Source: a virus. From it: DNA of 44,321 nucleotides. The notes under the pieces are model-generated. The model ran no database searches. It was not told where the DNA came from and saw only the letters and a program-made list of their open reading frames with translations. The stretch is taken from IMG/VR virus record IMGVR_UViG_3300008262_000697, positions 1 through 44,321 of that record. One strand, 5' to 3'. The translations under genes and the position numbers were made by a program. Positions 1-44,321 of the stretch are shown piece after piece. Positions within the stretch are counted from its first letter, which is position 1. Each line of letters opens with the position of its first letter.

Positions 1-123
1 TTTACAGCAATGATGAATGCTGGAACACCATGTCCGATAGATGGTAAAATTGGTGAACAAGCCAAAGCAATTTGGGATGCAAACCCAGACAGAGTCCCAC
101 AAAAAGTCAAGAGTAAAGACTAA
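1..123 (+). CDS. 3' end of a truncated gene, function unknown
   Basis: An open frame enters from the left edge and stops at TAA, giving 40 residues that end in a basic tail (QKVKSKD). The visible part contains NAGTPCPIDG and AKAIWDANPDRVP. The next ATG follows the stop directly. Too little is visible to assign a function. Confidence 0.6.
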   Translation, partial: FTAMMNAGTPCPIDGKIGEQAKAIWDANPDRVPQKVKSKD

Positions 124-753
124 ATGAGATTCTGGGTATTAATGTTTTTGGTTGTTGGCTTGGTTGCATTTACACCAAGAGCTAAAGCACAAACTCCAAT
201 AACATCTGAAAACATACTAACACCAACAGTCGGTGCATGGACTGGCTCAGTTGCTGGGCAAAATGGTGGATTTAGTGGTGGTGGTAATGGACCAGCATTC
301 AATGCAGGAACAAACACATTAATCTTTGGCTACACGACAGCAACAGCAACACAAACAATAACTGCTGAAGCATTTGCACTACAACACGCATTAAACTTAT
401 CAAACTCTGGTATAAAGATTAATGGATACAATTACTCTTGGCTTATCAATAACTCAGGTGAACAGTCAGGAACATTAAGTGGTCAAGTCAGATTGATGCG
501 TGGTAATATCGCTCTTGAAACTTACACTTATAATTACAATACACCAACAAATAGTTTTGAGTTAAAAACAGGAACACAAAACTTTTCCAGTGAGTATAGT
601 TTACTTGCAGGTGATGCTATGCAATTATCGTTCACTGGTAAAGATAGTAGATTCTGGGCAGGTTATTATGGACCACAAGTTCGCCAACCATCTTTAACTT
701 TAAATTATTCTGGGCAGGTTATTATGGACCACAAGTTCGCCAACCATCTTTAA
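124..753 (+). CDS. N-terminal part of a split secreted protein
   Basis: 209 aa with a clear signal peptide (MRFWVLMFLVVGLVAFTPRAKA), then a Gly/Asn/Thr-rich beta-type sequence suggesting an exported or virion-surface protein. The frame ends early because a 56-bp segment (652-707) is repeated exactly at 708-763. Since 56 is not a multiple of three, the second copy throws translation out of frame. Collapsing the duplication joins this frame to the gene starting at 780. The last 17 residues (from SGQVIMDHKF) are therefore frameshift product. Whether this is a real mutation or an assembly error cannot be decided from sequence. Confidence 0.7.
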   Translation: MRFWVLMFLVVGLVAFTPRAKAQTPITSENILTPTVGAWTGSVAGQNGGFSGGGNGPAFNAGTNTLIFGYTTATATQTITAEAFALQHALNLSNSGIKINGYNYSWLINNSGEQSGTLSGQVRLMRGNIALETYTYNYNTPTNSFELKTGTQNFSSEYSLLAGDAMQLSFTGKDSRFWAGYYGPQVRQPSLTLNYSGQVIMDHKFANHL

Positions 754-763
754 CTTTAAATTA
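652..763 (+). repeat. Perfect 56-bp tandem duplication
   Basis: Bases 652-707 and 708-763 are identical and directly adjacent. The unit encodes FWAGYYGPQVRQPSLTLN in two different frames. It causes the frameshift separating the genes at 124 and 780. Confidence 0.95.
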
Positions 764-779
764 TACAACTGATCCATGT

Positions 780-2321
780 ATGTCAAATCCAGCGTATTCA
801 TCATCATGTGCTGGGTTCAACGATATTCTTACTAGTCGAAGAATGTATGCTGAAAGTTACGCTATTAATCAAGCATTAGACTTAGTTGGTGTTGGATTAA
901 AAATACATGGTTTGAATTATGGTTATGATTACGTGCTAGGTGGTAGATGGTGTTCAGTTGCTGGAACAAATCCAGATGGAACACTAGGTTGTTCAGAGTG
1001 GGCTGATTCATCTCTTGCTGTTGGTGTTGCAGTAACAAAAAATGATCATAGCATTTTATATTCTACTGGTCATATTCACTCAGAACAGAATTCAACTGGA
1101 TCCACTAATTACTCTCACATTTTTAGTAACTCATTATTGCTAGGCGATATGGGTGGATTTGCTATGGTCGATGAGGTGCATGGAACTGGCGCAGTATTTA
1201 ATAAATTTAGTAGCTGGAAATATACACCAGACCCATGCGTAGTAAATCCGTTGTCATCTACATCTTGCGCAGGGTATGCTGCAGCATACCTTACTCAGCA
1301 ATGTAATGCGAATCCACTCTATAATGCATCATGTCCTGGATACGCAGAAGCACTATTTACTCAACAATGTACTGCTACTCCATTAATATATCCTTCATGT
1401 CCTGGATACGCTAGTGCTTATTTAACATATCAATGTTCTATTAATCCATTATACAGTACCACATGTCCTGGATACGCAGAAGCATATTTAAATTCTCAGT
1501 GTATTAAAGATTCATTATACTCAACAAAGTGTGAGGGATATGCTACTGCTTACGCTATCAAATATCTAACACCAATATCCACAGACTCAACTGTGGCTAA
1601 TGCAGTTAATGGATCTCTATCAGACACTGCTGCAGTTAAAGCAAACGATCCAGCTAATACAAAAGTAGCAGTCAATACTGTTACAACTACTGTTAATACA
1701 GATGGTTCTGTTTCAACTGGTGTATCAACTACTGGTGATACCAATGTAGATAAAGCAATCACTACTAAAGCATCAACTACTAATACTGCACCAGCTGCAG
1801 TTCAGTTAGCACCTCCTCCACCTCCACCGCAACAAGTGGCTCAGAATGAACCAAAAGGTGGGGATAAACCAGAACCAAAAGGCAGTAAAGACAAACAAGA
1901 GGACAAAAAAGATGATGCTTCGAAAGGCTCTGGAGGCAATTCTCCGTCACAGAATACTAATACTACTGCAGCGTCATCTGATAAGCCAGCAGCACCAACT
2001 ACTCGTCAAGCACTCCAAGAACGAAGAGAAGCTGCAGCAAGAGCAGAAGCAGTAGAAAAAGGTAAGAACCTTGCTAACGAAATGGGTAAAGTTGCTGACT
2101 TAGAATCTCAGAAACAAATTCAAAATGTAGTTATCCAAGCAATGGGGTACACACCTGGATTTGATACATATGGTAAAACAATGTTACCAGATGTTGTAGG
2201 ATATAGACCATTTAGCATTTATAATAATCAAAGAACCATTGACAATCCAGTTGGAAGAAGATTAATGTCTGGTTCTGATAGATTACATAATGAAATGATT
2301 GAGGCACAATACCCTAAATGA
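780..2321 (+). CDS. C-terminal part of split protein with Cys-rich ~22-aa repeats
   Basis: 513 aa. The ATG at 780 has no ribosome-binding site; the natural gene almost certainly begins at 124 and is interrupted by the 56-bp duplication. Roughly residues 150-260 hold five to six repeats of the form C-x2-NPLYx3-C-PGYAxAYxxxQ, each with two cysteines. A copy-like motif (DPCMSNPAYSSSCAGF) also spans the start. A Thr/Val/Asp region follows, then PPPPPP and a Lys/Asp/Glu-rich linker, an alanine-rich helix and a C-terminal globular segment. It is likely a virion or secreted structural protein; the exact role is unknown. Confidence 0.7.
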   Translation: MSNPAYSSSCAGFNDILTSRRMYAESYAINQALDLVGVGLKIHGLNYGYDYVLGGRWCSVAGTNPDGTLGCSEWADSSLAVGVAVTKNDHSILYSTGHIHSEQNSTGSTNYSHIFSNSLLLGDMGGFAMVDEVHGTGAVFNKFSSWKYTPDPCVVNPLSSTSCAGYAAAYLTQQCNANPLYNASCPGYAEALFTQQCTATPLIYPSCPGYASAYLTYQCSINPLYSTTCPGYAEAYLNSQCIKDSLYSTKCEGYATAYAIKYLTPISTDSTVANAVNGSLSDTAAVKANDPANTKVAVNTVTTTVNTDGSVSTGVSTTGDTNVDKAITTKASTTNTAPAAVQLAPPPPPPQQVAQNEPKGGDKPEPKGSKDKQEDKKDDASKGSGGNSPSQNTNTTAASSDKPAAPTTRQALQERREAAARAEAVEKGKNLANEMGKVADLESQKQIQNVVIQAMGYTPGFDTYGKTMLPDVVGYRPFSIYNNQRTIDNPVGRRLMSGSDRLHNEMIEAQYPK

Positions 2322-2497
2322 GTATTTTGTTTGAATCGTTCATGATATTTTATTTTATTGAAGTGTTTGTTTTGATTTCAGTATTCATTTGGTATTACAA
2401 AGAACCTAAAAAACAAAAAACCAAAATACACGATCCTTGGGGGATCTGGAAAGATATAGGAAAACCAAATGACAGAAGAAATAAAGGACGTCAATAA
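2318..2497 (+). CDS. Small single-pass membrane protein, 59 aa
   Basis: Starts at an ATGA overlap with the previous stop. MSILFESFMIFYFIEVFVLI and following residues form one hydrophobic helix, followed by a basic tail ending DRRNKGRQ. The 3' end overlaps the next gene. Translational coupling on both sides supports it as real. Function unknown; membrane location inferred. Confidence 0.6.
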   Translation: MSILFESFMIFYFIEVFVLISVFIWYYKEPKKQKTKIHDPWGIWKDIGKPNDRRNKGRQ

Positions 2498-3098
2498 AAA
2501 GATTGACGATGCTCAAGCAGCAGTTAAGAAATATGCTAGTGCAGATACAGTTATTAGTATTGGTGGATATGAATTCACACCAGCAAAATTGATGGTTGCG
2601 TTTACCCTAGTGTCATCTCTTTTGGGTGGTCTTTATGGTGCATTTGAAGTTTACAAAGACTATCAAAGCATGAAGAAAAAGATCGCTGAGTATGTCACAC
2701 CTGATTTAGAAGGCATTTACAAAAAGATTGAGGTGCTTGAAGTTAGTACTAACAAAACTGTAGAGTATACAGACACTATTAAAAACGATCTTAAGAACGA
2801 TGTTCGTAGATTAGAAGGTGTTGTTGAAGGTGTAGAAAGATCTACAAAAACAGCACAACGAGATACAGATGCAGCAATTAAAGAAATGAAACGTGAGAAT
2901 GATACTACGCTGAATCAAATGAAACGTGATAATGATGCAACAATTAAAGAAGTACGTAGATACACTGATCAAAGTGTAAAAGAAGTAAATCAAGAATTGG
3001 TCAGAAATCAAAAAGAAACAACAGCGGAAATCCGTGCATTGAGAAAAGAAGTAGACGATAAAATTAAGAAAGCGTTGGATAATCCACTGTCCAACTAA
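2469..3098 (+). CDS. Membrane-anchored coiled-coil protein, paralogue A
   Basis: 209 aa. An N-terminal Lys/Asp-rich helix is followed by the block DTVISIGGYEFTPAKLMVAF, one membrane helix (TLVSSLLGGLYGAFEVY) and a long charged coiled coil to the end. The coiled coil contains heptad-like repeats of MKRENDTT/MKRDNDAT. It is a clear paralogue of the next gene, sharing the membrane block and the ending KALDNPL. A role in virion assembly or membrane association is possible but not shown. Confidence 0.8.
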   Translation: MTEEIKDVNKKIDDAQAAVKKYASADTVISIGGYEFTPAKLMVAFTLVSSLLGGLYGAFEVYKDYQSMKKKIAEYVTPDLEGIYKKIEVLEVSTNKTVEYTDTIKNDLKNDVRRLEGVVEGVERSTKTAQRDTDAAIKEMKRENDTTLNQMKRDNDATIKEVRRYTDQSVKEVNQELVRNQKETTAEIRALRKEVDDKIKKALDNPLSN

Positions 3099-3112
3099 GG
3101 AAGAAGGAAAGT

Positions 3113-3586
3113 ATGGAAGAGAAGGTAGATTTAAACAAGAAAGTAGATGAGTTTGAGTCAAGTGTAAAGAAATTTGCTAGTAAAGACACAGTCATTAGCA
3201 TCGGTGGGTATGAATTTACTCCAGCAAAGTTAATGGTTGCATTCACCATTGTTTCGTCAATACTCGGTGGTCTGTATGGAGCGTTTGAGGTTTATAAGTC
3301 CTATCAGGACATGAAAACAAGAATTGAAAAATACGTTGCACCAGATTTATCCGAGTACGATAAGCGTCTAGCTGTAATTGAAGAAAACTCTCAGAAGACA
3401 ACTGATTATACTCGTGATATTAAAAATGACTTGAAAAATGATATTCGTCGTTTGGAGAAGGTAGTTGAGCAAGTCGAGCGTGATGGTAAACAGTTATCTA
3501 GAGAGACTGAACAGGATGTTCGTCAAATCCGTAAAGAAATAGATAATAAAATTCAAAAAGCACTAGACAATCCATTAGCCAAATAA
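3113..3586 (+). CDS. Membrane-anchored coiled-coil protein, paralogue B
   Basis: 157 aa and nearly identical in plan to the preceding gene: DTVISIGGYEFTPAKLMVAF, one membrane helix, then DLKNDIRRLEKVVEQVERD and a coiled coil ending KALDNPLAK. It lacks about 50 residues of the partner's coiled coil, including the MKR-ND repeats. A recent tandem gene duplication is the simplest origin. Preceded by GGAAGAAGGAAAG, a good ribosome-binding site. Confidence 0.8.
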   Translation: MEEKVDLNKKVDEFESSVKKFASKDTVISIGGYEFTPAKLMVAFTIVSSILGGLYGAFEVYKSYQDMKTRIEKYVAPDLSEYDKRLAVIEENSQKTTDYTRDIKNDLKNDIRRLEKVVEQVERDGKQLSRETEQDVRQIRKEIDNKIQKALDNPLAK

Positions 3587-3604
3587 TTATAAGGATAGAT
3601 TGGC

Positions 3605-3886
3605 ATGAATGATAAAAAATTATTTAAATGGTTAGTACTTTTACTACTGTTACCTATTGGATTGGCATATTTTGGTGGAGATCGTTTTCGCTATCCTTGT
3701 CAAGATCCTAAAAACTGGGACAAAGAAATGTGCAAGATGCCTACATGTGATGTAACAAGAACTTGTCCAGAGCATATTTTTAAGGGACAGAGAGATCCTA
3801 GACTTGGTCCACCACCAACTAGAGTAGAACCGATAGGTGCAACACCTGCACCTATGTGTCAACAACCTGCAGGAGCATGCAAATGA
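3605..3886 (+). CDS. Cys-containing membrane or exported protein, 93 aa
   Basis: An N-terminal hydrophobic helix (LFKWLVLLLLLPIGLAYFGG) is followed by an extracytoplasmic segment with seven cysteines, among them PCQDP, EMCKMPTCDVTRTCP, and Pro-rich sequence. Cysteine spacing suggests disulphides outside the cytoplasm. The stop overlaps the next start (ATGA). Family not recognised. Confidence 0.7.
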   Translation: MNDKKLFKWLVLLLLLPIGLAYFGGDRFRYPCQDPKNWDKEMCKMPTCDVTRTCPEHIFKGQRDPRLGPPPTRVEPIGATPAPMCQQPAGACK

Positions 3887-4374
3887 ATGAACAATTTATG
3901 TATACAGAAGAACAGTTAATGGCTCGTCTCAAATTCTTTATCGGAATTTGTTTAGCGTTGACATTAACAGGAATCGTTTTTGTGGTTCTATATTCTATTA
4001 TTTTTGTTACACAACCACTCAACGCTATTAGTCCAATTGATCAAAAATTCTTTGAATTGATCATACCAATCGCTACATTCCTAACAGGAACTCTATCAGG
4101 CATTATGCTTGCTGGTGGTGATAAAGAAGCACAGAAAGAAGCACTAAAGGCAGCAAATGCTGGTTGGACTAACAAACCATCCACTCCACCAAGCACTCCA
4201 TCACCAACAGGTGGTTTGCCACCAAGACCATCTATGCCATCAATGAGTGGTATGATGAGTGGTGTTGCAAGTGCAGCAACTGGATTTGGTATGGATACTC
4301 CACCACAGATGATGACTCGCATGCCAGAGTTAGAACCTGGAGATCCAACTCATCGTAACTTTAGAAACGATTAA
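3883..4374 (+). CDS. Two-pass membrane protein with Pro/Met-rich tail
   Basis: Starts at 3883 in an ATGA overlap; a start 27 nt upstream lies inside the previous gene and is less likely. The 163 aa contain two membrane helices (FFIGICLALTLTGIVFVVLY; FFELIIPIATFLTGTLSGIM), then a Pro-, Ser- and Met-rich tail. The helical pair resembles small phage membrane proteins such as holins, which is only a possibility. Function unknown. Confidence 0.7.
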   Translation: MNEQFMYTEEQLMARLKFFIGICLALTLTGIVFVVLYSIIFVTQPLNAISPIDQKFFELIIPIATFLTGTLSGIMLAGGDKEAQKEALKAANAGWTNKPSTPPSTPSPTGGLPPRPSMPSMSGMMSGVASAATGFGMDTPPQMMTRMPELEPGDPTHRNFRND

Positions 4375-4376
4375 TC

Positions 4377-4802
4377 ATGTATCAGTACAAAGCGAAAATA
4401 CTAAAAGTTTTAGATGGCGACACTGTTGACATAGATCTTGATCTAGGTTTCAATATTGTTCTTGCAAACCAGCGTGTTCGTATGGCTGGCATTGATACTC
4501 CAGAATCAAGAACTACTGATTCTGAAGAAAAGGTGCGTGGTCAGTTATCCAAGAAAAAACTAACTGATAAACTTCCAGTTGGTTCTTGGGTAAGAATTGA
4601 AACGCAAAAGTCTGACAGTAATGATGATAAGTTTGGACGCATCCTTGCTGTGTTCATTATGGAAGATGGCACTAGTCTCAATCAGTGGATGATTGATAAC
4701 AACTATGCTGTTCTTTACAATGGCGAGAACAAAGAGTTAGTGCAAGAAATGCATCGTTACAATAAGCAGAAACTTATTGAACGAGGTGAGTTAAAAGGAT
4801 GA
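4377..4802 (+). CDS. Thermonuclease-family (SNase) nuclease
   Basis: 141 aa covering one staphylococcal-nuclease OB-fold domain. The DGDTVDIDLDLG metal-site motif is at residues 13-24 and RVRMAGIDTPES at 33-44 carries the catalytic Arg35 and Glu43. KFGRILA supplies the second Arg (88). All catalytic positions are present, so activity on DNA or RNA is expected. No signal peptide is seen, so it acts inside the cell unless exported otherwise. Follows the membrane gene by 2 nt. Confidence 0.9.
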   Translation: MYQYKAKILKVLDGDTVDIDLDLGFNIVLANQRVRMAGIDTPESRTTDSEEKVRGQLSKKKLTDKLPVGSWVRIETQKSDSNDDKFGRILAVFIMEDGTSLNQWMIDNNYAVLYNGENKELVQEMHRYNKQKLIERGELKG

Positions 4803-4885
4803 CAACCCCATACGATTTTTGGGTGTGGTGGTGTTTGCAGATGTATTATTTACCCTACACCATCCTCGGATCCACTAGTAAGTAA
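4799..4885 (+). CDS. 28-aa aromatic hydrophobic peptide
   Basis: The ATG at 4799 overlaps the nuclease stop (ATGA). The peptide begins MTTPYDFWVWWCLQMYYLPY and ends GSTSK. Its stop codon lies in the left arm of a GTAAGT dyad at 4877-4898. Coupling suggests translation; function unknown. Confidence 0.45.
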   Translation: MTTPYDFWVWWCLQMYYLPYTILGSTSK

Positions 4886-4930
4886 GCACTAACTTACTCC
4901 CAAACCCCTGTTAGATACAGGGGTTTTTTA
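4877..4930 (+). terminator. Dyad plus rho-independent terminator
   Basis: A dyad AGTAAGT (4877-4883)/ACTTACT (4892-4898) is followed by a terminator stem AACCCCTG (4903-4910)/CAGGGGTT (4918-4925) and a T run. The dyad contains the last stop codon of the operon. The same arrangement occurs at 14527, 24135 and 37882. Confidence 0.85.
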
Positions 4931-4943
4931 TTGAAAAAAGGTG

Positions 4944-4972
4944 TTGTCTTTAATTGCAATCTGGGGTAGAAT
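4944..4972 (+). promoter_or_regulatory. Sigma70-like promoter
   Basis: TTGTCT (4944-4949), 17-nt spacer, TAGAAT (4967-4972). The spacer includes TTGCAA-like sequence (TTGCAAT). It sits just after a terminator and drives the 5.0-7.6 kb operon. Confidence 0.75.
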
Positions 4973-5002
4973 AGAGGTATGAAAAGTGAAAAAGGAGTTG
5001 TT

Positions 5003-5161
5003 ATGAAGGGTTCGATTCGTTTAGTTGTTGGGTTTCTTCTCGTGTTCGGTGCAGTCGGTGGTATGGAAACTACTGCAGATGCACTGTTGGCTCAAACAGT
5101 AGTTGCAGTGATTGGTCTTGGTGTGATGTACTCTGGTGTTAAAGCAATGGAGCGTGTATAA
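5003..5161 (+). CDS. Small membrane protein, 52 aa
   Basis: Start chosen at 5003 because AAAAAGGAG lies 6 nt upstream. An in-frame ATG at 4979 falls exactly at the predicted transcription start and would add eight residues without a leader. The protein holds two hydrophobic helices (LVVGFLLVFGAVGG; LLAQTVVAVIGLGVMY). The stop overlaps the next ATG (TAATG). Function unknown. Confidence 0.65.
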   Translation: MKGSIRLVVGFLLVFGAVGGMETTADALLAQTVVAVIGLGVMYSGVKAMERV

Positions 5162-5355
5162 TGACTTTAGAACAAATGATTGAACAGGGGTTTACTGCAG
5201 ATCAGATCTGTGCTAAACTTGGGCATTCTTATGATTTTGTGATGCAGTTTATTGAACAGCGTCACGATGAAGAGTTGCAAAAGCAGTATGAGTTTTTGTC
5301 GTATGCAGATGAGTGTGCAAATGACGACGCAAATTATTATGGAGAATTTAAATGA
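5161..5355 (+). CDS. Small acidic protein, 64 aa
   Basis: Starts in a TAATG overlap. The N-terminal half (LEQMIEQGFTADQICAKLGH) resembles a short helix-turn-helix segment; the C-terminus is acidic. A regulatory role is possible but not supported further. Confidence 0.65.
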   Translation: MTLEQMIEQGFTADQICAKLGHSYDFVMQFIEQRHDEELQKQYEFLSYADECANDDANYYGEFK

Positions 5356-5588
5356 ACAATACAATTGAATATCGTGGTCAAACTTTTGATCGTAGTCATG
5401 GTAGTCCTTTTGATCGTGGTGCAGCTGATAGTCACTATAGTCGTCCACAAGATCCACACTGGTATCCTGAGGGATCGTATCGTGGTGACCGAATCGAGTC
5501 TAAGGACATGAGCATTGCAGAAATGCGTGCTTACTTTATGGGCTACGAATACAATGAGCAATTTGGTGATAAGAAAGATTGGGGTTAA
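5352..5588 (+). CDS. Small charged protein, 78 aa
   Basis: Overlaps the previous gene by ATGA. Rich in Arg, Asp, Tyr and Gly (YRGQTFDRSHGSPFDRGAAD), with a helical end MSIAEMRAYFMGYEYNEQ. Similar Gly/Arg/Tyr-rich small proteins occur in T4-like phages. Function unknown. Confidence 0.65.
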   Translation: MNNTIEYRGQTFDRSHGSPFDRGAADSHYSRPQDPHWYPEGSYRGDRIESKDMSIAEMRAYFMGYEYNEQFGDKKDWG

Positions 5589-5589
5589 T

Positions 5590-5796
5590 ATGTTGGCATA
5601 CTGTGATTACATCGCTAAAATAATTAGCGACTCTTTGAAAGATGATTCTCTCAAAATGTTTTCACACATTGATAATGTTGGAAAAGTTAGATGGGATCTG
5701 TCCGATGATGGACAATTTCTTTCAACTAAGAAAACCATGTCTGTTGTAGACAGAAACGGTAAAATGTATCGTGTTACTGTTGAGGAAATTCGATGA
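5590..5796 (+). CDS. Small protein, 68 aa
   Basis: The start at 5590 (MLAYCDYIAK) was chosen because it follows the previous stop directly; upstream in-frame codons overlap that gene. The predicted fold is a helix followed by beta strands (MSVVDRNGKMYRVTVEEI). Not recognised. Confidence 0.6.
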   Translation: MLAYCDYIAKIISDSLKDDSLKMFSHIDNVGKVRWDLSDDGQFLSTKKTMSVVDRNGKMYRVTVEEIR

Positions 5797-6008
5797 CTGA
5801 ATTTCTCAAATGGTTTGGTACAGCACTAACGATTGCTGGTGCAGTGGCAACTGCACTGGCGATTGATCCATTGAATGTGTATCTGTTCAATGTTGGTGCG
5901 ATTGTTTGGTTGTGGGCTGCAATTCGAATGAAGGAAAAGAGTTTAATTGTAGTCAATGCTGGACTGTTGGCAGTTTATATGTTTGGTGTTTTTTATAGGA
6001 TTATGTAA
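5793..6008 (+). CDS. Three-helix membrane protein, 71 aa
   Basis: ATGA overlap with the previous gene. Hydrophobic helices cover about residues 5-25, 28-45 and 50-69 (VYLFNVGAIVWLWAAIRMKE; LIVVNAGLLAVYMFGVFYRI). The pattern resembles small PnuC/YgjV-like phage membrane proteins, which is a weak resemblance. Inner membrane likely. Confidence 0.65.
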   Translation: MTEFLKWFGTALTIAGAVATALAIDPLNVYLFNVGAIVWLWAAIRMKEKSLIVVNAGLLAVYMFGVFYRIM

Positions 6009-6283
6009 TGAATTCGAGCGAACGAGAGATTATGCTTATTGCACAGGAAGAGTGTGCTGAAGTTACTCAAGCGATAAGTAAAGTATTCCGATTTGGAATT
6101 GAAGGTGTCCATAATGGAAGAACAAACCGAGAAAGACTCGAAGAAGAACTTGGTGATCTGGTTTGTATGATTGAGATGATGATGCGGAGAGGTATCGTCA
6201 ATGAAGATACTGTCTACAGTAATGCATTGAAGAAACGAGATAAATTGAAAACATGGAGTAACATCAATGATTCAGATAAATAA
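6008..6283 (+). CDS. MazG-type nucleotide pyrophosphohydrolase
   Basis: 91 aa with the all-alpha NTP-PPase signature: EECAEVTQAISK (EExxE) near residues 14-25 and RLEEELGDLVCMIEMM (ExxD) near 43-58. These acidic residues bind Mg and hydrolyse NTPs or ppGpp-like nucleotides. Phage MazG proteins are thought to adjust nucleotide pools or alarmones during infection. A second member of the superfamily lies at 29376. Confidence 0.85.
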   Translation: MNSSEREIMLIAQEECAEVTQAISKVFRFGIEGVHNGRTNRERLEEELGDLVCMIEMMMRRGIVNEDTVYSNALKKRDKLKTWSNINDSDK

Positions 6284-6500
6284 CCTTTCACAATATGAAG
6301 TAGAAATGCTAGACCATATGTGGACTCTAGAAACAGAGGAAGAATTTTTTGAATGGTACAATTTGCTGGACGATGAAGATCAAAAACTTGCAGATTATTT
6401 GCAGGAGATGATTATTCTTGCACATGCAGAAGAAACGATAGAACAAACACAATATAAGGATGCAAAGGAATATCTAAAGAAATTTGCTTTGCAAAACTAG
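6267..6500 (+). CDS. Acidic small protein, 77 aa
   Basis: Starts inside the end of the MazG gene. Strongly acidic and helical (LETEEEFFEWYNLLDDEDQK), with a basic end (KEYLKKFALQN). Acidic small phage proteins can act as inhibitors or DNA mimics, but nothing here shows that. Function unknown. Confidence 0.7.
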   Translation: MIQINNLSQYEVEMLDHMWTLETEEEFFEWYNLLDDEDQKLADYLQEMIILAHAEETIEQTQYKDAKEYLKKFALQN

Positions 6501-6503
6501 AAC

Positions 6504-6647
6504 ATGTATAATAAGACTTCAAAACCTAGAAATCCTGTTGCAAAGGATCTTCGCACTCCAAAGTATCGTATGAGAACAGTGGAGAGCAAGGTCAAGTACA
6601 TTCGCAATCCTAAACACAAGAAGGAGTCTTATGGACAATACCTATGA
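6504..6647 (+). CDS. ArfA-like basic peptide, 47 aa
   Basis: A basic peptide containing RNPVAKDLRTPKYRMRTVES followed by KVKYIRNPKHKK. The order N-x6-L-x2-P-x-[FY]-R-x-R-V...K...Y-x-R parallels alternative ribosome-rescue factor ArfA (N...LL.DPLFRQRV.K...K..Y.RK) and related short RNPVAK phage proteins. If correct, it would recruit a release factor to stalled ribosomes. The resemblance is over about 25 residues only, so the call is tentative. Its end overlaps the next gene. Confidence 0.55.
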   Translation: MYNKTSKPRNPVAKDLRTPKYRMRTVESKVKYIRNPKHKKESYGQYL

Positions 6648-6879
6648 AATCTTTCGTGGTGGACTTATGACCACCATTAAGATTAAAGACTACAAGTATA
6701 ACATTGTAGAGTTTACTATCACGCAGTACATGCAAGATGAGCATGGTAAAGATATCGTAAACAGTAAACACACAACATTTTACACACCGAAACAACTTGA
6801 AGAATTTTTCACACCTATACTTAATGACTTGAAAGCGAGATTTAATCATGAAAACCATTCCAGCGAATCAAACACCTGA
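6631..6879 (+). CDS. Small protein, 82 aa, unknown
   Basis: The ATG at 6631 has AAGAAGGAG 4 nt upstream; ATG 6667 (MTTIKIKDYK) is an alternative. Beta-rich N-terminal half, then KQLEEFFTPILNDLKARF helix. Overlaps genes on both sides. Not recognised. Confidence 0.65.
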   Translation: MDNTYEIFRGGLMTTIKIKDYKYNIVEFTITQYMQDEHGKDIVNSKHTTFYTPKQLEEFFTPILNDLKARFNHENHSSESNT

Positions 6880-7153
6880 ATTTAAAAACTGGTTACTAGG
6901 ACTTCTCCATGATGAACACACCAAAGATCTGTGCGTTACTTTTACCAAAAAAGATGGAACAGAAAGAACAATGCGATGCACTCTCTCCGCAGGAAGAATA
7001 CCTGCAGATAAACAGCCAAAGGCAAGCACTGGGTTGGAGGAAGAGACAAATAGCAAGACTTCTGGATCCGCAGTGCGTGTCTTTGACGAAGACAAAAAAG
7101 AGTGGAGATCGTTCCGCTGGGACTCAATCAAAGAAGTGAAGGCAGATTTATGA
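6848..7153 (+). CDS. WYL_2/DUF2693-like SH3-fold protein
   Basis: 101 aa. FKNWLLGLLHDEHTKDLCVT then FTKKDGTERTMRCTL, a variable Lys/Thr linker, and VFDEDKKEWRSFRWDSIKEV. This order (short helix, strands with KKDGTxRxMxCTL, then RSFRWDSI) matches the WYL_2 (Sm-like SH3 beta-barrel) family common in T4-like phages. It probably binds nucleic acid or protein; the actual role is unknown. Confidence 0.75.
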   Translation: MKTIPANQTPEFKNWLLGLLHDEHTKDLCVTFTKKDGTERTMRCTLSAGRIPADKQPKASTGLEEETNSKTSGSAVRVFDEDKKEWRSFRWDSIKEVKADL

Positions 7154-7356
7154 TTAAGTTAGAACCAACATCAACAAACATTGTGATTATGCTTATCTTA
7201 GCAGTCGCAATTATTATTGGTGCTCCACTTGCACTTATTTGGGCACTCAATACTTTATTTCCAGTGTTGGTTATTCCATATACACTGGAAACTTGGTTAG
7301 CTGCATTTATTGTTCCTGCAGCATTTAGAGCAACAGTCAACGTGAAAGGTAAATAA
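7150..7356 (+). CDS. Two-pass membrane protein, 68 aa
   Basis: Start at 7150 in an ATGA overlap. Helices IVIMLILAVAIIIGAPLALI and LVIPYTLETWLAAFIVPAAF, ending in a short basic tail. Function unknown; inner membrane inferred. Confidence 0.65.
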   Translation: MIKLEPTSTNIVIMLILAVAIIIGAPLALIWALNTLFPVLVIPYTLETWLAAFIVPAAFRATVNVKGK

Positions 7357-7604
7357 TGAACTTGACGAGTGAACAGAAAACCGAATTGCATAAAGCAATT
7401 CGTGAAATTAGTGATTCAATGACACGCACAGAAGCAGAGCGTGATTTGATTAAAGAAATTGTAAAAGATCAATCTGATCAATTGCAAATTCCTAAGAAAG
7501 TTATCTCCAAAATTGCAAAAACATTCCACAGACAAAACCTTGCACAAGAAGTTGCAGAGCATGAAGAATTTGTGGAGTTGTATGAGAAAGTCACGTCGAA
7601 ATAA
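7356..7604 (+). CDS. dsbA: DsbA-like double-stranded DNA-binding protein
   Basis: 82 aa, all-helical and rich in Lys and Glu, starting TAATG after the previous stop. The plan and the ending (EEFVELYEKVTSK) resemble T4 DsbA, which ends in a VVELYDTVFSK-type motif. T4 DsbA binds DNA near late promoters. The stop codon lies in the first arm of a terminator hairpin, so this is the last gene of its operon. Confidence 0.7.
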   Translation: MNLTSEQKTELHKAIREISDSMTRTEAERDLIKEIVKDQSDQLQIPKKVISKIAKTFHRQNLAQEVAEHEEFVELYEKVTSK

Positions 7605-7626
7605 CCCTACACCTCGTGGGGTTATT
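7600..7626 (+). terminator. Terminator hairpin
   Basis: AATAACCC (7600-7607) pairs with GGGTTATT (7619-7626). The hairpin overlaps the dsbA stop codon and precedes a strong promoter. The T run is poor, so efficiency is uncertain. Confidence 0.6.
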
Positions 7627-7638
7627 GCAAATTAGTTG

Positions 7639-7667
7639 TTGCCTTTTATTGTGAATTGATGTATAAT
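7639..7667 (+). promoter_or_regulatory. Sigma70-like promoter
   Basis: TTGCCT (7639-7644), 17-nt spacer, TATAAT (7662-7667), preceded by TG-type extended -10 (GATG). A GGAGG ribosome-binding site follows before the gene at 7696. Confidence 0.85.
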
Positions 7668-7695
7668 AGATATTATTAATGGAGGTTACAAACCT

Positions 7696-8805
7696 ATGGC
7701 AACAACAAAGCGTCGTATCAAAGGTCACGCTATTCTTGCATCCCGCAAAGAAACGATGGCTAATGAACCAGTTGTTACACTTGACAACTACAACTCGAGT
7801 CTTAATACAGCACTGTCTTGGTACACAGAGCATGCAAACGAAAAACAACTTCGTAAGTTTGCTCTGGAGTACTTTGCTAAACTTAGCAAGAAAGCAGAAG
7901 TATTGGCTATCAGCAAAGCAAGCGATTCAGAAATCCGACAGCTGGCAATCATCTGTCGTCTGAAGACACGTGAGCAATTCCTAACAGAAAAGCATATCGA
8001 CTTCATCAGCAAAACTGTTGATGACCTCATGTTCAAGTATAAGGTTGTCAAAGAGAAGAAAACAGAAGTCGTTAAGACCAATGTTATTTCTATTCAAGAG
8101 CGTATCGAAGAAAAAGCCAGAGAACTTGCTGGTGAAATCGAAGGTGCGATTGATGACTTTGTATTGAGTAAAGGTAAGACTACTTTCTCTGCCAAAAACT
8201 ATTTGCTGGCTAATTCAGTATCAGCACCCATCGCTAAAAAGATCGGTGATCTGTTCGTTGGAACATATAACGAACTCGCAGATGCCATCAATGAAGAAGA
8301 TGAACAGCTTGTTGAGGGATACAGCAATTTCTCAAAACGAGAATTGAAAGCGTTTCATAAGTTTGTTGGACAGATCGTTGAAGACTGCGAGCAGATGGTG
8401 CAAACTGCTAAGGCTACACGTGCACCACGTAAGCGTAAATCAACACCACCAAGCAAAGTTGTTGGTAAACTCAAATTTATGAGAGAGTTTGCTGAACTTA
8501 AACTCAAGTCTTGTAAACCAGAAGACATTCTCACTGCCAGTGAGTTGTGGGTATACAATACGAAATACCGTAAGGTTCAAGTATACAAGGCAGAGATGGA
8601 CACACTTGGTGTCAAAGGAACTACGATTATCGGATTCAGCATCAAGGATTCGCTATCATTTACACTACGCAAACCAGAAGAATTCTTTAAGGATACTGCA
8701 CTTGGTAAACGTGGACTCAATGGTGCGATTAAGAAACTTACTACAAAATCTAGCACACCAAATGGTCGTATTAACGCAGAGTGTGTTCTGTTGGGAGCAT
8801 TTTAA
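7696..8805 (+). CDS. Conserved T4-like phage protein, 369 aa, unknown
   Basis: Strong promoter and GGAGG upstream. Predicted mostly helical N-terminal two-thirds (HANEKQLRKFALEYFAKLSK), a basic segment (APRKRKSTPPSK, about 235-247) and a C-terminal beta-rich part (VKGTTIIGFSIKDSLSFTLR). Proteins of this size and position beside RNase H occur in T4-like cyanophages and pelagiphages. The basic stretch suggests nucleic-acid contact. Function not known. Confidence 0.75.
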   Translation: MATTKRRIKGHAILASRKETMANEPVVTLDNYNSSLNTALSWYTEHANEKQLRKFALEYFAKLSKKAEVLAISKASDSEIRQLAIICRLKTREQFLTEKHIDFISKTVDDLMFKYKVVKEKKTEVVKTNVISIQERIEEKARELAGEIEGAIDDFVLSKGKTTFSAKNYLLANSVSAPIAKKIGDLFVGTYNELADAINEEDEQLVEGYSNFSKRELKAFHKFVGQIVEDCEQMVQTAKATRAPRKRKSTPPSKVVGKLKFMREFAELKLKSCKPEDILTASELWVYNTKYRKVQVYKAEMDTLGVKGTTIIGFSIKDSLSFTLRKPEEFFKDTALGKRGLNGAIKKLTTKSSTPNGRINAECVLLGAF

Positions 8806-8807
8806 TT

Positions 8808-9713
8808 ATGATTTTAGTTGACTATTCACAAGTGGCACTTGCTGCCATTCTTACCTTCCAACGAGAACTCAAAGGAACAGAGTCTGAAGTGAAGAATCTT
8901 ATTCGTCACGTGACTCTTTCTACTCTCAAGTCATACAAGAAAAAGTATGCTAAAGAGTATGGAGAACTTGTCGTGTGTTGCGATGGTCGTAAGTATTGGA
9001 GACGAGAAGTCTTTGAACACTACAAGGCTAGTCGTAAAAAGATGCGTGATAACTCCGACTTGGATTGGCACTTGATCTTTGACACATTGAATGAGATGCG
9101 TCAAGAGATTGCAGAGCACTTTCCATGGCGAGTGATTCATGTTGATCGTGCTGAAGCAGACGATATTATTGCAGTGCTTACCGAGTATGTGCAAAGTAAT
9201 GAGTTGATGCTTGCTGGTTTGGTTGAAGAACCACAGAAGATTCTTATTCTTTCTTCTGACAAAGACTTCAAGCAACTACAACTCGCACCATTCTCGTCAG
9301 GTAATGTGCGTCAGTGGTCACCTATGCAGAAGAAGTTTATCACTGCTTCAAAGCAGGAAATCATAGACTTTACTGTTGAGCATATTGTCAAAGGTGACAC
9401 AGGTGATGGTATTCCAAACATTCTATCTAAGGATGATGTGTTTGTAGTTGGAGATCGTCAAAAACCTGTCAGTGCAAAAAGACTGGCAGAGTTTTATGAA
9501 AAGGGTATTGATGCATGTCGCACTGATGAGGAAAAACGAAACTGGCAACGTAATGCAAAACTAATTGCATTTGATAATATTCCAGCAGAAGTCAAACAGT
9601 CTATCGTGAATACATACATAAGTAGTAAACCTAAGGGAGATAAGATGACTGTGATGAATTATCTCATGGAACATCGTTGTCGTTTATTGTTGGATGAAAT
9701 CGAGGACTTCTAA
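8808..9713 (+). CDS. rnh: RNase H / 5'-3' exonuclease (FEN family)
   Basis: 301 aa from ATG 8808; an upstream in-frame ATG overlaps the previous gene. Acidic metal-binding residues lie in MILVDYSQ (Asp5), CCDGRKYWRRE (Asp59), DRAEADDI (113-120), SSDKDFKQL (Asp151, Asp153) and GDTGDGIPN (Asp197, Asp200). This is the T4 Rnh/FEN-1 arrangement. The enzyme removes RNA primers from lagging strands, working with gp32. All catalytic positions are present. Confidence 0.92.
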   Translation: MILVDYSQVALAAILTFQRELKGTESEVKNLIRHVTLSTLKSYKKKYAKEYGELVVCCDGRKYWRREVFEHYKASRKKMRDNSDLDWHLIFDTLNEMRQEIAEHFPWRVIHVDRAEADDIIAVLTEYVQSNELMLAGLVEEPQKILILSSDKDFKQLQLAPFSSGNVRQWSPMQKKFITASKQEIIDFTVEHIVKGDTGDGIPNILSKDDVFVVGDRQKPVSAKRLAEFYEKGIDACRTDEEKRNWQRNAKLIAFDNIPAEVKQSIVNTYISSKPKGDKMTVMNYLMEHRCRLLLDEIEDF

Positions 9714-10141
9714 TGAAGAAATATCTTGTAGAAATGTTAAAAGAAATTAACGAAGACCCAAAAACAATTGAGAAATACAAAAGTGAGTTTCTTTTGAAAG
9801 CACTATTTGCTCATGCGTTCTTGGATAGTCATAAGTGGTTGTTGCCAGAGGGTGAACCACCATTTAAACCTGCTTCTGAACCTATGGGCATGACAGAGAC
9901 AAATCTCTATACTGAGGCACGTAGATTGTATGTATTCATGCGACCAGACATAAAACCTTTAAAGAGAGAATCTCTGTTTGTTGGTTTATTGGAAGGTATT
10001 CATCCAGAGGAAGCGAAGGTAGTAATTGCAGTTAAGGATCAGAAGTTGCATAAGCTGTTTCCAAAGATTACACATAAACTTGTAGCGGATGCAGGATTCA
10101 TCCCTCCACCTGCAAAAAAAGGTGTTGACAAAAATACCTAA
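9713..10141 (+). CDS. DUF6433-like phage protein, 142 aa
   Basis: TAATG overlap with RNase H. Helical protein starting KKYLVEMLKEINEDPKTIEK, with HAFLDSHKWLLPEGEPPFKP and a C-terminal KKGVDKNT. The plan matches a conserved T4-like phage family of unknown function (DUF6433, from memory). Placement beside rnh suggests a replication link. The promoter for the next gene begins in its last codons. Confidence 0.65.
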   Translation: MKKYLVEMLKEINEDPKTIEKYKSEFLLKALFAHAFLDSHKWLLPEGEPPFKPASEPMGMTETNLYTEARRLYVFMRPDIKPLKRESLFVGLLEGIHPEEAKVVIAVKDQKLHKLFPKITHKLVADAGFIPPPAKKGVDKNT

Positions 10142-10153
10142 TTGTAGTATAAT
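10125..10153 (+). promoter_or_regulatory. Sigma70-like promoter, leaderless gene
   Basis: TTGACA (10125-10130), 17-nt spacer, TATAAT (10148-10153). The ATG of the next gene is exactly 7 nt after the -10, so the mRNA should start at its A. Confidence 0.85.
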
Positions 10154-10159
10154 TATATT

Positions 10160-10846
10160 ATGGAAAAACCTACTAGTGAATTTTTTGCAACTTTGGGACA
10201 ATACGTCTACAAATACATCGACAACGATGGCAAACTACTTTATGTTGGCAAGGGAAATGGAGATCGTTGCCTTGCCCATTTAAAGGACAAAGGATTCTTG
10301 TTTGAGCACTGCTACATTGTTGCAAGAAATCTGGAGTTGTTTGGTGGTAAAAAAGATGGTGAGTCTTTCCTACTTGAGTCTTATTTAATTGCAACTGAAA
10401 ATCCAGAAGCAAACTCTGTTTCTGGTCACTACAAGGAGTGTTTTATTATGAAGCCATTGTCCTCGATGTTCTCTGAATTTCAGAACGAGCAGTATGATAA
10501 CTTTGAGAGTCTGCCTGAATGGTTTACTCTTAACTATCATGTATTCAAAAATAAGTTGAGAGAGATTAAAATCAATTCGACCTCGACATTCTTTTTGAGC
10601 AGTGCACGCAACAACATGTATATGATGTGGTATTGGTCTACAGTCGAATCCAACGAACCAGTAAAAGTAACCTTCGAGTTTAACGCACAAGACGATAAAC
10701 TTGAGGCTATGAAGAAACAAATGAAAGAGTGGCTCAAAGAAGGTGGGTACACTAAGACATTTGCTGATGGCAAAGAAAGCAAAATGGCAGTTAATGCTAA
10801 AAACATTAATGATGTCATCTCTCTATTTGAAGCATTCATGAAGTGA
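10160..10846 (+). CDS. GIY-YIG nuclease-domain protein
   Basis: 228 aa. The N-terminus YVYKYIDNDGKLLYVGKGNG supplies the GIY-YIG core, followed by RCLAHLK and a candidate catalytic Glu in GESFLLESYLI. The C-terminal half is unrelated and ends with a basic helical segment. No ribosome-binding site can precede this ATG if transcription starts at the predicted site, so translation is probably leaderless. It could be a homing-type or repair-type nuclease; no interrupted target gene is visible beside it. Confidence 0.75.
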   Translation: MEKPTSEFFATLGQYVYKYIDNDGKLLYVGKGNGDRCLAHLKDKGFLFEHCYIVARNLELFGGKKDGESFLLESYLIATENPEANSVSGHYKECFIMKPLSSMFSEFQNEQYDNFESLPEWFTLNYHVFKNKLREIKINSTSTFFLSSARNNMYMMWYWSTVESNEPVKVTFEFNAQDDKLEAMKKQMKEWLKEGGYTKTFADGKESKMAVNAKNINDVISLFEAFMK

Positions 10847-10861
10847 AAGGAAAACTATATC

Positions 10862-11407
10862 ATGCCTAATTGGTGCAACAACTATGCGACTTTAACTGGT
10901 CCAAAAGAAAAGATTGATCAACTTATCGTTGAGATGAAGAAGTCAGATGAACGAGATAGTCCTTATGAAATTCTCAATATTCTGCGACCACGTCCTGCTG
11001 ATCAAGAAGAAAATTGGTACAGCTGGAATGTAGAAAACTGGGGTACGAAGTGGGATATCAGTCTCGCTGGATATGAAATTGTAGATGAAACTACTGTCAC
11101 AATTTCGTTTGACTCTGCTTGGTCACCACCCACTTGCATTTACGAGTTTCTCGTCGGAGAGGGTTGGAACGTAGATGCTTATTACTATGAACCTGGAATG
11201 GCATTTTGTGGTCGTTACCAAGATGGTTACGATGACTTCTACGAATATTCTGACATGTCAGCTGATGAGATTGAGGAAGAAATTCCTTCTGAGATTAATG
11301 AGATGTTTTGTATCTCTGAAGATGTTCGTGCTTGGCAAGAGGACAATGAAGATGAATGGGATCCTGCCGAAGAACTAGAAAAGATCGAGGTGCCAAAAAA
11401 TGACTAA
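10862..11407 (+). CDS. Api92/YubB-like (DUF1281) protein
   Basis: 181 aa starting MPNWCNNYATLTGP, then ILNILRPRP, WYSWNVENWGTKWD and FDSAWSPPT. These are the hallmarks of the ferredoxin-like domain in Api92-like phage and YubB plasmid proteins. The C-terminus is very acidic. Family function is not established. Confidence 0.85.
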   Translation: MPNWCNNYATLTGPKEKIDQLIVEMKKSDERDSPYEILNILRPRPADQEENWYSWNVENWGTKWDISLAGYEIVDETTVTISFDSAWSPPTCIYEFLVGEGWNVDAYYYEPGMAFCGRYQDGYDDFYEYSDMSADEIEEEIPSEINEMFCISEDVRAWQEDNEDEWDPAEELEKIEVPKND

Positions 11408-11528
11408 TCTTATTATTGGTTTTGTTTTGGGTATAATTGTCTCAACTGTTGGGTTTAGTAATTTTGCTAACTTTGCAGATAGACAACTTGATAATGCGAA
11501 AGTTGTAATTAAGGAGAATGTGAAATGA
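11400..11528 (+). CDS. Small membrane-anchored protein, 42 aa
   Basis: Overlaps both neighbours. MTNLIIGFVLGIIVSTVGFS is one membrane helix, followed by NFADRQLDNAKVVIKENVK. Likely coupled to the lipoprotein gene that follows. Confidence 0.6.
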   Translation: MTNLIIGFVLGIIVSTVGFSNFANFADRQLDNAKVVIKENVK

Positions 11529-12055
11529 AAAAGCGAATCCTCGCTATGGCTGTAATCGCACTGATGCTTGGTGCATGTAGTTCGACTAAACCTACTGGAC
11601 AAATGACACAGGAGGGTGCTTCCTTAGCGAAGAATTTCGGTAAGGTTGAGGTAGAGTTTTCTACGTTTGGTGATTGGAAAGCAATTAAATCTACTGCATC
11701 TGCTAACGTGCCAATTGAACATGATGCTGGCATTGAACAGGCTATGAACCTTGCAACACTACGTGCAAAGCGTAACATTGTAGAGTTTATTCAGTCTGAT
11801 CTAAAGTCGAAGAAAACATCTGATGCTTTTACTGATGCGTTGATTGATCAAAATGTTAGCAAAGATCGAGCAACTAAAATGTCTCAGAAAATCACTGAGT
11901 CTATCGTAGAAGAATCTTCTGGTATTCTCCGTGGGGCATATATCGATGATCGCAAAATCACCGATGATGGTAAGAATGTGACAGTGATGATCGTAGTGGA
12001 CAAGCGTTCACTTGAATCTTCTGCTAAACTTAAATCGATGATGCTCGCAAAATGA
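11525..12055 (+). CDS. Outer-membrane lipoprotein, LPP20-like
   Basis: 176 aa with a lipoprotein signal (LAMAVIALMLGACSS, lipobox LGAC). The mature region has QAMNLATLRAKRNIVEFIQS and IVEESSGILRGAYIDD, resembling LPP20-type lipoproteins in which an AxxxA helix is followed by beta strands. Overlaps the next gene, which has a related domain. Envelope proteins of this type are uncommon in T4-like phages. A role in altering the host surface is inferred only. Confidence 0.7.
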   Translation: MKKRILAMAVIALMLGACSSTKPTGQMTQEGASLAKNFGKVEVEFSTFGDWKAIKSTASANVPIEHDAGIEQAMNLATLRAKRNIVEFIQSDLKSKKTSDAFTDALIDQNVSKDRATKMSQKITESIVEESSGILRGAYIDDRKITDDGKNVTVMIVVDKRSLESSAKLKSMMLAK

Positions 12056-13044
12056 AATATCTTTTCGTAATTCTGCTATTGATTAGTAACATCGCCAGTG
12101 CAAAAGAGGTAACAGTTACTGGCTATGGATCTACCTATGATGCTGCACTTGCAAACGCAAAGATGCAAGCACTTGAGAGTGTCACTGGTACTTTCATCAC
12201 AGGCGAGCAAGAATACAAAAACGGAAAATATAGTGATAGTGCCAAGCAGTACAATGGTGGTATCATTAAGTCTTTTCGTGTCACAGAGTATAAACAAGTA
12301 AACTCTGGTGTGGAAGTCACTATTATTGCAGATGTAGTAGAAAAGAAAGATAATCGTGTAACAGGCAAGAATGAACAAGAGTTCAACATTGAGTTTGGAG
12401 AACACGAACAACGTAGAGGTGTAGTTGATAAACTGGACAATGTAAACAGCATGATTGCATTTACAGTGAGCAGACCTGCCTATGAGATAGATCGCAACAG
12501 TTCTATTGTTACACTAAACATCGGCATGCAACTACAACCGAAATGGGTTTCAGATCTGCAAGCATTCACTTCTGTGATTGATGAGAAAGGTAAAACAAGA
12601 AGCAACACATATGCCAATATTCATGGTGGTGTGGTGAGTGGTTTGATAACTATCAATCCATTAATCGCTGCAGTCTTCGGTAGTGCTACTGCTCCATCAC
12701 AACCTGAGTATTCAGAACAGAACATGGTATGCTTTGCGAGCAGTCGTGGTTCTTTTATGGATTGTAAAAACATTGGTGTTACTTTTGTGAACATTCCAAA
12801 GTACCCAAAATTGATTGTTGAGGTAGTGGTGAATGGTGTTTCATACGTAGCATATGAATCGGAAATAGAAATGCAATTGTATGAGTACATCTATCCAGGA
12901 GATTACAAACAACATAAGATCTTTAAATCTTATAGAGAAACAGTGCATCAACCAACGTGGATGATTTACACTGGAGAGAGACAAAGTAAGCGTGTGCAGT
13001 TTAGACTTGAGAATCATATCGCTAAAAATGTAGACTTGGTGTGA
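12052..13044 (+). CDS. Secreted FlgT/LPP20-like envelope protein
   Basis: 330 aa with a signal peptide (MKYLFVILLLISNIASA). Residues 20-95 (VTVTGYGSTYDAALANAKMQ, then GGIIKSFRVTEY) match the plan of FlgT N-terminal/LPP20-like domains, where a signal is followed by a dodecin-like alpha/beta unit. A beta-rich middle and C-terminal part follow. Overlaps the lipoprotein gene by ATGA, so the two probably act together in the periplasm or outer membrane. Specific role unknown. Confidence 0.7.
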   Translation: MKYLFVILLLISNIASAKEVTVTGYGSTYDAALANAKMQALESVTGTFITGEQEYKNGKYSDSAKQYNGGIIKSFRVTEYKQVNSGVEVTIIADVVEKKDNRVTGKNEQEFNIEFGEHEQRRGVVDKLDNVNSMIAFTVSRPAYEIDRNSSIVTLNIGMQLQPKWVSDLQAFTSVIDEKGKTRSNTYANIHGGVVSGLITINPLIAAVFGSATAPSQPEYSEQNMVCFASSRGSFMDCKNIGVTFVNIPKYPKLIVEVVVNGVSYVAYESEIEMQLYEYIYPGDYKQHKIFKSYRETVHQPTWMIYTGERQSKRVQFRLENHIAKNVDLV

Positions 13045-13364
13045 AGATCATCTTTGATGGATATGCAGACTTAGACACAGATGAAGAGTACATTGAAGGT
13101 GGTAATCACTCACTGATGTCTTTCGCAGTATTTGTTCATAAAGATTCTCTCAATGGAGAAGAATTTCCTGAGCACGAACAGACTCCATGGGCATTGATTC
13201 ATCGTCCAAAGGATGAAGTTTGTATCTGGGTTTGGTATAACGAAGAAGATGACTCTGTTGAAGTCGTCCCATTCGAAGATGGATCTACAGAAATGGATCA
13301 TGAGTTGATTTATCAGATCATTGATAAGTTAGACAGAGGTGAGTATGAAACAGAAATGGGTTGA
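13041..13364 (+). CDS. Acidic protein, 107 aa, GTG start
   Basis: Uses GTG at 13041, overlapping the previous stop (GTGTGA). Strongly acidic, with VCIWVWYNEEDDSVEVVPFE. Probably one alpha/beta domain. Not recognised. Its end overlaps the deaminase remnant. Confidence 0.6.
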   Translation: MKIIFDGYADLDTDEEYIEGGNHSLMSFAVFVHKDSLNGEEFPEHEQTPWALIHRPKDEVCIWVWYNEEDDSVEVVPFEDGSTEMDHELIYQIIDKLDRGEYETEMG

Positions 13365-13691
13365 CGCATTTATGGACACAGCTGAACGATTTGCTCAGCT
13401 ATCAAGTGCGAAAAGATTGCAGGTCGGTGCGGTTGTCGTGAAAGACAATCGTATCATTTCAATTGGATATAATGGTATGCCATCTGGATGGACAAACGAA
13501 TGTGAGAATACAATTCAGCATTCAGATGACACAGTGAGTTTGGTAACCAAAGATGAAGTGATTCATGCAGAAGCAAATTCTATGGAGCAGGGATAAGTAA
13601 AGTGTATTACCGTGATACATACAGAGACAGTATCGGGTTAGACTTTTTGGAAAAATGTAATATAGAAATTGAAAGGGTAATATGTCAGTGA
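13345..13691 (+). pseudogene. dCMP deaminase with internal deletion
   Basis: The N-terminal part (MKQKWVDAFMDTAERFAQLS, KRLQVGAVVVKDNRIISIGY and VIHAEANSME) is typical dCMP deaminase with the HAE zinc motif, but it stops at 13596. The C-terminal part continues in another frame: AGISKVYYRDTYRDSIGLDF then LEKC. The segment expected between HAEAN and AGIS, about 30-35 residues with the PCxxC zinc ligands, is missing. Without PCxxC the protein cannot bind catalytic zinc. The start at 13345 is chosen for the AGGTGAG upstream. A deletion in the phage or an assembly gap are both possible. Confidence 0.85.
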
Positions 13692-14131
13692 CATTAAAAA
13701 ATCTTGAGAGCGCATTGGCTGGTGAGTCAATGGCTCATATCAAGTATCGTTATTTCGCTAGGATTGCAATGGAAGAGGGTTACGAAGATGTTGCAAAACA
13801 TTTTTGGAAAACTGCCGACCAAGAACTCCAACACGCATGGGGTCATCTTGAGTTGTTAATCGGTAAGCCATCCACTAAGGAATGTTTGCAGAAAGCAATT
13901 GATGGAGAGACTTATGAGTATACAGAAATGTATCCGCAGTTCCATGCCATTGCAGTAAAAGAGGGTGATGTTCATGCAGCTGGTATTGCAGTTGAACAGA
14001 TCGCTGAGTCTAAAGAACATGCAGAGCAATTTGCAGAGATTCTTAAGAAAGCAGAGAAGCGATTTGCAGCATTGAAGAAAGTCGAAGAACGACATGCCAA
14101 TGCTTACAAACAAGTACTTGGAGGTCTATAA
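13682..14131 (+). CDS. Rubrerythrin (ferritin-like diiron protein)
   Basis: 149 aa forming a four-helix bundle. Diiron ligands are visible in LESALAGESMAHIKYRYF, DQELQHAWGHLELL and YTEMYPQFHAIAVKEG, with a last E..E..H in VEQIAESKEHAEQF. This is the rubrerythrin domain without its usual C-terminal rubredoxin. The rubredoxin is supplied by the next, overlapping gene. Rubrerythrins reduce peroxide in the cytoplasm using electrons from rubredoxin. Not part of the usual T4-like core. Confidence 0.9.
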   Translation: MSVTLKNLESALAGESMAHIKYRYFARIAMEEGYEDVAKHFWKTADQELQHAWGHLELLIGKPSTKECLQKAIDGETYEYTEMYPQFHAIAVKEGDVHAAGIAVEQIAESKEHAEQFAEILKKAEKRFAALKKVEERHANAYKQVLGGL

Positions 14132-14259
14132 TGGATCATATTTGCGTAGTGTGTGGTCATGTGCATGATGAGGCAACTGAAGGTAAGTGGGATGAACTTC
14201 CCGATGACTTTGAATGTCCAGAGTGTGGTGTAGGTAAAGACGAATACGAAAGTATTTAA
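14131..14259 (+). CDS. Rubredoxin-like protein, 42 aa
   Basis: MDHICVVCGHVHDEATEGKW, then ELPDDFECPECGVGKDEYES. Two CxxC knuckles, with DLPDDF/CPECGVGK spacing, are the classic rubredoxin iron site. Starts in a TAATG overlap with rubrerythrin, so the pair behaves as a split form of the fused enzyme. It would pass electrons to the diiron site. Confidence 0.9.
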   Translation: MDHICVVCGHVHDEATEGKWDELPDDFECPECGVGKDEYESI

Positions 14260-14277
14260 AAATAAATTTAAAAATAC

Positions 14278-14306
14278 TTGACAAATATTCACTTTTGAAG
14301 TAAGAT
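14278..14306 (+). promoter_or_regulatory. Sigma70-like promoter
   Basis: TTGACA (14278-14283), 17-nt spacer, TAAGAT (14301-14306). First of three TTGACA/TAAGAT promoters in the leader of the tRNA array. Confidence 0.75.
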
Positions 14307-14310
14307 TCGT

Positions 14311-14318
14311 TATAAATA
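14311..14318 (+). promoter_or_regulatory. T4-like late promoter box TATAAATA
   Basis: TATAAATA matches the T4 late promoter consensus recognised by gp55 with gp33. It overlaps the region just downstream of an early-type promoter, so the leader may be transcribed early and late. Confidence 0.55.
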
Positions 14319-14370
14319 GATGTAGTCGCTGGGATAACCTTACAAGTTGTAGGGTTATTTCAGAAACTGC

Positions 14371-14399
14371 TTGACAAATAAACCAAATTAAGGTAAGAT
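14371..14399 (+). promoter_or_regulatory. Sigma70-like promoter
   Basis: TTGACA (14371-14376), 17-nt spacer, TAAGAT (14394-14399), 12 nt before the 40-aa leader ORF. Confidence 0.75.
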
Positions 14400-14410
14400 T
14401 CCGTTCTACT

Positions 14411-14533
14411 ATGAAACTCAGAAACATATCCGTTGCGATGCATACCTTATCACAGAAGTGTGATTGGTCAAGTGCACGTCCAACATTTGGATATGCTATT
14501 GAGAATCTACCATGTAGGGGGTTTGGCAAGTAA
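14411..14533 (+). CDS. Possible 40-aa leader peptide
   Basis: Begins MKLRNISVAMHTLSQKCDWS and ends LPCRGFGK. It lies 12 nt after a promoter with no clear ribosome-binding site. Its last codons and stop lie in the left arm of a hairpin (GGGTTTGG...CCAAACCC) that competes with the terminator at 14561-14589. This is the layout of a translation-coupled attenuator; the coding status is not certain. Confidence 0.45.
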   Translation: MKLRNISVAMHTLSQKCDWSSARPTFGYAIENLPCRGFGK

Positions 14534-14594
14534 ATTGTAGAGTAAACAGATTACTTACCAAACCCTCTGAGACGAAAGTCCAGAGGGTTTTTTG
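14518..14594 (+). terminator. Terminator with competing upstream hairpin
   Basis: The terminator stem AACCCTCTG (14561-14569)/CAGAGGGTT (14581-14589) is followed by a T run. The segment GGGTTTGGCAAGTAA, ending at 14533, can instead pair with TTACTTACCAAACCC just before it. The two folds exclude each other, as in attenuators. AAGTAA/TTACTT matches the GTAAGTA dyads seen at three other operon ends. Confidence 0.75.
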
Positions 14595-14604
14595 TTTTAA
14601 GGGG

Positions 14605-14633
14605 TTGACAATAATGTCAACATGAGATAAGAT
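14605..14633 (+). promoter_or_regulatory. Sigma70-like promoter of the tRNA array
   Basis: TTGACA (14605-14610), 17-nt spacer, TAAGAT (14628-14633). TTGACA and TGTCAA (14615-14620 region) form a dyad over the -35, a possible operator. First tRNA begins 34 nt downstream. Confidence 0.75.
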
Positions 14634-14666
14634 CTCGCCCTGTTCTTTAAAAATTCGGGATTCTGT

Positions 14667-14740
14667 TGGGGATTGGTGTAGTGGTAGCACACTTGACTTT
14701 GACTCAAGTAGTACAAGTTCGATTCTTGTATCCCCTGCCA
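14667..14740 (+). tRNA. tRNA-Gln (TTG)
   Basis: Cloverleaf with anticodon loop CTTTGAC, T-arm TACAAG TTCGATT CTTGTA, encoded CCA. T1.T72 is unpaired, as is common in Gln tRNAs. Its GCCA end is the start of a 15-bp inverted repeat. Confidence 0.9.
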
Positions 14741-14870
14741 AACAGAAACATTCTCTGTGATGTGTGCCTTGCTAGGAAACACAGGTACTTACCCTGTGTG
14801 ATAGAATTAGCATTGAGGAGTCACGAAAGTTGAGATAGCGTGAGGGAGACTCAGCATGTTTCTGTTTGGC
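14737..14870 (+). ncRNA. Structured RNA element 1 with 15-bp terminal stem
   Basis: GCCAAACAGAAACAT (14737-14751) is perfectly complementary to 14856-14870. Inside, TGCTA/TAGCA closes the hairpin ACACAGG-TACTTAC-CCTGTGT, and a second arm has GAGTCACG opposite CGTG and GACTC. The element lies between tRNA-Gln and tRNA-Lys and shares the CCA end of tRNA-Gln. No known RNA family was recognised; function unknown. Confidence 0.65.
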
Positions 14871-14877
14871 AAAGTTT

Positions 14878-14951
14878 GGGGGTATAACTTAGTGGTAAAG
14901 TAACTGGCTTTTAACCAGTAAACCAGAGTTCGATTCTCTGTGCCCCTACCA
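14878..14951 (+). tRNA. tRNA-Lys (TTT)
   Basis: Anticodon stem ACTGG/CCAGT with loop CTTTTAA. CCA encoded. Class I cloverleaf, 74 nt. Confidence 0.93.
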
Positions 14952-14960
14952 AAATTCGAT

Positions 14961-15036
14961 GGTGTCCATAGTGTAGTGGTCTGCACTTCTTGCTGTGAAC
15001 GAGAGAGTATGAGTTCGATCCTCATTGGACACCCCA
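14961..15036 (+). tRNA. tRNA-His (GTG)
   Basis: Acceptor GGTGTCC/GGACACC, anticodon loop CTGTGAA, discriminator C and encoded CCA as expected for His. Confidence 0.92.
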
Positions 15037-15045
15037 AATTAATAT

Positions 15046-15121
15046 GCTGCTTTAGCTGATGTGGTCATAGCAGGGGTCTGAAGAACCTCGGAAAGTAGTT
15101 CGATTCTACTAGGCAGCACCA
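15046..15121 (+). tRNA. tRNA-Phe (GAA)
   Basis: Acceptor GCTGCTT/AGGCAGC, anticodon loop CTGAAGA, T-arm GTAG TTCGATT CTAC, CCA encoded. Confidence 0.88.
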
Positions 15122-15145
15122 AACAAGGAGAACCAAAATGGGGCA

Positions 15146-15202
15146 ATGGCAGTTCTAATTATGGTGATCATTTTATTAATCGTTATAGATAAAAACTCAT
15201 AG
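15146..15202 (+). CDS. Possible 18-aa membrane micro-peptide
   Basis: MAVLIMVIILLIVIDKNS lies in the only gap here, with AAGGAG 15 nt upstream. A second ATG at 15138 has better spacing but ends after six codons. The stop overlaps the first base of tRNA-Ile. Low confidence because of its size. Confidence 0.25.
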   Translation: MAVLIMVIILLIVIDKNS

Positions 15203-15275
15203 CCAATTAGCTCAGTGGTAGAGCAGTATCTTGATAAGGTATTGGTCAGTGGTTCAAATCCACTATTGGCTACCA
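15201..15275 (+). tRNA. tRNA-Ile (GAT)
   Basis: Acceptor AGCCAAT/ATTGGCT, anticodon loop TTGATAA, canonical D-arm TAGCTCAGTGGTAGAGCA, CCA encoded. Confidence 0.93.
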
Positions 15276-15281
15276 ATTAAC

Positions 15282-15373
15282 GGAAGTGTGGCAGAGTCTG
15301 GTTTATTGCAACAGTCTTGAAAACTGTCGAGTCAGAGATGGCTCCGTGAGTTCGAATCTCACCGCTTCCACCA
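15282..15373 (+). tRNA. tRNA-Ser (TGA)
   Basis: Class II tRNA of 92 nt with long variable arm, anticodon loop CTTGAAA, acceptor GGAAGTG/CGCTTCC, CCA encoded. Confidence 0.92.
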
Positions 15374-15378
15374 AACAT

Positions 15379-15837
15379 ATGATAAAAACTATAATTTCAT
15401 TCCTGCTGTTTTTACCTCTTGTTGCTAGTGCATGTAATGGTTATGTGATAGCATTCAGAGGATTAAACGATGTGTTCGATCAGAGCGCACTAAATGTGTA
15501 CGCTAGTCGTCTTGCATACTGCAGCAAAACTTTTTCTTGGCATAAAGAAAAAGATGCGATAGAATTTATCAGTACAATAAATGTTCCATATCAGTTGTAT
15601 GGATTTAGTAGAGGAGCAGGGTCTGTTGCTACAGTGTTAAAACAAGTAAAGACAAAACCTGAGTATGTGATAACAATCGGTGCGTATAAAACTACCAATG
15701 TAGATTTTGGTAAGTACAATGTGCGTTACGATAATTTCTTTGACAACTCTGGCATTGGTCAGCGTAGTCCTGGAATGTATCTCAATGTTCCTCACAATAA
15801 AATACAATCTGAAGTAAATAAAATTTTGCCTCGTTAA
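15379..15837 (+). CDS. Secreted alpha/beta-hydrolase (lipase-like)
   Basis: 152 aa starting at 15379, 5 nt after tRNA-Ser. Signal peptide MIKTIISFLLFLPLVASA. The nucleophile elbow GFSRGAG (G-x-S-x-G) is followed by the helix SVATVLKQ; candidate His in YLNVPHNKIQ and Asp in NFFDNSG. It is short for an alpha/beta hydrolase but keeps the order of the triad. Its last codons and TAA stop are the first ten bases of tRNA-Val, so tRNA processing would cut its mRNA. A periplasmic lipase or esterase acting on host envelope is plausible. Confidence 0.7.
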   Translation: MIKTIISFLLFLPLVASACNGYVIAFRGLNDVFDQSALNVYASRLAYCSKTFSWHKEKDAIEFISTINVPYQLYGFSRGAGSVATVLKQVKTKPEYVITIGAYKTTNVDFGKYNVRYDNFFDNSGIGQRSPGMYLNVPHNKIQSEVNKILPR

Positions 15838-15902
15838 CTCAGCGGTAGAGTGTCTCCCTTACAAGGAGAAGGTCGGCAGTTCGATCCTGTCACGAGGTAC
15901 CA
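15828..15902 (+). tRNA. tRNA-Val (TAC)
   Basis: Acceptor GCCTCGT/ACGAGGT, anticodon stem TCTCC/GGAGA with loop CTTACAA, CCA encoded. Overlaps the 3' end of the hydrolase gene by 10 nt. Confidence 0.92.
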
Positions 15903-15904
15903 AT

Positions 15905-15979
15905 ACCCGATTGGTGAAATGAATATCATACCTTGCTACGAACGAGGAGTTGGGAGTTTGATTCTCTCATTGGGTGCCA
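15905..15979 (+). tRNA. tRNA-Arg (ACG)
   Basis: Anticodon loop CTACGAA in stem CCTTG/CGAGG, T-loop TTTGATT, discriminator G, CCA encoded. A34 would need host TadA to become inosine. Confidence 0.85.
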
Positions 15980-15985
15980 GAGTTA

Positions 15986-16075
15986 GGAAGATGGGCAGGA
16001 CGGTAATGCAGCAGTTTGCTAAACTGTAGATCGTAGGAATATGGTCAGTGAGTTCGACTCTCACATCTTCCGCCA
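15986..16075 (+). tRNA. tRNA-Ser (GCT)
   Basis: Class II, 90 nt, anticodon loop TTGCTAA, acceptor GGAAGAT/ATCTTCC, discriminator G, CCA encoded. Confidence 0.9.
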
Positions 16076-16080
16076 AATTT

Positions 16081-16172
16081 AGTGGGTTAGTTTAACGGTA
16101 AAACAGCGGATTTATATCCCGTGTGCAACAGATAATTGGCCAATGTGGGTTCGACTCCCACACCCACTACCA
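16081..16172 (+). tRNA. tRNA, anticodon probably TAT (Ile)
   Basis: Acceptor AGTGGGT/ACCCACT and T-arm GTGGG TTCGACT CCCAC are clear and CCA is encoded. The anticodon arm GCGGA-TTTATAT-CCCGT has an A.C mismatch next to the loop, giving TAT by position. The variable region is about 22 nt, long for Ile, so identity is uncertain. It may read AUA codons or be a degenerate class II tRNA. Confidence 0.65.
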
Positions 16173-16173
16173 T

Positions 16174-16252
16174 GCCCCTGTGGACAAATTGGGAAAGTCG
16201 TCTCTCTCAAAAGGAGAAATTGTTCTGAGTTCGAATCTCAGCAGGGGCACCA
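16174..16252 (+). tRNA. tRNA-Leu (CAA), short variable arm
   Basis: Acceptor GCCCCTG/CAGGGGC, Leu-type D-arm, anticodon loop CTCAAAA. The variable region is only about 7 nt, unlike normal class II Leu tRNAs. Confidence 0.8.
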
Positions 16253-16260
16253 GATAGTTG

Positions 16261-16289
16261 TTGACATGCAATGTTTGTTGATGTATAAT
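16261..16289 (+). promoter_or_regulatory. Sigma70-like promoter
   Basis: TTGACA (16261-16266), 17-nt spacer, TATAAT (16284-16289). TTGACATGCAATG is shared exactly with the promoter at 19249. Drives the second part of the tRNA array. Confidence 0.85.
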
Positions 16290-16298
16290 AAAGTTTCT

Positions 16299-16381
16299 GC
16301 GAGTATGGTGAAATAGGTAAACACAGAAGACTTAAAATCTTCCGCTTCGGCTTGCTGGTTCGATTCCTGCTACTCGCACCA
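16299..16381 (+). tRNA. tRNA-Leu (TAA)
   Basis: Anticodon stem GAAGA/TCTTC with loop CTTAAAA, variable arm with GCTTCGGC, acceptor GCGAGTA/TACTCGC, CCA encoded. It starts 9 nt after the -10. Confidence 0.93.
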
Positions 16382-16383
16382 AT

Positions 16384-16458
16384 ACGGCATTCGTTCAATG
16401 GATAGGACAGCACTCTTCTAAAGTGCGAATGTGGGTTCGATTCCTGCATGCCGTGCCA
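16384..16458 (+). tRNA. tRNA-Arg (TCT)
   Basis: Anticodon stem GCACT/AGTGC with loop CTTCTAA, acceptor ACGGCAT/ATGCCGT, CCA encoded. Confidence 0.92.
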
Positions 16459-16625
16459 GAATTATAGTGAGATGACAGAATGGTAATGTCGCAGTAATGA
16501 AAAAACAAACACCACTTGGTGTCCACTGAGGAACAGTGGTACAACCAAAGACCTATGCCAACATAGGTGCACCGAGTGTAAGACAGAGAGATCGGATCTC
16601 CGAGGTCGCTAGTTGAAAAATTACT
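16459..16625 (+). ncRNA. Structured RNA element, multi-hairpin, between tRNA-Arg and a promoter
   Basis: No ORF. Hairpins: TTGGTGT plus CCACTG (16517-16529) with CAGTGG plus ACCAA (16535-16548), loop AGGAA; ACCTATG-CCAA-CATAGGT (16552-16569); GAGA/TCTC and CTAGT/ACTAG further on. The density of stems suggests a folded RNA co-transcribed with the upstream tRNAs. No known family recognised. Confidence 0.5.
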
Positions 16626-16645
16626 AGCAAATTGCAAAATAGTTC

Positions 16646-16674
16646 TTGTCTTGCAAGATTGTTTGAGGTATAAT
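16646..16674 (+). promoter_or_regulatory. Sigma70-like promoter with TCTTGCAAGA dyad
   Basis: TTGTCT (16646-16651), 17-nt spacer, TATAAT (16669-16674). CTTGTCTTGCAAGATT is identical to the promoter at 25902 and contains the palindrome TCTTGCAAGA overlapping the -35, a candidate operator. Confidence 0.85.
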
Positions 16675-16679
16675 AGTAG

Positions 16680-16808
16680 TTCTTCAAAAGTCCTCTCTAA
16701 GTCGTGTGTGAATTCATACGCATGAGGTAAGCATGGCATAGGATGTTGCAATTCGCCTACACACCTCCCATGCAAGCAAGTTTGGTAGTTCTTGATAAAA
16801 AACTACCA
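16680..16808 (+). ncRNA. Structured RNA after promoter, hairpin-ended
   Basis: A transcript from the promoter at 16646 would begin here. GCATGG (16731-16736)/CCATGC (16768-16773) encloses TAGG/CCTA, and TGGTAGTT (16783-16790)/AACTACCA (16801-16808) ends it just before tRNA-Glu. No ORF of note. Function unknown. Confidence 0.5.
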
Positions 16809-16812
16809 CTAT

Positions 16813-16887
16813 GCACGATTCGTCTATCGGTTAGGACACTGCCCTTTCACGGCAGGAAGAGGAGTTCGATTCTCCTATCGTGTACCA
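16813..16887 (+). tRNA. tRNA-Glu (TTC)
   Basis: Anticodon stem CTGCC/GGCAG with loop CTTTCAC, acceptor GCACGAT/ATCGTGT, CCA encoded. One nucleotide separates its CCA from the next structured RNA. Confidence 0.93.
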
Positions 16888-16888
16888 G

Positions 16889-17137
16889 ATTTAATTACAT
16901 TGGGTTCCCTAGCCAGTAGGTGACCTAGAAGAGGATAACCACTTGCCGAAGTGGCTCTTGCTAGGTTACATGAAAGATGGAAACGAAGTGGAGATCTACA
17001 GGGTAGATCGTTGATGCGGATACGGTGGTCACGCTGGAACAACTAGAAACGTAATGTGGATGATGACCAGTCGTGAGACGATCACGTGGTTAACTGTCGG
17101 GTGACAGTTGTTGTCAAACATCCCAGTGTAATTAAAT
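16889..17137 (+). ncRNA. Structured RNA element 2 with 16-bp terminal stem
   Basis: ATTTAATTACATTGGG (16889-16904) pairs with 17122-17137, one T.G wobble. Inside: CCTAGC/GCTAGG enclosing CCACTT-GCCG-AAGTGG; GATCTAC-AGG-GTAGATC; GGTCA/TGACC; AACTGTC-GGGT-GACAGTT. There is no ORF. It fills the gap between tRNA-Glu and element 3 almost to the base, so processing of the tRNA transcript would release it. No known family recognised. Confidence 0.75.
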
Positions 17138-17138
17138 G

Positions 17139-17264
17139 TGGTATTAGTTTTGCTGATGTAAGCCATGGGCTTGATCATGCCTGAGTAACTATGTACATAA
17201 ACGGTAAGTCTAGCTAGCAATCCCGTTGAGCATAGCAAATAGTGCGTCAGCAAAACTAATACCA
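17139..17264 (+). ncRNA. Structured RNA element 3 with perfect 18-bp terminal stem
   Basis: TGGTATTAGTTTTGCTGA (17139-17156) is perfectly complementary to 17247-17264. Inside: AAGCC-ATG-GGCTT and CTATG/CATAG enclosing AACGG/CCGTT, giving a probable three-way junction. It begins 1 nt after element 2 and ends 1 nt before tRNA-Tyr. No ORF; not recognised. Confidence 0.75.
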
Positions 17265-17265
17265 T

Positions 17266-17354
17266 GGAGAATGAGCAGCATTGGTGACTGCAGCAGACTG
17301 TAAATCTGTCCTCCTTCGGGATACCACGGGGTTCGATTCCCTGATTCTCCACCA
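17266..17354 (+). tRNA. tRNA-Tyr (GTA)
   Basis: Class II, 89 nt, anticodon loop CTGTAAA in CAGA/TCTG, variable arm CCTCCTTCGGGA type, CCA encoded. Confidence 0.92.
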
Positions 17355-17360
17355 AGTTTT

Positions 17361-17435
17361 GGCTCGTTAATATAATGGTCATTATGCCTGCCTGTCTAGC
17401 AGGACACAGGAGTTCGATTCTCCTACGAGTCGCCA
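17361..17435 (+). tRNA. tRNA-Asp (GTC)
   Basis: Anticodon stem CCTGC/GCAGG with loop CTGTCTA, discriminator G, CCA encoded. Confidence 0.92.
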
Positions 17436-17442
17436 AGTTTAT

Positions 17443-17516
17443 AGCGGATTAGAGAAATGGTATCTCAGCAGTCTCATACGCTGCAGTTGGTGGTTCGACT
17501 CCATCATCCGCAACCA
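17443..17516 (+). tRNA. tRNA with CAT anticodon (Met or Ile2)
   Basis: Anticodon loop CTCATAC in GCAGT/GCTGC. The 1-72 pair is A.A, a mismatch reminiscent of initiators, but the GGG/CCC initiator anticodon stem is absent. It could be elongator Met or a lysidine-modified Ile2. Confidence 0.82.
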
Positions 17517-17520
17517 AATT

Positions 17521-17594
17521 GCTCTGTTAGTTAAATGGTAGAACATCGGTTTTGTAATCCGAGGATGGGAGTTCGATTCTCTCACGGAGCACCA
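17521..17594 (+). tRNA. tRNA-Thr (TGT)
   Basis: Acceptor GCTCTGT/ACGGAGC, anticodon loop TTTGTAA with a T.T closing mismatch, CCA encoded. Confidence 0.87.
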
Positions 17595-17595
17595 T

Positions 17596-17672
17596 GGTGA
17601 TGTAGTTCAGTCTGGTAGATCGGCTCCTTCATACGGAGATGCGCAGTGGTTCGAATCCACTCATCACCACCA
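17596..17672 (+). tRNA. tRNA-Met (CAT)
   Basis: Acceptor GGTGATG/CATCACC, anticodon loop TTCATAC, T-arm AGTGG TTCGAAT CCACT, CCA encoded. Second CAT tRNA in the array; could be Met or Ile2. Confidence 0.85.
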
Positions 17673-17680
17673 GAATTATT

Positions 17681-17757
17681 CGGAGTATAGCGCAGTCTGG
17701 TAGCGCATCTGCTTTGGGAGCAGAGGGTCGTAGGTTCGAATCCTACTACTCCGACCA
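17681..17757 (+). tRNA. tRNA-Pro (TGG)
   Basis: Anticodon stem TCTGC/GCAGA with loop TTTGGGA, acceptor CGGAGTA/TACTCCG, CCA encoded. Confidence 0.93.
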
Positions 17758-17773
17758 AGATAAGTAGTATTAT

Positions 17774-17850
17774 GCCCCGATGACGGAATTGGTATACGTG
17801 TTGGTCTTAGAAGCCAAATTTTGCGAGTTCGAGTCTCGCTTGGGGCACCA
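17774..17850 (+). tRNA. tRNA-Leu (TAG), short variable arm
   Basis: Acceptor GCCCCGA/TTGGGGC, anticodon loop CTTAGAA, Leu-like D-arm. The variable region is about 5 nt, so like the CAA tRNA it lacks the long arm of class II Leu tRNAs. Confidence 0.82.
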
Positions 17851-17867
17851 ATAATAAGGAGATCGTA

Positions 17868-18113
17868 TTGCGTAATTTGAAAGGTAAACGTATCAAAGAG
17901 TTTGGTAGTACAGTTGTTGTAGAAGATGGTAAGTTTGAGAAGGCACTGCGACAGTTTAAGAAAAAAGTCGAAGAGTCTGGTTTGCTCAAAGAAATAAAAG
18001 ATCGCCAGCAGTATGTTAAACCTACGACAAAGAGAAAGATGGCAAAGAATGCTGCAAAGAAACGCTGGCAGAAAAAGTTAGCGATGCAGAAATTGCCAGA
18101 GAAGTTATATTAA
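17868..18113 (+). CDS. rpsU: Ribosomal protein S21 (bS21)
   Basis: 81 aa with a TTG start preceded by AAGGAG. The core VVVEDGKFEKALRQFKKKVE, SGLLKEIKDRQQYVKPTTKR and AAKKRWQKKL matches bS21 from start to end, including the KPTxxRK and basic C-terminus. S21 helps start-site selection on the 30S subunit. Phage-encoded S21 is known from pelagiphage-like and metagenomic phages. It is located between tRNA-Leu and tRNA-Asn, so it is expressed with the tRNAs. It may displace host S21 in phage-modified ribosomes. Confidence 0.93.
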   Translation: MRNLKGKRIKEFGSTVVVEDGKFEKALRQFKKKVEESGLLKEIKDRQQYVKPTTKRKMAKNAAKKRWQKKLAMQKLPEKLY

Positions 18114-18120
18114 GTTTTAT

Positions 18121-18195
18121 TCCAGTGTAGCACAGCGGTAGTGCAGTTGACTGTTAATCAATTGGTCGTTGGTTCGATCCCAGCCACTGGAGCCA
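18121..18195 (+). tRNA. tRNA-Asn (GTT)
   Basis: Acceptor TCCAGTG/CACTGGA, anticodon loop CTGTTAA in GTTGA/TCAAT, discriminator G, CCA encoded. Confidence 0.92.
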
Positions 18196-18199
18196 TTTT

Positions 18200-18273
18200 G
18201 GGGGATTAGTTAAATGGGATAACATCGGCTTTGCAAGCCGAGATTGAGAGTTCGATTCTCTCATCCTCCACCA
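18200..18273 (+). tRNA. tRNA-Ala (TGC)
   Basis: Anticodon stem TCGGC/GCCGA with loop TTTGCAA. Acceptor GGGGGAT/ATCCTCC has the G3.U70 alanine identity pair. CCA encoded. Confidence 0.94.
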
Positions 18274-18279
18274 GTATAT

Positions 18280-18355
18280 GCCCGATTAGCTCATTTGGTA
18301 GAGCACACGATTAGTAATCGTGCGGTGGTCTGTTCGAATCAGACATCGGGCACCA
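18280..18355 (+). tRNA. tRNA-Thr (AGT)
   Basis: Anticodon stem CACGA/TCGTG with loop TTAGTAA, acceptor GCCCGAT/ATCGGGC, CCA encoded. A34 would need deamination. Confidence 0.9.
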
Positions 18356-18372
18356 AAGAACAGGAGAGTTTT

Positions 18373-18603
18373 ATGAGTGATGGTGGTAAAGGTAGTAAAC
18401 CAAGACCATTTAGTGTAGACAAAGAAACTTTCGATAACAATTTTGATAAAATTTTTGGTAAGAAAGAAGACAATACAGGTGTGACACAGAACGAATATCA
18501 AGATGTTCTCAGCACCGAAGATTGTTTTGATGATATAGAACAGTACAAACTTCAAGCACAAGAATTGTGGAATGATAGTTGTACTAGTCAGAGAAAGAAA
18601 TAA
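18373..18603 (+). CDS. Small hydrophilic protein, 76 aa
   Basis: Starts at 18373 with AGGAGAG 7 nt upstream. MSDGGKGSKPRPFSVDKETF is followed by an acidic helical region. The opening resembles a short motif seen in other T4-like phage proteins. Inserted between tRNA-Thr and tRNA-Trp. Function unknown. Confidence 0.7.
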   Translation: MSDGGKGSKPRPFSVDKETFDNNFDKIFGKKEDNTGVTQNEYQDVLSTEDCFDDIEQYKLQAQELWNDSCTSQRKK

Positions 18604-18604
18604 T

Positions 18605-18678
18605 ATCTCCTTAGTGTAATGGCAGCATACCAGTCTCCAAAACTGTTGGTGGGAGTTCGAGTCTCTCAGGGGATGCCA
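18605..18678 (+). tRNA. tRNA-Trp (CCA)
   Basis: Anticodon loop CTCCAAA, acceptor ATCTCCT/AGGGGAT, discriminator G, CCA encoded. Confidence 0.9.
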
Positions 18679-18681
18679 AGT

Positions 18682-18755
18682 GCGGGGTTAGTTTAATGGT
18701 AAAACTACAGATTTCCAATCTGTTGTTGAGAGTTCGATTCTCTCACTCCGCTCCA
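18682..18755 (+). tRNA. tRNA-Gly (TCC)
   Basis: Anticodon stem ACAGA/TCTGT with loop TTTCCAA, acceptor GCGGGGT/ACTCCGC, discriminator T, CCA encoded. Confidence 0.93.
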
Positions 18756-18775
18756 ATTTAAGATAGAGGTGTATT

Positions 18776-19252
18776 ATGCGTAAAGATATCGATATTGATG
18801 AAGTGAAAGCATTCATCGAGGCACAGAGTCCTGAATCTAAGATTTATATCGGTGGTGACTCTGAACGATTTAATATCGGAAATGATTGGTACGCTGATTA
18901 CATCTTAGTTATTGTTGTTCATATTAATGGTAACAATGGTTGCAAAATCTTCGGTGAAGTGACTCGTGAGAGATGCTATGACCAGAAGAAAGATAAACCA
19001 AGAATGCGATTGATGAACGAAGTTTACAAGATTGCAGATTTGTATTTAAAACTGCAAGATGTTCTGGAAGACAGAGAAGTACAAGTACACTTGGATATTA
19101 ATCCAAATGAAATGCACGGATCATCATGTGTAATTAACGAAGCAGTTGGTTACATTAAAGGTATGTGTAATGTTGTACCATTTGTTAAGCCAAATGCGTT
19201 TGCTGCAAGTTATGCAGCAGACAGATACAAGTCATACATGCGTGCTGCTTGA
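18776..19252 (+). CDS. DUF458/YkuK-like RNase H-fold protein
   Basis: 158 aa. IYIGGDSERF near residue 23 carries the first Asp, followed by VIVVHINGNNGCKIF, VQVHLDINPNEMHGSS and NAFAASYAADRYK. This arrangement matches the YkuK (DUF458) family predicted to be RNase H-like. Position inside the tRNA array suggests RNA handling, but this is inference. The stop overlaps the -35 of the next promoter. Confidence 0.75.
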   Translation: MRKDIDIDEVKAFIEAQSPESKIYIGGDSERFNIGNDWYADYILVIVVHINGNNGCKIFGEVTRERCYDQKKDKPRMRLMNEVYKIADLYLKLQDVLEDREVQVHLDINPNEMHGSSCVINEAVGYIKGMCNVVPFVKPNAFAASYAADRYKSYMRAA

Positions 19253-19277
19253 CATGCAATGATTATTGACGTATAAT
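19249..19277 (+). promoter_or_regulatory. Sigma70-like promoter
   Basis: TTGACA (19249-19254), 17-nt spacer, TATAAT (19272-19277). Shares TTGACATGCAATG with the promoter at 16261. Confidence 0.85.
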
Positions 19278-19303
19278 ATACGTATTGAATTGAAGGAATA
19301 GAA

Positions 19304-19882
19304 ATGGAAACAATTAACCTGCGTAAAGCAAATGCAGTCCAAAGCGAAATTCGCAAAGCGATTGCAAGTGGTGGAGTTAGCGATACAGTTAACATCACTG
19401 AGTACACCAGCGATGTTGCTGGTGGTTTGGAAAAAGCAATGGCAGACTTTGCCACCGATGTTACTCGTAAGGTAGCATTGAACACTGCTCTGTTTAACAT
19501 TCGTAAGAGTGTTGCACAGGCAAATGCCTCTGCTGGTATCAGCGACATCCTTACCGATGTTGAATTGATTGATGCCAAGATGGCAGTCTACAGCAATGTT
19601 GCTGGTAAGACAGTGGCTAAGACTCTGAACGAGATCAATGCTCGTATTGAGAAGATGAAGACAACTCCAACAAATGAGAGTCGCATCTATGGTGATCGTT
19701 ACAACACAGTGGAAACATCTGTTGTTGAGCAAAGCACTATCGATGGTGCTAAGTTTATTGTGAAGCAGTTGAAGCGTGAGAAACAAACCCTTCAAGACAA
19801 ACTGTTGACACTGAATGTGAATACAGTGATCGATATCTCTGATGTGGATGAGATGGTATTGAAGTTGGAAGGTATTATCTAA
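19304..19882 (+). CDS. Conserved helical phage protein, 192 aa
   Basis: GAAGGAATAG ribosome-binding site upstream. Helical with a central YTSDVAGGLEKAMADFATDV, and LNEINARIEKMK, then SRIYGDRYNTVETSVVEQ and a C-terminal coiled coil. Own strong promoter implies abundant early expression. Function not recognised. Confidence 0.7.
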   Translation: METINLRKANAVQSEIRKAIASGGVSDTVNITEYTSDVAGGLEKAMADFATDVTRKVALNTALFNIRKSVAQANASAGISDILTDVELIDAKMAVYSNVAGKTVAKTLNEINARIEKMKTTPTNESRIYGDRYNTVETSVVEQSTIDGAKFIVKQLKREKQTLQDKLLTLNVNTVIDISDVDEMVLKLEGII

Positions 19883-19887
19883 GTTTC

Positions 19888-20139
19888 GAGGGACAGTGCG
19901 GATACGATAGCAGAATGGATAGTTGCAAACCCTAATATCCTACAAAGATATTGGATCTGGTCTTGAAAACCAACTCCGAACAATCGTGCTCAAACTTATA
20001 GTGTATGCTCCACGATTATACTTGACTGTTATAGTCGCTGCTTGTTGCTTCGTGGATAAACTCTTGTGGGCTGTTTATTGAATATTGTCGCTTGCATATT
20101 GCTGTGCGACTATTCGCTTGAATTGAACCATTGTCCCTC
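19888..20139 (+). ncRNA. Structured RNA element with 11-bp terminal stem
   Basis: GAGGGACAGTG (19888-19898) pairs with CATTGTCCCTC (20129-20139), one G.T wobble. Inside: CTAATATC/GATATTGG hairpin and GTCGC/GCGAC near the 3' side. No ORF in about 250 nt. It follows the 192-aa gene and ends 19 nt before tRNA-Gly. Similar in plan to the other array elements; no known family recognised. Confidence 0.65.
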
Positions 20140-20158
20140 ACCTTATAAGTAGTAGTAT

Positions 20159-20234
20159 GCGGGTGTAATTCAGTTGGTAGAATGTTTCCTTGCCAAGGAA
20201 AATGTCATCGGTTCGAGTCCGATTACCCGCTCCA
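20159..20234 (+). tRNA. tRNA-Gly (GCC)
   Basis: Anticodon stem TTTCC/GGAAA with loop TTGCCAA, acceptor GCGGGTG/TACCCGC, discriminator T, CCA encoded. Last tRNA of the array. Confidence 0.93.
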
Positions 20235-20250
20235 ACAACATGGAGATATT

Positions 20251-20460
20251 ATGACAGAACAGAATCCCGAGAATCAACCATCCTCTTTCAAGCAGGAATG
20301 GGAAGCAAAGAAGTTACTAAAACAAGCAAAGAAAAAAGCAAGAAAAACTCTACAGAAAAAGGGTTTTACACACAGTGAGGCTACTAAGTTAGTCAAGCAG
20401 TCAATAGATAGAATCACAACAATCAAACCAATCAAACGTGCAGCAGGTAGGGGTGGCTAA
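20251..20460 (+). CDS. Small basic helical protein, 69 aa
   Basis: Start at 20251 after TGGAGA. Lys-rich helix (KKLLKQAKKKARKTLQKKGF) and C-terminal AAGRGG. Probably binds RNA or DNA given its charge; not recognised. The stop overlaps the next start. Confidence 0.65.
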   Translation: MTEQNPENQPSSFKQEWEAKKLLKQAKKKARKTLQKKGFTHSEATKLVKQSIDRITTIKPIKRAAGRGG

Positions 20461-20657
20461 TGTCTGTAATTTTGTCATGTGGTCATCGTGAAGACGATTT
20501 TGAGAAGCACTATAGCATTATGACCAAAGAGTGGTCACGAGAATATTCAAAGGCAGTTGGTTATCGTACCATCTGCCTTTCATGTTATAGAGCATATGAA
20601 AAAACAGGTGAATTGCTCTACACTGACAAAGATGCGATGGAGTGGTTGCGTGGATAA
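20460..20657 (+). CDS. Small Cys/His protein, 65 aa
   Basis: TAATG overlap. VILSCGHREDDFEKHY and YRTICLSCYRAYEKTGELL give a CGH...CLSC zinc-knuckle-like pattern. Unknown function. Confidence 0.65.
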   Translation: MSVILSCGHREDDFEKHYSIMTKEWSREYSKAVGYRTICLSCYRAYEKTGELLYTDKDAMEWLRG

Positions 20658-20775
20658 GTGTTGCAATCAAAACTGTCGTCAGGGTCGTGACTGTCCAAAT
20701 CGAATAAATTACTGGGAGGAGAGAATCAGACCATGGATATTAAAGATTATCAAAAGATGCCAGAGAAGGCACTAA
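20650..20775 (+). CDS. Cys-rich micro-protein, 41 aa
   Basis: GTG start inside the previous gene. DKCCNQNCRQGRDCPNRINY has the CNQNCxQGRDCPxR motif found in many small phage and bacterial proteins. Then a basic end. Probably metal-binding. Confidence 0.55.
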   Translation: MDKCCNQNCRQGRDCPNRINYWEERIRPWILKIIKRCQRRH

Positions 20776-20942
20776 CATTTGAAGAGTGGAAGGGAAGTGT
20801 AGCACCACCAGCTGATGATGAGTTTACGAGATCCGTGCAGAGAATGCATGGAGTTGACTACAAGAAAGAATTTGAAGAGATGCTACGTAGAGAATACGAA
20901 GAGTACCTTGACAATCTAAATGGAAGTTGGCTACTAAAATGA
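20733..20942 (+). CDS. Small charged protein, 69 aa
   Basis: Ribosome-binding site GGAGGAGAG upstream. Helical, ending EFEEMLRREYEEYLDNLNGS. Not recognised. Confidence 0.6.
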   Translation: MDIKDYQKMPEKALTFEEWKGSVAPPADDEFTRSVQRMHGVDYKKEFEEMLRREYEEYLDNLNGSWLLK

Positions 20943-21127
20943 TTACAAAAGAAAAACTTGAGCATCATATCTCGCACCTACTTGAGCAACATCGTGCGAT
21001 CGATAAAGAAATCACGGAGTTGGATTGTCACTACGATGAGTCGATCGAGTGTCATAATCTAAAGAAAAAGCGACTCAGACTAAAGGACGAGATAGAGAGA
21101 TGTCGGAAACAAATACTACAACTATGA
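20939..21127 (+). CDS. DUF465/YdcH-like helical protein, 62 aa
   Basis: Start at 20939 in an ATGA overlap. HHISHLLEQHRAIDKEITEL and NLKKKRLRLKDEIERCRKQI give the two-helix HxxLxEHxxIDxEI...LKKxRLxLKDEI pattern of DUF465. The family's role is unclear. Confidence 0.7.
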   Translation: MITKEKLEHHISHLLEQHRAIDKEITELDCHYDESIECHNLKKKRLRLKDEIERCRKQILQL

Positions 21128-21291
21128 GCACGTTTGCACGATGGATTGTCGGACTACTGACCATCGTGTTTTTTCCTTTTACAATTGCAATACTGGCACT
21201 TTATGCAATCTTCTATAAGATACCAGTGTTCGTGGGTTGGGTTGTTGAAGAGACGATTAATGGGATACGAGAGAAATGGTCGGGACGATAA
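21100..21291 (+). CDS. Single- or double-pass membrane protein, 63 aa
   Basis: Hydrophobic WIVGLLTIVFFPFTIAILAL, then amphipathic end. Overlaps both neighbours. Function unknown. Confidence 0.6.
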   Translation: MSETNTTTMSTFARWIVGLLTIVFFPFTIAILALYAIFYKIPVFVGWVVEETINGIREKWSGR

Positions 21292-21368
21292 TACTTGCAC
21301 TAATTGGATCGTTGGTGCTTTACTTTCTAATTTGGGCAGGGGATCACTATGATGACGACGATCAGTGA
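21276..21368 (+). CDS. Membrane micro-protein, 30 aa
   Basis: MVGTIILALIGSLVLYFLIW then AGDHYDDDDQ. One membrane helix and an acidic tail, nested between overlapping genes. Plausible but short. Confidence 0.4.
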   Translation: MVGTIILALIGSLVLYFLIWAGDHYDDDDQ

Positions 21369-21516
21369 GATAAAACTTATCAAGTATCGTGATGCTGGTT
21401 TGCCGACGTACACGTACTTCTGGACGAGAGATAATAAAGTATTCAGTCCATACTTTGACTCTGAGGAAGAAGCCAATGCATGGATTGAATCACACAAGTC
21501 AAAGGAAAACAAATGA
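21349..21516 (+). CDS. Small protein, 55 aa
   Basis: Begins MMTTISEIKLIKYRDAGLPT and contains YFDSEEEANAWIESHKSK, the ending typical of small alpha/beta phage proteins with an E-E-A-x-A-W motif. Overlaps both neighbours. Function unknown. Confidence 0.6.
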   Translation: MMTTISEIKLIKYRDAGLPTYTYFWTRDNKVFSPYFDSEEEANAWIESHKSKENK

Positions 21517-21701
21517 AAACACTGCAGCAACAAGAAACTGAAGTCATCCTCGCCATGGGTAAGGAACTTGAAGAGCTAAGAGCATGGAAACAACGACATC
21601 TGGACACTGCAAGTAAAATCGTTGAATTTACTAAAATGTATCCTTCCAATCACAAGACCAAAGTGGAAGAAGCACCAAAGAATGTGGGATACGAAATTTG
21701 A
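21513..21701 (+). CDS. Small helical protein, 62 aa
   Basis: ATGA overlap. Coiled-coil helix (QQQETEVILAMGKELEELRA). Not recognised. Confidence 0.6.
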   Translation: MKTLQQQETEVILAMGKELEELRAWKQRHLDTASKIVEFTKMYPSNHKTKVEEAPKNVGYEI

Positions 21702-21710
21702 AAGTGGAGA

Positions 21711-22103
21711 ATGAACAATCATATTAAACATTTAGCGAATGGTGACTTTGAAGTAGTACCATTGGACGATCCAAAGTTTCTGGAAGCACAGAGAAAGCGA
21801 GAGGAAGCACTGCAACAACTCGCTGATCTTTCGCAGGAGATGGAAAAAGCGAAGCAAGAGTACGAGAAAAGGAACGATGAGTGGTGGAATAATCTTTCCT
21901 ATGATGAACGCTGTGATGCATTTTATGCAGTGACTAAGAGAATTTATCAAGGTGAAATGATAGACAAAGGTTCGTATCGTTATGTTCTCTATCATATCTT
22001 TGGTTTTGGTCCAGAAATGTATGGTGCAGGTATGGACTGTGGATATATGGCACTGCATAATGCCATTGTGACAAGTGAAGATTCAGACGAGAATTCGCTA
22101 TGA
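21711..22103 (+). CDS. Helical protein, 130 aa
   Basis: Coiled coil about residues 25-55 (REEALQQLADLSQEMEKAKQ) followed by WWNNLSYDERCDAFYAVTKR and GSYRYVLYHIFGFGPEMYGA. The C-terminal part looks like a conserved phage domain. Function unknown. Confidence 0.65.
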   Translation: MNNHIKHLANGDFEVVPLDDPKFLEAQRKREEALQQLADLSQEMEKAKQEYEKRNDEWWNNLSYDERCDAFYAVTKRIYQGEMIDKGSYRYVLYHIFGFGPEMYGAGMDCGYMALHNAIVTSEDSDENSL

Positions 22104-22174
22104 TGGAAATCGCCATCGTGTTACTTGCAATTATCGTCTGGGAACTGGACGAGATACGTAGGAAGATGAAATGA
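22100..22174 (+). CDS. Membrane micro-protein, 24 aa
   Basis: MMEIAIVLLAIIVWELDEIR then RKMK. ATGA overlaps at both ends support translation, although length is minimal. Confidence 0.4.
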   Translation: MMEIAIVLLAIIVWELDEIRRKMK

Positions 22175-22467
22175 TTGATATAAATTTTAAGACGTATGAC
22201 TATGCCATCGGTGGTAAGATGGTAGTCGGTAGAGGTACACTCACTGATTCCTATCGTATGATGCTTGAGGATGGAGATCGTGAGGCACAGAAGCAATTAA
22301 AGACTTCACTGATACATCAGATGGCTGAGTTTATTCTGGAGAATAATCTAGTCGAGTTTACGTATCAGGACAATCCGATAGACATGAGTCGTTCAATTCA
22401 TGTACGTGCGTATCTGGCTCCAAACGATCAGGTAAAGATTCTACGACTCGCCAATAAGATAGTATGA
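22171..22467 (+). CDS. Protein of 98 aa, unknown
   Basis: Starts MIDINFKTYDYAIGGKMVVG, with a helix LKTSLIHQMAEFILENNLVE and beta-strand end. ATGA overlaps both sides. Probably alpha/beta fold; no family recognised. Confidence 0.65.
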   Translation: MIDINFKTYDYAIGGKMVVGRGTLTDSYRMMLEDGDREAQKQLKTSLIHQMAEFILENNLVEFTYQDNPIDMSRSIHVRAYLAPNDQVKILRLANKIV

Positions 22468-22775
22468 GTAAAATTTTCGTAATTGCAGGTACGAATCATG
22501 AAGCCAATGACTGGATTCGTAGGAATATGGAAAAGCGACACATCAGTGGTACTACCACTCTTTCTCGCTCTGAGTACGTTTACGTTGCCGATCCAATAGT
22601 CCTACGTGGATTTAGAGATCCGCATGGTGTATTCATTGGTACATGGAGAGAAAGAAAAGACATCGAGCAGGTAATTGAGACGCTACTTCAACAAAGCGTG
22701 CATGTTAACAAAAGTTTGGAAATGCTTCGAAAAGAAGTTGCAGTAATGAAACACTCTATTGTCGTCTTTCCTTAG
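22464..22775 (+). CDS. Conserved T4-like phage protein, 103 aa
   Basis: SKIFVIAGTNHEANDWIRRN, then VYVADPIVLRGFRDPHGVFI and GTWRERKDIEQV. The same order (IxVIAG...A..WIR...RG...P.GVF.GTWR.R.DI) recurs in T4-like phages from memory. Likely a Rossmann-type small protein; function unknown. Confidence 0.7.
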   Translation: MSKIFVIAGTNHEANDWIRRNMEKRHISGTTTLSRSEYVYVADPIVLRGFRDPHGVFIGTWRERKDIEQVIETLLQQSVHVNKSLEMLRKEVAVMKHSIVVFP

Positions 22776-22808
22776 GGTCTCCTACGGAAAATTCTCATAA
22801 GGAAAAAC

Positions 22809-23105
22809 ATGAAAATCCTTCTAATGACTCTCGCACTCGTGAGCACATCCGCACTCGCACAATTCGTCTATAACTATGAAATACCCTGTGCCGAAACCAA
22901 TCAAATTATTGACTCTCTTAAGAGTGCAAAGTACACTGAAAAACTTACATGGACTGGTAACGATATAAACGACAAGTCAATGTATAGTCTCTGGGTCAAT
23001 CCGACTACAAATACGTGGACGCTACTCAAGATGTCTGAAGCCAAAGTTAGCTGTGTTCTCGGTGCAGGTACAGATTCAAAGTTAATTCTCGGTGAACGCA
23101 CATGA
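22809..23105 (+). CDS. Secreted protein, 98 aa
   Basis: Signal peptide MKILLMTLALVSTSALAQ, then a beta-rich domain with two cysteines (PCAETNQ and VSCVLGAG). Similar small periplasmic proteins occur in T4-like phages. AAGGAAAA upstream. Confidence 0.65.
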   Translation: MKILLMTLALVSTSALAQFVYNYEIPCAETNQIIDSLKSAKYTEKLTWTGNDINDKSMYSLWVNPTTNTWTLLKMSEAKVSCVLGAGTDSKLILGERT

Positions 23106-23368
23106 GTAATGATATCGTACACTCTGCTCTAGCGGAGAGAAGAAAAGAATTTAATCAAATTCTTGAAGATCTCAATGCTCTCTACAAAGAAGTCAATGTA
23201 AGTCACTGTCCTACACTCTTTAAAGCGATTATGGAATTAGAGAGAATTGCAGATAGAGATACAAAGAAGATAAAGGAAGCACTGGAGTGGATCGAATTCG
23301 TGCTAGAAAATCCAGACGAGCTAAGATCACTAAGGAATGCAAGAGATTTACTAAGGGATGCACTATAG
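23102..23368 (+). CDS. Helical protein, 88 aa
   Basis: ATGA overlap. Fully helical and charged (ALAERRKEFNQILEDLNALY). Not recognised. Confidence 0.6.
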   Translation: MSNDIVHSALAERRKEFNQILEDLNALYKEVNVSHCPTLFKAIMELERIADRDTKKIKEALEWIEFVLENPDELRSLRNARDLLRDAL

Positions 23369-23371
23369 AAA

Positions 23372-23674
23372 ATGATACACTTCACCAATACCAACAATCC
23401 TATCGACTTTCCTAAGTGCACGTGTCATACCTGCTATCCTATCTCCTGTGAAGATCCAAGATCCATGTTTATGAGGCTTCTCGGGAATCGAAAAATGACT
23501 GAAGAATACGATGTAGTCCTCGATACACTACAAAAACAACGGAATATTCTCTGGAAAATGACTGAACGTAATATGACGTCTGAATTCCTAGGTATGAGTA
23601 TTATGGATGATATCCGACTAGAACAGATAGAACAACTCGATAAAGCAATGAAGATGTGGAGAGAGCAGAAGTGA
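23372..23674 (+). CDS. Cys-containing protein, 100 aa
   Basis: N-terminal FPKCTCHTCYPISCEDPRSM suggests a zinc knuckle; the rest is helical. Overlaps the next gene. Function unknown. Confidence 0.6.
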   Translation: MIHFTNTNNPIDFPKCTCHTCYPISCEDPRSMFMRLLGNRKMTEEYDVVLDTLQKQRNILWKMTERNMTSEFLGMSIMDDIRLEQIEQLDKAMKMWREQK

Positions 23675-23835
23675 AGTATTATTGTAATTGCTGGTACTGT
23701 ACAAGAGCAAAGACGAAGAAAGCGATTGCTAGAGAGAAGGAAAAGCGTTACTTTAGGTGTCGCTCTAGAATGGTGGACAGTCTCGAGGATAAATCGGAAT
23801 TGCAACGAATACAAGCGAACAGGCATGGCGTATAA
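23671..23835 (+). CDS. Basic Cys protein, 54 aa, GTG start
   Basis: Starts KYYCNCWYCTRAKTKKAIAR, with CNCWYC then FRCRSR, possible metal ligands. GTG start at an overlap (GTGA). Overlaps the next gene by 11 nt. Confidence 0.5.
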   Translation: MKYYCNCWYCTRAKTKKAIAREKEKRYFRCRSRMVDSLEDKSELQRIQANRHGV

Positions 23836-23935
23836 AGAAAAAACCTGCCCAAAGTGCCAAGCCAAGCATAACAAGCGTGGTGAGTTCTGCTCTCGTTCAT
23901 GCGGTAATACACGAAAGCACACGGAGGAAGTGTAG
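23825..23935 (+). CDS. C4 zinc-knuckle micro-protein, 36 aa
   Basis: KTCPKCQAKHNKRGEFCSRS followed by CGNTRKHTEEV gives CPKC...C-x3-C, a four-Cys zinc ribbon found in other phage micro-proteins and in NUMOD-like regions. Likely real; role unknown. Confidence 0.6.
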   Translation: MAYKEKTCPKCQAKHNKRGEFCSRSCGNTRKHTEEV

Positions 23936-23956
23936 TCTGCAAGTTGCAAGATAAAT

Positions 23957-23985
23957 TTGTCTTTTATTTGACTTTGGGCGATAAT
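23957..23985 (+). promoter_or_regulatory. Sigma70-like promoter
   Basis: TTGTCT (23957-23962), 17-nt spacer, GATAAT (23980-23985). Just upstream of a 13-bp tandem repeat and the 42-aa gene. Confidence 0.7.
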
Positions 23986-23987
23986 TC

Positions 23988-24013
23988 GGTGTTACCCTTT
24001 GGTGTTACCCTTT
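23988..24013 (+). repeat. 13-bp tandem direct repeat
   Basis: GGTGTTACCCTTT occurs twice in a row, spanning the likely transcription start of the promoter at 23957. It could be a regulator-binding site or a slippage duplication. Confidence 0.8.
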
Positions 24014-24027
24014 GATATGGAGTGATT

Positions 24028-24156
24028 ATGAATCCAGTGAAATTAGCCGAAATTTTAGAAGTCCTAGCCGAATTATCGGTGAATGGAGAGAGTTATGAAG
24101 AGTGTCTCTATGCCTTAAAACTCCAGACCGAGCTAAGTAAGCGTCTACTTACGTAA
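24028..24156 (+). CDS. Small helical protein, 42 aa
   Basis: MNPVKLAEILEVLAELSVNG then a second helix. AT-GGAG upstream. It is the only gene between a promoter and the dyad/terminator at 24135, and its stop lies in that dyad. Confidence 0.55.
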   Translation: MNPVKLAEILEVLAELSVNGESYEECLYALKLQTELSKRLLT

Positions 24157-24197
24157 GTAGCTACTTACTTCCCTAATCCCTACTATTCTGTAGGGTT
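24135..24197 (+). terminator. Dyad plus terminator hairpin
   Basis: CTACTTACGTAAGTAG (24145-24160) is a perfect palindrome flanked by AAGTAAG (24135-24141) and CTTACTT (24164-24170). The terminator stem CCCTAC (24178-24183)/GTAGGG (24190-24195) follows. Same module as at 4877, 14527 and 37882. Confidence 0.75.
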
Positions 24198-24212
24198 ATT
24201 TCCAGAAAGTTG

Positions 24213-24241
24213 TTGTCGGAAATTCGCAATTAGGGAATAAT
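24213..24241 (+). promoter_or_regulatory. Sigma70-like promoter
   Basis: TTGTCG (24213-24218), 17-nt spacer, AATAAT (24236-24241), driving the AAA ATPase operon. Confidence 0.7.
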
Positions 24242-24276
24242 CTCTATTATTGATTCGAGATTAAAGGAAAATGATT

Positions 24277-25176
24277 ATGACCCAAGTGACTGCTGTTTCT
24301 TTCGATGCCAAGACTGGCAACTACTTCGCAAAAGTCGGTTCTAAGACCATCAAGTCTTACTCCAAGTCTTATGTGGAGCGTCGTGTGAAGTCCATGGTTG
24401 GTGACATCGAAGTGGCAGTTGCTGCAGCTGTTGAGAAGTCGAATCGCTACGACATCAATACTCGTTTCGGTTTCGTTGAGAAGTTGGTGAACATGGTTGC
24501 CACTGGTGTTCAGCCCTCTGCTGTTATCACTGGTGAGGGTGGACTCGGTAAGACTTACACTGTGACCAAGACTCTGGAAGCCAATGGCTACAAGGACATC
24601 TCTGATCTTGCAGACTTCCAAGTTGGCTCGATTATCAATACTCGTAAGTGCTTTACGATGATTAAGGGTTTCTCGACTGCTAAGGGTTTGTATCGTACAC
24701 TGTTCGAAAACAACAAGTCGATCGTTGTGTTCGATGACTGTGATGCTGTTCTGAAAGATCCAATTGCTCTGAATCTTCTCAAAGGTGCTCTGGACTCTTA
24801 CGGTAAGCGTATTATTTCCTGGAATGCCGATATGAAGGACGACGATCTGCCACGTTCATTCGAGTTTACTGGTCGTGTGATCTTCATCTCGAACATGGAA
24901 CAGGATCGTATCGACCAAGCCATTCGTAGTCGTTCGATGATGATTGACCTGTCGATGACTCTAGACCAGAAGATCGATCGTATGGAGTTTATTGCTGCAT
25001 CCGATGAGTTCTTGCCTGAGTACGATGCCACCATTAAGACTGATGCTCTGAAGCTGATTCGTAGCATTAAGACTGAGTGCAAAGAGATATCTCTCCGTAC
25101 TCTGATTGCTGTATCGAAGGTTCGTGCCAGCAACAAGGACTGGAAAGATCTGGCTACCTACATGTTGACTGCTTAA
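24277..25176 (+). CDS. AAA-family ATPase
   Basis: 299 aa from ATG 24277, chosen because AAGGA is 8 nt upstream; the ATG at 24271 is only 2 nt away from it. Walker A GEGGLGKT (86-93), Walker B IVVFDDCD (149-156), sensor-1 VIFISNM and an arginine-finger motif RSRSMM. The N-terminal 80 residues are unique. Related ATPases occur in T4-like phages and plasmids. A DNA or protein remodelling role is expected; the substrate is unknown. Confidence 0.85.
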   Translation: MTQVTAVSFDAKTGNYFAKVGSKTIKSYSKSYVERRVKSMVGDIEVAVAAAVEKSNRYDINTRFGFVEKLVNMVATGVQPSAVITGEGGLGKTYTVTKTLEANGYKDISDLADFQVGSIINTRKCFTMIKGFSTAKGLYRTLFENNKSIVVFDDCDAVLKDPIALNLLKGALDSYGKRIISWNADMKDDDLPRSFEFTGRVIFISNMEQDRIDQAIRSRSMMIDLSMTLDQKIDRMEFIAASDEFLPEYDATIKTDALKLIRSIKTECKEISLRTLIAVSKVRASNKDWKDLATYMLTA

Positions 25177-25188
25177 TAGGAGAATAGT

Positions 25189-25344
25189 ATGAGTAAGCGT
25201 AAAGAAACCCCTGAAGAATTTAAAGCACGTGTCGAAGCTGGTGTTGCAAAGGCGATGCGTAAGAGTTATGATCTAGTTGCTGAGGGTCGCCGACAGCTTG
25301 AAGAAGCAAAGCGTAAAGCAAAAGAACTGGCACAGACTGCCTAA
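25189..25344 (+). CDS. Small basic helical protein, 51 aa
   Basis: TAGGAGAATAGT ribosome-binding site. Helical with many Lys, Arg, Glu (SKRKETPEEFKARVEAGVAK). Follows the ATPase closely, so may be a partner. Not recognised. Confidence 0.6.
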   Translation: MSKRKETPEEFKARVEAGVAKAMRKSYDLVAEGRRQLEEAKRKAKELAQTA

Positions 25345-25353
25345 GGAGTTATT

Positions 25354-25563
25354 ATGAAGATCAATGTAACAATCAATGGCATCTCGTTCTACACTACTAG
25401 TGCTGCTATTAAGAGAGGTGTAGGTAATAACAGTAATGTAAATGTGGCAGTGCAGCAAGTGTTCGCAGACCTACACAATGCAGTGGGTATTGGTACTACG
25501 ATTCGTCTCTACGACCACCAAATGAAACAACATACATACGACATACAATTGAGGAGAGTATAA
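25354..25563 (+). CDS. Small beta/alpha protein, 69 aa
   Basis: AAGGAG upstream. MKINVTINGISFYTTSAAIK then helix and strands ending TYDIQLRRV. Function unknown. Confidence 0.65.
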   Translation: MKINVTINGISFYTTSAAIKRGVGNNSNVNVAVQQVFADLHNAVGIGTTIRLYDHQMKQHTYDIQLRRV

Positions 25564-25793
25564 TGGGCGCAATTAAGGAACAAATCAACGATATCCTCGA
25601 AATGCTCGAAGATACCAATATGGACTTTGATGTAGTTGCAAAGTATTTCGGTATGACGCCACGTGAAGTGTACGATATCGCCTGTGATTATAGCGAGTAC
25701 TTTGATGACTCCATGGATGGCGACCACGACTCGGCTATGGCTTCTGCTGGGTTTGGAACTGATGAGGACTATGGTTACTATGGGGATGAATAA
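25563..25793 (+). CDS. Acidic small protein, 76 aa
   Basis: TAATG overlap. N-terminal helix-turn-helix-like VVAKYFGMTPREVYDIACDY, then very acidic tail (DSMDGDHDS, DEDYGYYGDE). Could bind DNA or mimic it; function unknown. Confidence 0.65.
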   Translation: MGAIKEQINDILEMLEDTNMDFDVVAKYFGMTPREVYDIACDYSEYFDDSMDGDHDSAMASAGFGTDEDYGYYGDE

Positions 25794-25800
25794 GCGAATA

Positions 25801-25828
25801 TAATACCCTTACCACACAAAAGGGATTA
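25801..25828 (+). terminator. Weak terminator-like hairpin
   Basis: TAATACCC (25801-25808) pairs with GGGATTA (25822-25828) with one bulge. No T run, so termination is doubtful. Confidence 0.35.
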
Positions 25829-25902
25829 TCTGTAAATCTGTATTTGAAGGGACTCCTACCTCATGGTCGAAACACGATTAACCCCAGCCCTACATTTATC
25901 TC

Positions 25903-25931
25903 TTGTCTTGCAAGATTCTCTGTAGTATAAT
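25903..25931 (+). promoter_or_regulatory. Sigma70-like promoter with TCTTGCAAGA dyad
   Basis: TTGTCT (25903-25908), 17-nt spacer, TATAAT (25926-25931). Shares CTTGTCTTGCAAGATT with the promoter at 16646, implying a common regulator. Confidence 0.85.
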
Positions 25932-26013
25932 AATCTCTATAGGGTTACATGGTTGCGAATCAATTGCAGCCAAAAAATTTCTCCGAGAAAATTTTCACTG
26001 TAAAAGGTTGCAT

Positions 26014-26241
26014 ATGAAAGTATTTGATACATTTGAGATTGTAGAGGGTATGAAACCCTGTAGGAAGAAACCGATTGTAATTCATGCACAGTCGATTCCC
26101 ACTGAGTTTCGAGTCAATACCTTGGAGGGTAATTATAAGCAGGGTAAGGCTGGAGATTATCTCATGTGTGGTATTGATGGTGAGTTGTATATTTGTGATC
26201 GAGAGATCTTTGAGAAAACTTATGATTGGGTGCAAGAATGA
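26014..26241 (+). CDS. PGDYL-domain phage protein, 75 aa
   Basis: Start at 26014 (MKVFDTFEIVEGM). CRKKPIVIHAQSIPTEFRVN, then TLEGNYKQGKAGDYLMCGID and YICDREIFEKTYDWV. The KPI.I.A...E..V.T.EG....GDYL..G..GE.Y.....F..TY order is a widespread phage domain of unknown function. Confidence 0.8.
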   Translation: MKVFDTFEIVEGMKPCRKKPIVIHAQSIPTEFRVNTLEGNYKQGKAGDYLMCGIDGELYICDREIFEKTYDWVQE

Positions 26242-26447
26242 ACGAACGAATTAAAGAACTTGCTGATAAGATATGGGAAGAAAAATACTGGACTAATCCT
26301 AACACGGATAAACTTTTGCCAGCACAGTTAAACAGATTCGCTGAGTTGATTCTACAGGATGTCATGTCCATCTGTGAAAAGATGGGTGATAGAGGTATGG
26401 ATGGTCACTATTGTGTAGATAAGATTCGTAAGGAATTTGGAGTATGA
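26238..26447 (+). CDS. Small helical phage protein, 69 aa
   Basis: Start at 26238 in an ATGA overlap. NERIKELADKIWEEKYWTNP then FAELILQDVMSICEKMGD. The NERIKELA...FAELI...VM pattern is a very common short phage family of unknown role. Confidence 0.75.
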   Translation: MNERIKELADKIWEEKYWTNPNTDKLLPAQLNRFAELILQDVMSICEKMGDRGMDGHYCVDKIRKEFGV

Positions 26448-26791
26448 GTCTAGATGTCTATCTTTCAAAGATGATGCCCACTGAGGTTTTTACTGGGAAT
26501 ATTACTCACAATCTTGGCAAGATGGCTGACAAGGTTGTTCTTTCTAATGGGCAGACTCTCTATCAGATTCTTTGGCGACCCGATGAATGCACTCCACCCT
26601 ATACGAAGGCGAGTGAGATTGCAGAGTTGCTTGATGAAGGATGGAATATTTTACTTTCGAATCCCGAGGAATATAAGAAATACAATCCAGAGAATGGTTG
26701 GGGCAACTATGATGGTCTGGTAAATTTTGTGTATCAATATCGTAATGCTTGTTGGGATGATCCCGATGCGAAGATTGGAGTTTCGAGATGA
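26444..26791 (+). CDS. Conserved phage protein, 115 aa
   Basis: MSLDVYLSKMMPTEVFTGNI, NLGKMADKV, ILWRPDE, NPENGWGNYDGLVNFVYQYR. Same layout as a family of ~115-aa phage proteins beginning SLDVYL. Function unknown. Confidence 0.75.
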   Translation: MSLDVYLSKMMPTEVFTGNITHNLGKMADKVVLSNGQTLYQILWRPDECTPPYTKASEIAELLDEGWNILLSNPEEYKKYNPENGWGNYDGLVNFVYQYRNACWDDPDAKIGVSR

Positions 26792-26994
26792 AAGAAAAGT
26801 ACTTTAATTTTTTGGATTCCCTAAGAGACAGTGGACAGATTAATATGTTTGGGGCTGCTCCGTATCTTGCAGAGTTGTATGATTTAAATAGATACGAAGC
26901 AAAACAAATTGTATTGGAATGGATGAGCACCTATGGCGAACGTAAAGCAAGGCAATTCGACACGACCACCACAGTGGTGGAAACATCTACGTGA
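26788..26994 (+). CDS. Small helical protein, 68 aa
   Basis: ATGA overlap. FNFLDSLRDSGQINMFGAAP then YLAELYDLNRYEAKQIVLEW. Resembles a helical motif seen in phage proteins beside 115-aa SLDVYL genes. Function unknown. Confidence 0.7.
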   Translation: MKEKYFNFLDSLRDSGQINMFGAAPYLAELYDLNRYEAKQIVLEWMSTYGERKARQFDTTTTVVETST

Positions 26995-27079
26995 CTGGAA
27001 GCGAGTCTTCTGGAAAAAGGAACGTAAGGCACAGAAAAGGAATATTGACAATGAGCAAAAAACTAGAGATTCCCTATGA
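26933..27079 (+). CDS. Basic Trp-rich protein, 48 aa
   Basis: Starts within the end of the previous gene. STRPPQWWKHLRDWKRVFWK then KERKAQKRN. Such basic Trp-rich short proteins recur in T4-like phages. Both ends overlap other genes, so it is plausible rather than certain. Confidence 0.45.
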   Translation: MANVKQGNSTRPPQWWKHLRDWKRVFWKKERKAQKRNIDNEQKTRDSL

Positions 27080-27260
27080 AGTAGCCGATGGTATTACATT
27101 GGCGACTCTACAAGATCATCTCGAATACCTAGAGCAAGAGCTAAAGGATCATGTTGAGAATGGTAAGTGGATGCATCCCGAAGATGTATTAAAGAGTCGT
27201 GGTGAATATATCCCTGCATTAAAAGTGCTTGTGAAATTCTTTGGTGGAGACTATGAGTAG
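27051..27260 (+). CDS. Small helical protein, 69 aa
   Basis: Start at 27051. IPYEVADGITLATLQDHLEY then LEQELKDHVENGKWMHPEDV. This layout (V.D.I.L..L..HL.YL..EL......HPED) recurs in T4-like phages. Function unknown. Confidence 0.7.
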   Translation: MSKKLEIPYEVADGITLATLQDHLEYLEQELKDHVENGKWMHPEDVLKSRGEYIPALKVLVKFFGGDYE

Positions 27261-27411
27261 AATCTTTCTTCTTTGTTTTCTGCTGACTGGTTGCACCACC
27301 TATGATCACTCTATTCATATGAAGGATGTAAACATTAACACAACAACGATTGAGAAGAAATGTGGTATAAAGTGTACTCCAGTTCGCAATCCAGAGAATC
27401 CCTATAAATGA
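27253..27411 (+). CDS. Small lipoprotein, 52 aa
   Basis: MSRIFLLCFLLTGCTTYDHS has a lipobox LTGC. Mature part has two more cysteines (KCGIKCTP). Short phage lipoproteins can act as superinfection-exclusion or spanin components; neither is demonstrated. Confidence 0.6.
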   Translation: MSRIFLLCFLLTGCTTYDHSIHMKDVNINTTTIEKKCGIKCTPVRNPENPYK

Positions 27412-27542
27412 CGGATGATGAAGTATTAAAAATGTATAACGAGATGCTAGAGTATTTCGGCACACTACCCAACCCAGAACAAGAACCACGAAGATTTGCA
27501 TACTATGTAAAATTGTATCGATACTATAAGGAAAGAAAATGA
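27408..27542 (+). CDS. Small protein, 44 aa
   Basis: ATGA overlap. MTDDEVLKMYNEMLEYFGTL, NPEQEPRRFAYYVKLYRYYK. Tyr-rich helical; overlaps the next start. Unknown function. Confidence 0.55.
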   Translation: MTDDEVLKMYNEMLEYFGTLPNPEQEPRRFAYYVKLYRYYKERK

Positions 27543-28471
27543 AAGTCGCAGTCTGCTCCGATCTGCATCTAGAGTTCGGAGATCTACATCTAAAGAATGA
27601 ACACGATATAGATGTTCTCATTCTCTCTGGCGATATCTGTGTTGCAGCAGATATTGGTAAGCCAGATCCAAATAACTTTATGGAGGGTGCACGTAGTAAT
27701 CGCATCGTGGACTTCTTCAAGCGTTGTTCGTTTCAGTTCCCCCATGTTCTCTATGTAATGGGAAATCATGAGCACTATCATGGTGATGTTGCGACCAGTG
27801 CAAGTAAGATTCGCTCTATGCTAGAGTCACATATGCTGAGTAATGTACGACTGCTCGATAAAGAGTTTGTTGATATCGATGGGATTCGCTTTATCGGTGG
27901 TACGCTATGGACTGATATGAATAACGAAGATCCAATTACTCTTGCACACATTCGTGGTATGATGAATGATTTTCGTATTTGCTCGAATAGCAATCGCACT
28001 GTGTCACGTAAAGTACCCATCTATCAGAAAGACGAGAATGGTAATTACGTCACTGAAACTGTGGATGGAATCAATCGTATAGTTCAGAGTGGTATAAAGA
28101 TGAAGTCTGAACCAGCAACATGGTCGCCAGAAGATGCAGTCGAAGATCATAAGGCGATGAAAAGTTTTATTGAGAAGACTGTTGCTGAGACAGATCCGTC
28201 CACGAAGATTGTTGTGATTGGTCATCATGCACCGAGTAAGTTATCGACTCATCCTCGTTACAAAGATGAGACACTAATGAATGGTGGCTATAGTAGCGAT
28301 CTCAGTGAGTTTATTCTGGATCGTCGTATGATTAAGTTGTGGACTCATGGACACACTCACGAAGACTTTGACTACATGCTTGGTTCTACACGTGTAGTCT
28401 GCAATCCTCGTGGCTATGATGGCTATGAAGAACGTGCAGATCGTTTTGAACTCAAGGTAGTAGAAGTATGA
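27539..28471 (+). CDS. Calcineurin-like metallophosphoesterase
   Basis: 310 aa with all five motifs: CSDLHLEFGD (Asp8, His10), LSGDI (Asp32), GNHEHY (Asn76, His77), VIGHHAPS and THGHTHEDFD. The fold is a dimetal phosphoesterase acting on nucleotides, RNA or proteins. An insertion of about 50 residues between GTLWTDM and the GHH motif is unusual compared with compact members. Overlaps the preceding and following genes by ATGA. Confidence 0.9.
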   Translation: MKVAVCSDLHLEFGDLHLKNEHDIDVLILSGDICVAADIGKPDPNNFMEGARSNRIVDFFKRCSFQFPHVLYVMGNHEHYHGDVATSASKIRSMLESHMLSNVRLLDKEFVDIDGIRFIGGTLWTDMNNEDPITLAHIRGMMNDFRICSNSNRTVSRKVPIYQKDENGNYVTETVDGINRIVQSGIKMKSEPATWSPEDAVEDHKAMKSFIEKTVAETDPSTKIVVIGHHAPSKLSTHPRYKDETLMNGGYSSDLSEFILDRRMIKLWTHGHTHEDFDYMLGSTRVVCNPRGYDGYEERADRFELKVVEV

Positions 28472-28803
28472 GTGAGTATATCCCAGACAAGTGGGTCGTT
28501 GTCAAGATTAGCAGAGACAATGTGGAGACAATCTACAAAGTCTTTGCTTGCTGGTATGGTGGATACACAGGATCTGATTCTTGGAAGTTAAACAGTGGCA
28601 TCACTCGAGCATTTTTCGGAGGAGAAGTCTATTCCTTCGAAGGTTCTTCTGGTTCTGTCTATGAGTGCCATAAGAATCTTTATGGCACGAACATGTATGG
28701 ACAAGGTGTCCTTAACAATATGATTAATAACGCTGCAAAGAGTGGCGTGGCGATCGAGATAATGCCAGAAGATACAAACTGGCTGGAGTTGAAATATGAA
28801 TAG
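28468..28803 (+). CDS. Conserved phage protein, 111 aa
   Basis: DKWVVVKISRDNVETIYKVF, ACWYGGYTGSDSWKLNSGIT, then SFEGSSGSVYECHKNLYGTN. Family seen in many phages as an unknown ~110-aa protein with WYGGY..GDSW. Function unknown. Confidence 0.75.
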   Translation: MSEYIPDKWVVVKISRDNVETIYKVFACWYGGYTGSDSWKLNSGITRAFFGGEVYSFEGSSGSVYECHKNLYGTNMYGQGVLNNMINNAAKSGVAIEIMPEDTNWLELKYE

Positions 28804-28984
28804 CTGGAAAATTACTCTGGAGGAAGATCCAGAAACAGGTGACTTGCTAATGCCAATTCCTACTGATTGTCTAAATCAGATGGGATGGGATATTGGTGAT
28901 GTATTAATTTGGGAGGATATGCAAAATGGATCTTGGTCTCTACGAAAGAAAGACGATGGAACTACTGAAAATGCCACTGAGTGA
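28796..28984 (+). CDS. AbrB/MazE-like beta-barrel protein, 62 aa
   Basis: WKITLEEDPETGDLLMPIPT, DCLNQMGWDIGDVLIWEDMQ, SWSLRKK. The strand-loop-P.....GW..GD.L.W....G...L.K plan matches SpoVT/AbrB-type phage proteins. Probably a DNA-binding or dimeric regulator. Confidence 0.7.
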   Translation: MNSWKITLEEDPETGDLLMPIPTDCLNQMGWDIGDVLIWEDMQNGSWSLRKKDDGTTENATE

Positions 28985-29099
28985 TCAGGAAGAAGCAATT
29001 GTTTCACTAATGCAAAAGATTAATAAACTTGAGCATGAGAATCGAGAGCTAAAGGAAGAACTTAGAATGTTAAAATGGTCAATAATGGAGCACGATTGA
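28926..29099 (+). CDS. Coiled-coil micro-protein, up to 57 aa
   Basis: Open from ATG 28926; starts at 28956 or 28971 (MPLSDQEEAIVSLMQKINKL) are equally likely. Coiled coil follows: EHENRELKEELRMLKW. The first part overlaps the previous gene. Function unknown. Confidence 0.45.
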   Translation: MDLGLYERKTMELLKMPLSDQEEAIVSLMQKINKLEHENRELKEELRMLKWSIMEHD

Positions 29100-29100
29100 T

Positions 29101-29379
29101 ATGCCAAAATTTACACTTATTGGTGAGCACACAGATATCTACGGTAAACCTGATGGTAGTAAAATTACCTATGAATTTTATGTTGATGGACTAAACGATG
29201 TTCTCGAACACGTTGATCTTTTTATTCGTGGTTGTGGTTACATGCCACCTCCAGGAACTCTTGACTATGTTGTTGATGATTATAGCGACTTTGGTGGTGG
29301 ATCAACTCTTGCTGATTATGAAATGCATGACGACGTTCAACACAGCGAATCTTATTTTGATATAGAAAGAAACAAATGA
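29101..29379 (+). CDS. Conserved phage protein, 92 aa
   Basis: KFTLIGEHTDIYGKPDGSKI, FYVDGLNDVLEHVDLFIRGC, GYMPPPGTLDYVVDD. The beta-then-helix design with G.G......G.L matches a common phage family of unknown function. Overlaps next start. Confidence 0.7.
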   Translation: MPKFTLIGEHTDIYGKPDGSKITYEFYVDGLNDVLEHVDLFIRGCGYMPPPGTLDYVVDDYSDFGGGSTLADYEMHDDVQHSESYFDIERNK

Positions 29380-29750
29380 GTAAAGTCTTTACAGATGTGC
29401 ATGTTTTCATGATTGCAGCAGGACAAACCATTCCACCATTCAATGCAAATCGTTCAGATCAGTCAGATTTGTATATGAAACTCATTCAAGAAGAGTTTTC
29501 TGAGTTAATGGACGCTGAAGCAGTGTCTGATGACGCTGAAATTTGTGATGCATGCTTTGATTTAATGTGGGTGATTGTTGGTTACATGAAATCTCGTGGC
29601 TGGGATTGTGGAGAACTTTGGGATGAGGGTGCAAAATCCAATTTATCCAAGATTGACAAGGTGACTGGCAGGGTTATTAAGCGTGAAGACGGTAAAATTC
29701 TCAAGCCAGAGGGTTGGAAACCACCAGATTTTGCAAAATTTGTAAAATAA
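29376..29750 (+). CDS. MazG/HisE-like pyrophosphohydrolase
   Basis: 124 aa. EEFSELMDAEAVSDDAEICD followed by ACFDLMWVIVGYMKSRGWD supplies ExxE and ExxD-type acidic pairs. The tail VTGRVIKREDGKILKPEGWK, PPDF is typical of phage members. Second nucleotide pyrophosphohydrolase here, different subfamily from that at 6008. It likely cleaves NTPs or dNTPs. Confidence 0.8.
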   Translation: MSKVFTDVHVFMIAAGQTIPPFNANRSDQSDLYMKLIQEEFSELMDAEAVSDDAEICDACFDLMWVIVGYMKSRGWDCGELWDEGAKSNLSKIDKVTGRVIKREDGKILKPEGWKPPDFAKFVK

Positions 29751-29753
29751 TTG

Positions 29754-29782
29754 TTGTTTTGCAACAATTTTTGATGTATAAT
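29754..29782 (+). promoter_or_regulatory. Sigma70-like promoter, leaderless gene
   Basis: TTGTTT (29754-29759), 17-nt spacer, TATAAT (29777-29782). TTGTTGTTTTGCAACAA forms a dyad over the -35. Gene ATG is 7 nt after the -10. Confidence 0.8.
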
Positions 29783-29788
29783 ATGATT

Positions 29789-30298
29789 ATGATTACACTT
29801 TACCTTGATATGGACGGAGTTCTTGCCAATTTTGACAAGGCATATCGTCAGTTAGATCCTCATAAAGAGGATCGAGTGCGTTTTCGTGATGCTGTAATGC
29901 TTCATCGCATCTTCGAGGACTTAGAATTCATGCCTGATGCACAAGAATTGTTGAATCATGTGTCAAGATTGCATGATGTTCGTGTTGAAATTCTTACTTC
30001 AATGGGTACTTTTGAAACAACACGTGGTTTACAAGCAAAGTTACAGAAAATGCACTGGCTTGATAAGCATAACATTCCTTACAAACCAAATTTTGTTCGT
30101 ACTAAGTCAGAAAAGGCACAGTACGCAACACCAGAGTCAATCTTAATTGATGATTCTCCAGGATGCATTGGTCCATTTATCGCAAGTGGAGGACACGGCA
30201 TACTCCATAACCATGCCAGTGAGTCTATTCGAATTTTAGACTCAACAATTTTACAGATACGTGCATTACATGCACTACGAGAAGGAATGTATGAATGA
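29789..30298 (+). CDS. HAD-family 5'(3')-deoxyribonucleotidase
   Basis: 169 aa from ATG 29789. Motif I LDMDGVLANFD (Asp7, Asp9), motif II LTSMG, later Lys region and motif III/IV ILIDDSPGC. This is the NT5C-like phosphatase layout, dephosphorylating deoxynucleoside monophosphates. The start is at the predicted transcription start and there is no ribosome-binding site, so translation is probably leaderless. Confidence 0.85.
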   Translation: MITLYLDMDGVLANFDKAYRQLDPHKEDRVRFRDAVMLHRIFEDLEFMPDAQELLNHVSRLHDVRVEILTSMGTFETTRGLQAKLQKMHWLDKHNIPYKPNFVRTKSEKAQYATPESILIDDSPGCIGPFIASGGHGILHNHASESIRILDSTILQIRALHALREGMYE

Positions 30299-30575
30299 CT
30301 TACTACGCACTACGTTTGAATGGATAAAAGATGACTGGAATAGCCATCCTTTTAGGTTTTTTATTGAGTTGTTGGCTTGGGCTATCAGCATTGGTTGCTC
30401 GATCACAATGGCTCTCACAGTCCCCACTCCTCCCCTACTTATACTATATCCTATCTGGATCCTTGGCTGTGCTATGTATGCTTGGGCTGCTTATACTAGG
30501 AAATCTTTTGGCATGTTGGCTAACTACATCTTGTTGACTACAATTGATACAGTTGGTTTGATACGTATGTTATGA
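30291..30575 (+). CDS. Membrane protein, 94 aa
   Basis: Start at 30291. Three hydrophobic segments (FFIELLAWAISIGCSITMAL; LILYPIWILGCAMYAWAAYT; LANYILLTTIDTVGLIRML). Same layout as an inner-membrane protein common in T4-like phages. Overlaps both neighbours. Function unknown. Confidence 0.75.
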   Translation: MNDLLRTTFEWIKDDWNSHPFRFFIELLAWAISIGCSITMALTVPTPPLLILYPIWILGCAMYAWAAYTRKSFGMLANYILLTTIDTVGLIRML

Positions 30576-30991
30576 TAAATTTAGATATTTACGGTGAACC
30601 AATTGTTGAGCAACATAAGAATTGTAATTGTTGTAAACGATCTTTACCATTAAGTGCTTTTGGTAACGACAGTGGAGGTAACAAACTTCGATCATGGTGT
30701 AAAGAATGTGATGCAGAATATCGCAAAGGTGCTAATGCTGTAAAGAAAAATGCACCACCGCCAGAAGATGATCATTGTTGTGAAATATGTGGGTGTTCTG
30801 CAGATGAATTAAATTCAACAGTACAACATGTCACTAAAGTTGTTTCTCCATGGGTATGTGACCACGATCACCAAACATTAACTTTTAGAGGATGGTTGTG
30901 TAGAAAATGTAATCTTGGTCTTGGTAATTTTAATGATAGTATAGAAAGAATGCAAAACGCTATTGAATATTTAAAAAAACATAAATTATGA
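30572..30991 (+). CDS. Recombination endonuclease VII family
   Basis: 139 aa. N-terminal zinc ribbon (CNCCKRSLP...WCKECD) then CCEICG, VCDHDHQTLTFRGWLCRKCN and LGLGNFNDSIERMQNAIEYL. This is the Endonuclease VII/HNH-like core with the DHDH active site. T4 gp49 resolves branched DNA during packaging; this short version may do the same or act as a nicking nuclease. Confidence 0.88.
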   Translation: MINLDIYGEPIVEQHKNCNCCKRSLPLSAFGNDSGGNKLRSWCKECDAEYRKGANAVKKNAPPPEDDHCCEICGCSADELNSTVQHVTKVVSPWVCDHDHQTLTFRGWLCRKCNLGLGNFNDSIERMQNAIEYLKKHKL

Positions 30992-31608
30992 ATATATTTT
31001 ACTTACACCCTGATACTAAAGAATGTGCCAAGCAACATCTAGACAAACACGTTGTCAAGATGATTCTCGAATATGCACAACTTCTTTCCACTGCTCATCG
31101 TCTTCTCGATGGCACAGAGTATGAGGGTCGTACAGTAAGTGGCACTCGCAAAGCCATGCGTTGGTTACTACCAGATGAACGTGAGACTGGTTTGTATATG
31201 GCATCACATATGAAGCACCCATCAGGTATGTGGTGTCGTCAATCGCTAGATAATTATTGGTGGTTGTATAATCTTTGGCGAGATCTAATGCGAGAATATA
31301 CATTTCGTTATGGAAAACATCACGTTGCAGAAAAGTTAATTCCATATCTTTCTTCTCCACCGAGCAAGATTCCATCTACAATAGCAGATGCGATGCCACA
31401 GTGTATGCCAGATCAATATAAGGTTCCAGGAAATTCTATTCAAGCATATCACAATTATTACATCGGTGCGAAACAACCTTTTGCAGTGTGGACTAATCGT
31501 CCGATTCCAGAGTGGTATGTTCAAGCGTGGAAAGAACAGAATCATAAACCTATTGCACAGATAGATAAGAAGAACAGTAAAGTTCGATTCAGAATGATTT
31601 CTTTATAA
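30988..31608 (+). CDS. Conserved T4-like phage protein, 206 aa
   Basis: MNIFYLHPDTKECAKQHLDK, HVVKMILEYAQLLSTAHRLL, then HMKHPSGMWCRQSLDNYWWL. This HLDKHVVKM..E.AQLLSTAH family is widespread in T4-like phages and predicted as DNA-associated (pyrimidine-dimer glycosylase-like) only tentatively. Function unknown. Confidence 0.8.
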   Translation: MNIFYLHPDTKECAKQHLDKHVVKMILEYAQLLSTAHRLLDGTEYEGRTVSGTRKAMRWLLPDERETGLYMASHMKHPSGMWCRQSLDNYWWLYNLWRDLMREYTFRYGKHHVAEKLIPYLSSPPSKIPSTIADAMPQCMPDQYKVPGNSIQAYHNYYIGAKQPFAVWTNRPIPEWYVQAWKEQNHKPIAQIDKKNSKVRFRMISL

Positions 31609-31611
31609 ATA
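31604..31611 (+). promoter_or_regulatory. T4-like late promoter box TATAAATA
   Basis: TATAAATA ends 5 nt before the ATG of the next gene. It matches the T4 late consensus and precedes the PhoH-endolysin operon, where late expression is expected for lysis. Confidence 0.65.
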
Positions 31612-31616
31612 CAGTT

Positions 31617-31859
31617 ATGCCTACATATTCATTTCGAGATAAACAGACAGGTTTTGAATTTGAGAAGTTTCTTTCCTTTACAGGAAGAGAAGAATACCTA
31701 CAACAAAACCCACATATCGAGCAGATTCATACTTCTGCGCCAGCATTCACTGGCGATCATGTAACTCTTAAAAAAGACACAGGGTTTAAGGAGGTGCTAC
31801 AGCGAATACACGAAAAAACTCCAGGAAGTCAATTAGATAAATCATCATCGCAACTATAA
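31617..31859 (+). CDS. FmdB-like small phage protein, 80 aa
   Basis: MPTYSFRDKQTGFEFEKFLS, YLQQNPHIEQI then GFKEVLQRIHEKTPGSQLDK, SSSQL. The N-terminus matches FmdB-like proteins but lacks the Cys knuckle. The GF.EVLQ.IHE.TPGS..DK ending is conserved in T4-like phages. Possibly structural. Confidence 0.75.
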   Translation: MPTYSFRDKQTGFEFEKFLSFTGREEYLQQNPHIEQIHTSAPAFTGDHVTLKKDTGFKEVLQRIHEKTPGSQLDKSSSQL

Positions 31860-31869
31860 AGGAGTCCGC

Positions 31870-32646
31870 ATGGCTCGAAAACCAAACGCTGCACTCGCAG
31901 TCGTTGATAATAATGAACCACGTGAACCAAGAAAACCAAACAATCAACTAAGATTACGACTTGATGACCTAAAAACTTTTCAACCATTAACAGAAAATCA
32001 GAAAAAGTTTTTTGATACTTATAAACGACAGGATTATTTTGTAGCATTACACGGAGTAGCTGGAACAGGTAAAACATTTATCGCTTTATATAAAGCAATT
32101 GAAGAAGTATTAGATAAAAGTAATACGTTTAATAAAATTATTGTAGTAAGATCTGCAGTACAATCAAGAGAGATTGGTCATCTTCCAGGAGATGTTTCAG
32201 AGAAGATGGAAATCTATCAACAACCATATCGTCAAATCTGCGAAACATTATTTGCTCGCAAAGATGCATGGGATAGATTAGAAGAACAACACCATATTGA
32301 ATTTATCTCTACATCATTTATTCGTGGTATGTCGTTTGATGATGCAATTATTATCGTTGACGAAATGCAGAATATGAATTTTGAAGAGATTGATACTGTG
32401 ATGACTCGTGTTGGTTATCGCTCTAAGATTATTTGGTGTGGTGATTATCGCCAAACCGATTTAAGAAAAAATAATGACAAGTCTGGTCTATTGAAGTTTT
32501 TTGATATTGCGCAGCATATGGGTGCATTTACTCGTATTGAATTTACTCCAGACGATATCGTGAGAAGCAGTTTGGTCAAAGATTATATCTTGGCTAAACT
32601 AAAATACGAAGATATTGTAGAAGGAAAACCAAATGCTAACAGCTGA
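31870..32646 (+). CDS. phoH: PhoH family ATPase
   Basis: 258 aa. Walker A GVAGTGKT (62-69), VVRSAVQSREIGHLPGD and Walker B IIIVDEMQNM with Asp164-Glu165. Typical phage PhoH, a P-loop ATPase often linked to RNA metabolism. Basic N-terminus. Overlaps the endolysin gene. Confidence 0.95.
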   Translation: MARKPNAALAVVDNNEPREPRKPNNQLRLRLDDLKTFQPLTENQKKFFDTYKRQDYFVALHGVAGTGKTFIALYKAIEEVLDKSNTFNKIIVVRSAVQSREIGHLPGDVSEKMEIYQQPYRQICETLFARKDAWDRLEEQHHIEFISTSFIRGMSFDDAIIIVDEMQNMNFEEIDTVMTRVGYRSKIIWCGDYRQTDLRKNNDKSGLLKFFDIAQHMGAFTRIEFTPDDIVRSSLVKDYILAKLKYEDIVEGKPNANS

Positions 32647-33256
32647 ACAATTTGCTCACTTATTCCCAAGAGCACAAGACCCACAGGGATGGGTTAACTC
32701 AATGAACAATGTATTCCCAACATATGACCTTAACACACCAAAAAGAATTGCTGCATTTCTTGCACAGTGTGGACATGAGTCTGGTGGATGGACAGTGTTC
32801 GAAGAAAACTTAAATTACTCTGCAAAGGGATTGATGGGAATCTTCAAAAAGTATTTCCCTACTGAAGATCTCGCTAATCAGTATGCAAGACAACCACAGA
32901 AGATTGCTAATCGTGTTTATGGTGGTCGCATGGGCAATGGTCCAGAAGCGTCTGGTGATGGATGGAAGTATCGTGGACGTGGACCAATCCAGTTGACTGG
33001 AAAAGATAACTATCGTGCATTTGCTCAAGAGATGTTTGATGACTGGCAAAATCTTTTTGATAATCCAGACTGGGTAAATGCAGATCGTGACTTTGCTTTG
33101 ATGTCTGCAATCTGGTTCTGGAACAAGAACAAACTAAATCGTGAAGCAGATGCTGGCGATATTAAGACAATGACTCGTAAAATCAATGGTGGTTTTATTG
33201 GTCTTGAAGATCGTATTAAACACTATGAGGAAGCAATGCACTTATTGCACGGATAA
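32633..33256 (+). CDS. GH19 chitinase-type endolysin
   Basis: 207 aa. AFLAQCGHESGGWTVFEENL holds catalytic Glu49 and a second Glu near 57; WKYRGRGPIQLTGKDNY is the GH19 signature. The single domain degrades peptidoglycan glycan strands. No signal peptide, so release depends on a holin not identified here. Confidence 0.93.
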   Translation: MLTAEQFAHLFPRAQDPQGWVNSMNNVFPTYDLNTPKRIAAFLAQCGHESGGWTVFEENLNYSAKGLMGIFKKYFPTEDLANQYARQPQKIANRVYGGRMGNGPEASGDGWKYRGRGPIQLTGKDNYRAFAQEMFDDWQNLFDNPDWVNADRDFALMSAIWFWNKNKLNREADAGDIKTMTRKINGGFIGLEDRIKHYEEAMHLLHG

Positions 33257-33909
33257 TGAAAACATTTATACATCATGATTTACCCAAACTTGAACGTGAC
33301 ACCAAACCCGATGGAACTCGTTTATACAAAACACCATCGGGTTTTGCCTATCCAAGCGTCACAACGATTACAGGATTGCACACAAAAAAGGCAATCATGG
33401 AATGGCGAAAGCGAGTCGGAGAAGAAGAAGCAACAAGAATCTCTACCAGAGCAGCAAACAGAGGAACAAAAATTCACAAACTCTGCGAAGACTATCTGCG
33501 TGGAGAACTTGATGAACCAGATATCTTTCATGCAGAGATGTTCAATTCCATCAGACCAATGCTCGATGACATCGACAACATTCACTGCTTGGAAGATCCG
33601 CTCTATTGTGACCACCTACAGGTGGCAGGAACAGTTGACTGCATCGCAGAATATCAAGGTAGACTTAGTGTCATAGATTTTAAGACATCATCTCGACCAA
33701 AAGATCGTGATGATATTCATAACTACTTTATGCAAACTGCAGCATATGCAGTTGCGTTTGAAGAGAGAACTGGAATTGCAGTTGATCGAATGGTTGTTAT
33801 CATGGCAGTTGAAAACGATGATCCAAGATGGTTTATTGAGAAACGTGATAACTGGATTGCAGGATTTAAAAAATTAAGACTTGACTATAAGAACAAGTAT
33901 GGTGTATAA
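33256..33909 (+). CDS. PD-(D/E)XK exonuclease, RecB-like
   Basis: 217 aa. YPSVTTITGLHTKKAIMEWR, RAANRGTKIHKLCEDYLRGE with motif-I His, VAGTVDCIAEYQGRLSVIDF then KTSSRPK (D...DxK) and QTAAYAVAFEERTG (QxxxY). These are the motifs of RecB/Cas4-like phage exonucleases. Likely DNA recombination or host DNA breakdown. The -35 of the next promoter lies in its last codons. Confidence 0.88.
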   Translation: MKTFIHHDLPKLERDTKPDGTRLYKTPSGFAYPSVTTITGLHTKKAIMEWRKRVGEEEATRISTRAANRGTKIHKLCEDYLRGELDEPDIFHAEMFNSIRPMLDDIDNIHCLEDPLYCDHLQVAGTVDCIAEYQGRLSVIDFKTSSRPKDRDDIHNYFMQTAAYAVAFEERTGIAVDRMVVIMAVENDDPRWFIEKRDNWIAGFKKLRLDYKNKYGV

Positions 33910-33910
33910 T
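33881..33910 (+). promoter_or_regulatory. Sigma70-like promoter for the tmRNA locus
   Basis: TTGACT (33881-33886), 18-nt spacer, TATAAT (33905-33910). The transcript would cover the 24-aa ORF and the permuted tmRNA. Confidence 0.75.
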
Positions 33911-33917
33911 AGATAAT

Positions 33918-33992
33918 ATGGATGACGATCTTACTAGATTTTTGATAGGGTTTATAATAATTGTAATTATAATTATTTTAATCTTATCGTAA
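33918..33992 (+). CDS. 24-aa membrane micro-protein
   Basis: MDDDLTRFLIGFIIIVIIII then LILS. ATG is 8 nt after the -10, so essentially leaderless. The stop abuts the acceptor half of the permuted tmRNA. Composition (acidic end plus one helix) is that of a small membrane peptide. Confidence 0.5.
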   Translation: MDDDLTRFLIGFIIIVIIIILILS

Positions 33993-34068
33993 GAATTGCT
34001 GTATGAAGCAATGAGAAAGGTGTTCTGGACGAGGGTTCGATTCCCTCCACCTCCACCATAAGAGAACT

Positions 34069-34149
34069 ATGACATGGGATGATATACGAAGAGTTAAAGT
34101 TTTACTAACATGTTACTTGTTAGTAATCTTTGCATTAGTTTTCTTATGA
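34069..34149 (+). CDS. 26-aa membrane micro-ORF in the tmRNA intervening segment
   Basis: MTWDDIRRVKVLLTCYLLVI then FALVFL. It begins 11 nt after the CCA of the acceptor half and ends 2 bases before the coding half, so it fills the segment that is cut out. It has a membrane helix after a charged start. No ribosome-binding site beyond AAGAGAA. Might be translated before processing; not proven. Confidence 0.4.
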   Translation: MTWDDIRRVKVLLTCYLLVIFALVFL

Positions 34150-34234
34150 TGGGGGTGACTAGGTTTCGACAGGGCAATGAGTAACAGAGTGGACAGCACG
34201 ACACAGAGAGTCGTAAAAAGTAAACAACGTAAAC

Positions 34235-34267
34235 GCAAACGACGCACAGTTCGCATTAGCAGCCTAA
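34235..34267 (+). other. tmRNA tag reading frame
   Basis: Ten codons plus TAA encode ANDAQFALAA. ANDxxxALAA is the beta/gamma-proteobacterial type, recognised by ClpXP/ClpAP. The stop lies in an AGCAG/CTGCT hairpin, as in bacterial tmRNAs. Confidence 0.93.
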
Positions 34268-34284
34268 ACACTGCTTAGGGTTTC

Positions 34285-34315
34285 GGTAGGTTTCCTCGTA
34301 ACAGAATAACCTACC
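34285..34315 (+). repeat. Hairpin GGTAGGTT/AACCTACC, copy 1
   Basis: GGTAGGTT (34285-34292) pairs with AACCTACC (34308-34315), loop begins TCCTCG. An identical stem is at 34616-34639. Both flank the small secreted gene. In the tmRNA this could be part of a pseudoknot domain. Confidence 0.8.
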
Positions 34316-34440
34316 ACGAATTAGTTAGTCTTTGCTTGGTGACAGCACCCGCATTCTCAGTGAATGCCTTGGACTGTATCGAAAGTGACGAATCTAATAA
34401 GAGGAAGTTTGTTTTTAATTTTAATCAAAAAGGAAATTCT

Positions 34441-34599
34441 ATGAAATCCGTTATTACTCTTTTAGTTTCTAGTTTGTTCGCATTCTCTGCATTTGCTGCA
34501 GAACCTGCTAAGAAAGATGCACCTAAAGCTGAAGTCAAAAAGGAAACCCCTAAGACTGATGCTAAGAAAGATGCTCCAAAGGCAGACGCTAAGAAATAA
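34441..34599 (+). CDS. Small secreted Lys/Ala-rich protein, 52 aa
   Basis: Start at 34441 after AAAAGGAAA. Signal peptide MKSVITLLVSSLFAFSAFAA, then repeats of KKDAPKAEVKK, TPKTDAKKDAPKADAKK. Periplasmic, very basic. Related in plan to the gene at 35960. Function unknown. Confidence 0.65.
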   Translation: MKSVITLLVSSLFAFSAFAAEPAKKDAPKAEVKKETPKTDAKKDAPKADAKK

Positions 34600-34615
34600 T
34601 TAGCAAATAGGTTTT

Positions 34616-34639
34616 GGTAGGTTTCCTTAATAACCTACC
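34616..34639 (+). terminator. Hairpin GGTAGGTT/AACCTACC, copy 2
   Basis: Same 8-bp stem as 34285, loop TCCTTAAT, followed by ATTAATTTTATT. Probable terminator after the secreted gene. Confidence 0.65.
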
Positions 34640-34664
34640 ATTAATTTTATTCACTGAGGATTAT

Positions 34665-34934
34665 ATGACTGTATTGCCATTGAAAGATAAAGTTCTTGTA
34701 GCAGAGAACAAGAAAGAAAATACTACTGCGAGTGGTATCGTAATTGAAGGTGCAGGTGGATTAGGTGAGTCCAAAACTGGAACTGTTTTAGCGATTGGAC
34801 CAGATGTAAAGGATGTCAAAGTTGGCGATGTCATTTATCTTGAGTGGAACAAAGCACAAGTTGTTACTATAGATGGTAATCAACGTGTTATGATTAAAGA
34901 AGAAAATATTGTTGCTGTAGTTGACAATGTATGA
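34665..34934 (+). CDS. GroES-like co-chaperonin
   Basis: 89 aa. VLPLKDKVLVAENKKENTTA, SGIVIEGAGGLGESKTGTVL, DVKVGDVIYLEWNKAQVVTI then MIKEENIVAVV. This is the GroES (Cpn10) beta-barrel with a mobile-loop region at 17-34, comparable to T4 gp31 in role. It would work with host GroEL to fold phage proteins. Start chosen at ATG 34665 with GAGGA upstream. Confidence 0.9.
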   Translation: MTVLPLKDKVLVAENKKENTTASGIVIEGAGGLGESKTGTVLAIGPDVKDVKVGDVIYLEWNKAQVVTIDGNQRVMIKEENIVAVVDNV

Positions 34935-35475
34935 GTTAGTAGAACAATATAAACAAATGCATAAAGACGAAAATCTTTATGCTGGTTCAGCCTTAACTAT
35001 ACACAAGGAAAATATTCGACAGTACTTGAGTTTGTCGAAGTGTGAATCTATTTTAGATTATGGATGCGGTAAAGGGATACAATATCATAAAGAGAATATC
35101 CATGAAACTCATTTCTTTGGTATTATACCATCTCTCTATGACCCAGCAGTAGAAGAATATTCAACACTACCTTCTAAAAACTTTGATGCAGTAATTTGCA
35201 CTGATGTGTTGGAACATGTTGAAGAAGAAGATGTTGATTCTGTTATAAAAGAAATATATTCTAAAGCAGACAAATTTGTTTATCTTGGTATATGTAACAA
35301 GTTGGCAGATTCATTTCTACCAGACGGAAGAAATGCACATGTGACTTTAAAATCTATTGACTGGTGGATCGAGAAAACATTACCCCACGCTAAGTTGCTA
35401 ACACTTATGTTTGTTTATGGGGATTGTAAGAATACTGCGATACTCATTGACAATAAAGTGAAGATGAAGAAATGA
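34927..35475 (+). CDS. Class I SAM-dependent methyltransferase
   Basis: 182 aa from ATG 34927, overlapping the groES stop. Motif I ILDYGCGKGIQYH, then FDAVICTDVLEHVEEED (motif II-like). A class I Rossmann methyltransferase of the type in phage surface or modification operons. Substrate unknown. Confidence 0.85.
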   Translation: MYELVEQYKQMHKDENLYAGSALTIHKENIRQYLSLSKCESILDYGCGKGIQYHKENIHETHFFGIIPSLYDPAVEEYSTLPSKNFDAVICTDVLEHVEEEDVDSVIKEIYSKADKFVYLGICNKLADSFLPDGRNAHVTLKSIDWWIEKTLPHAKLLTLMFVYGDCKNTAILIDNKVKMKK

Positions 35476-35963
35476 AAACTGCACTTCTCTGCAATGGACC
35501 AAGTAGAGAGTTATACCAGTCAGACGAATCGTATAAGTATATTATCGGATGTAACATTCCGTGGACTAGGGTAAACTCTACAGTTGTTATGGATGTTGGT
35601 GTTCTTGAGAAGTTTGACTCAACATGTTTTATAATTGTGAGCAGAAAAGCATGGCTTGAGTGTCCGATGAAATTTAGAAACAAACTAATTGGACAAATTA
35701 TTGGTATGTTTGATCCATATCCAGAGTATGATTCTGCTGGACATGCAGCATGTAGAAAGTTATTAGAACTTGGTTCTACTGAGATAAATATCTATGGTTG
35801 TGATTCTTGGTTTACGAATAACACTGAAAGTTATACGCACCAATATGTAGATGGAAGATCAGTAGACATGAGTAAGAATGTGAGTGTTTGGCGAGCAAGA
35901 TGGTATGAACTCATGGCTAAAAACTCACAGGTTAAATTTAATTTTATAGGAGATCCTAAATGA
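35472..35963 (+). CDS. Sialyltransferase/DUF115-like protein, 163 aa
   Basis: MKTALLCNGPSRELYQSDES, then YIIGCNIPWTRVNSTVVMD and GCDSWFTNNTESYTH. LLCNGPS...GCN....VD..V..D is typical of glycosyltransferase-29-like/DUF115 phage proteins. Linked with the methyltransferase, so surface glycan modification is possible. Confidence 0.7.
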   Translation: MKTALLCNGPSRELYQSDESYKYIIGCNIPWTRVNSTVVMDVGVLEKFDSTCFIIVSRKAWLECPMKFRNKLIGQIIGMFDPYPEYDSAGHAACRKLLELGSTEINIYGCDSWFTNNTESYTHQYVDGRSVDMSKNVSVWRARWYELMAKNSQVKFNFIGDPK

Positions 35964-36148
35964 AAGCATTAATCACAGCAGTAGCACTAGCGTTTGCAAC
36001 TGCATCTTTTGCAGCTGATGCACCAAAGAAAGATGTAAAGCCAGCAGAAAACACAAACTGCGTAAAGAAAGATAAGAATGGTAAGTGTCCACCACTACCA
36101 GATTCTCCAAAGCCAACACCAAAGAAAAAAGCTGAAGAAAAGAAATAA
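35960..36148 (+). CDS. Small secreted Lys/Pro-rich protein, 62 aa
   Basis: ATGA overlap with the previous gene. Signal MKALITAVALAFATASFAAD, then PKKDVKPAENTNCVKKDKNG, KCPPLPDSPKPTPKKKAEEKK. Periplasmic; related in style to 34441. Function unknown. Confidence 0.65.
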   Translation: MKALITAVALAFATASFAADAPKKDVKPAENTNCVKKDKNGKCPPLPDSPKPTPKKKAEEKK

Positions 36149-36235
36149 TCTTTCCTAAATAATTATACACAGTGGGTTGAAGGATCCCAATAAAACCTTC
36201 ATTACACACAACTCATTACACACAAGGAGTAAAAC

Positions 36236-36343
36236 ATGAGTAACTTGACCCCGTTCGAGATTCGCAAGGCTCAGGTCTTGAATGGTTTTGTTTCAAATAT
36301 TCCCACCAACACATTAGAAAAGACTAGCAAAAAGTCCACCTGA
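36236..36343 (+). CDS. Minimal 35-aa MSNLTPFEIR protein
   Basis: AAGGAG upstream. MSNLTPFEIRKAQVLNGFVS then NIPTNTLEKTSKKST. In T4-like phages a longer protein starts MSNLTP[FY]EIR and has a KA..LN.FVS segment near its end; this ORF places those parts next to each other, suggesting an internal in-frame deletion. Comparison is from memory. Confidence 0.55.
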   Translation: MSNLTPFEIRKAQVLNGFVSNIPTNTLEKTSKKST

Positions 36344-36351
36344 TAGGGATC

Positions 36352-36380
36352 AGACAGAGGGATATTGCATTCCTCTGTCT
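36352..36380 (+). terminator. Hairpin AGACAGAGG/CCTCTGTCT
   Basis: A 9-bp stem (36352-36360/36372-36380) directly after the 35-aa gene. No T run, so it may act as an mRNA stabiliser. Confidence 0.5.
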
Positions 36381-36403
36381 CTAACTGATTTAAGGAGATC
36401 AAT

Positions 36404-36919
36404 ATGCGAATACGATTGTATACGTTAATCACATTATTACTAGTAAGTTTTGGATTTTTTATTTCAACAACATCCTCAAGCGAAAGAGTTATTACTGTTG
36501 AATTGACCCATTTAACAAAAGATGCTAGAACGCAAGTTGAATGCTTAGCCGATAACATCTATCACGAGGCAGGTTATGAACCTGATTCTGGTAAGGTCGC
36601 AGTTGCACTGGTTACATTAAATCGAGTGCAAGACCCAAGATACCCAAAAGATATTTGCTCTGTAGTGAAACAAAAGTTAAACTCTACATGTCAGTTCACA
36701 TGGTGGTGTGAAAATAAAATCACCAACAGAAGCAAACAAGCATATGAGAATTCTAAAGAGATTGCATTGTATGTCTATGCAAACTACGAAAGAATGAAAG
36801 ACTTTACAGATGGTGCACTGTTTTATCACGCTGATTATGTTAGACCAAATTGGAAAGGTTTAGAAAGAACTGCAGTGGTAGGACGACATATTTTTTATAA
36901 AGAAAAGGCGAAACTATAA
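36404..36919 (+). CDS. SleB-type cell-wall hydrolase
   Basis: 171 aa with a signal anchor (LITLLLVSFGFFISTTSSS). Domain: VECLADNIYHEAGYEPDSGK (catalytic Glu in YHEA), VALVTLNRVQDPRYPKDIC, FTWWCENK and a later TDGALFYHADYVRPNW. This is the Hydrolase_2 (SleB) fold acting on peptidoglycan, here outside the cytoplasm. A second lysis-type enzyme besides the GH19 protein. Confidence 0.88.
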   Translation: MRIRLYTLITLLLVSFGFFISTTSSSERVITVELTHLTKDARTQVECLADNIYHEAGYEPDSGKVAVALVTLNRVQDPRYPKDICSVVKQKLNSTCQFTWWCENKITNRSKQAYENSKEIALYVYANYERMKDFTDGALFYHADYVRPNWKGLERTAVVGRHIFYKEKAKL

Positions 36920-37479
36920 TGATGAACAAATTGAACATTCAGCTTAAAGAGCAAGAGAGTTCACAACACTCGTTTTACTTGCTCATGGATGATATATCAT
37001 TAGCAACTGTGAAGCCAGTAGTTGAATGGATATTTGAAGCAAACTTTGTAGAAGAAAGACCAGATTTATTAAATCTAATCATCTGTTCTCCAGGTGGTGA
37101 CTTGAATGCAGCGTTTGCACTGATTGATACAATGAGAGGTTCAGCAATACCAATTCGTACTATTGGATTGGGGCAGATTGCTTCTGCTGGACTTATGATT
37201 TTCATTGCTGGAGATAAAGGGAAGCGTATTCTTACACCAAACACTTCTATTCTGTCACACCAATATTCTTGGGGTGCGTTTGGTAAAGAACACGAACTAT
37301 TTGCAACAGTAAAAGAGTTTGATTTAACCACTAAGAAAATGATACAGCATTATAAAAAGTGCACTGGTCTTACGGACGCAAAAATTAGAGAAGTTCTTTT
37401 GCCACCGCAGGACATTTGGTTAAGTCCACTCGAATCTAAAAAGTTAGGACTATGCGATGATGTTAAAGAACTATCTTAA
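36919..37479 (+). CDS. clpP: ClpP-like serine protease
   Basis: 186 aa. ICSPGGDLNAAFALIDTM, catalytic Ser89 in GLGQIASAGL, His114 in ILSHQYSWGA, and Asp165 in PPQDIWLSPLESKKLGLCDD. All catalytic residues are present. Could be a prohead-type or ClpP-type protease. It lies 3 kb from the tmRNA, whose tag ends in LAA, a ClpXP target. Overlaps the SleB gene end. Confidence 0.88.
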   Translation: MMNKLNIQLKEQESSQHSFYLLMDDISLATVKPVVEWIFEANFVEERPDLLNLIICSPGGDLNAAFALIDTMRGSAIPIRTIGLGQIASAGLMIFIAGDKGKRILTPNTSILSHQYSWGAFGKEHELFATVKEFDLTTKKMIQHYKKCTGLTDAKIREVLLPPQDIWLSPLESKKLGLCDDVKELS

Positions 37480-37639
37480 GTTTTCTGGAATGTGGATGGG
37501 ATTCGTATTGAATCCTTATCATTGGGAGTTTAAGATTCAAAGGATCAAACCTGATGAGTCTAATCCCAAAAATTATGGATTTATGATTTCAGTTGGACCA
37601 TTTTGGGTTCGTGGAGTTATAGATGATGGTACTTGGTAA
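37457..37639 (+). CDS. Small protein, 60 aa
   Basis: Begins inside the ClpP gene. KFSGMWMGFVLNPYHWEFKI and ESNPKNYGFMISVGPFWVRG, with aromatic and hydrophobic strands. Conserved in plan with short phage proteins. The start could also be 37490. Function unknown. Confidence 0.6.
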   Translation: MMLKNYLKFSGMWMGFVLNPYHWEFKIQRIKPDESNPKNYGFMISVGPFWVRGVIDDGTW

Positions 37640-37655
37640 ATTAAAGGAGTTTATT

Positions 37656-37889
37656 ATGCATGATACTGTATTTGTTGTTTCACTATTGATCTCGATCGTT
37701 ACACTTATTGTTTCTGTAGTATTTTATCATTACAGTGAATTGAAATCCGTTGAGAAAAATGTAGAGTCTGCAATCGTTAAGGGAATTGACCCTATTGCTG
37801 TTCGTTGTGCCTATGCTAATGCACACGATAATGTTTGTATTGCATACGCTGCATCCCATCAAACTGCCCCTGTGAAAACAGGTAAGTAA
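37656..37889 (+). CDS. Single-pass membrane protein, 77 aa
   Basis: Start at 37656 after AAAGGAG. One membrane helix (FVVSLLISIVTLIVSVVFYH), then periplasmic-type part with VRCAYANAHDNVCIAYAASH, two cysteines. Stop TAA is in a 20-bp palindrome. Function unknown. Confidence 0.65.
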   Translation: MHDTVFVVSLLISIVTLIVSVVFYHYSELKSVEKNVESAIVKGIDPIAVRCAYANAHDNVCIAYAASHQTAPVKTGK

Positions 37890-37939
37890 GTACTTACTTA
37901 CTCGGATAACCCTCTAGGATACAGGCATTCTAGGGGGTT
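37882..37939 (+). terminator. 20-bp palindrome plus terminator
   Basis: GTAAGTAAGTACTTACTTAC (37882-37901) is a perfect palindrome containing the stop codon. AACCCTCTAG (37908-37917) pairs with CTAGGGGGTT (37930-37939), whose end is the -35 of the next promoter. Fourth copy of the operon-end module. Confidence 0.85.
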
Positions 37940-37966
37940 GTCTTTTATTCCACTTTAGCGTATAAT
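37938..37966 (+). promoter_or_regulatory. Sigma70-like promoter
   Basis: TTGTCT (37938-37943), 17-nt spacer, TATAAT (37961-37966). The -35 overlaps the terminator stem. Confidence 0.85.
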
Positions 37967-37998
37967 AATCTTATATCGTTGAAATGGAGTCTTAAATT

Positions 37999-38676
37999 AT
38001 GAGTCTGCTTACAGTTGGAAACCCAAAGTTGTTGAAAGGTCAGAAGAAAGGTTATTTGTCTTCAGTCCTGCACTTAGCACCTGCAAATTTGTCAGGTAAA
38101 GAAGTGTGCCCCAAACGAACAGCTGGTTGCACTGCTGCATGTTTGAACACTGCTGGTCGTGGTGGCATCTTCAAGAAAGGTGAAACCACTAATGTGATTC
38201 AGCAAGCACGAATTCGTAAGACCAAATCATTCTTCGAAAATCGTCCAGCATTTCTTCTTGAGTTGCTTGTTGAAATTCGTAAGACTATTAAGAAAGCAGA
38301 AAAACAGGGACTGATTCCTGTCTTCCGTCTTAATGGCACTTCAGATCTCTCATGGGAGAAGTACGAAGTACAAGATGGTAAAAACATTTTCCAAATGTTC
38401 CCTGATGTGCAGTTCTATGACTACACCAAAGTAAACAATCGTAAAGTAAAGCACATTCCTAACTACCACCTGACTTTCTCTAAAGCAGATGGCAACGATA
38501 TGGATGTTCGAATTGCAATATCAAATGGCATGAATGTTGCAGCTGTATTCCACAAAGTGCCAGAGACATATCTTGGTCGTCCAGTCATCAATGGTGATGA
38601 AACCGATCTGCGTTTCTTGGATCCAAAGGGTGTTATCGTTGGTCTCAAAGCCAAAGGTAAAGCGAAGAAAGAATAA
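37999..38676 (+). CDS. GP88-like phage protein, 225 aa
   Basis: TVGNPKLLKGQKKGYLSSVL, then VCPKRTAGCTAACLNTAGRG (Cys motif) and RLNGTSDLSWEKY, FYDYTKVNNRK. This layout is the 'gene product 88' family found in diverse phages, with a possible metal site at CPxxTxGCxxxCL. Biochemical role unknown. Has its own strong promoter, so early expression is likely. Confidence 0.85.
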   Translation: MSLLTVGNPKLLKGQKKGYLSSVLHLAPANLSGKEVCPKRTAGCTAACLNTAGRGGIFKKGETTNVIQQARIRKTKSFFENRPAFLLELLVEIRKTIKKAEKQGLIPVFRLNGTSDLSWEKYEVQDGKNIFQMFPDVQFYDYTKVNNRKVKHIPNYHLTFSKADGNDMDVRIAISNGMNVAAVFHKVPETYLGRPVINGDETDLRFLDPKGVIVGLKAKGKAKKE

Positions 38677-39070
38677 GATTAAGAAGGTCAATGACATCTT
38701 TGGTATTGTTGGTATTGAAGATGAAGATTATGGAGCAGAAGAAGTTAAGTTTCGAGTTGCATATTGGCGTAAAGCCAATGCCATCCATGACTGGTTTGTT
38801 CAGAATGTTCAAGATGGTGTTGATGAGTGTCAAGAAGCATGGGTCAGTCGTGAGCAGTTGCAAGAACTGATTGATATATGCAAACAAATCATTAGTGTTC
38901 CCGAGAAAGCACAAAATTTGCTACCTACACGTAATGGTTTCTTCTTTGGTTCTACTGATTATGACGATTGGTACTTAGATCAGTTGCAATACACTGTAGA
39001 TAGGCTAGAGAAGATTCTCCTCGACCCTGCATTTACAAAGGCAGATTTTTATTATCAATCTAGCTGGTAA
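38677..39070 (+). CDS. Conserved phage protein without a standard start
   Basis: The recognisable protein begins near KVNDIFGIVGIEDEDYGAEE and continues with VKFRVAYWRKANAIHDWFVQ, NVQDGVDECQEAWV, and LLPTRNGFFFGSTDYDDWYL. It matches a conserved T4-like family. No ATG, GTG or TTG occurs in frame between the previous stop and this sequence; the nearest in-frame Met lies inside the preceding gene. An ATT start, a +1 frameshift from the previous gene or a sequence error are the options. Confidence 0.65.
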
Positions 39071-39073
39071 TCC

Positions 39074-39102
39074 TTGCCTTTAATTCATAATTGGAGTATA
39101 AT
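39074..39102 (+). promoter_or_regulatory. Sigma70-like promoter, leaderless gene
   Basis: TTGCCT (39074-39079), 17-nt spacer, TATAAT (39097-39102). Gene ATG is 7 nt after the -10. Confidence 0.85.
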
Positions 39103-39108
39103 TATATT

Positions 39109-39351
39109 ATGCAAATGATACATACATCCCTTGGAAAGTCTAAAAAGCGTAAGCAAACAGCCAAGCAACGAGAGTTGCAGGCATCATGGGAAGCCATGAT
39201 GAAGAAGTATGAACCGAAGAAACCTGTGCCTGCACGGAAGGGTGACGGATTTTCATACTCACTTGGAGTACCTGCTCGTCGTGAGACGCCTAAGATTCCA
39301 AGTCTTCCATTTACTGGTGCACCTTGCACTCGATTGAAATTGCAACTATGA
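39109..39351 (+). CDS. Small basic phage protein, 80 aa
   Basis: MQMIHTSLGKSKKRKQTAKQ, then LGVPARRETPKIPSLPFTGA and PCTRLKLQL. The ARRET..IPSL.TG segment is typical of a conserved phage family of unknown function. The ATG is at the predicted transcription start; ATG 39115 is an alternative. Confidence 0.7.
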   Translation: MQMIHTSLGKSKKRKQTAKQRELQASWEAMMKKYEPKKPVPARKGDGFSYSLGVPARRETPKIPSLPFTGAPCTRLKLQL

Positions 39352-39361
39352 GGAGAGGATA

Positions 39362-39547
39362 ATGAACTACAATCAACCACATCGTCCATACAGTAGGATT
39401 ACCTACAAGGTAGACAATCGAGTTATCATTGATCAACTGTTGGATGACCTTCATACTATTCAACTCGATTATATTGATGAAGCAGTAGACAAGTCAGATC
39501 TCTCTGATGCTAAAGCAGTGATTCAGTGGATCAAGGAGAAGTTATGA
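39362..39547 (+). CDS. Small helical protein, 61 aa
   Basis: GAGGAG upstream. NYNQPHRPYSRITYKVDNRV then LLDDLHTIQLDYIDEAVDKS, AKAVIQWIKEKL. Not recognised. Confidence 0.6.
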   Translation: MNYNQPHRPYSRITYKVDNRVIIDQLLDDLHTIQLDYIDEAVDKSDLSDAKAVIQWIKEKL

Positions 39548-39744
39548 GTGAGTTCTGTGTTAAATGTTGCGAGAAAGAGTCACAGATAGAGATATTGAAT
39601 TCTCGGTTTTACAAAGAGTCGCAGTGTATGCGTGAACGAATTGCCAAATTGCAACGAGAAAACGAAGCACTGATAAATGAGAATGAACGACTTGCAATTG
39701 ATGTTGCATTTTACAAAGGCGACTTGCCTTCCAATATTAATTAA
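39544..39744 (+). CDS. Coiled-coil protein with Cys motif, 66 aa
   Basis: Start at 39544 in an ATGA overlap. MSEFCVKCCEKESQIEILNS then REREN-type coiled coil (IAKLQRENEALINENERLAI). Function unknown. Confidence 0.6.
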   Translation: MSEFCVKCCEKESQIEILNSRFYKESQCMRERIAKLQRENEALINENERLAIDVAFYKGDLPSNIN

Positions 39745-39752
39745 GGTATAAT
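39724..39752 (+). promoter_or_regulatory. Sigma70-like promoter, leaderless gene
   Basis: TTGCCT (39724-39729), 17-nt spacer, TATAAT (39747-39752). Gene ATG 7 nt after the -10. Lies in the last codons of the previous gene. Confidence 0.85.
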
Positions 39753-39758
39753 AGCATC

Positions 39759-39977
39759 ATGACTAGAATTGAAAAACAAAATGAACTCGTCTTGCAAAAG
39801 ATGAAATTAGATAAATTCTTCTCCATGTACTTGGAAAAGTTTGAAAGACAGATGGATTCAGATAAGACCGATACTCCCATCTGGAAACTTTATAAGGCTA
39901 AACTTAAAGAGTATGATAAAGTCAGTTACGAAATTAGGGCTAATGAGTATTGGTTAAAGAAGGAACACTATGTTTAA
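39759..39977 (+). CDS. Small helical protein, 72 aa
   Basis: ATG at the predicted transcription start. Helical and basic (MTRIEKQNELVLQKMKLDKF). Overlaps gene 33 by 8 nt. Not recognised. Confidence 0.65.
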   Translation: MTRIEKQNELVLQKMKLDKFFSMYLEKFERQMDSDKTDTPIWKLYKAKLKEYDKVSYEIRANEYWLKKEHYV

Positions 39978-40185
39978 AACAGCAAACGATTTTTCGATGC
40001 ATATTGAGCAGATCGTTCGTAATAAAAAGATGTCCTATATGGATGCGGTACTTGACTATTGTAAAGAGAACTATCTTGAGCCAGAAGATATCGCATCGTT
40101 AATTAACAAATCCCTTAAAGATAAAATCGAAATGAATTTTCGTGAATTAAATTATTTACCAAAACAAGCGCAACTAGATGTCTAA
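39970..40185 (+). CDS. 33: Late transcription coactivator gp33-like
   Basis: 71 aa. FSMHIEQIVRNKKMSYMDAV, LDYCKENYLEPEDIASLINK, SLKDKIEMNFRELNYLPKQA. The SYxDAVLxYCExNxxxPExxASLIxxSLKxKIE...LNYLPK pattern is that of T4-type gp33, which ties the sliding clamp to RNA polymerase for late promoters. The order 33-59-32 is also that of T4. Confidence 0.85.
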   Translation: MFKTANDFSMHIEQIVRNKKMSYMDAVLDYCKENYLEPEDIASLINKSLKDKIEMNFRELNYLPKQAQLDV

Positions 40186-40381
40186 AATTTGGATTGATAT
40201 ACTATTAGTTTTGATGTTTATTGGTGCAGTTACTGCACTGGTACTTTCTTTTAATAAAATAGTACCTGCGGGTAAATGGTATGATTGTACTATCTCAGAA
40301 ATATCTCCCGACTTCCCTCCGCAAGTAAGAGAAGAGTGTCGCAAACTTCGTAGTGAAGCATATAAGAATGGACGGATTTAA
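40178..40381 (+). CDS. Membrane protein, 67 aa
   Basis: Overlaps gp33. One hydrophobic helix (WIDILLVLMFIGAVTALVLS), then GKWYDCTISEISPDFPPQVR, EECRKLRSE. This K.YDC..AEISPD.P..V...CR.L..E layout is a widespread phage family of unknown function. Its end overlaps gp59. Confidence 0.75.
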   Translation: MSKIWIDILLVLMFIGAVTALVLSFNKIVPAGKWYDCTISEISPDFPPQVREECRKLRSEAYKNGRI

Positions 40382-40979
40382 AGCATATCGTTACTACCTA
40401 GCGATTAAACTTCACTTCACCACCGATAAATTTAATGTGTTCCAGAATCGTGGAAATGTTCGTGGTACTCGTGAAGCATTTAATGCTAGAAATGATAGAT
40501 ACATATTCGAGAAGTTAGCAAACAAATACTCAGATGATAAAGATATCATTCAGTTCTTTGTTGCCAACTTTGCATATGGTAGCGATAATGCAATCTATGC
40601 TGGGCAGGAAGCAGAAGAAAACTATACAGAATGGATTCGTAGGAAACAGAGTATTACAAAGATAGTCATAGATGATCTCGCAAAACTCTTAACCTACGTT
40701 GAAACTAACAGACTAAAACACACAGCACTTTTTGAATTTACTGATAACGAATACCCTGTTGCATTGAACATGTTTGTTGGTGGTAAACTTGCAATAGAAA
40801 CACTAAGAATCATTGATGACTTTACAGGTATTATTGATAAGTGGAAGGAAAATCTATCGGTAAAATATATCTGGGAAAACGAGATGCGTCGGATTACAAA
40901 GTTGACTGGCTTTGTTAAATACGATAAACTAAAGGTAGAAAAAATCTTTAATCACTTCTTAGAAGAAGTTGCAAACTAA
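40368..40979 (+). CDS. 59: DNA helicase loader gp59-like
   Basis: 203 aa from ATG 40368. MDGFKAYRYYLAIKLHFTTD, KFNVFQNRGNVR, RNDRYIFEKLANKYSDDKDI and ITKLTGFVKYDK. The N-terminus is the gp59 signature (M.G..AY..Y.A.KLHF). T4 gp59 loads helicase gp41 onto gp32-coated forks. Located next to gp32 as in T4. Confidence 0.9.
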   Translation: MDGFKAYRYYLAIKLHFTTDKFNVFQNRGNVRGTREAFNARNDRYIFEKLANKYSDDKDIIQFFVANFAYGSDNAIYAGQEAEENYTEWIRRKQSITKIVIDDLAKLLTYVETNRLKHTALFEFTDNEYPVALNMFVGGKLAIETLRIIDDFTGIIDKWKENLSVKYIWENEMRRITKLTGFVKYDKLKVEKIFNHFLEEVAN

Positions 40980-40981
40980 TC

Positions 40982-41215
40982 ATGGGTAAGACTTACAAGA
41001 AACCTAATCATCGTTATGATGATGAGCAATCCAGTGGGCGATCTGGAAAACATACCAAACACTCTAATAATAAAAAGGGTGGAGGTATGAAAACGCTAAA
41101 TAGTTATGTTGAAGAAGATTATGAATTTGATGATTACGATCCATTTGATGATGCGATTGAAATTAGTGATGACATAACAATTGAACATACTAAAGATACA
41201 AACGATACTCCGTAA
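40982..41215 (+). CDS. Small hydrophilic protein, 77 aa
   Basis: GKTYKKPNHRYDDEQSSGRS then a basic middle with HTKHSNNKKGGG and a strongly acidic C-terminus. The opening is typical of a short family found beside gp32 in T4-like phages. Function unknown. Confidence 0.7.
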   Translation: MGKTYKKPNHRYDDEQSSGRSGKHTKHSNNKKGGGMKTLNSYVEEDYEFDDYDPFDDAIEISDDITIEHTKDTNDTP

Positions 41216-41232
41216 ATACGAAAGGAAATACA

Positions 41233-42147
41233 ATGGATATTCAAACTCTACGCAAAATGCGTAACTCTGACTTCGGTCAAATCTCTCAAGCATTCGATAA
41301 GATTGCAAATCCCCAAACAGAAACTAAGTCTTATGCCGATGATCGCTTTTGGCGATTGGAAGGTGATAAGGCAGGTAATGGTACAGCAACCATTCGCTTT
41401 CTGCCACGTGTAGAAGGTGACGATCTGCCATGGGTTCGCATTTTCAGTCATGGTTTCCAAGGACCAACTGGAAAGTGGTACATCGAAAACTCTTTGACCA
41501 CTCTTAGTGAAAATGATCCAGTTGGTGAACTAAACACTCAACTCTGGAACAGTGGTTCCGAAGCAAACAAAGAAATTGCACGTAAACAAAAGCGTAAACT
41601 TTCTTTTATTGCTAACATTCTTGTTGTCAGCGATCCTAAGCATCCTGAGAATGAGGGTAAAGTATTCTTGTTTAAGTTTGGCAAGAAAATCTTTGATAAG
41701 ATTATGGACAAGGCTCGTCCGACTTTTGAAGACGAAAAGCCAGTGAATGTTTTTGATCTGTGGGAAGGTGCGAACTTTAAACTTCGCATGCGTAAGAAAG
41801 ATGGCTATGCGAACTATGACGAATCTGTGTTCACTGATCCATGTGTAGTTTCTGATGATGAAAACTCTCTGTTGAAGATTGTTTCTGCTCAGAATAAACT
41901 TTCTGAATTCACTGATCGTAAAAACTTTAAGTCTTACGATGAGTTGAAGAAGAAACTCAATGAGGTTCTTTCTGGTGATAGTTTTGCGAGTAAGTCTGCT
42001 GCTGAAATTGCAGAAGATGAAGATCGTCCAGTTGCCTCTGCACCTAAGATGGCATCTAAACCTGCACCAGCACCAAAGTCATCATCAGTTGATGATGATG
42101 ACGATGATGTTATGTCTTACTTTGAGAAGATTGCGAAAGAAGACTAA
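41233..42147 (+). CDS. 32: Single-stranded DNA-binding protein gp32
   Basis: 304 aa. Basic N-terminus (LRKMRNSDFG), core TIRFLPRVEGDDLPWVRIFS, HGFQGPTGKWYIENSLTTLS, and KRKLSFIANILVVSDPKHPE, then VDDDDDDVMSYFEKI as the acidic tail that contacts partners. The Cys ligands of the T4 zinc finger are replaced (IENSLTTLSENDPVGEL), as in cyanophage-type gp32, so no zinc site is expected. Coats ssDNA in replication and recombination. Confidence 0.95.
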   Translation: MDIQTLRKMRNSDFGQISQAFDKIANPQTETKSYADDRFWRLEGDKAGNGTATIRFLPRVEGDDLPWVRIFSHGFQGPTGKWYIENSLTTLSENDPVGELNTQLWNSGSEANKEIARKQKRKLSFIANILVVSDPKHPENEGKVFLFKFGKKIFDKIMDKARPTFEDEKPVNVFDLWEGANFKLRMRKKDGYANYDESVFTDPCVVSDDENSLLKIVSAQNKLSEFTDRKNFKSYDELKKKLNEVLSGDSFASKSAAEIAEDEDRPVASAPKMASKPAPAPKSSSVDDDDDDVMSYFEKIAKED

Positions 42148-42173
42148 TCGTCTATACTTCGCTACATAAAAAA

Positions 42174-42191
42174 GGGGATCTTCGGATCCCC
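42174..42191. terminator. Bidirectional terminator between convergent genes
   Basis: GGGGATC-TTCG-GATCCCC with A run upstream and T run downstream, so it works on both strands. Ends the gp32 operon and the tail gene. Confidence 0.92.
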
Positions 42192-42198
42192 TTTTGTT

Positions 42199-44307
42199 TT
42201 ATCCAGTGTATCTGGATTGTAGCCAAGACGAAACAGAGTTGTCGCTGTTTCTTACTGGGACACGAACTACGTTTGTTTGCTTAGTTGTGTTATTGACTGT
42301 TGGAGCAGAAACGATAGTATTTCCTGCTGGTGCTGTAGGTGCTTCTTTCATTGCAGCAGTTTCACTTGATTTTTTAGTTAATGTATCTGCAGAAGTTGGT
42401 TTAGATGCAGCGAGTAAATCAGATGCCTTAGCATAACCAACATCAACCTTACGTCTATCAAAGAAACTAAGTTTCTGATATGCATCATCTTCTTTAACGA
42501 TTTCAGCAATCTTATCGTTGTCAGTACCCTTTTGTGCAGCTGATTTAATTTGATCAAAAGCACGTTTACTAATTTCTCTGGATCCATCTTTACCTGCTGC
42601 ATCGCCAGCAAGCATTGCTTTACCAGTCTTTGGATCGAAAGTAGCAAAGTCTTCTTTTATTACTGCTTTACCGTCTTTGCCAACTTTTTCAGTAGTGGTT
42701 AGAACTCTGGTTTCATCTGATTCTTTCTTACCAGTTCTTCTGTTGACTTCGCCTGTAGTTCCACTTGTTACTATGTTCTTACTATAGTTGCTCACCTCAC
42801 CAGCATTACCAGAGGATTGAGCCATCTGTTCATTACCAGAAACTTTTACTGTGCCTTCTTCTGGACGGAATGGATACCATGGACCAATAGAGAATTTTTT
42901 ACCGAGTACAGAGAAACCAATTTCTGGTAATCCAAAATCTTCAAATATACTTAAGATTTTATCAGCCAATCCTTTAAAGAAATTGGTGACTGGTTTAAAT
43001 GCATTTAGTAGTGGATCAACAACATAATCAGTGATCAAGCCAAATAACTGTTTTGGTAACCAGAGAATAGCATCAAACAATGTTCCCATTGCTTCTTTAA
43101 CTGGCTCCCACAATTCACCGAGAATATTTGCTAACTTCTTCATGGTCTCAATAGGACTCATAATGAAGTTTTGAATCTGTTTTGGAATAAACATAATCAC
43201 ATCAACAAGATCTCCGAACAAGTCAGAGAATGAGAATGAATCTAAGAATTTCTCTACTGCATCAAATCCTAGTGCGCCAGCAATCCAAGAGATAGCACCC
43301 TTAATTAAATCTAGTACACCACCAACAAGAGAAGAAAATAGTCCTTTAATTGCACCACCGATAGCACCAACTAAACCACCCTCTTCCCATCCTTTCATAG
43401 CACCTTTGATTGTATCCCATACAGCCATAATTACCATAAGTGGAAATGCGATCTTTGACACAACTGCCGACACTGCACCAAATAGTTTACCGAACACTGA
43501 TAGTTTAGAACCCATCTCTGCAAAGAATCTTCCGATACCACCGAACCATTCAAACACTGCAGTAATACCACTGCGTATCATTCCAACAAACTTTGCGATT
43601 GGACCACTGGTTTCAGTCATTACTTTGAAACCTTCAATGATCGGTGTGATAAAGTTTGTGACTGCTGTTCTAATCGATGTGATTATTTTACCAATTGCAG
43701 AACCTTCACCAAGAATACCTTTAAAGTAATCTATTGCACCCTTAAACACATTAGCGATATTACCAGCAAGATTACTGAATACATTACGCACTGAACCTAC
43801 TGCATTTTTGAAAATATTTTTCATACTTTCAACAAGCAGTGTAAAAGTTACCTCGATGTTAAAAAGTATTTTTCGTAGAGAAGGAAACCATCTTGAAAGA
43901 AACACAACTGTTTTTTCAATAGCTAATCCGATACCTGTAACGAAGAATTTAACAGTCTTGACCCAAGCAGAAACCAACCCAGCAACAGTGCCAGCTGCGA
44001 TTGCGATTGCAGAAAGAAGACCACCTAATCCAAACCCACCTTGTTCTTCTGTTTTTTGTGCTTTTATTTCTTTTGGTCTAGTATTTTCTTCAATTCGTTC
44101 GAGAAGTTCCATCTGTTTGCTCAGAAGTCTGCTATACTCTAGCTCTGCTTCTTTACTAGCTGGTTTAACTTCTTTTGGAACTACATCTATCACACCACCA
44201 TTCTTTTCAGGTTTAACTTCTTTTGGAACTACATCTATCACACCACCATTCTTTTCAGGTAGTTGTTTTATAGTTGGTGAATCGATAACCTTTGCCTGAC
44301 CATACAT
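42199..44307 (-). CDS. Large hydrophobic tail protein, tape-measure-like
   Basis: 702 aa or more. The N-terminal linker holds a 16-aa tandem repeat (EKNGGVIDVVPKEVKP twice), a coiled coil (RLLSKQMELLERIEENTRP) and many Gly-rich hydrophobic helices through about residue 470. The C-terminus has VSAPTVNNTTKQTNVVRVPV then NSVS-SWLQSRYTG. Alternating amphipathic and hydrophobic helices suggest a tape-measure or virion-core protein of T4-like phages. The frame stays open to the window edge and the ATG at 44307 has a poorly spaced ribosome-binding site, so it may begin further on. It is the only minus-strand gene. Confidence 0.7.
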   Translation of the reverse strand: MYGQAKVIDSPTIKQLPEKNGGVIDVVPKEVKPEKNGGVIDVVPKEVKPASKEAELEYSRLLSKQMELLERIEENTRPKEIKAQKTEEQGGFGLGGLLSAIAIAAGTVAGLVSAWVKTVKFFVTGIGLAIEKTVVFLSRWFPSLRKILFNIEVTFTLLVESMKNIFKNAVGSVRNVFSNLAGNIANVFKGAIDYFKGILGEGSAIGKIITSIRTAVTNFITPIIEGFKVMTETSGPIAKFVGMIRSGITAVFEWFGGIGRFFAEMGSKLSVFGKLFGAVSAVVSKIAFPLMVIMAVWDTIKGAMKGWEEGGLVGAIGGAIKGLFSSLVGGVLDLIKGAISWIAGALGFDAVEKFLDSFSFSDLFGDLVDVIMFIPKQIQNFIMSPIETMKKLANILGELWEPVKEAMGTLFDAILWLPKQLFGLITDYVVDPLLNAFKPVTNFFKGLADKILSIFEDFGLPEIGFSVLGKKFSIGPWYPFRPEEGTVKVSGNEQMAQSSGNAGEVSNYSKNIVTSGTTGEVNRRTGKKESDETRVLTTTEKVGKDGKAVIKEDFATFDPKTGKAMLAGDAAGKDGSREISKRAFDQIKSAAQKGTDNDKIAEIVKEDDAYQKLSFFDRRKVDVGYAKASDLLAASKPTSADTLTKKSSETAAMKEAPTAPAGNTIVSAPTVNNTTKQTNVVRVPVRNSDNSVSSWLQSRYTG
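44163..44258 (-). repeat. 48-bp perfect tandem repeat in the tail gene
   Basis: 44163-44210 and 44211-44258 are identical. The unit is 16 codons, so reading frame is kept. It encodes the EKNGGVIDVVPKEVKP linker twice. Confidence 0.95.
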
Positions 44308-44321
44308 TGCTCCTGTTAAAG

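Follow-up and report, generated by a model that had tools for sequence, protein, structure and literature searches.

The closest described counterparts of the RNAs reported here are GOLLD and ROOL, the small RNAs rnaC and rnaD of phage T4 and, as regards the architecture of a single loop, the kissing-loop RNAs of retroviruses and oskar. GOLLD (~800 nt) is a structured RNA in or near phage tRNA arrays and ROOL (~660 nt) is a phage or prophage RNA near tRNA islands; both form homo-oligomeric RNA-only cages, as seen by cryo-EM for GOLLD, that of ROOL being a nanocage (PMC12286853). T4 rnaC and rnaD, also termed species 1 and 2 RNA, are small stable RNAs that end the T4 tRNA array, with rnaD located one nucleotide from tRNA-Arg (NC_000866 annotation). 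Retroviral RNAs, for example at the HIV-1 DIS, and oskar RNAs are well established to homodimerize through palindromic loops, and the kissing dimers of MoMuLV and MoMuSV arise from GACG loops (PMC7357161).

The DNA analyzed here, hereafter the window, comprises positions 1 to 44,321 of IMG/VR virus record IMGVR_UViG_3300008262_000697 and stems from a T4-like phage (gp32-like SSB, T4 RNase H, tape measure). It carries 27 predicted tRNA genes and one tmRNA gene, the latter being a permuted phage tmRNA gene (33963-34358) that matches RF04321 and RF01850 and encodes the tag ANDAQFALAA. Between tRNA-Glu and tRNA-Tyr, the first-pass annotation had placed two adjoining structured RNAs that are set off from both tRNAs and from each other by single nucleotides and closed by a 16-bp and a perfect 18-bp stem, respectively. 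The coordinates (Table 1) and both stems were confirmed. The 16 bp closing Element 2 (E2) include one G.U pair; the 18 bp closing Element 3 (E3) are Watson-Crick throughout and are extended to 23 bp in the fold. Both elements are more stable than dinucleotide-preserving shuffles (z-scores of -4.65 for E2 and -5.34 for E3, with 0 of 200 shuffles equally stable in either case), and the 542-nt stretch from tRNA-Glu to tRNA-Tyr folds into four independent domains lying side by side.

Table 1. Features of the tRNA-Glu/E2/E3/tRNA-Tyr region (window coordinates)
Feature	Position	Strand	Remarks
Sigma-70-like promoter TTGTCT-17-TATAAT	16646..16674	+	upstream of tRNA-Glu; consensus match only
tRNA-Glu (UUC)	16813..16887	+	3' end UACCA at 16883-16887, complementary to 17139-17143
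Single G spacer	16888		between tRNA-Glu CCA and E2
Element 2 (E2), structured noncoding RNA, 249 nt	16889..17137	+	77 distinct relatives, covariation, CM matches; consensus model of 9 helices
E2 P1 5' strand, terminal stem	16889..16904	+	99.2% of cells paired; two-sided changes in 6 pairs
E2 P4 apical hairpin, G(A/C)CG tetraloop	16940..16953	+	GCCG at 16945-16948; GACG or GCCG in 73/77
E2 P6 hairpin, GACG-type loop	17072..17086	+	GACGA at 17077-17081; GACG-type in 69/77; E=0/100
E2 P1 3' strand, terminal stem	17122..17137	+	same helix 1 covariation
Single G spacer	17138		between E2 and E3
E3 terminal stem 5' strand, 23 bp	17138..17160	+	fold, covariation
Element 3 (E3, 'E3a' type), structured noncoding RNA with conserved core, 126 nt	17139..17264	+	73 distinct relatives, covariation, CM matches
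UGGUA	17139..17143	+	complementary to tRNA-Glu UACCA (E2 extension); also first E3 stem bases; mutually exclusive pairings
UGAUCA, first E3 hairpin loop	17172..17177	+	self-complementary here, not in every relative
CUAGCUAG, octamer in E3 apical loop, proposed homodimer contact	17210..17217	+	self-complementary
AGCAAAUAGUGC, conserved E3 core	17234..17245	+	
E3 terminal stem 3' strand	17243..17265	+	fold, covariation
Single T spacer	17265		between E3 and tRNA-Tyr
tRNA-Tyr (GUA)	17266..17354	+	one nucleotide 3' of E3

The promoter-like site listed in Table 1 could drive transcription of the tRNA-Glu/E2/E3/tRNA-Tyr unit, although sites of this type are about as numerous as in shuffled sequence. 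Two perfect 12/12 sigma-70 consensus promoters (TTGACA-17-TATAAT) are present in the tRNA region at 16261-16289 and 19249-19277. The 317-nt array spacer preceding tRNA-Glu (16496-16812) is kept in relatives, holds the TATAAT promoter-like site and is itself a candidate structured RNA; region 16456-16815 folds better than shuffles (z -4.0). Immediately upstream, window 16466-16495 represents the 5' half of a tRNA-Cys gene whose 3' half has been lost. Compared with the intact gene of L011 (5462-5536), ~131 bases are deleted, and no other tRNA-Cys is found in the window.

Searching with the RNase H-like protein encoded just downstream yielded 80 related loci, most of them with syntenic tRNA arrays, and further loci were added by DNA patterns. 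From these IMG/VR relatives, 77 distinct versions of E2 and 73 of E3 were obtained, many of them closely related and mostly residing on IMG/VR fragments; divergent extra E3 copies were recovered solely by covariance model (CM). E2 and E3 matched no Rfam 15 family at the gathering score. With the cut-off relaxed to E<=10, the region returned nothing beyond tRNA, tmRNA and chance matches (e.g. mir-19), in line with the earlier statement that neither RNA resembles a known family; a match that would reduce them to a trivial known element did not emerge either. At E<=10, the ROOL model gave no match to E2/E3 in the all-Rfam search and GOLLD (RF02032) gave none in the window, while the positive controls L018 and L049 were detected. 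With 249 and 126 nt, E2 and E3 also differ in size from GOLLD and ROOL. Like rnaD of T4, they lie flush with tRNAs, but rnaC is partly tRNA-like and both T4 RNAs do without a long closing stem. Homology to rnaC/rnaD was rejected: with filters switched off, the best matches of the E3 model were chance matches below 10 bits, the E2 model had no match in L249, and short strings in common with rnaD sit in a different structure.

Neither E2 alone nor E3 alone had a blastn match in 50,697 named phage genomes, and the matches listed for the whole region span tRNA-Glu only. When 84,980 bacterial and archaeal genomes were scanned with a pattern for the E3 core, the 19 matches were all due to chance and none was accompanied by the remaining motif. 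Within this sampling, E2 and E3 thus seem restricted to uncultured phages. We found no report of E2/E3 RNAs in the literature, in which a 2017 survey of 224 candidate RNAs was covered via its Rfam entries only. Judged by comparative sequence analysis, E2 and E3 are two distinct new structured noncoding RNA families carried in the tRNA arrays of uncultured T4-like phages. Their kind is recognizable, i.e. they are structured RNAs of phage tRNA islands, and membership in GOLLD, ROOL, T4 rnaC/rnaD or any Rfam family is excluded by the tests described.

Covariation among homologues, proposed as a check in the first-pass annotation, turned out to be strong in both elements. The curated E2 model comprises nine helices with 56 pairs in 41 sequences, and 94.1% of its helix cells are paired compared with 76.8% after shuffling; the covariation score amounts to 0.503 versus 0.184 for shuffled and <=0.12 for slid controls. 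Significance was assessed with an R-scape-like G-test of our own against a tree null (100 IQ-TREE AliSim simulations), which assumes one tree though array RNAs recombine, and pairs in five helices (P1, P4, P5, P6 and P8) reached E<=0.01; P8 had been missed by RNAalifold alone, as had P7, and both were entered by hand. Alternative central modules are swapped among E2 copies, and only helix pairs were counted because such swaps make linked unpaired columns covary. In E3, 20 of the 32 predicted pairs display two-sided changes, and the tree null is passed at E<=0.01 by the terminal stem, by P2 and by the apical-loop octamer. G.U cells outnumber A.C cells by 219 to 35 in E2 and by 147 to 10 in E3, and the strand under selection is therefore that of the tRNAs, i.e. 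an RNA. This asymmetry speaks against inverted-repeat elements at the DNA level that insert at tRNA ends, whether MITE-like or recombination hairpins, a reading to which the long near-perfect inverted repeats with their palindromic centre, the cassette exchange between arrays and the several insertion places would lend themselves. As E2 and E3 furthermore occur typically once per array and in fixed register, with conserved internal helices and core, we regard such elements as highly improbable.

The E3 core is near invariant, while the surrounding stem is variable. An arrangement of this kind resembles a ligand- or protein-binding core and could be taken to indicate a cis-acting riboswitch or attenuator for the downstream tRNAs. 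However, no terminator-like site was found on the + strand near E2/E3, the closed terminal stem leaves no room for a switch helix, and the tRNAs 3' of E3 differ among copies (Lys, Tyr, Asp, Cys, Gln, Glu). Selection on the octamer would also be left unexplained, and regulation of this type is thus improbable.

The loop of the third E3 helix contains a self-complementary segment of at least 6 nt in all 73 copies and of at least 8 nt in 67 of them. It is represented by 18 different sequences, which besides the CUAGCUAG of the window include GCUGCAGC, GUGGCCAC, CCAGCUGG, CCGGCCGG, ACUCGAGU and CUUGCAAG, and parsimony requires the octamer to have changed 26 times along the tree. Pair 77-80 ranks first and pair 75-82 second in E3 covariation, and pair 76-81 also has E=0. 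Since just two bases separate the partners in pair 77-80, it could not close within one molecule and would have to form between molecules, and the covariation of the octamer suggests homodimerization of E3. Relatives of E3 were first gathered by a sequence pattern that lies outside the octamer, and the divergent copies found by CM rather than by this pattern have the self-complementary segment, too. A survey of palindromes across all positions of E3 and E2 yielded nothing comparable outside the octamer, and sequence-varying palindromes like that of E3 were absent from E2 and from the E3b RNA introduced below, whose sequence set included reverse complements. Duplex energies of the octamers were computed for free strands and not within the loop. 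The first hairpin loop of E3 is often, yet not always, self-complementary and was therefore not used as evidence.

A self-complementary apical loop kept by selection is thus found in E3 only, and the proposed contact parallels those in HIV-1 DIS, MoMuLV GACG and oskar kissing loops. Kissing loops usually comprise six (or two) base pairs, whereas E3 normally offers eight and is an unrelated noncoding phage RNA; likewise, the contacts in GOLLD are a set of tertiary bridges, while that proposed for E3 is one palindromic loop. E2 may self-associate via its two GACG-type loops by analogy with MoMuLV, which uses paired GACG loops (PMC7357161). A compact E3 that lacks the first hairpin and has the octamer GCGGCCGC is present in L207 (1999-2094, - strand) and in L191, with no tRNA found in the surrounding 4-6 kb. 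Because of these contigs, E3 is probably more than an array spacer.

The association with tRNA ends proved closer than originally claimed. In all 64 copies located directly behind a tRNA (59 Glu, 4 Gln and 1 Leu among these distinct E2 copies), the E2 stem starts one nucleotide after the CCA. Beyond the other end of the stem, again at a distance of one base, 65 of 77 copies carry a UGG complementary to the CCA, and in the 11 copies that are not preceded by a tRNA, the flanks read CUA/UAG and are complementary as well; the single exception has CCA/GGG. This coupling of CCA/UGG and CUA/UAG is pronounced (Fisher p=1.8e-12, uncorrected for relatedness). All 73 E3 copies adjoin tRNA genes, most of them 0-8 nt ahead of one, and the UGG extension is seen in 25 of the 30 E3 copies directly behind a tRNA.

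These pairings are what would be expected if E2 acted in cis on the tRNA precursor, with its UGGUA masking the CCA of the upstream tRNA and thereby delaying or ordering maturation. The P15 loop of RNase P RNA pairs with the RCCA of tRNAs through a GGU. However, pairing is retained where no tRNA adjoins, and it seems that the helix rather than the CCA is selected since the CUA/UAG pairing persists there. Moreover, UGGUA in the window can pair in the E3 stem instead, as it does in the predicted precursor fold, and the E3 octamer would find no explanation. We therefore consider CCA masking rather unlikely. Similarly, the closing helices could be mere processing devices, comparable to the RNase III stems flanking 16S and 23S rRNA, that separate tRNAs and enclose a functionless interior, and helices of 16-23 bp flush with tRNAs, the CCA:UGG extension and the retention of the outer stem upon exchange of the interior are all compatible with that. 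Against it stand the near-invariant E3 core in a varying stem, the covarying internal helices, the other neighbouring tRNAs that do without such a device and the compact E3 of L207 in a contig stretch without tRNAs, and a role of the closing helices in processing only is unlikely.

The slot following E2 is variously occupied: 38 copies have E3 there, 15 have a different RNA of ~155 nt (E3b), at least three have one of ~195 nt (E3c) and 12 have other sequence, and in nine the slot is empty. In these phages, E3b and E3c have the outer stem sequence in common with E3. Neither of these two structured RNAs occupying the place of E3 (L003 7836-7992, L016 7710-7909 and others) has been named, and the E3b hairpin loop reads GACG or CUGAUCA. 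GOLLD (RF02032; 191 and 203 bits) resides downstream of E2 in L018 (1448-1910) and L049 (1317-1780), in both cases with a tRNA-Asn inside the match; in L049 it is preceded by E2, in L018 by both E2 and E3. From this common slot it might be argued that E2 and E3 are detached pieces of GOLLD. This is extremely improbable given that the permissive threshold brought no GOLLD match in the window either and that E2/E3 occur beside full-length GOLLD-model matches and mostly without any GOLLD.

Additional elements occur in the related arrays. A conserved ~205-nt spacer (AATCCCGTTACTATTTTCGTTAAAATAGCG...) after tRNA-Glu in L123, L137, L156, L176, L187 and L212 is possibly a further RNA family, and a short element (GAGGTTATAAACAAGTC...CTACCATA) lies between E2 and the next RNA in L033, L035, L144, L178, L202 and L211. 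Predicted tRNAs with anticodon CUA (called tRNA-Pyl) are found in L016 (8253-8329), L032 (4540-4616), L018, L033 and L042 and are possible amber suppressors in these phages.

Taking the alignments as a whole, E2 and E3 probably constitute two new phage noncoding RNA families that self-associate, are co-transcribed with tRNAs and are cut from the common precursor. They would be made within the tRNA precursor, possibly from the promoter-like site upstream of tRNA-Glu, and would fold as sealed domains therein. Release would take place at the stem bases, with RNase P cutting where the next tRNA begins and a tRNA 3'-end nuclease or RNase III generating the remaining ends; RNase III cleavage of the long closing helices would be an equally possible route. 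E3 would then pair with a second E3 through the octamer in a kissing loop, and the products would most likely work as assemblies of RNA only, similar to GOLLD and ROOL, which share this genomic niche.

On a broader and more tentative scale, the tRNA arrays of these uncultured phages may be islands of self-assembling RNA in which E2, E3, E3b, E3c and GOLLD are interchangeable cassettes that are freed from tRNA precursors and give rise to homo-oligomeric RNA-only particles during infection. The octamer provides a simple handle on whether RNA-RNA self-association is under selection, as it can be broken (CUAGGUAG being an example of CUAGCUAG with its self-complementarity lost) or rewritten. The docking of CCA to UGG suggests a direct tie between the E2/E3 RNAs and tRNA maturation, and with E2 and E3 two widespread, as yet unnamed families would join the small set of phage tRNA-island RNAs formed by GOLLD, ROOL and T4 rnaC/rnaD.
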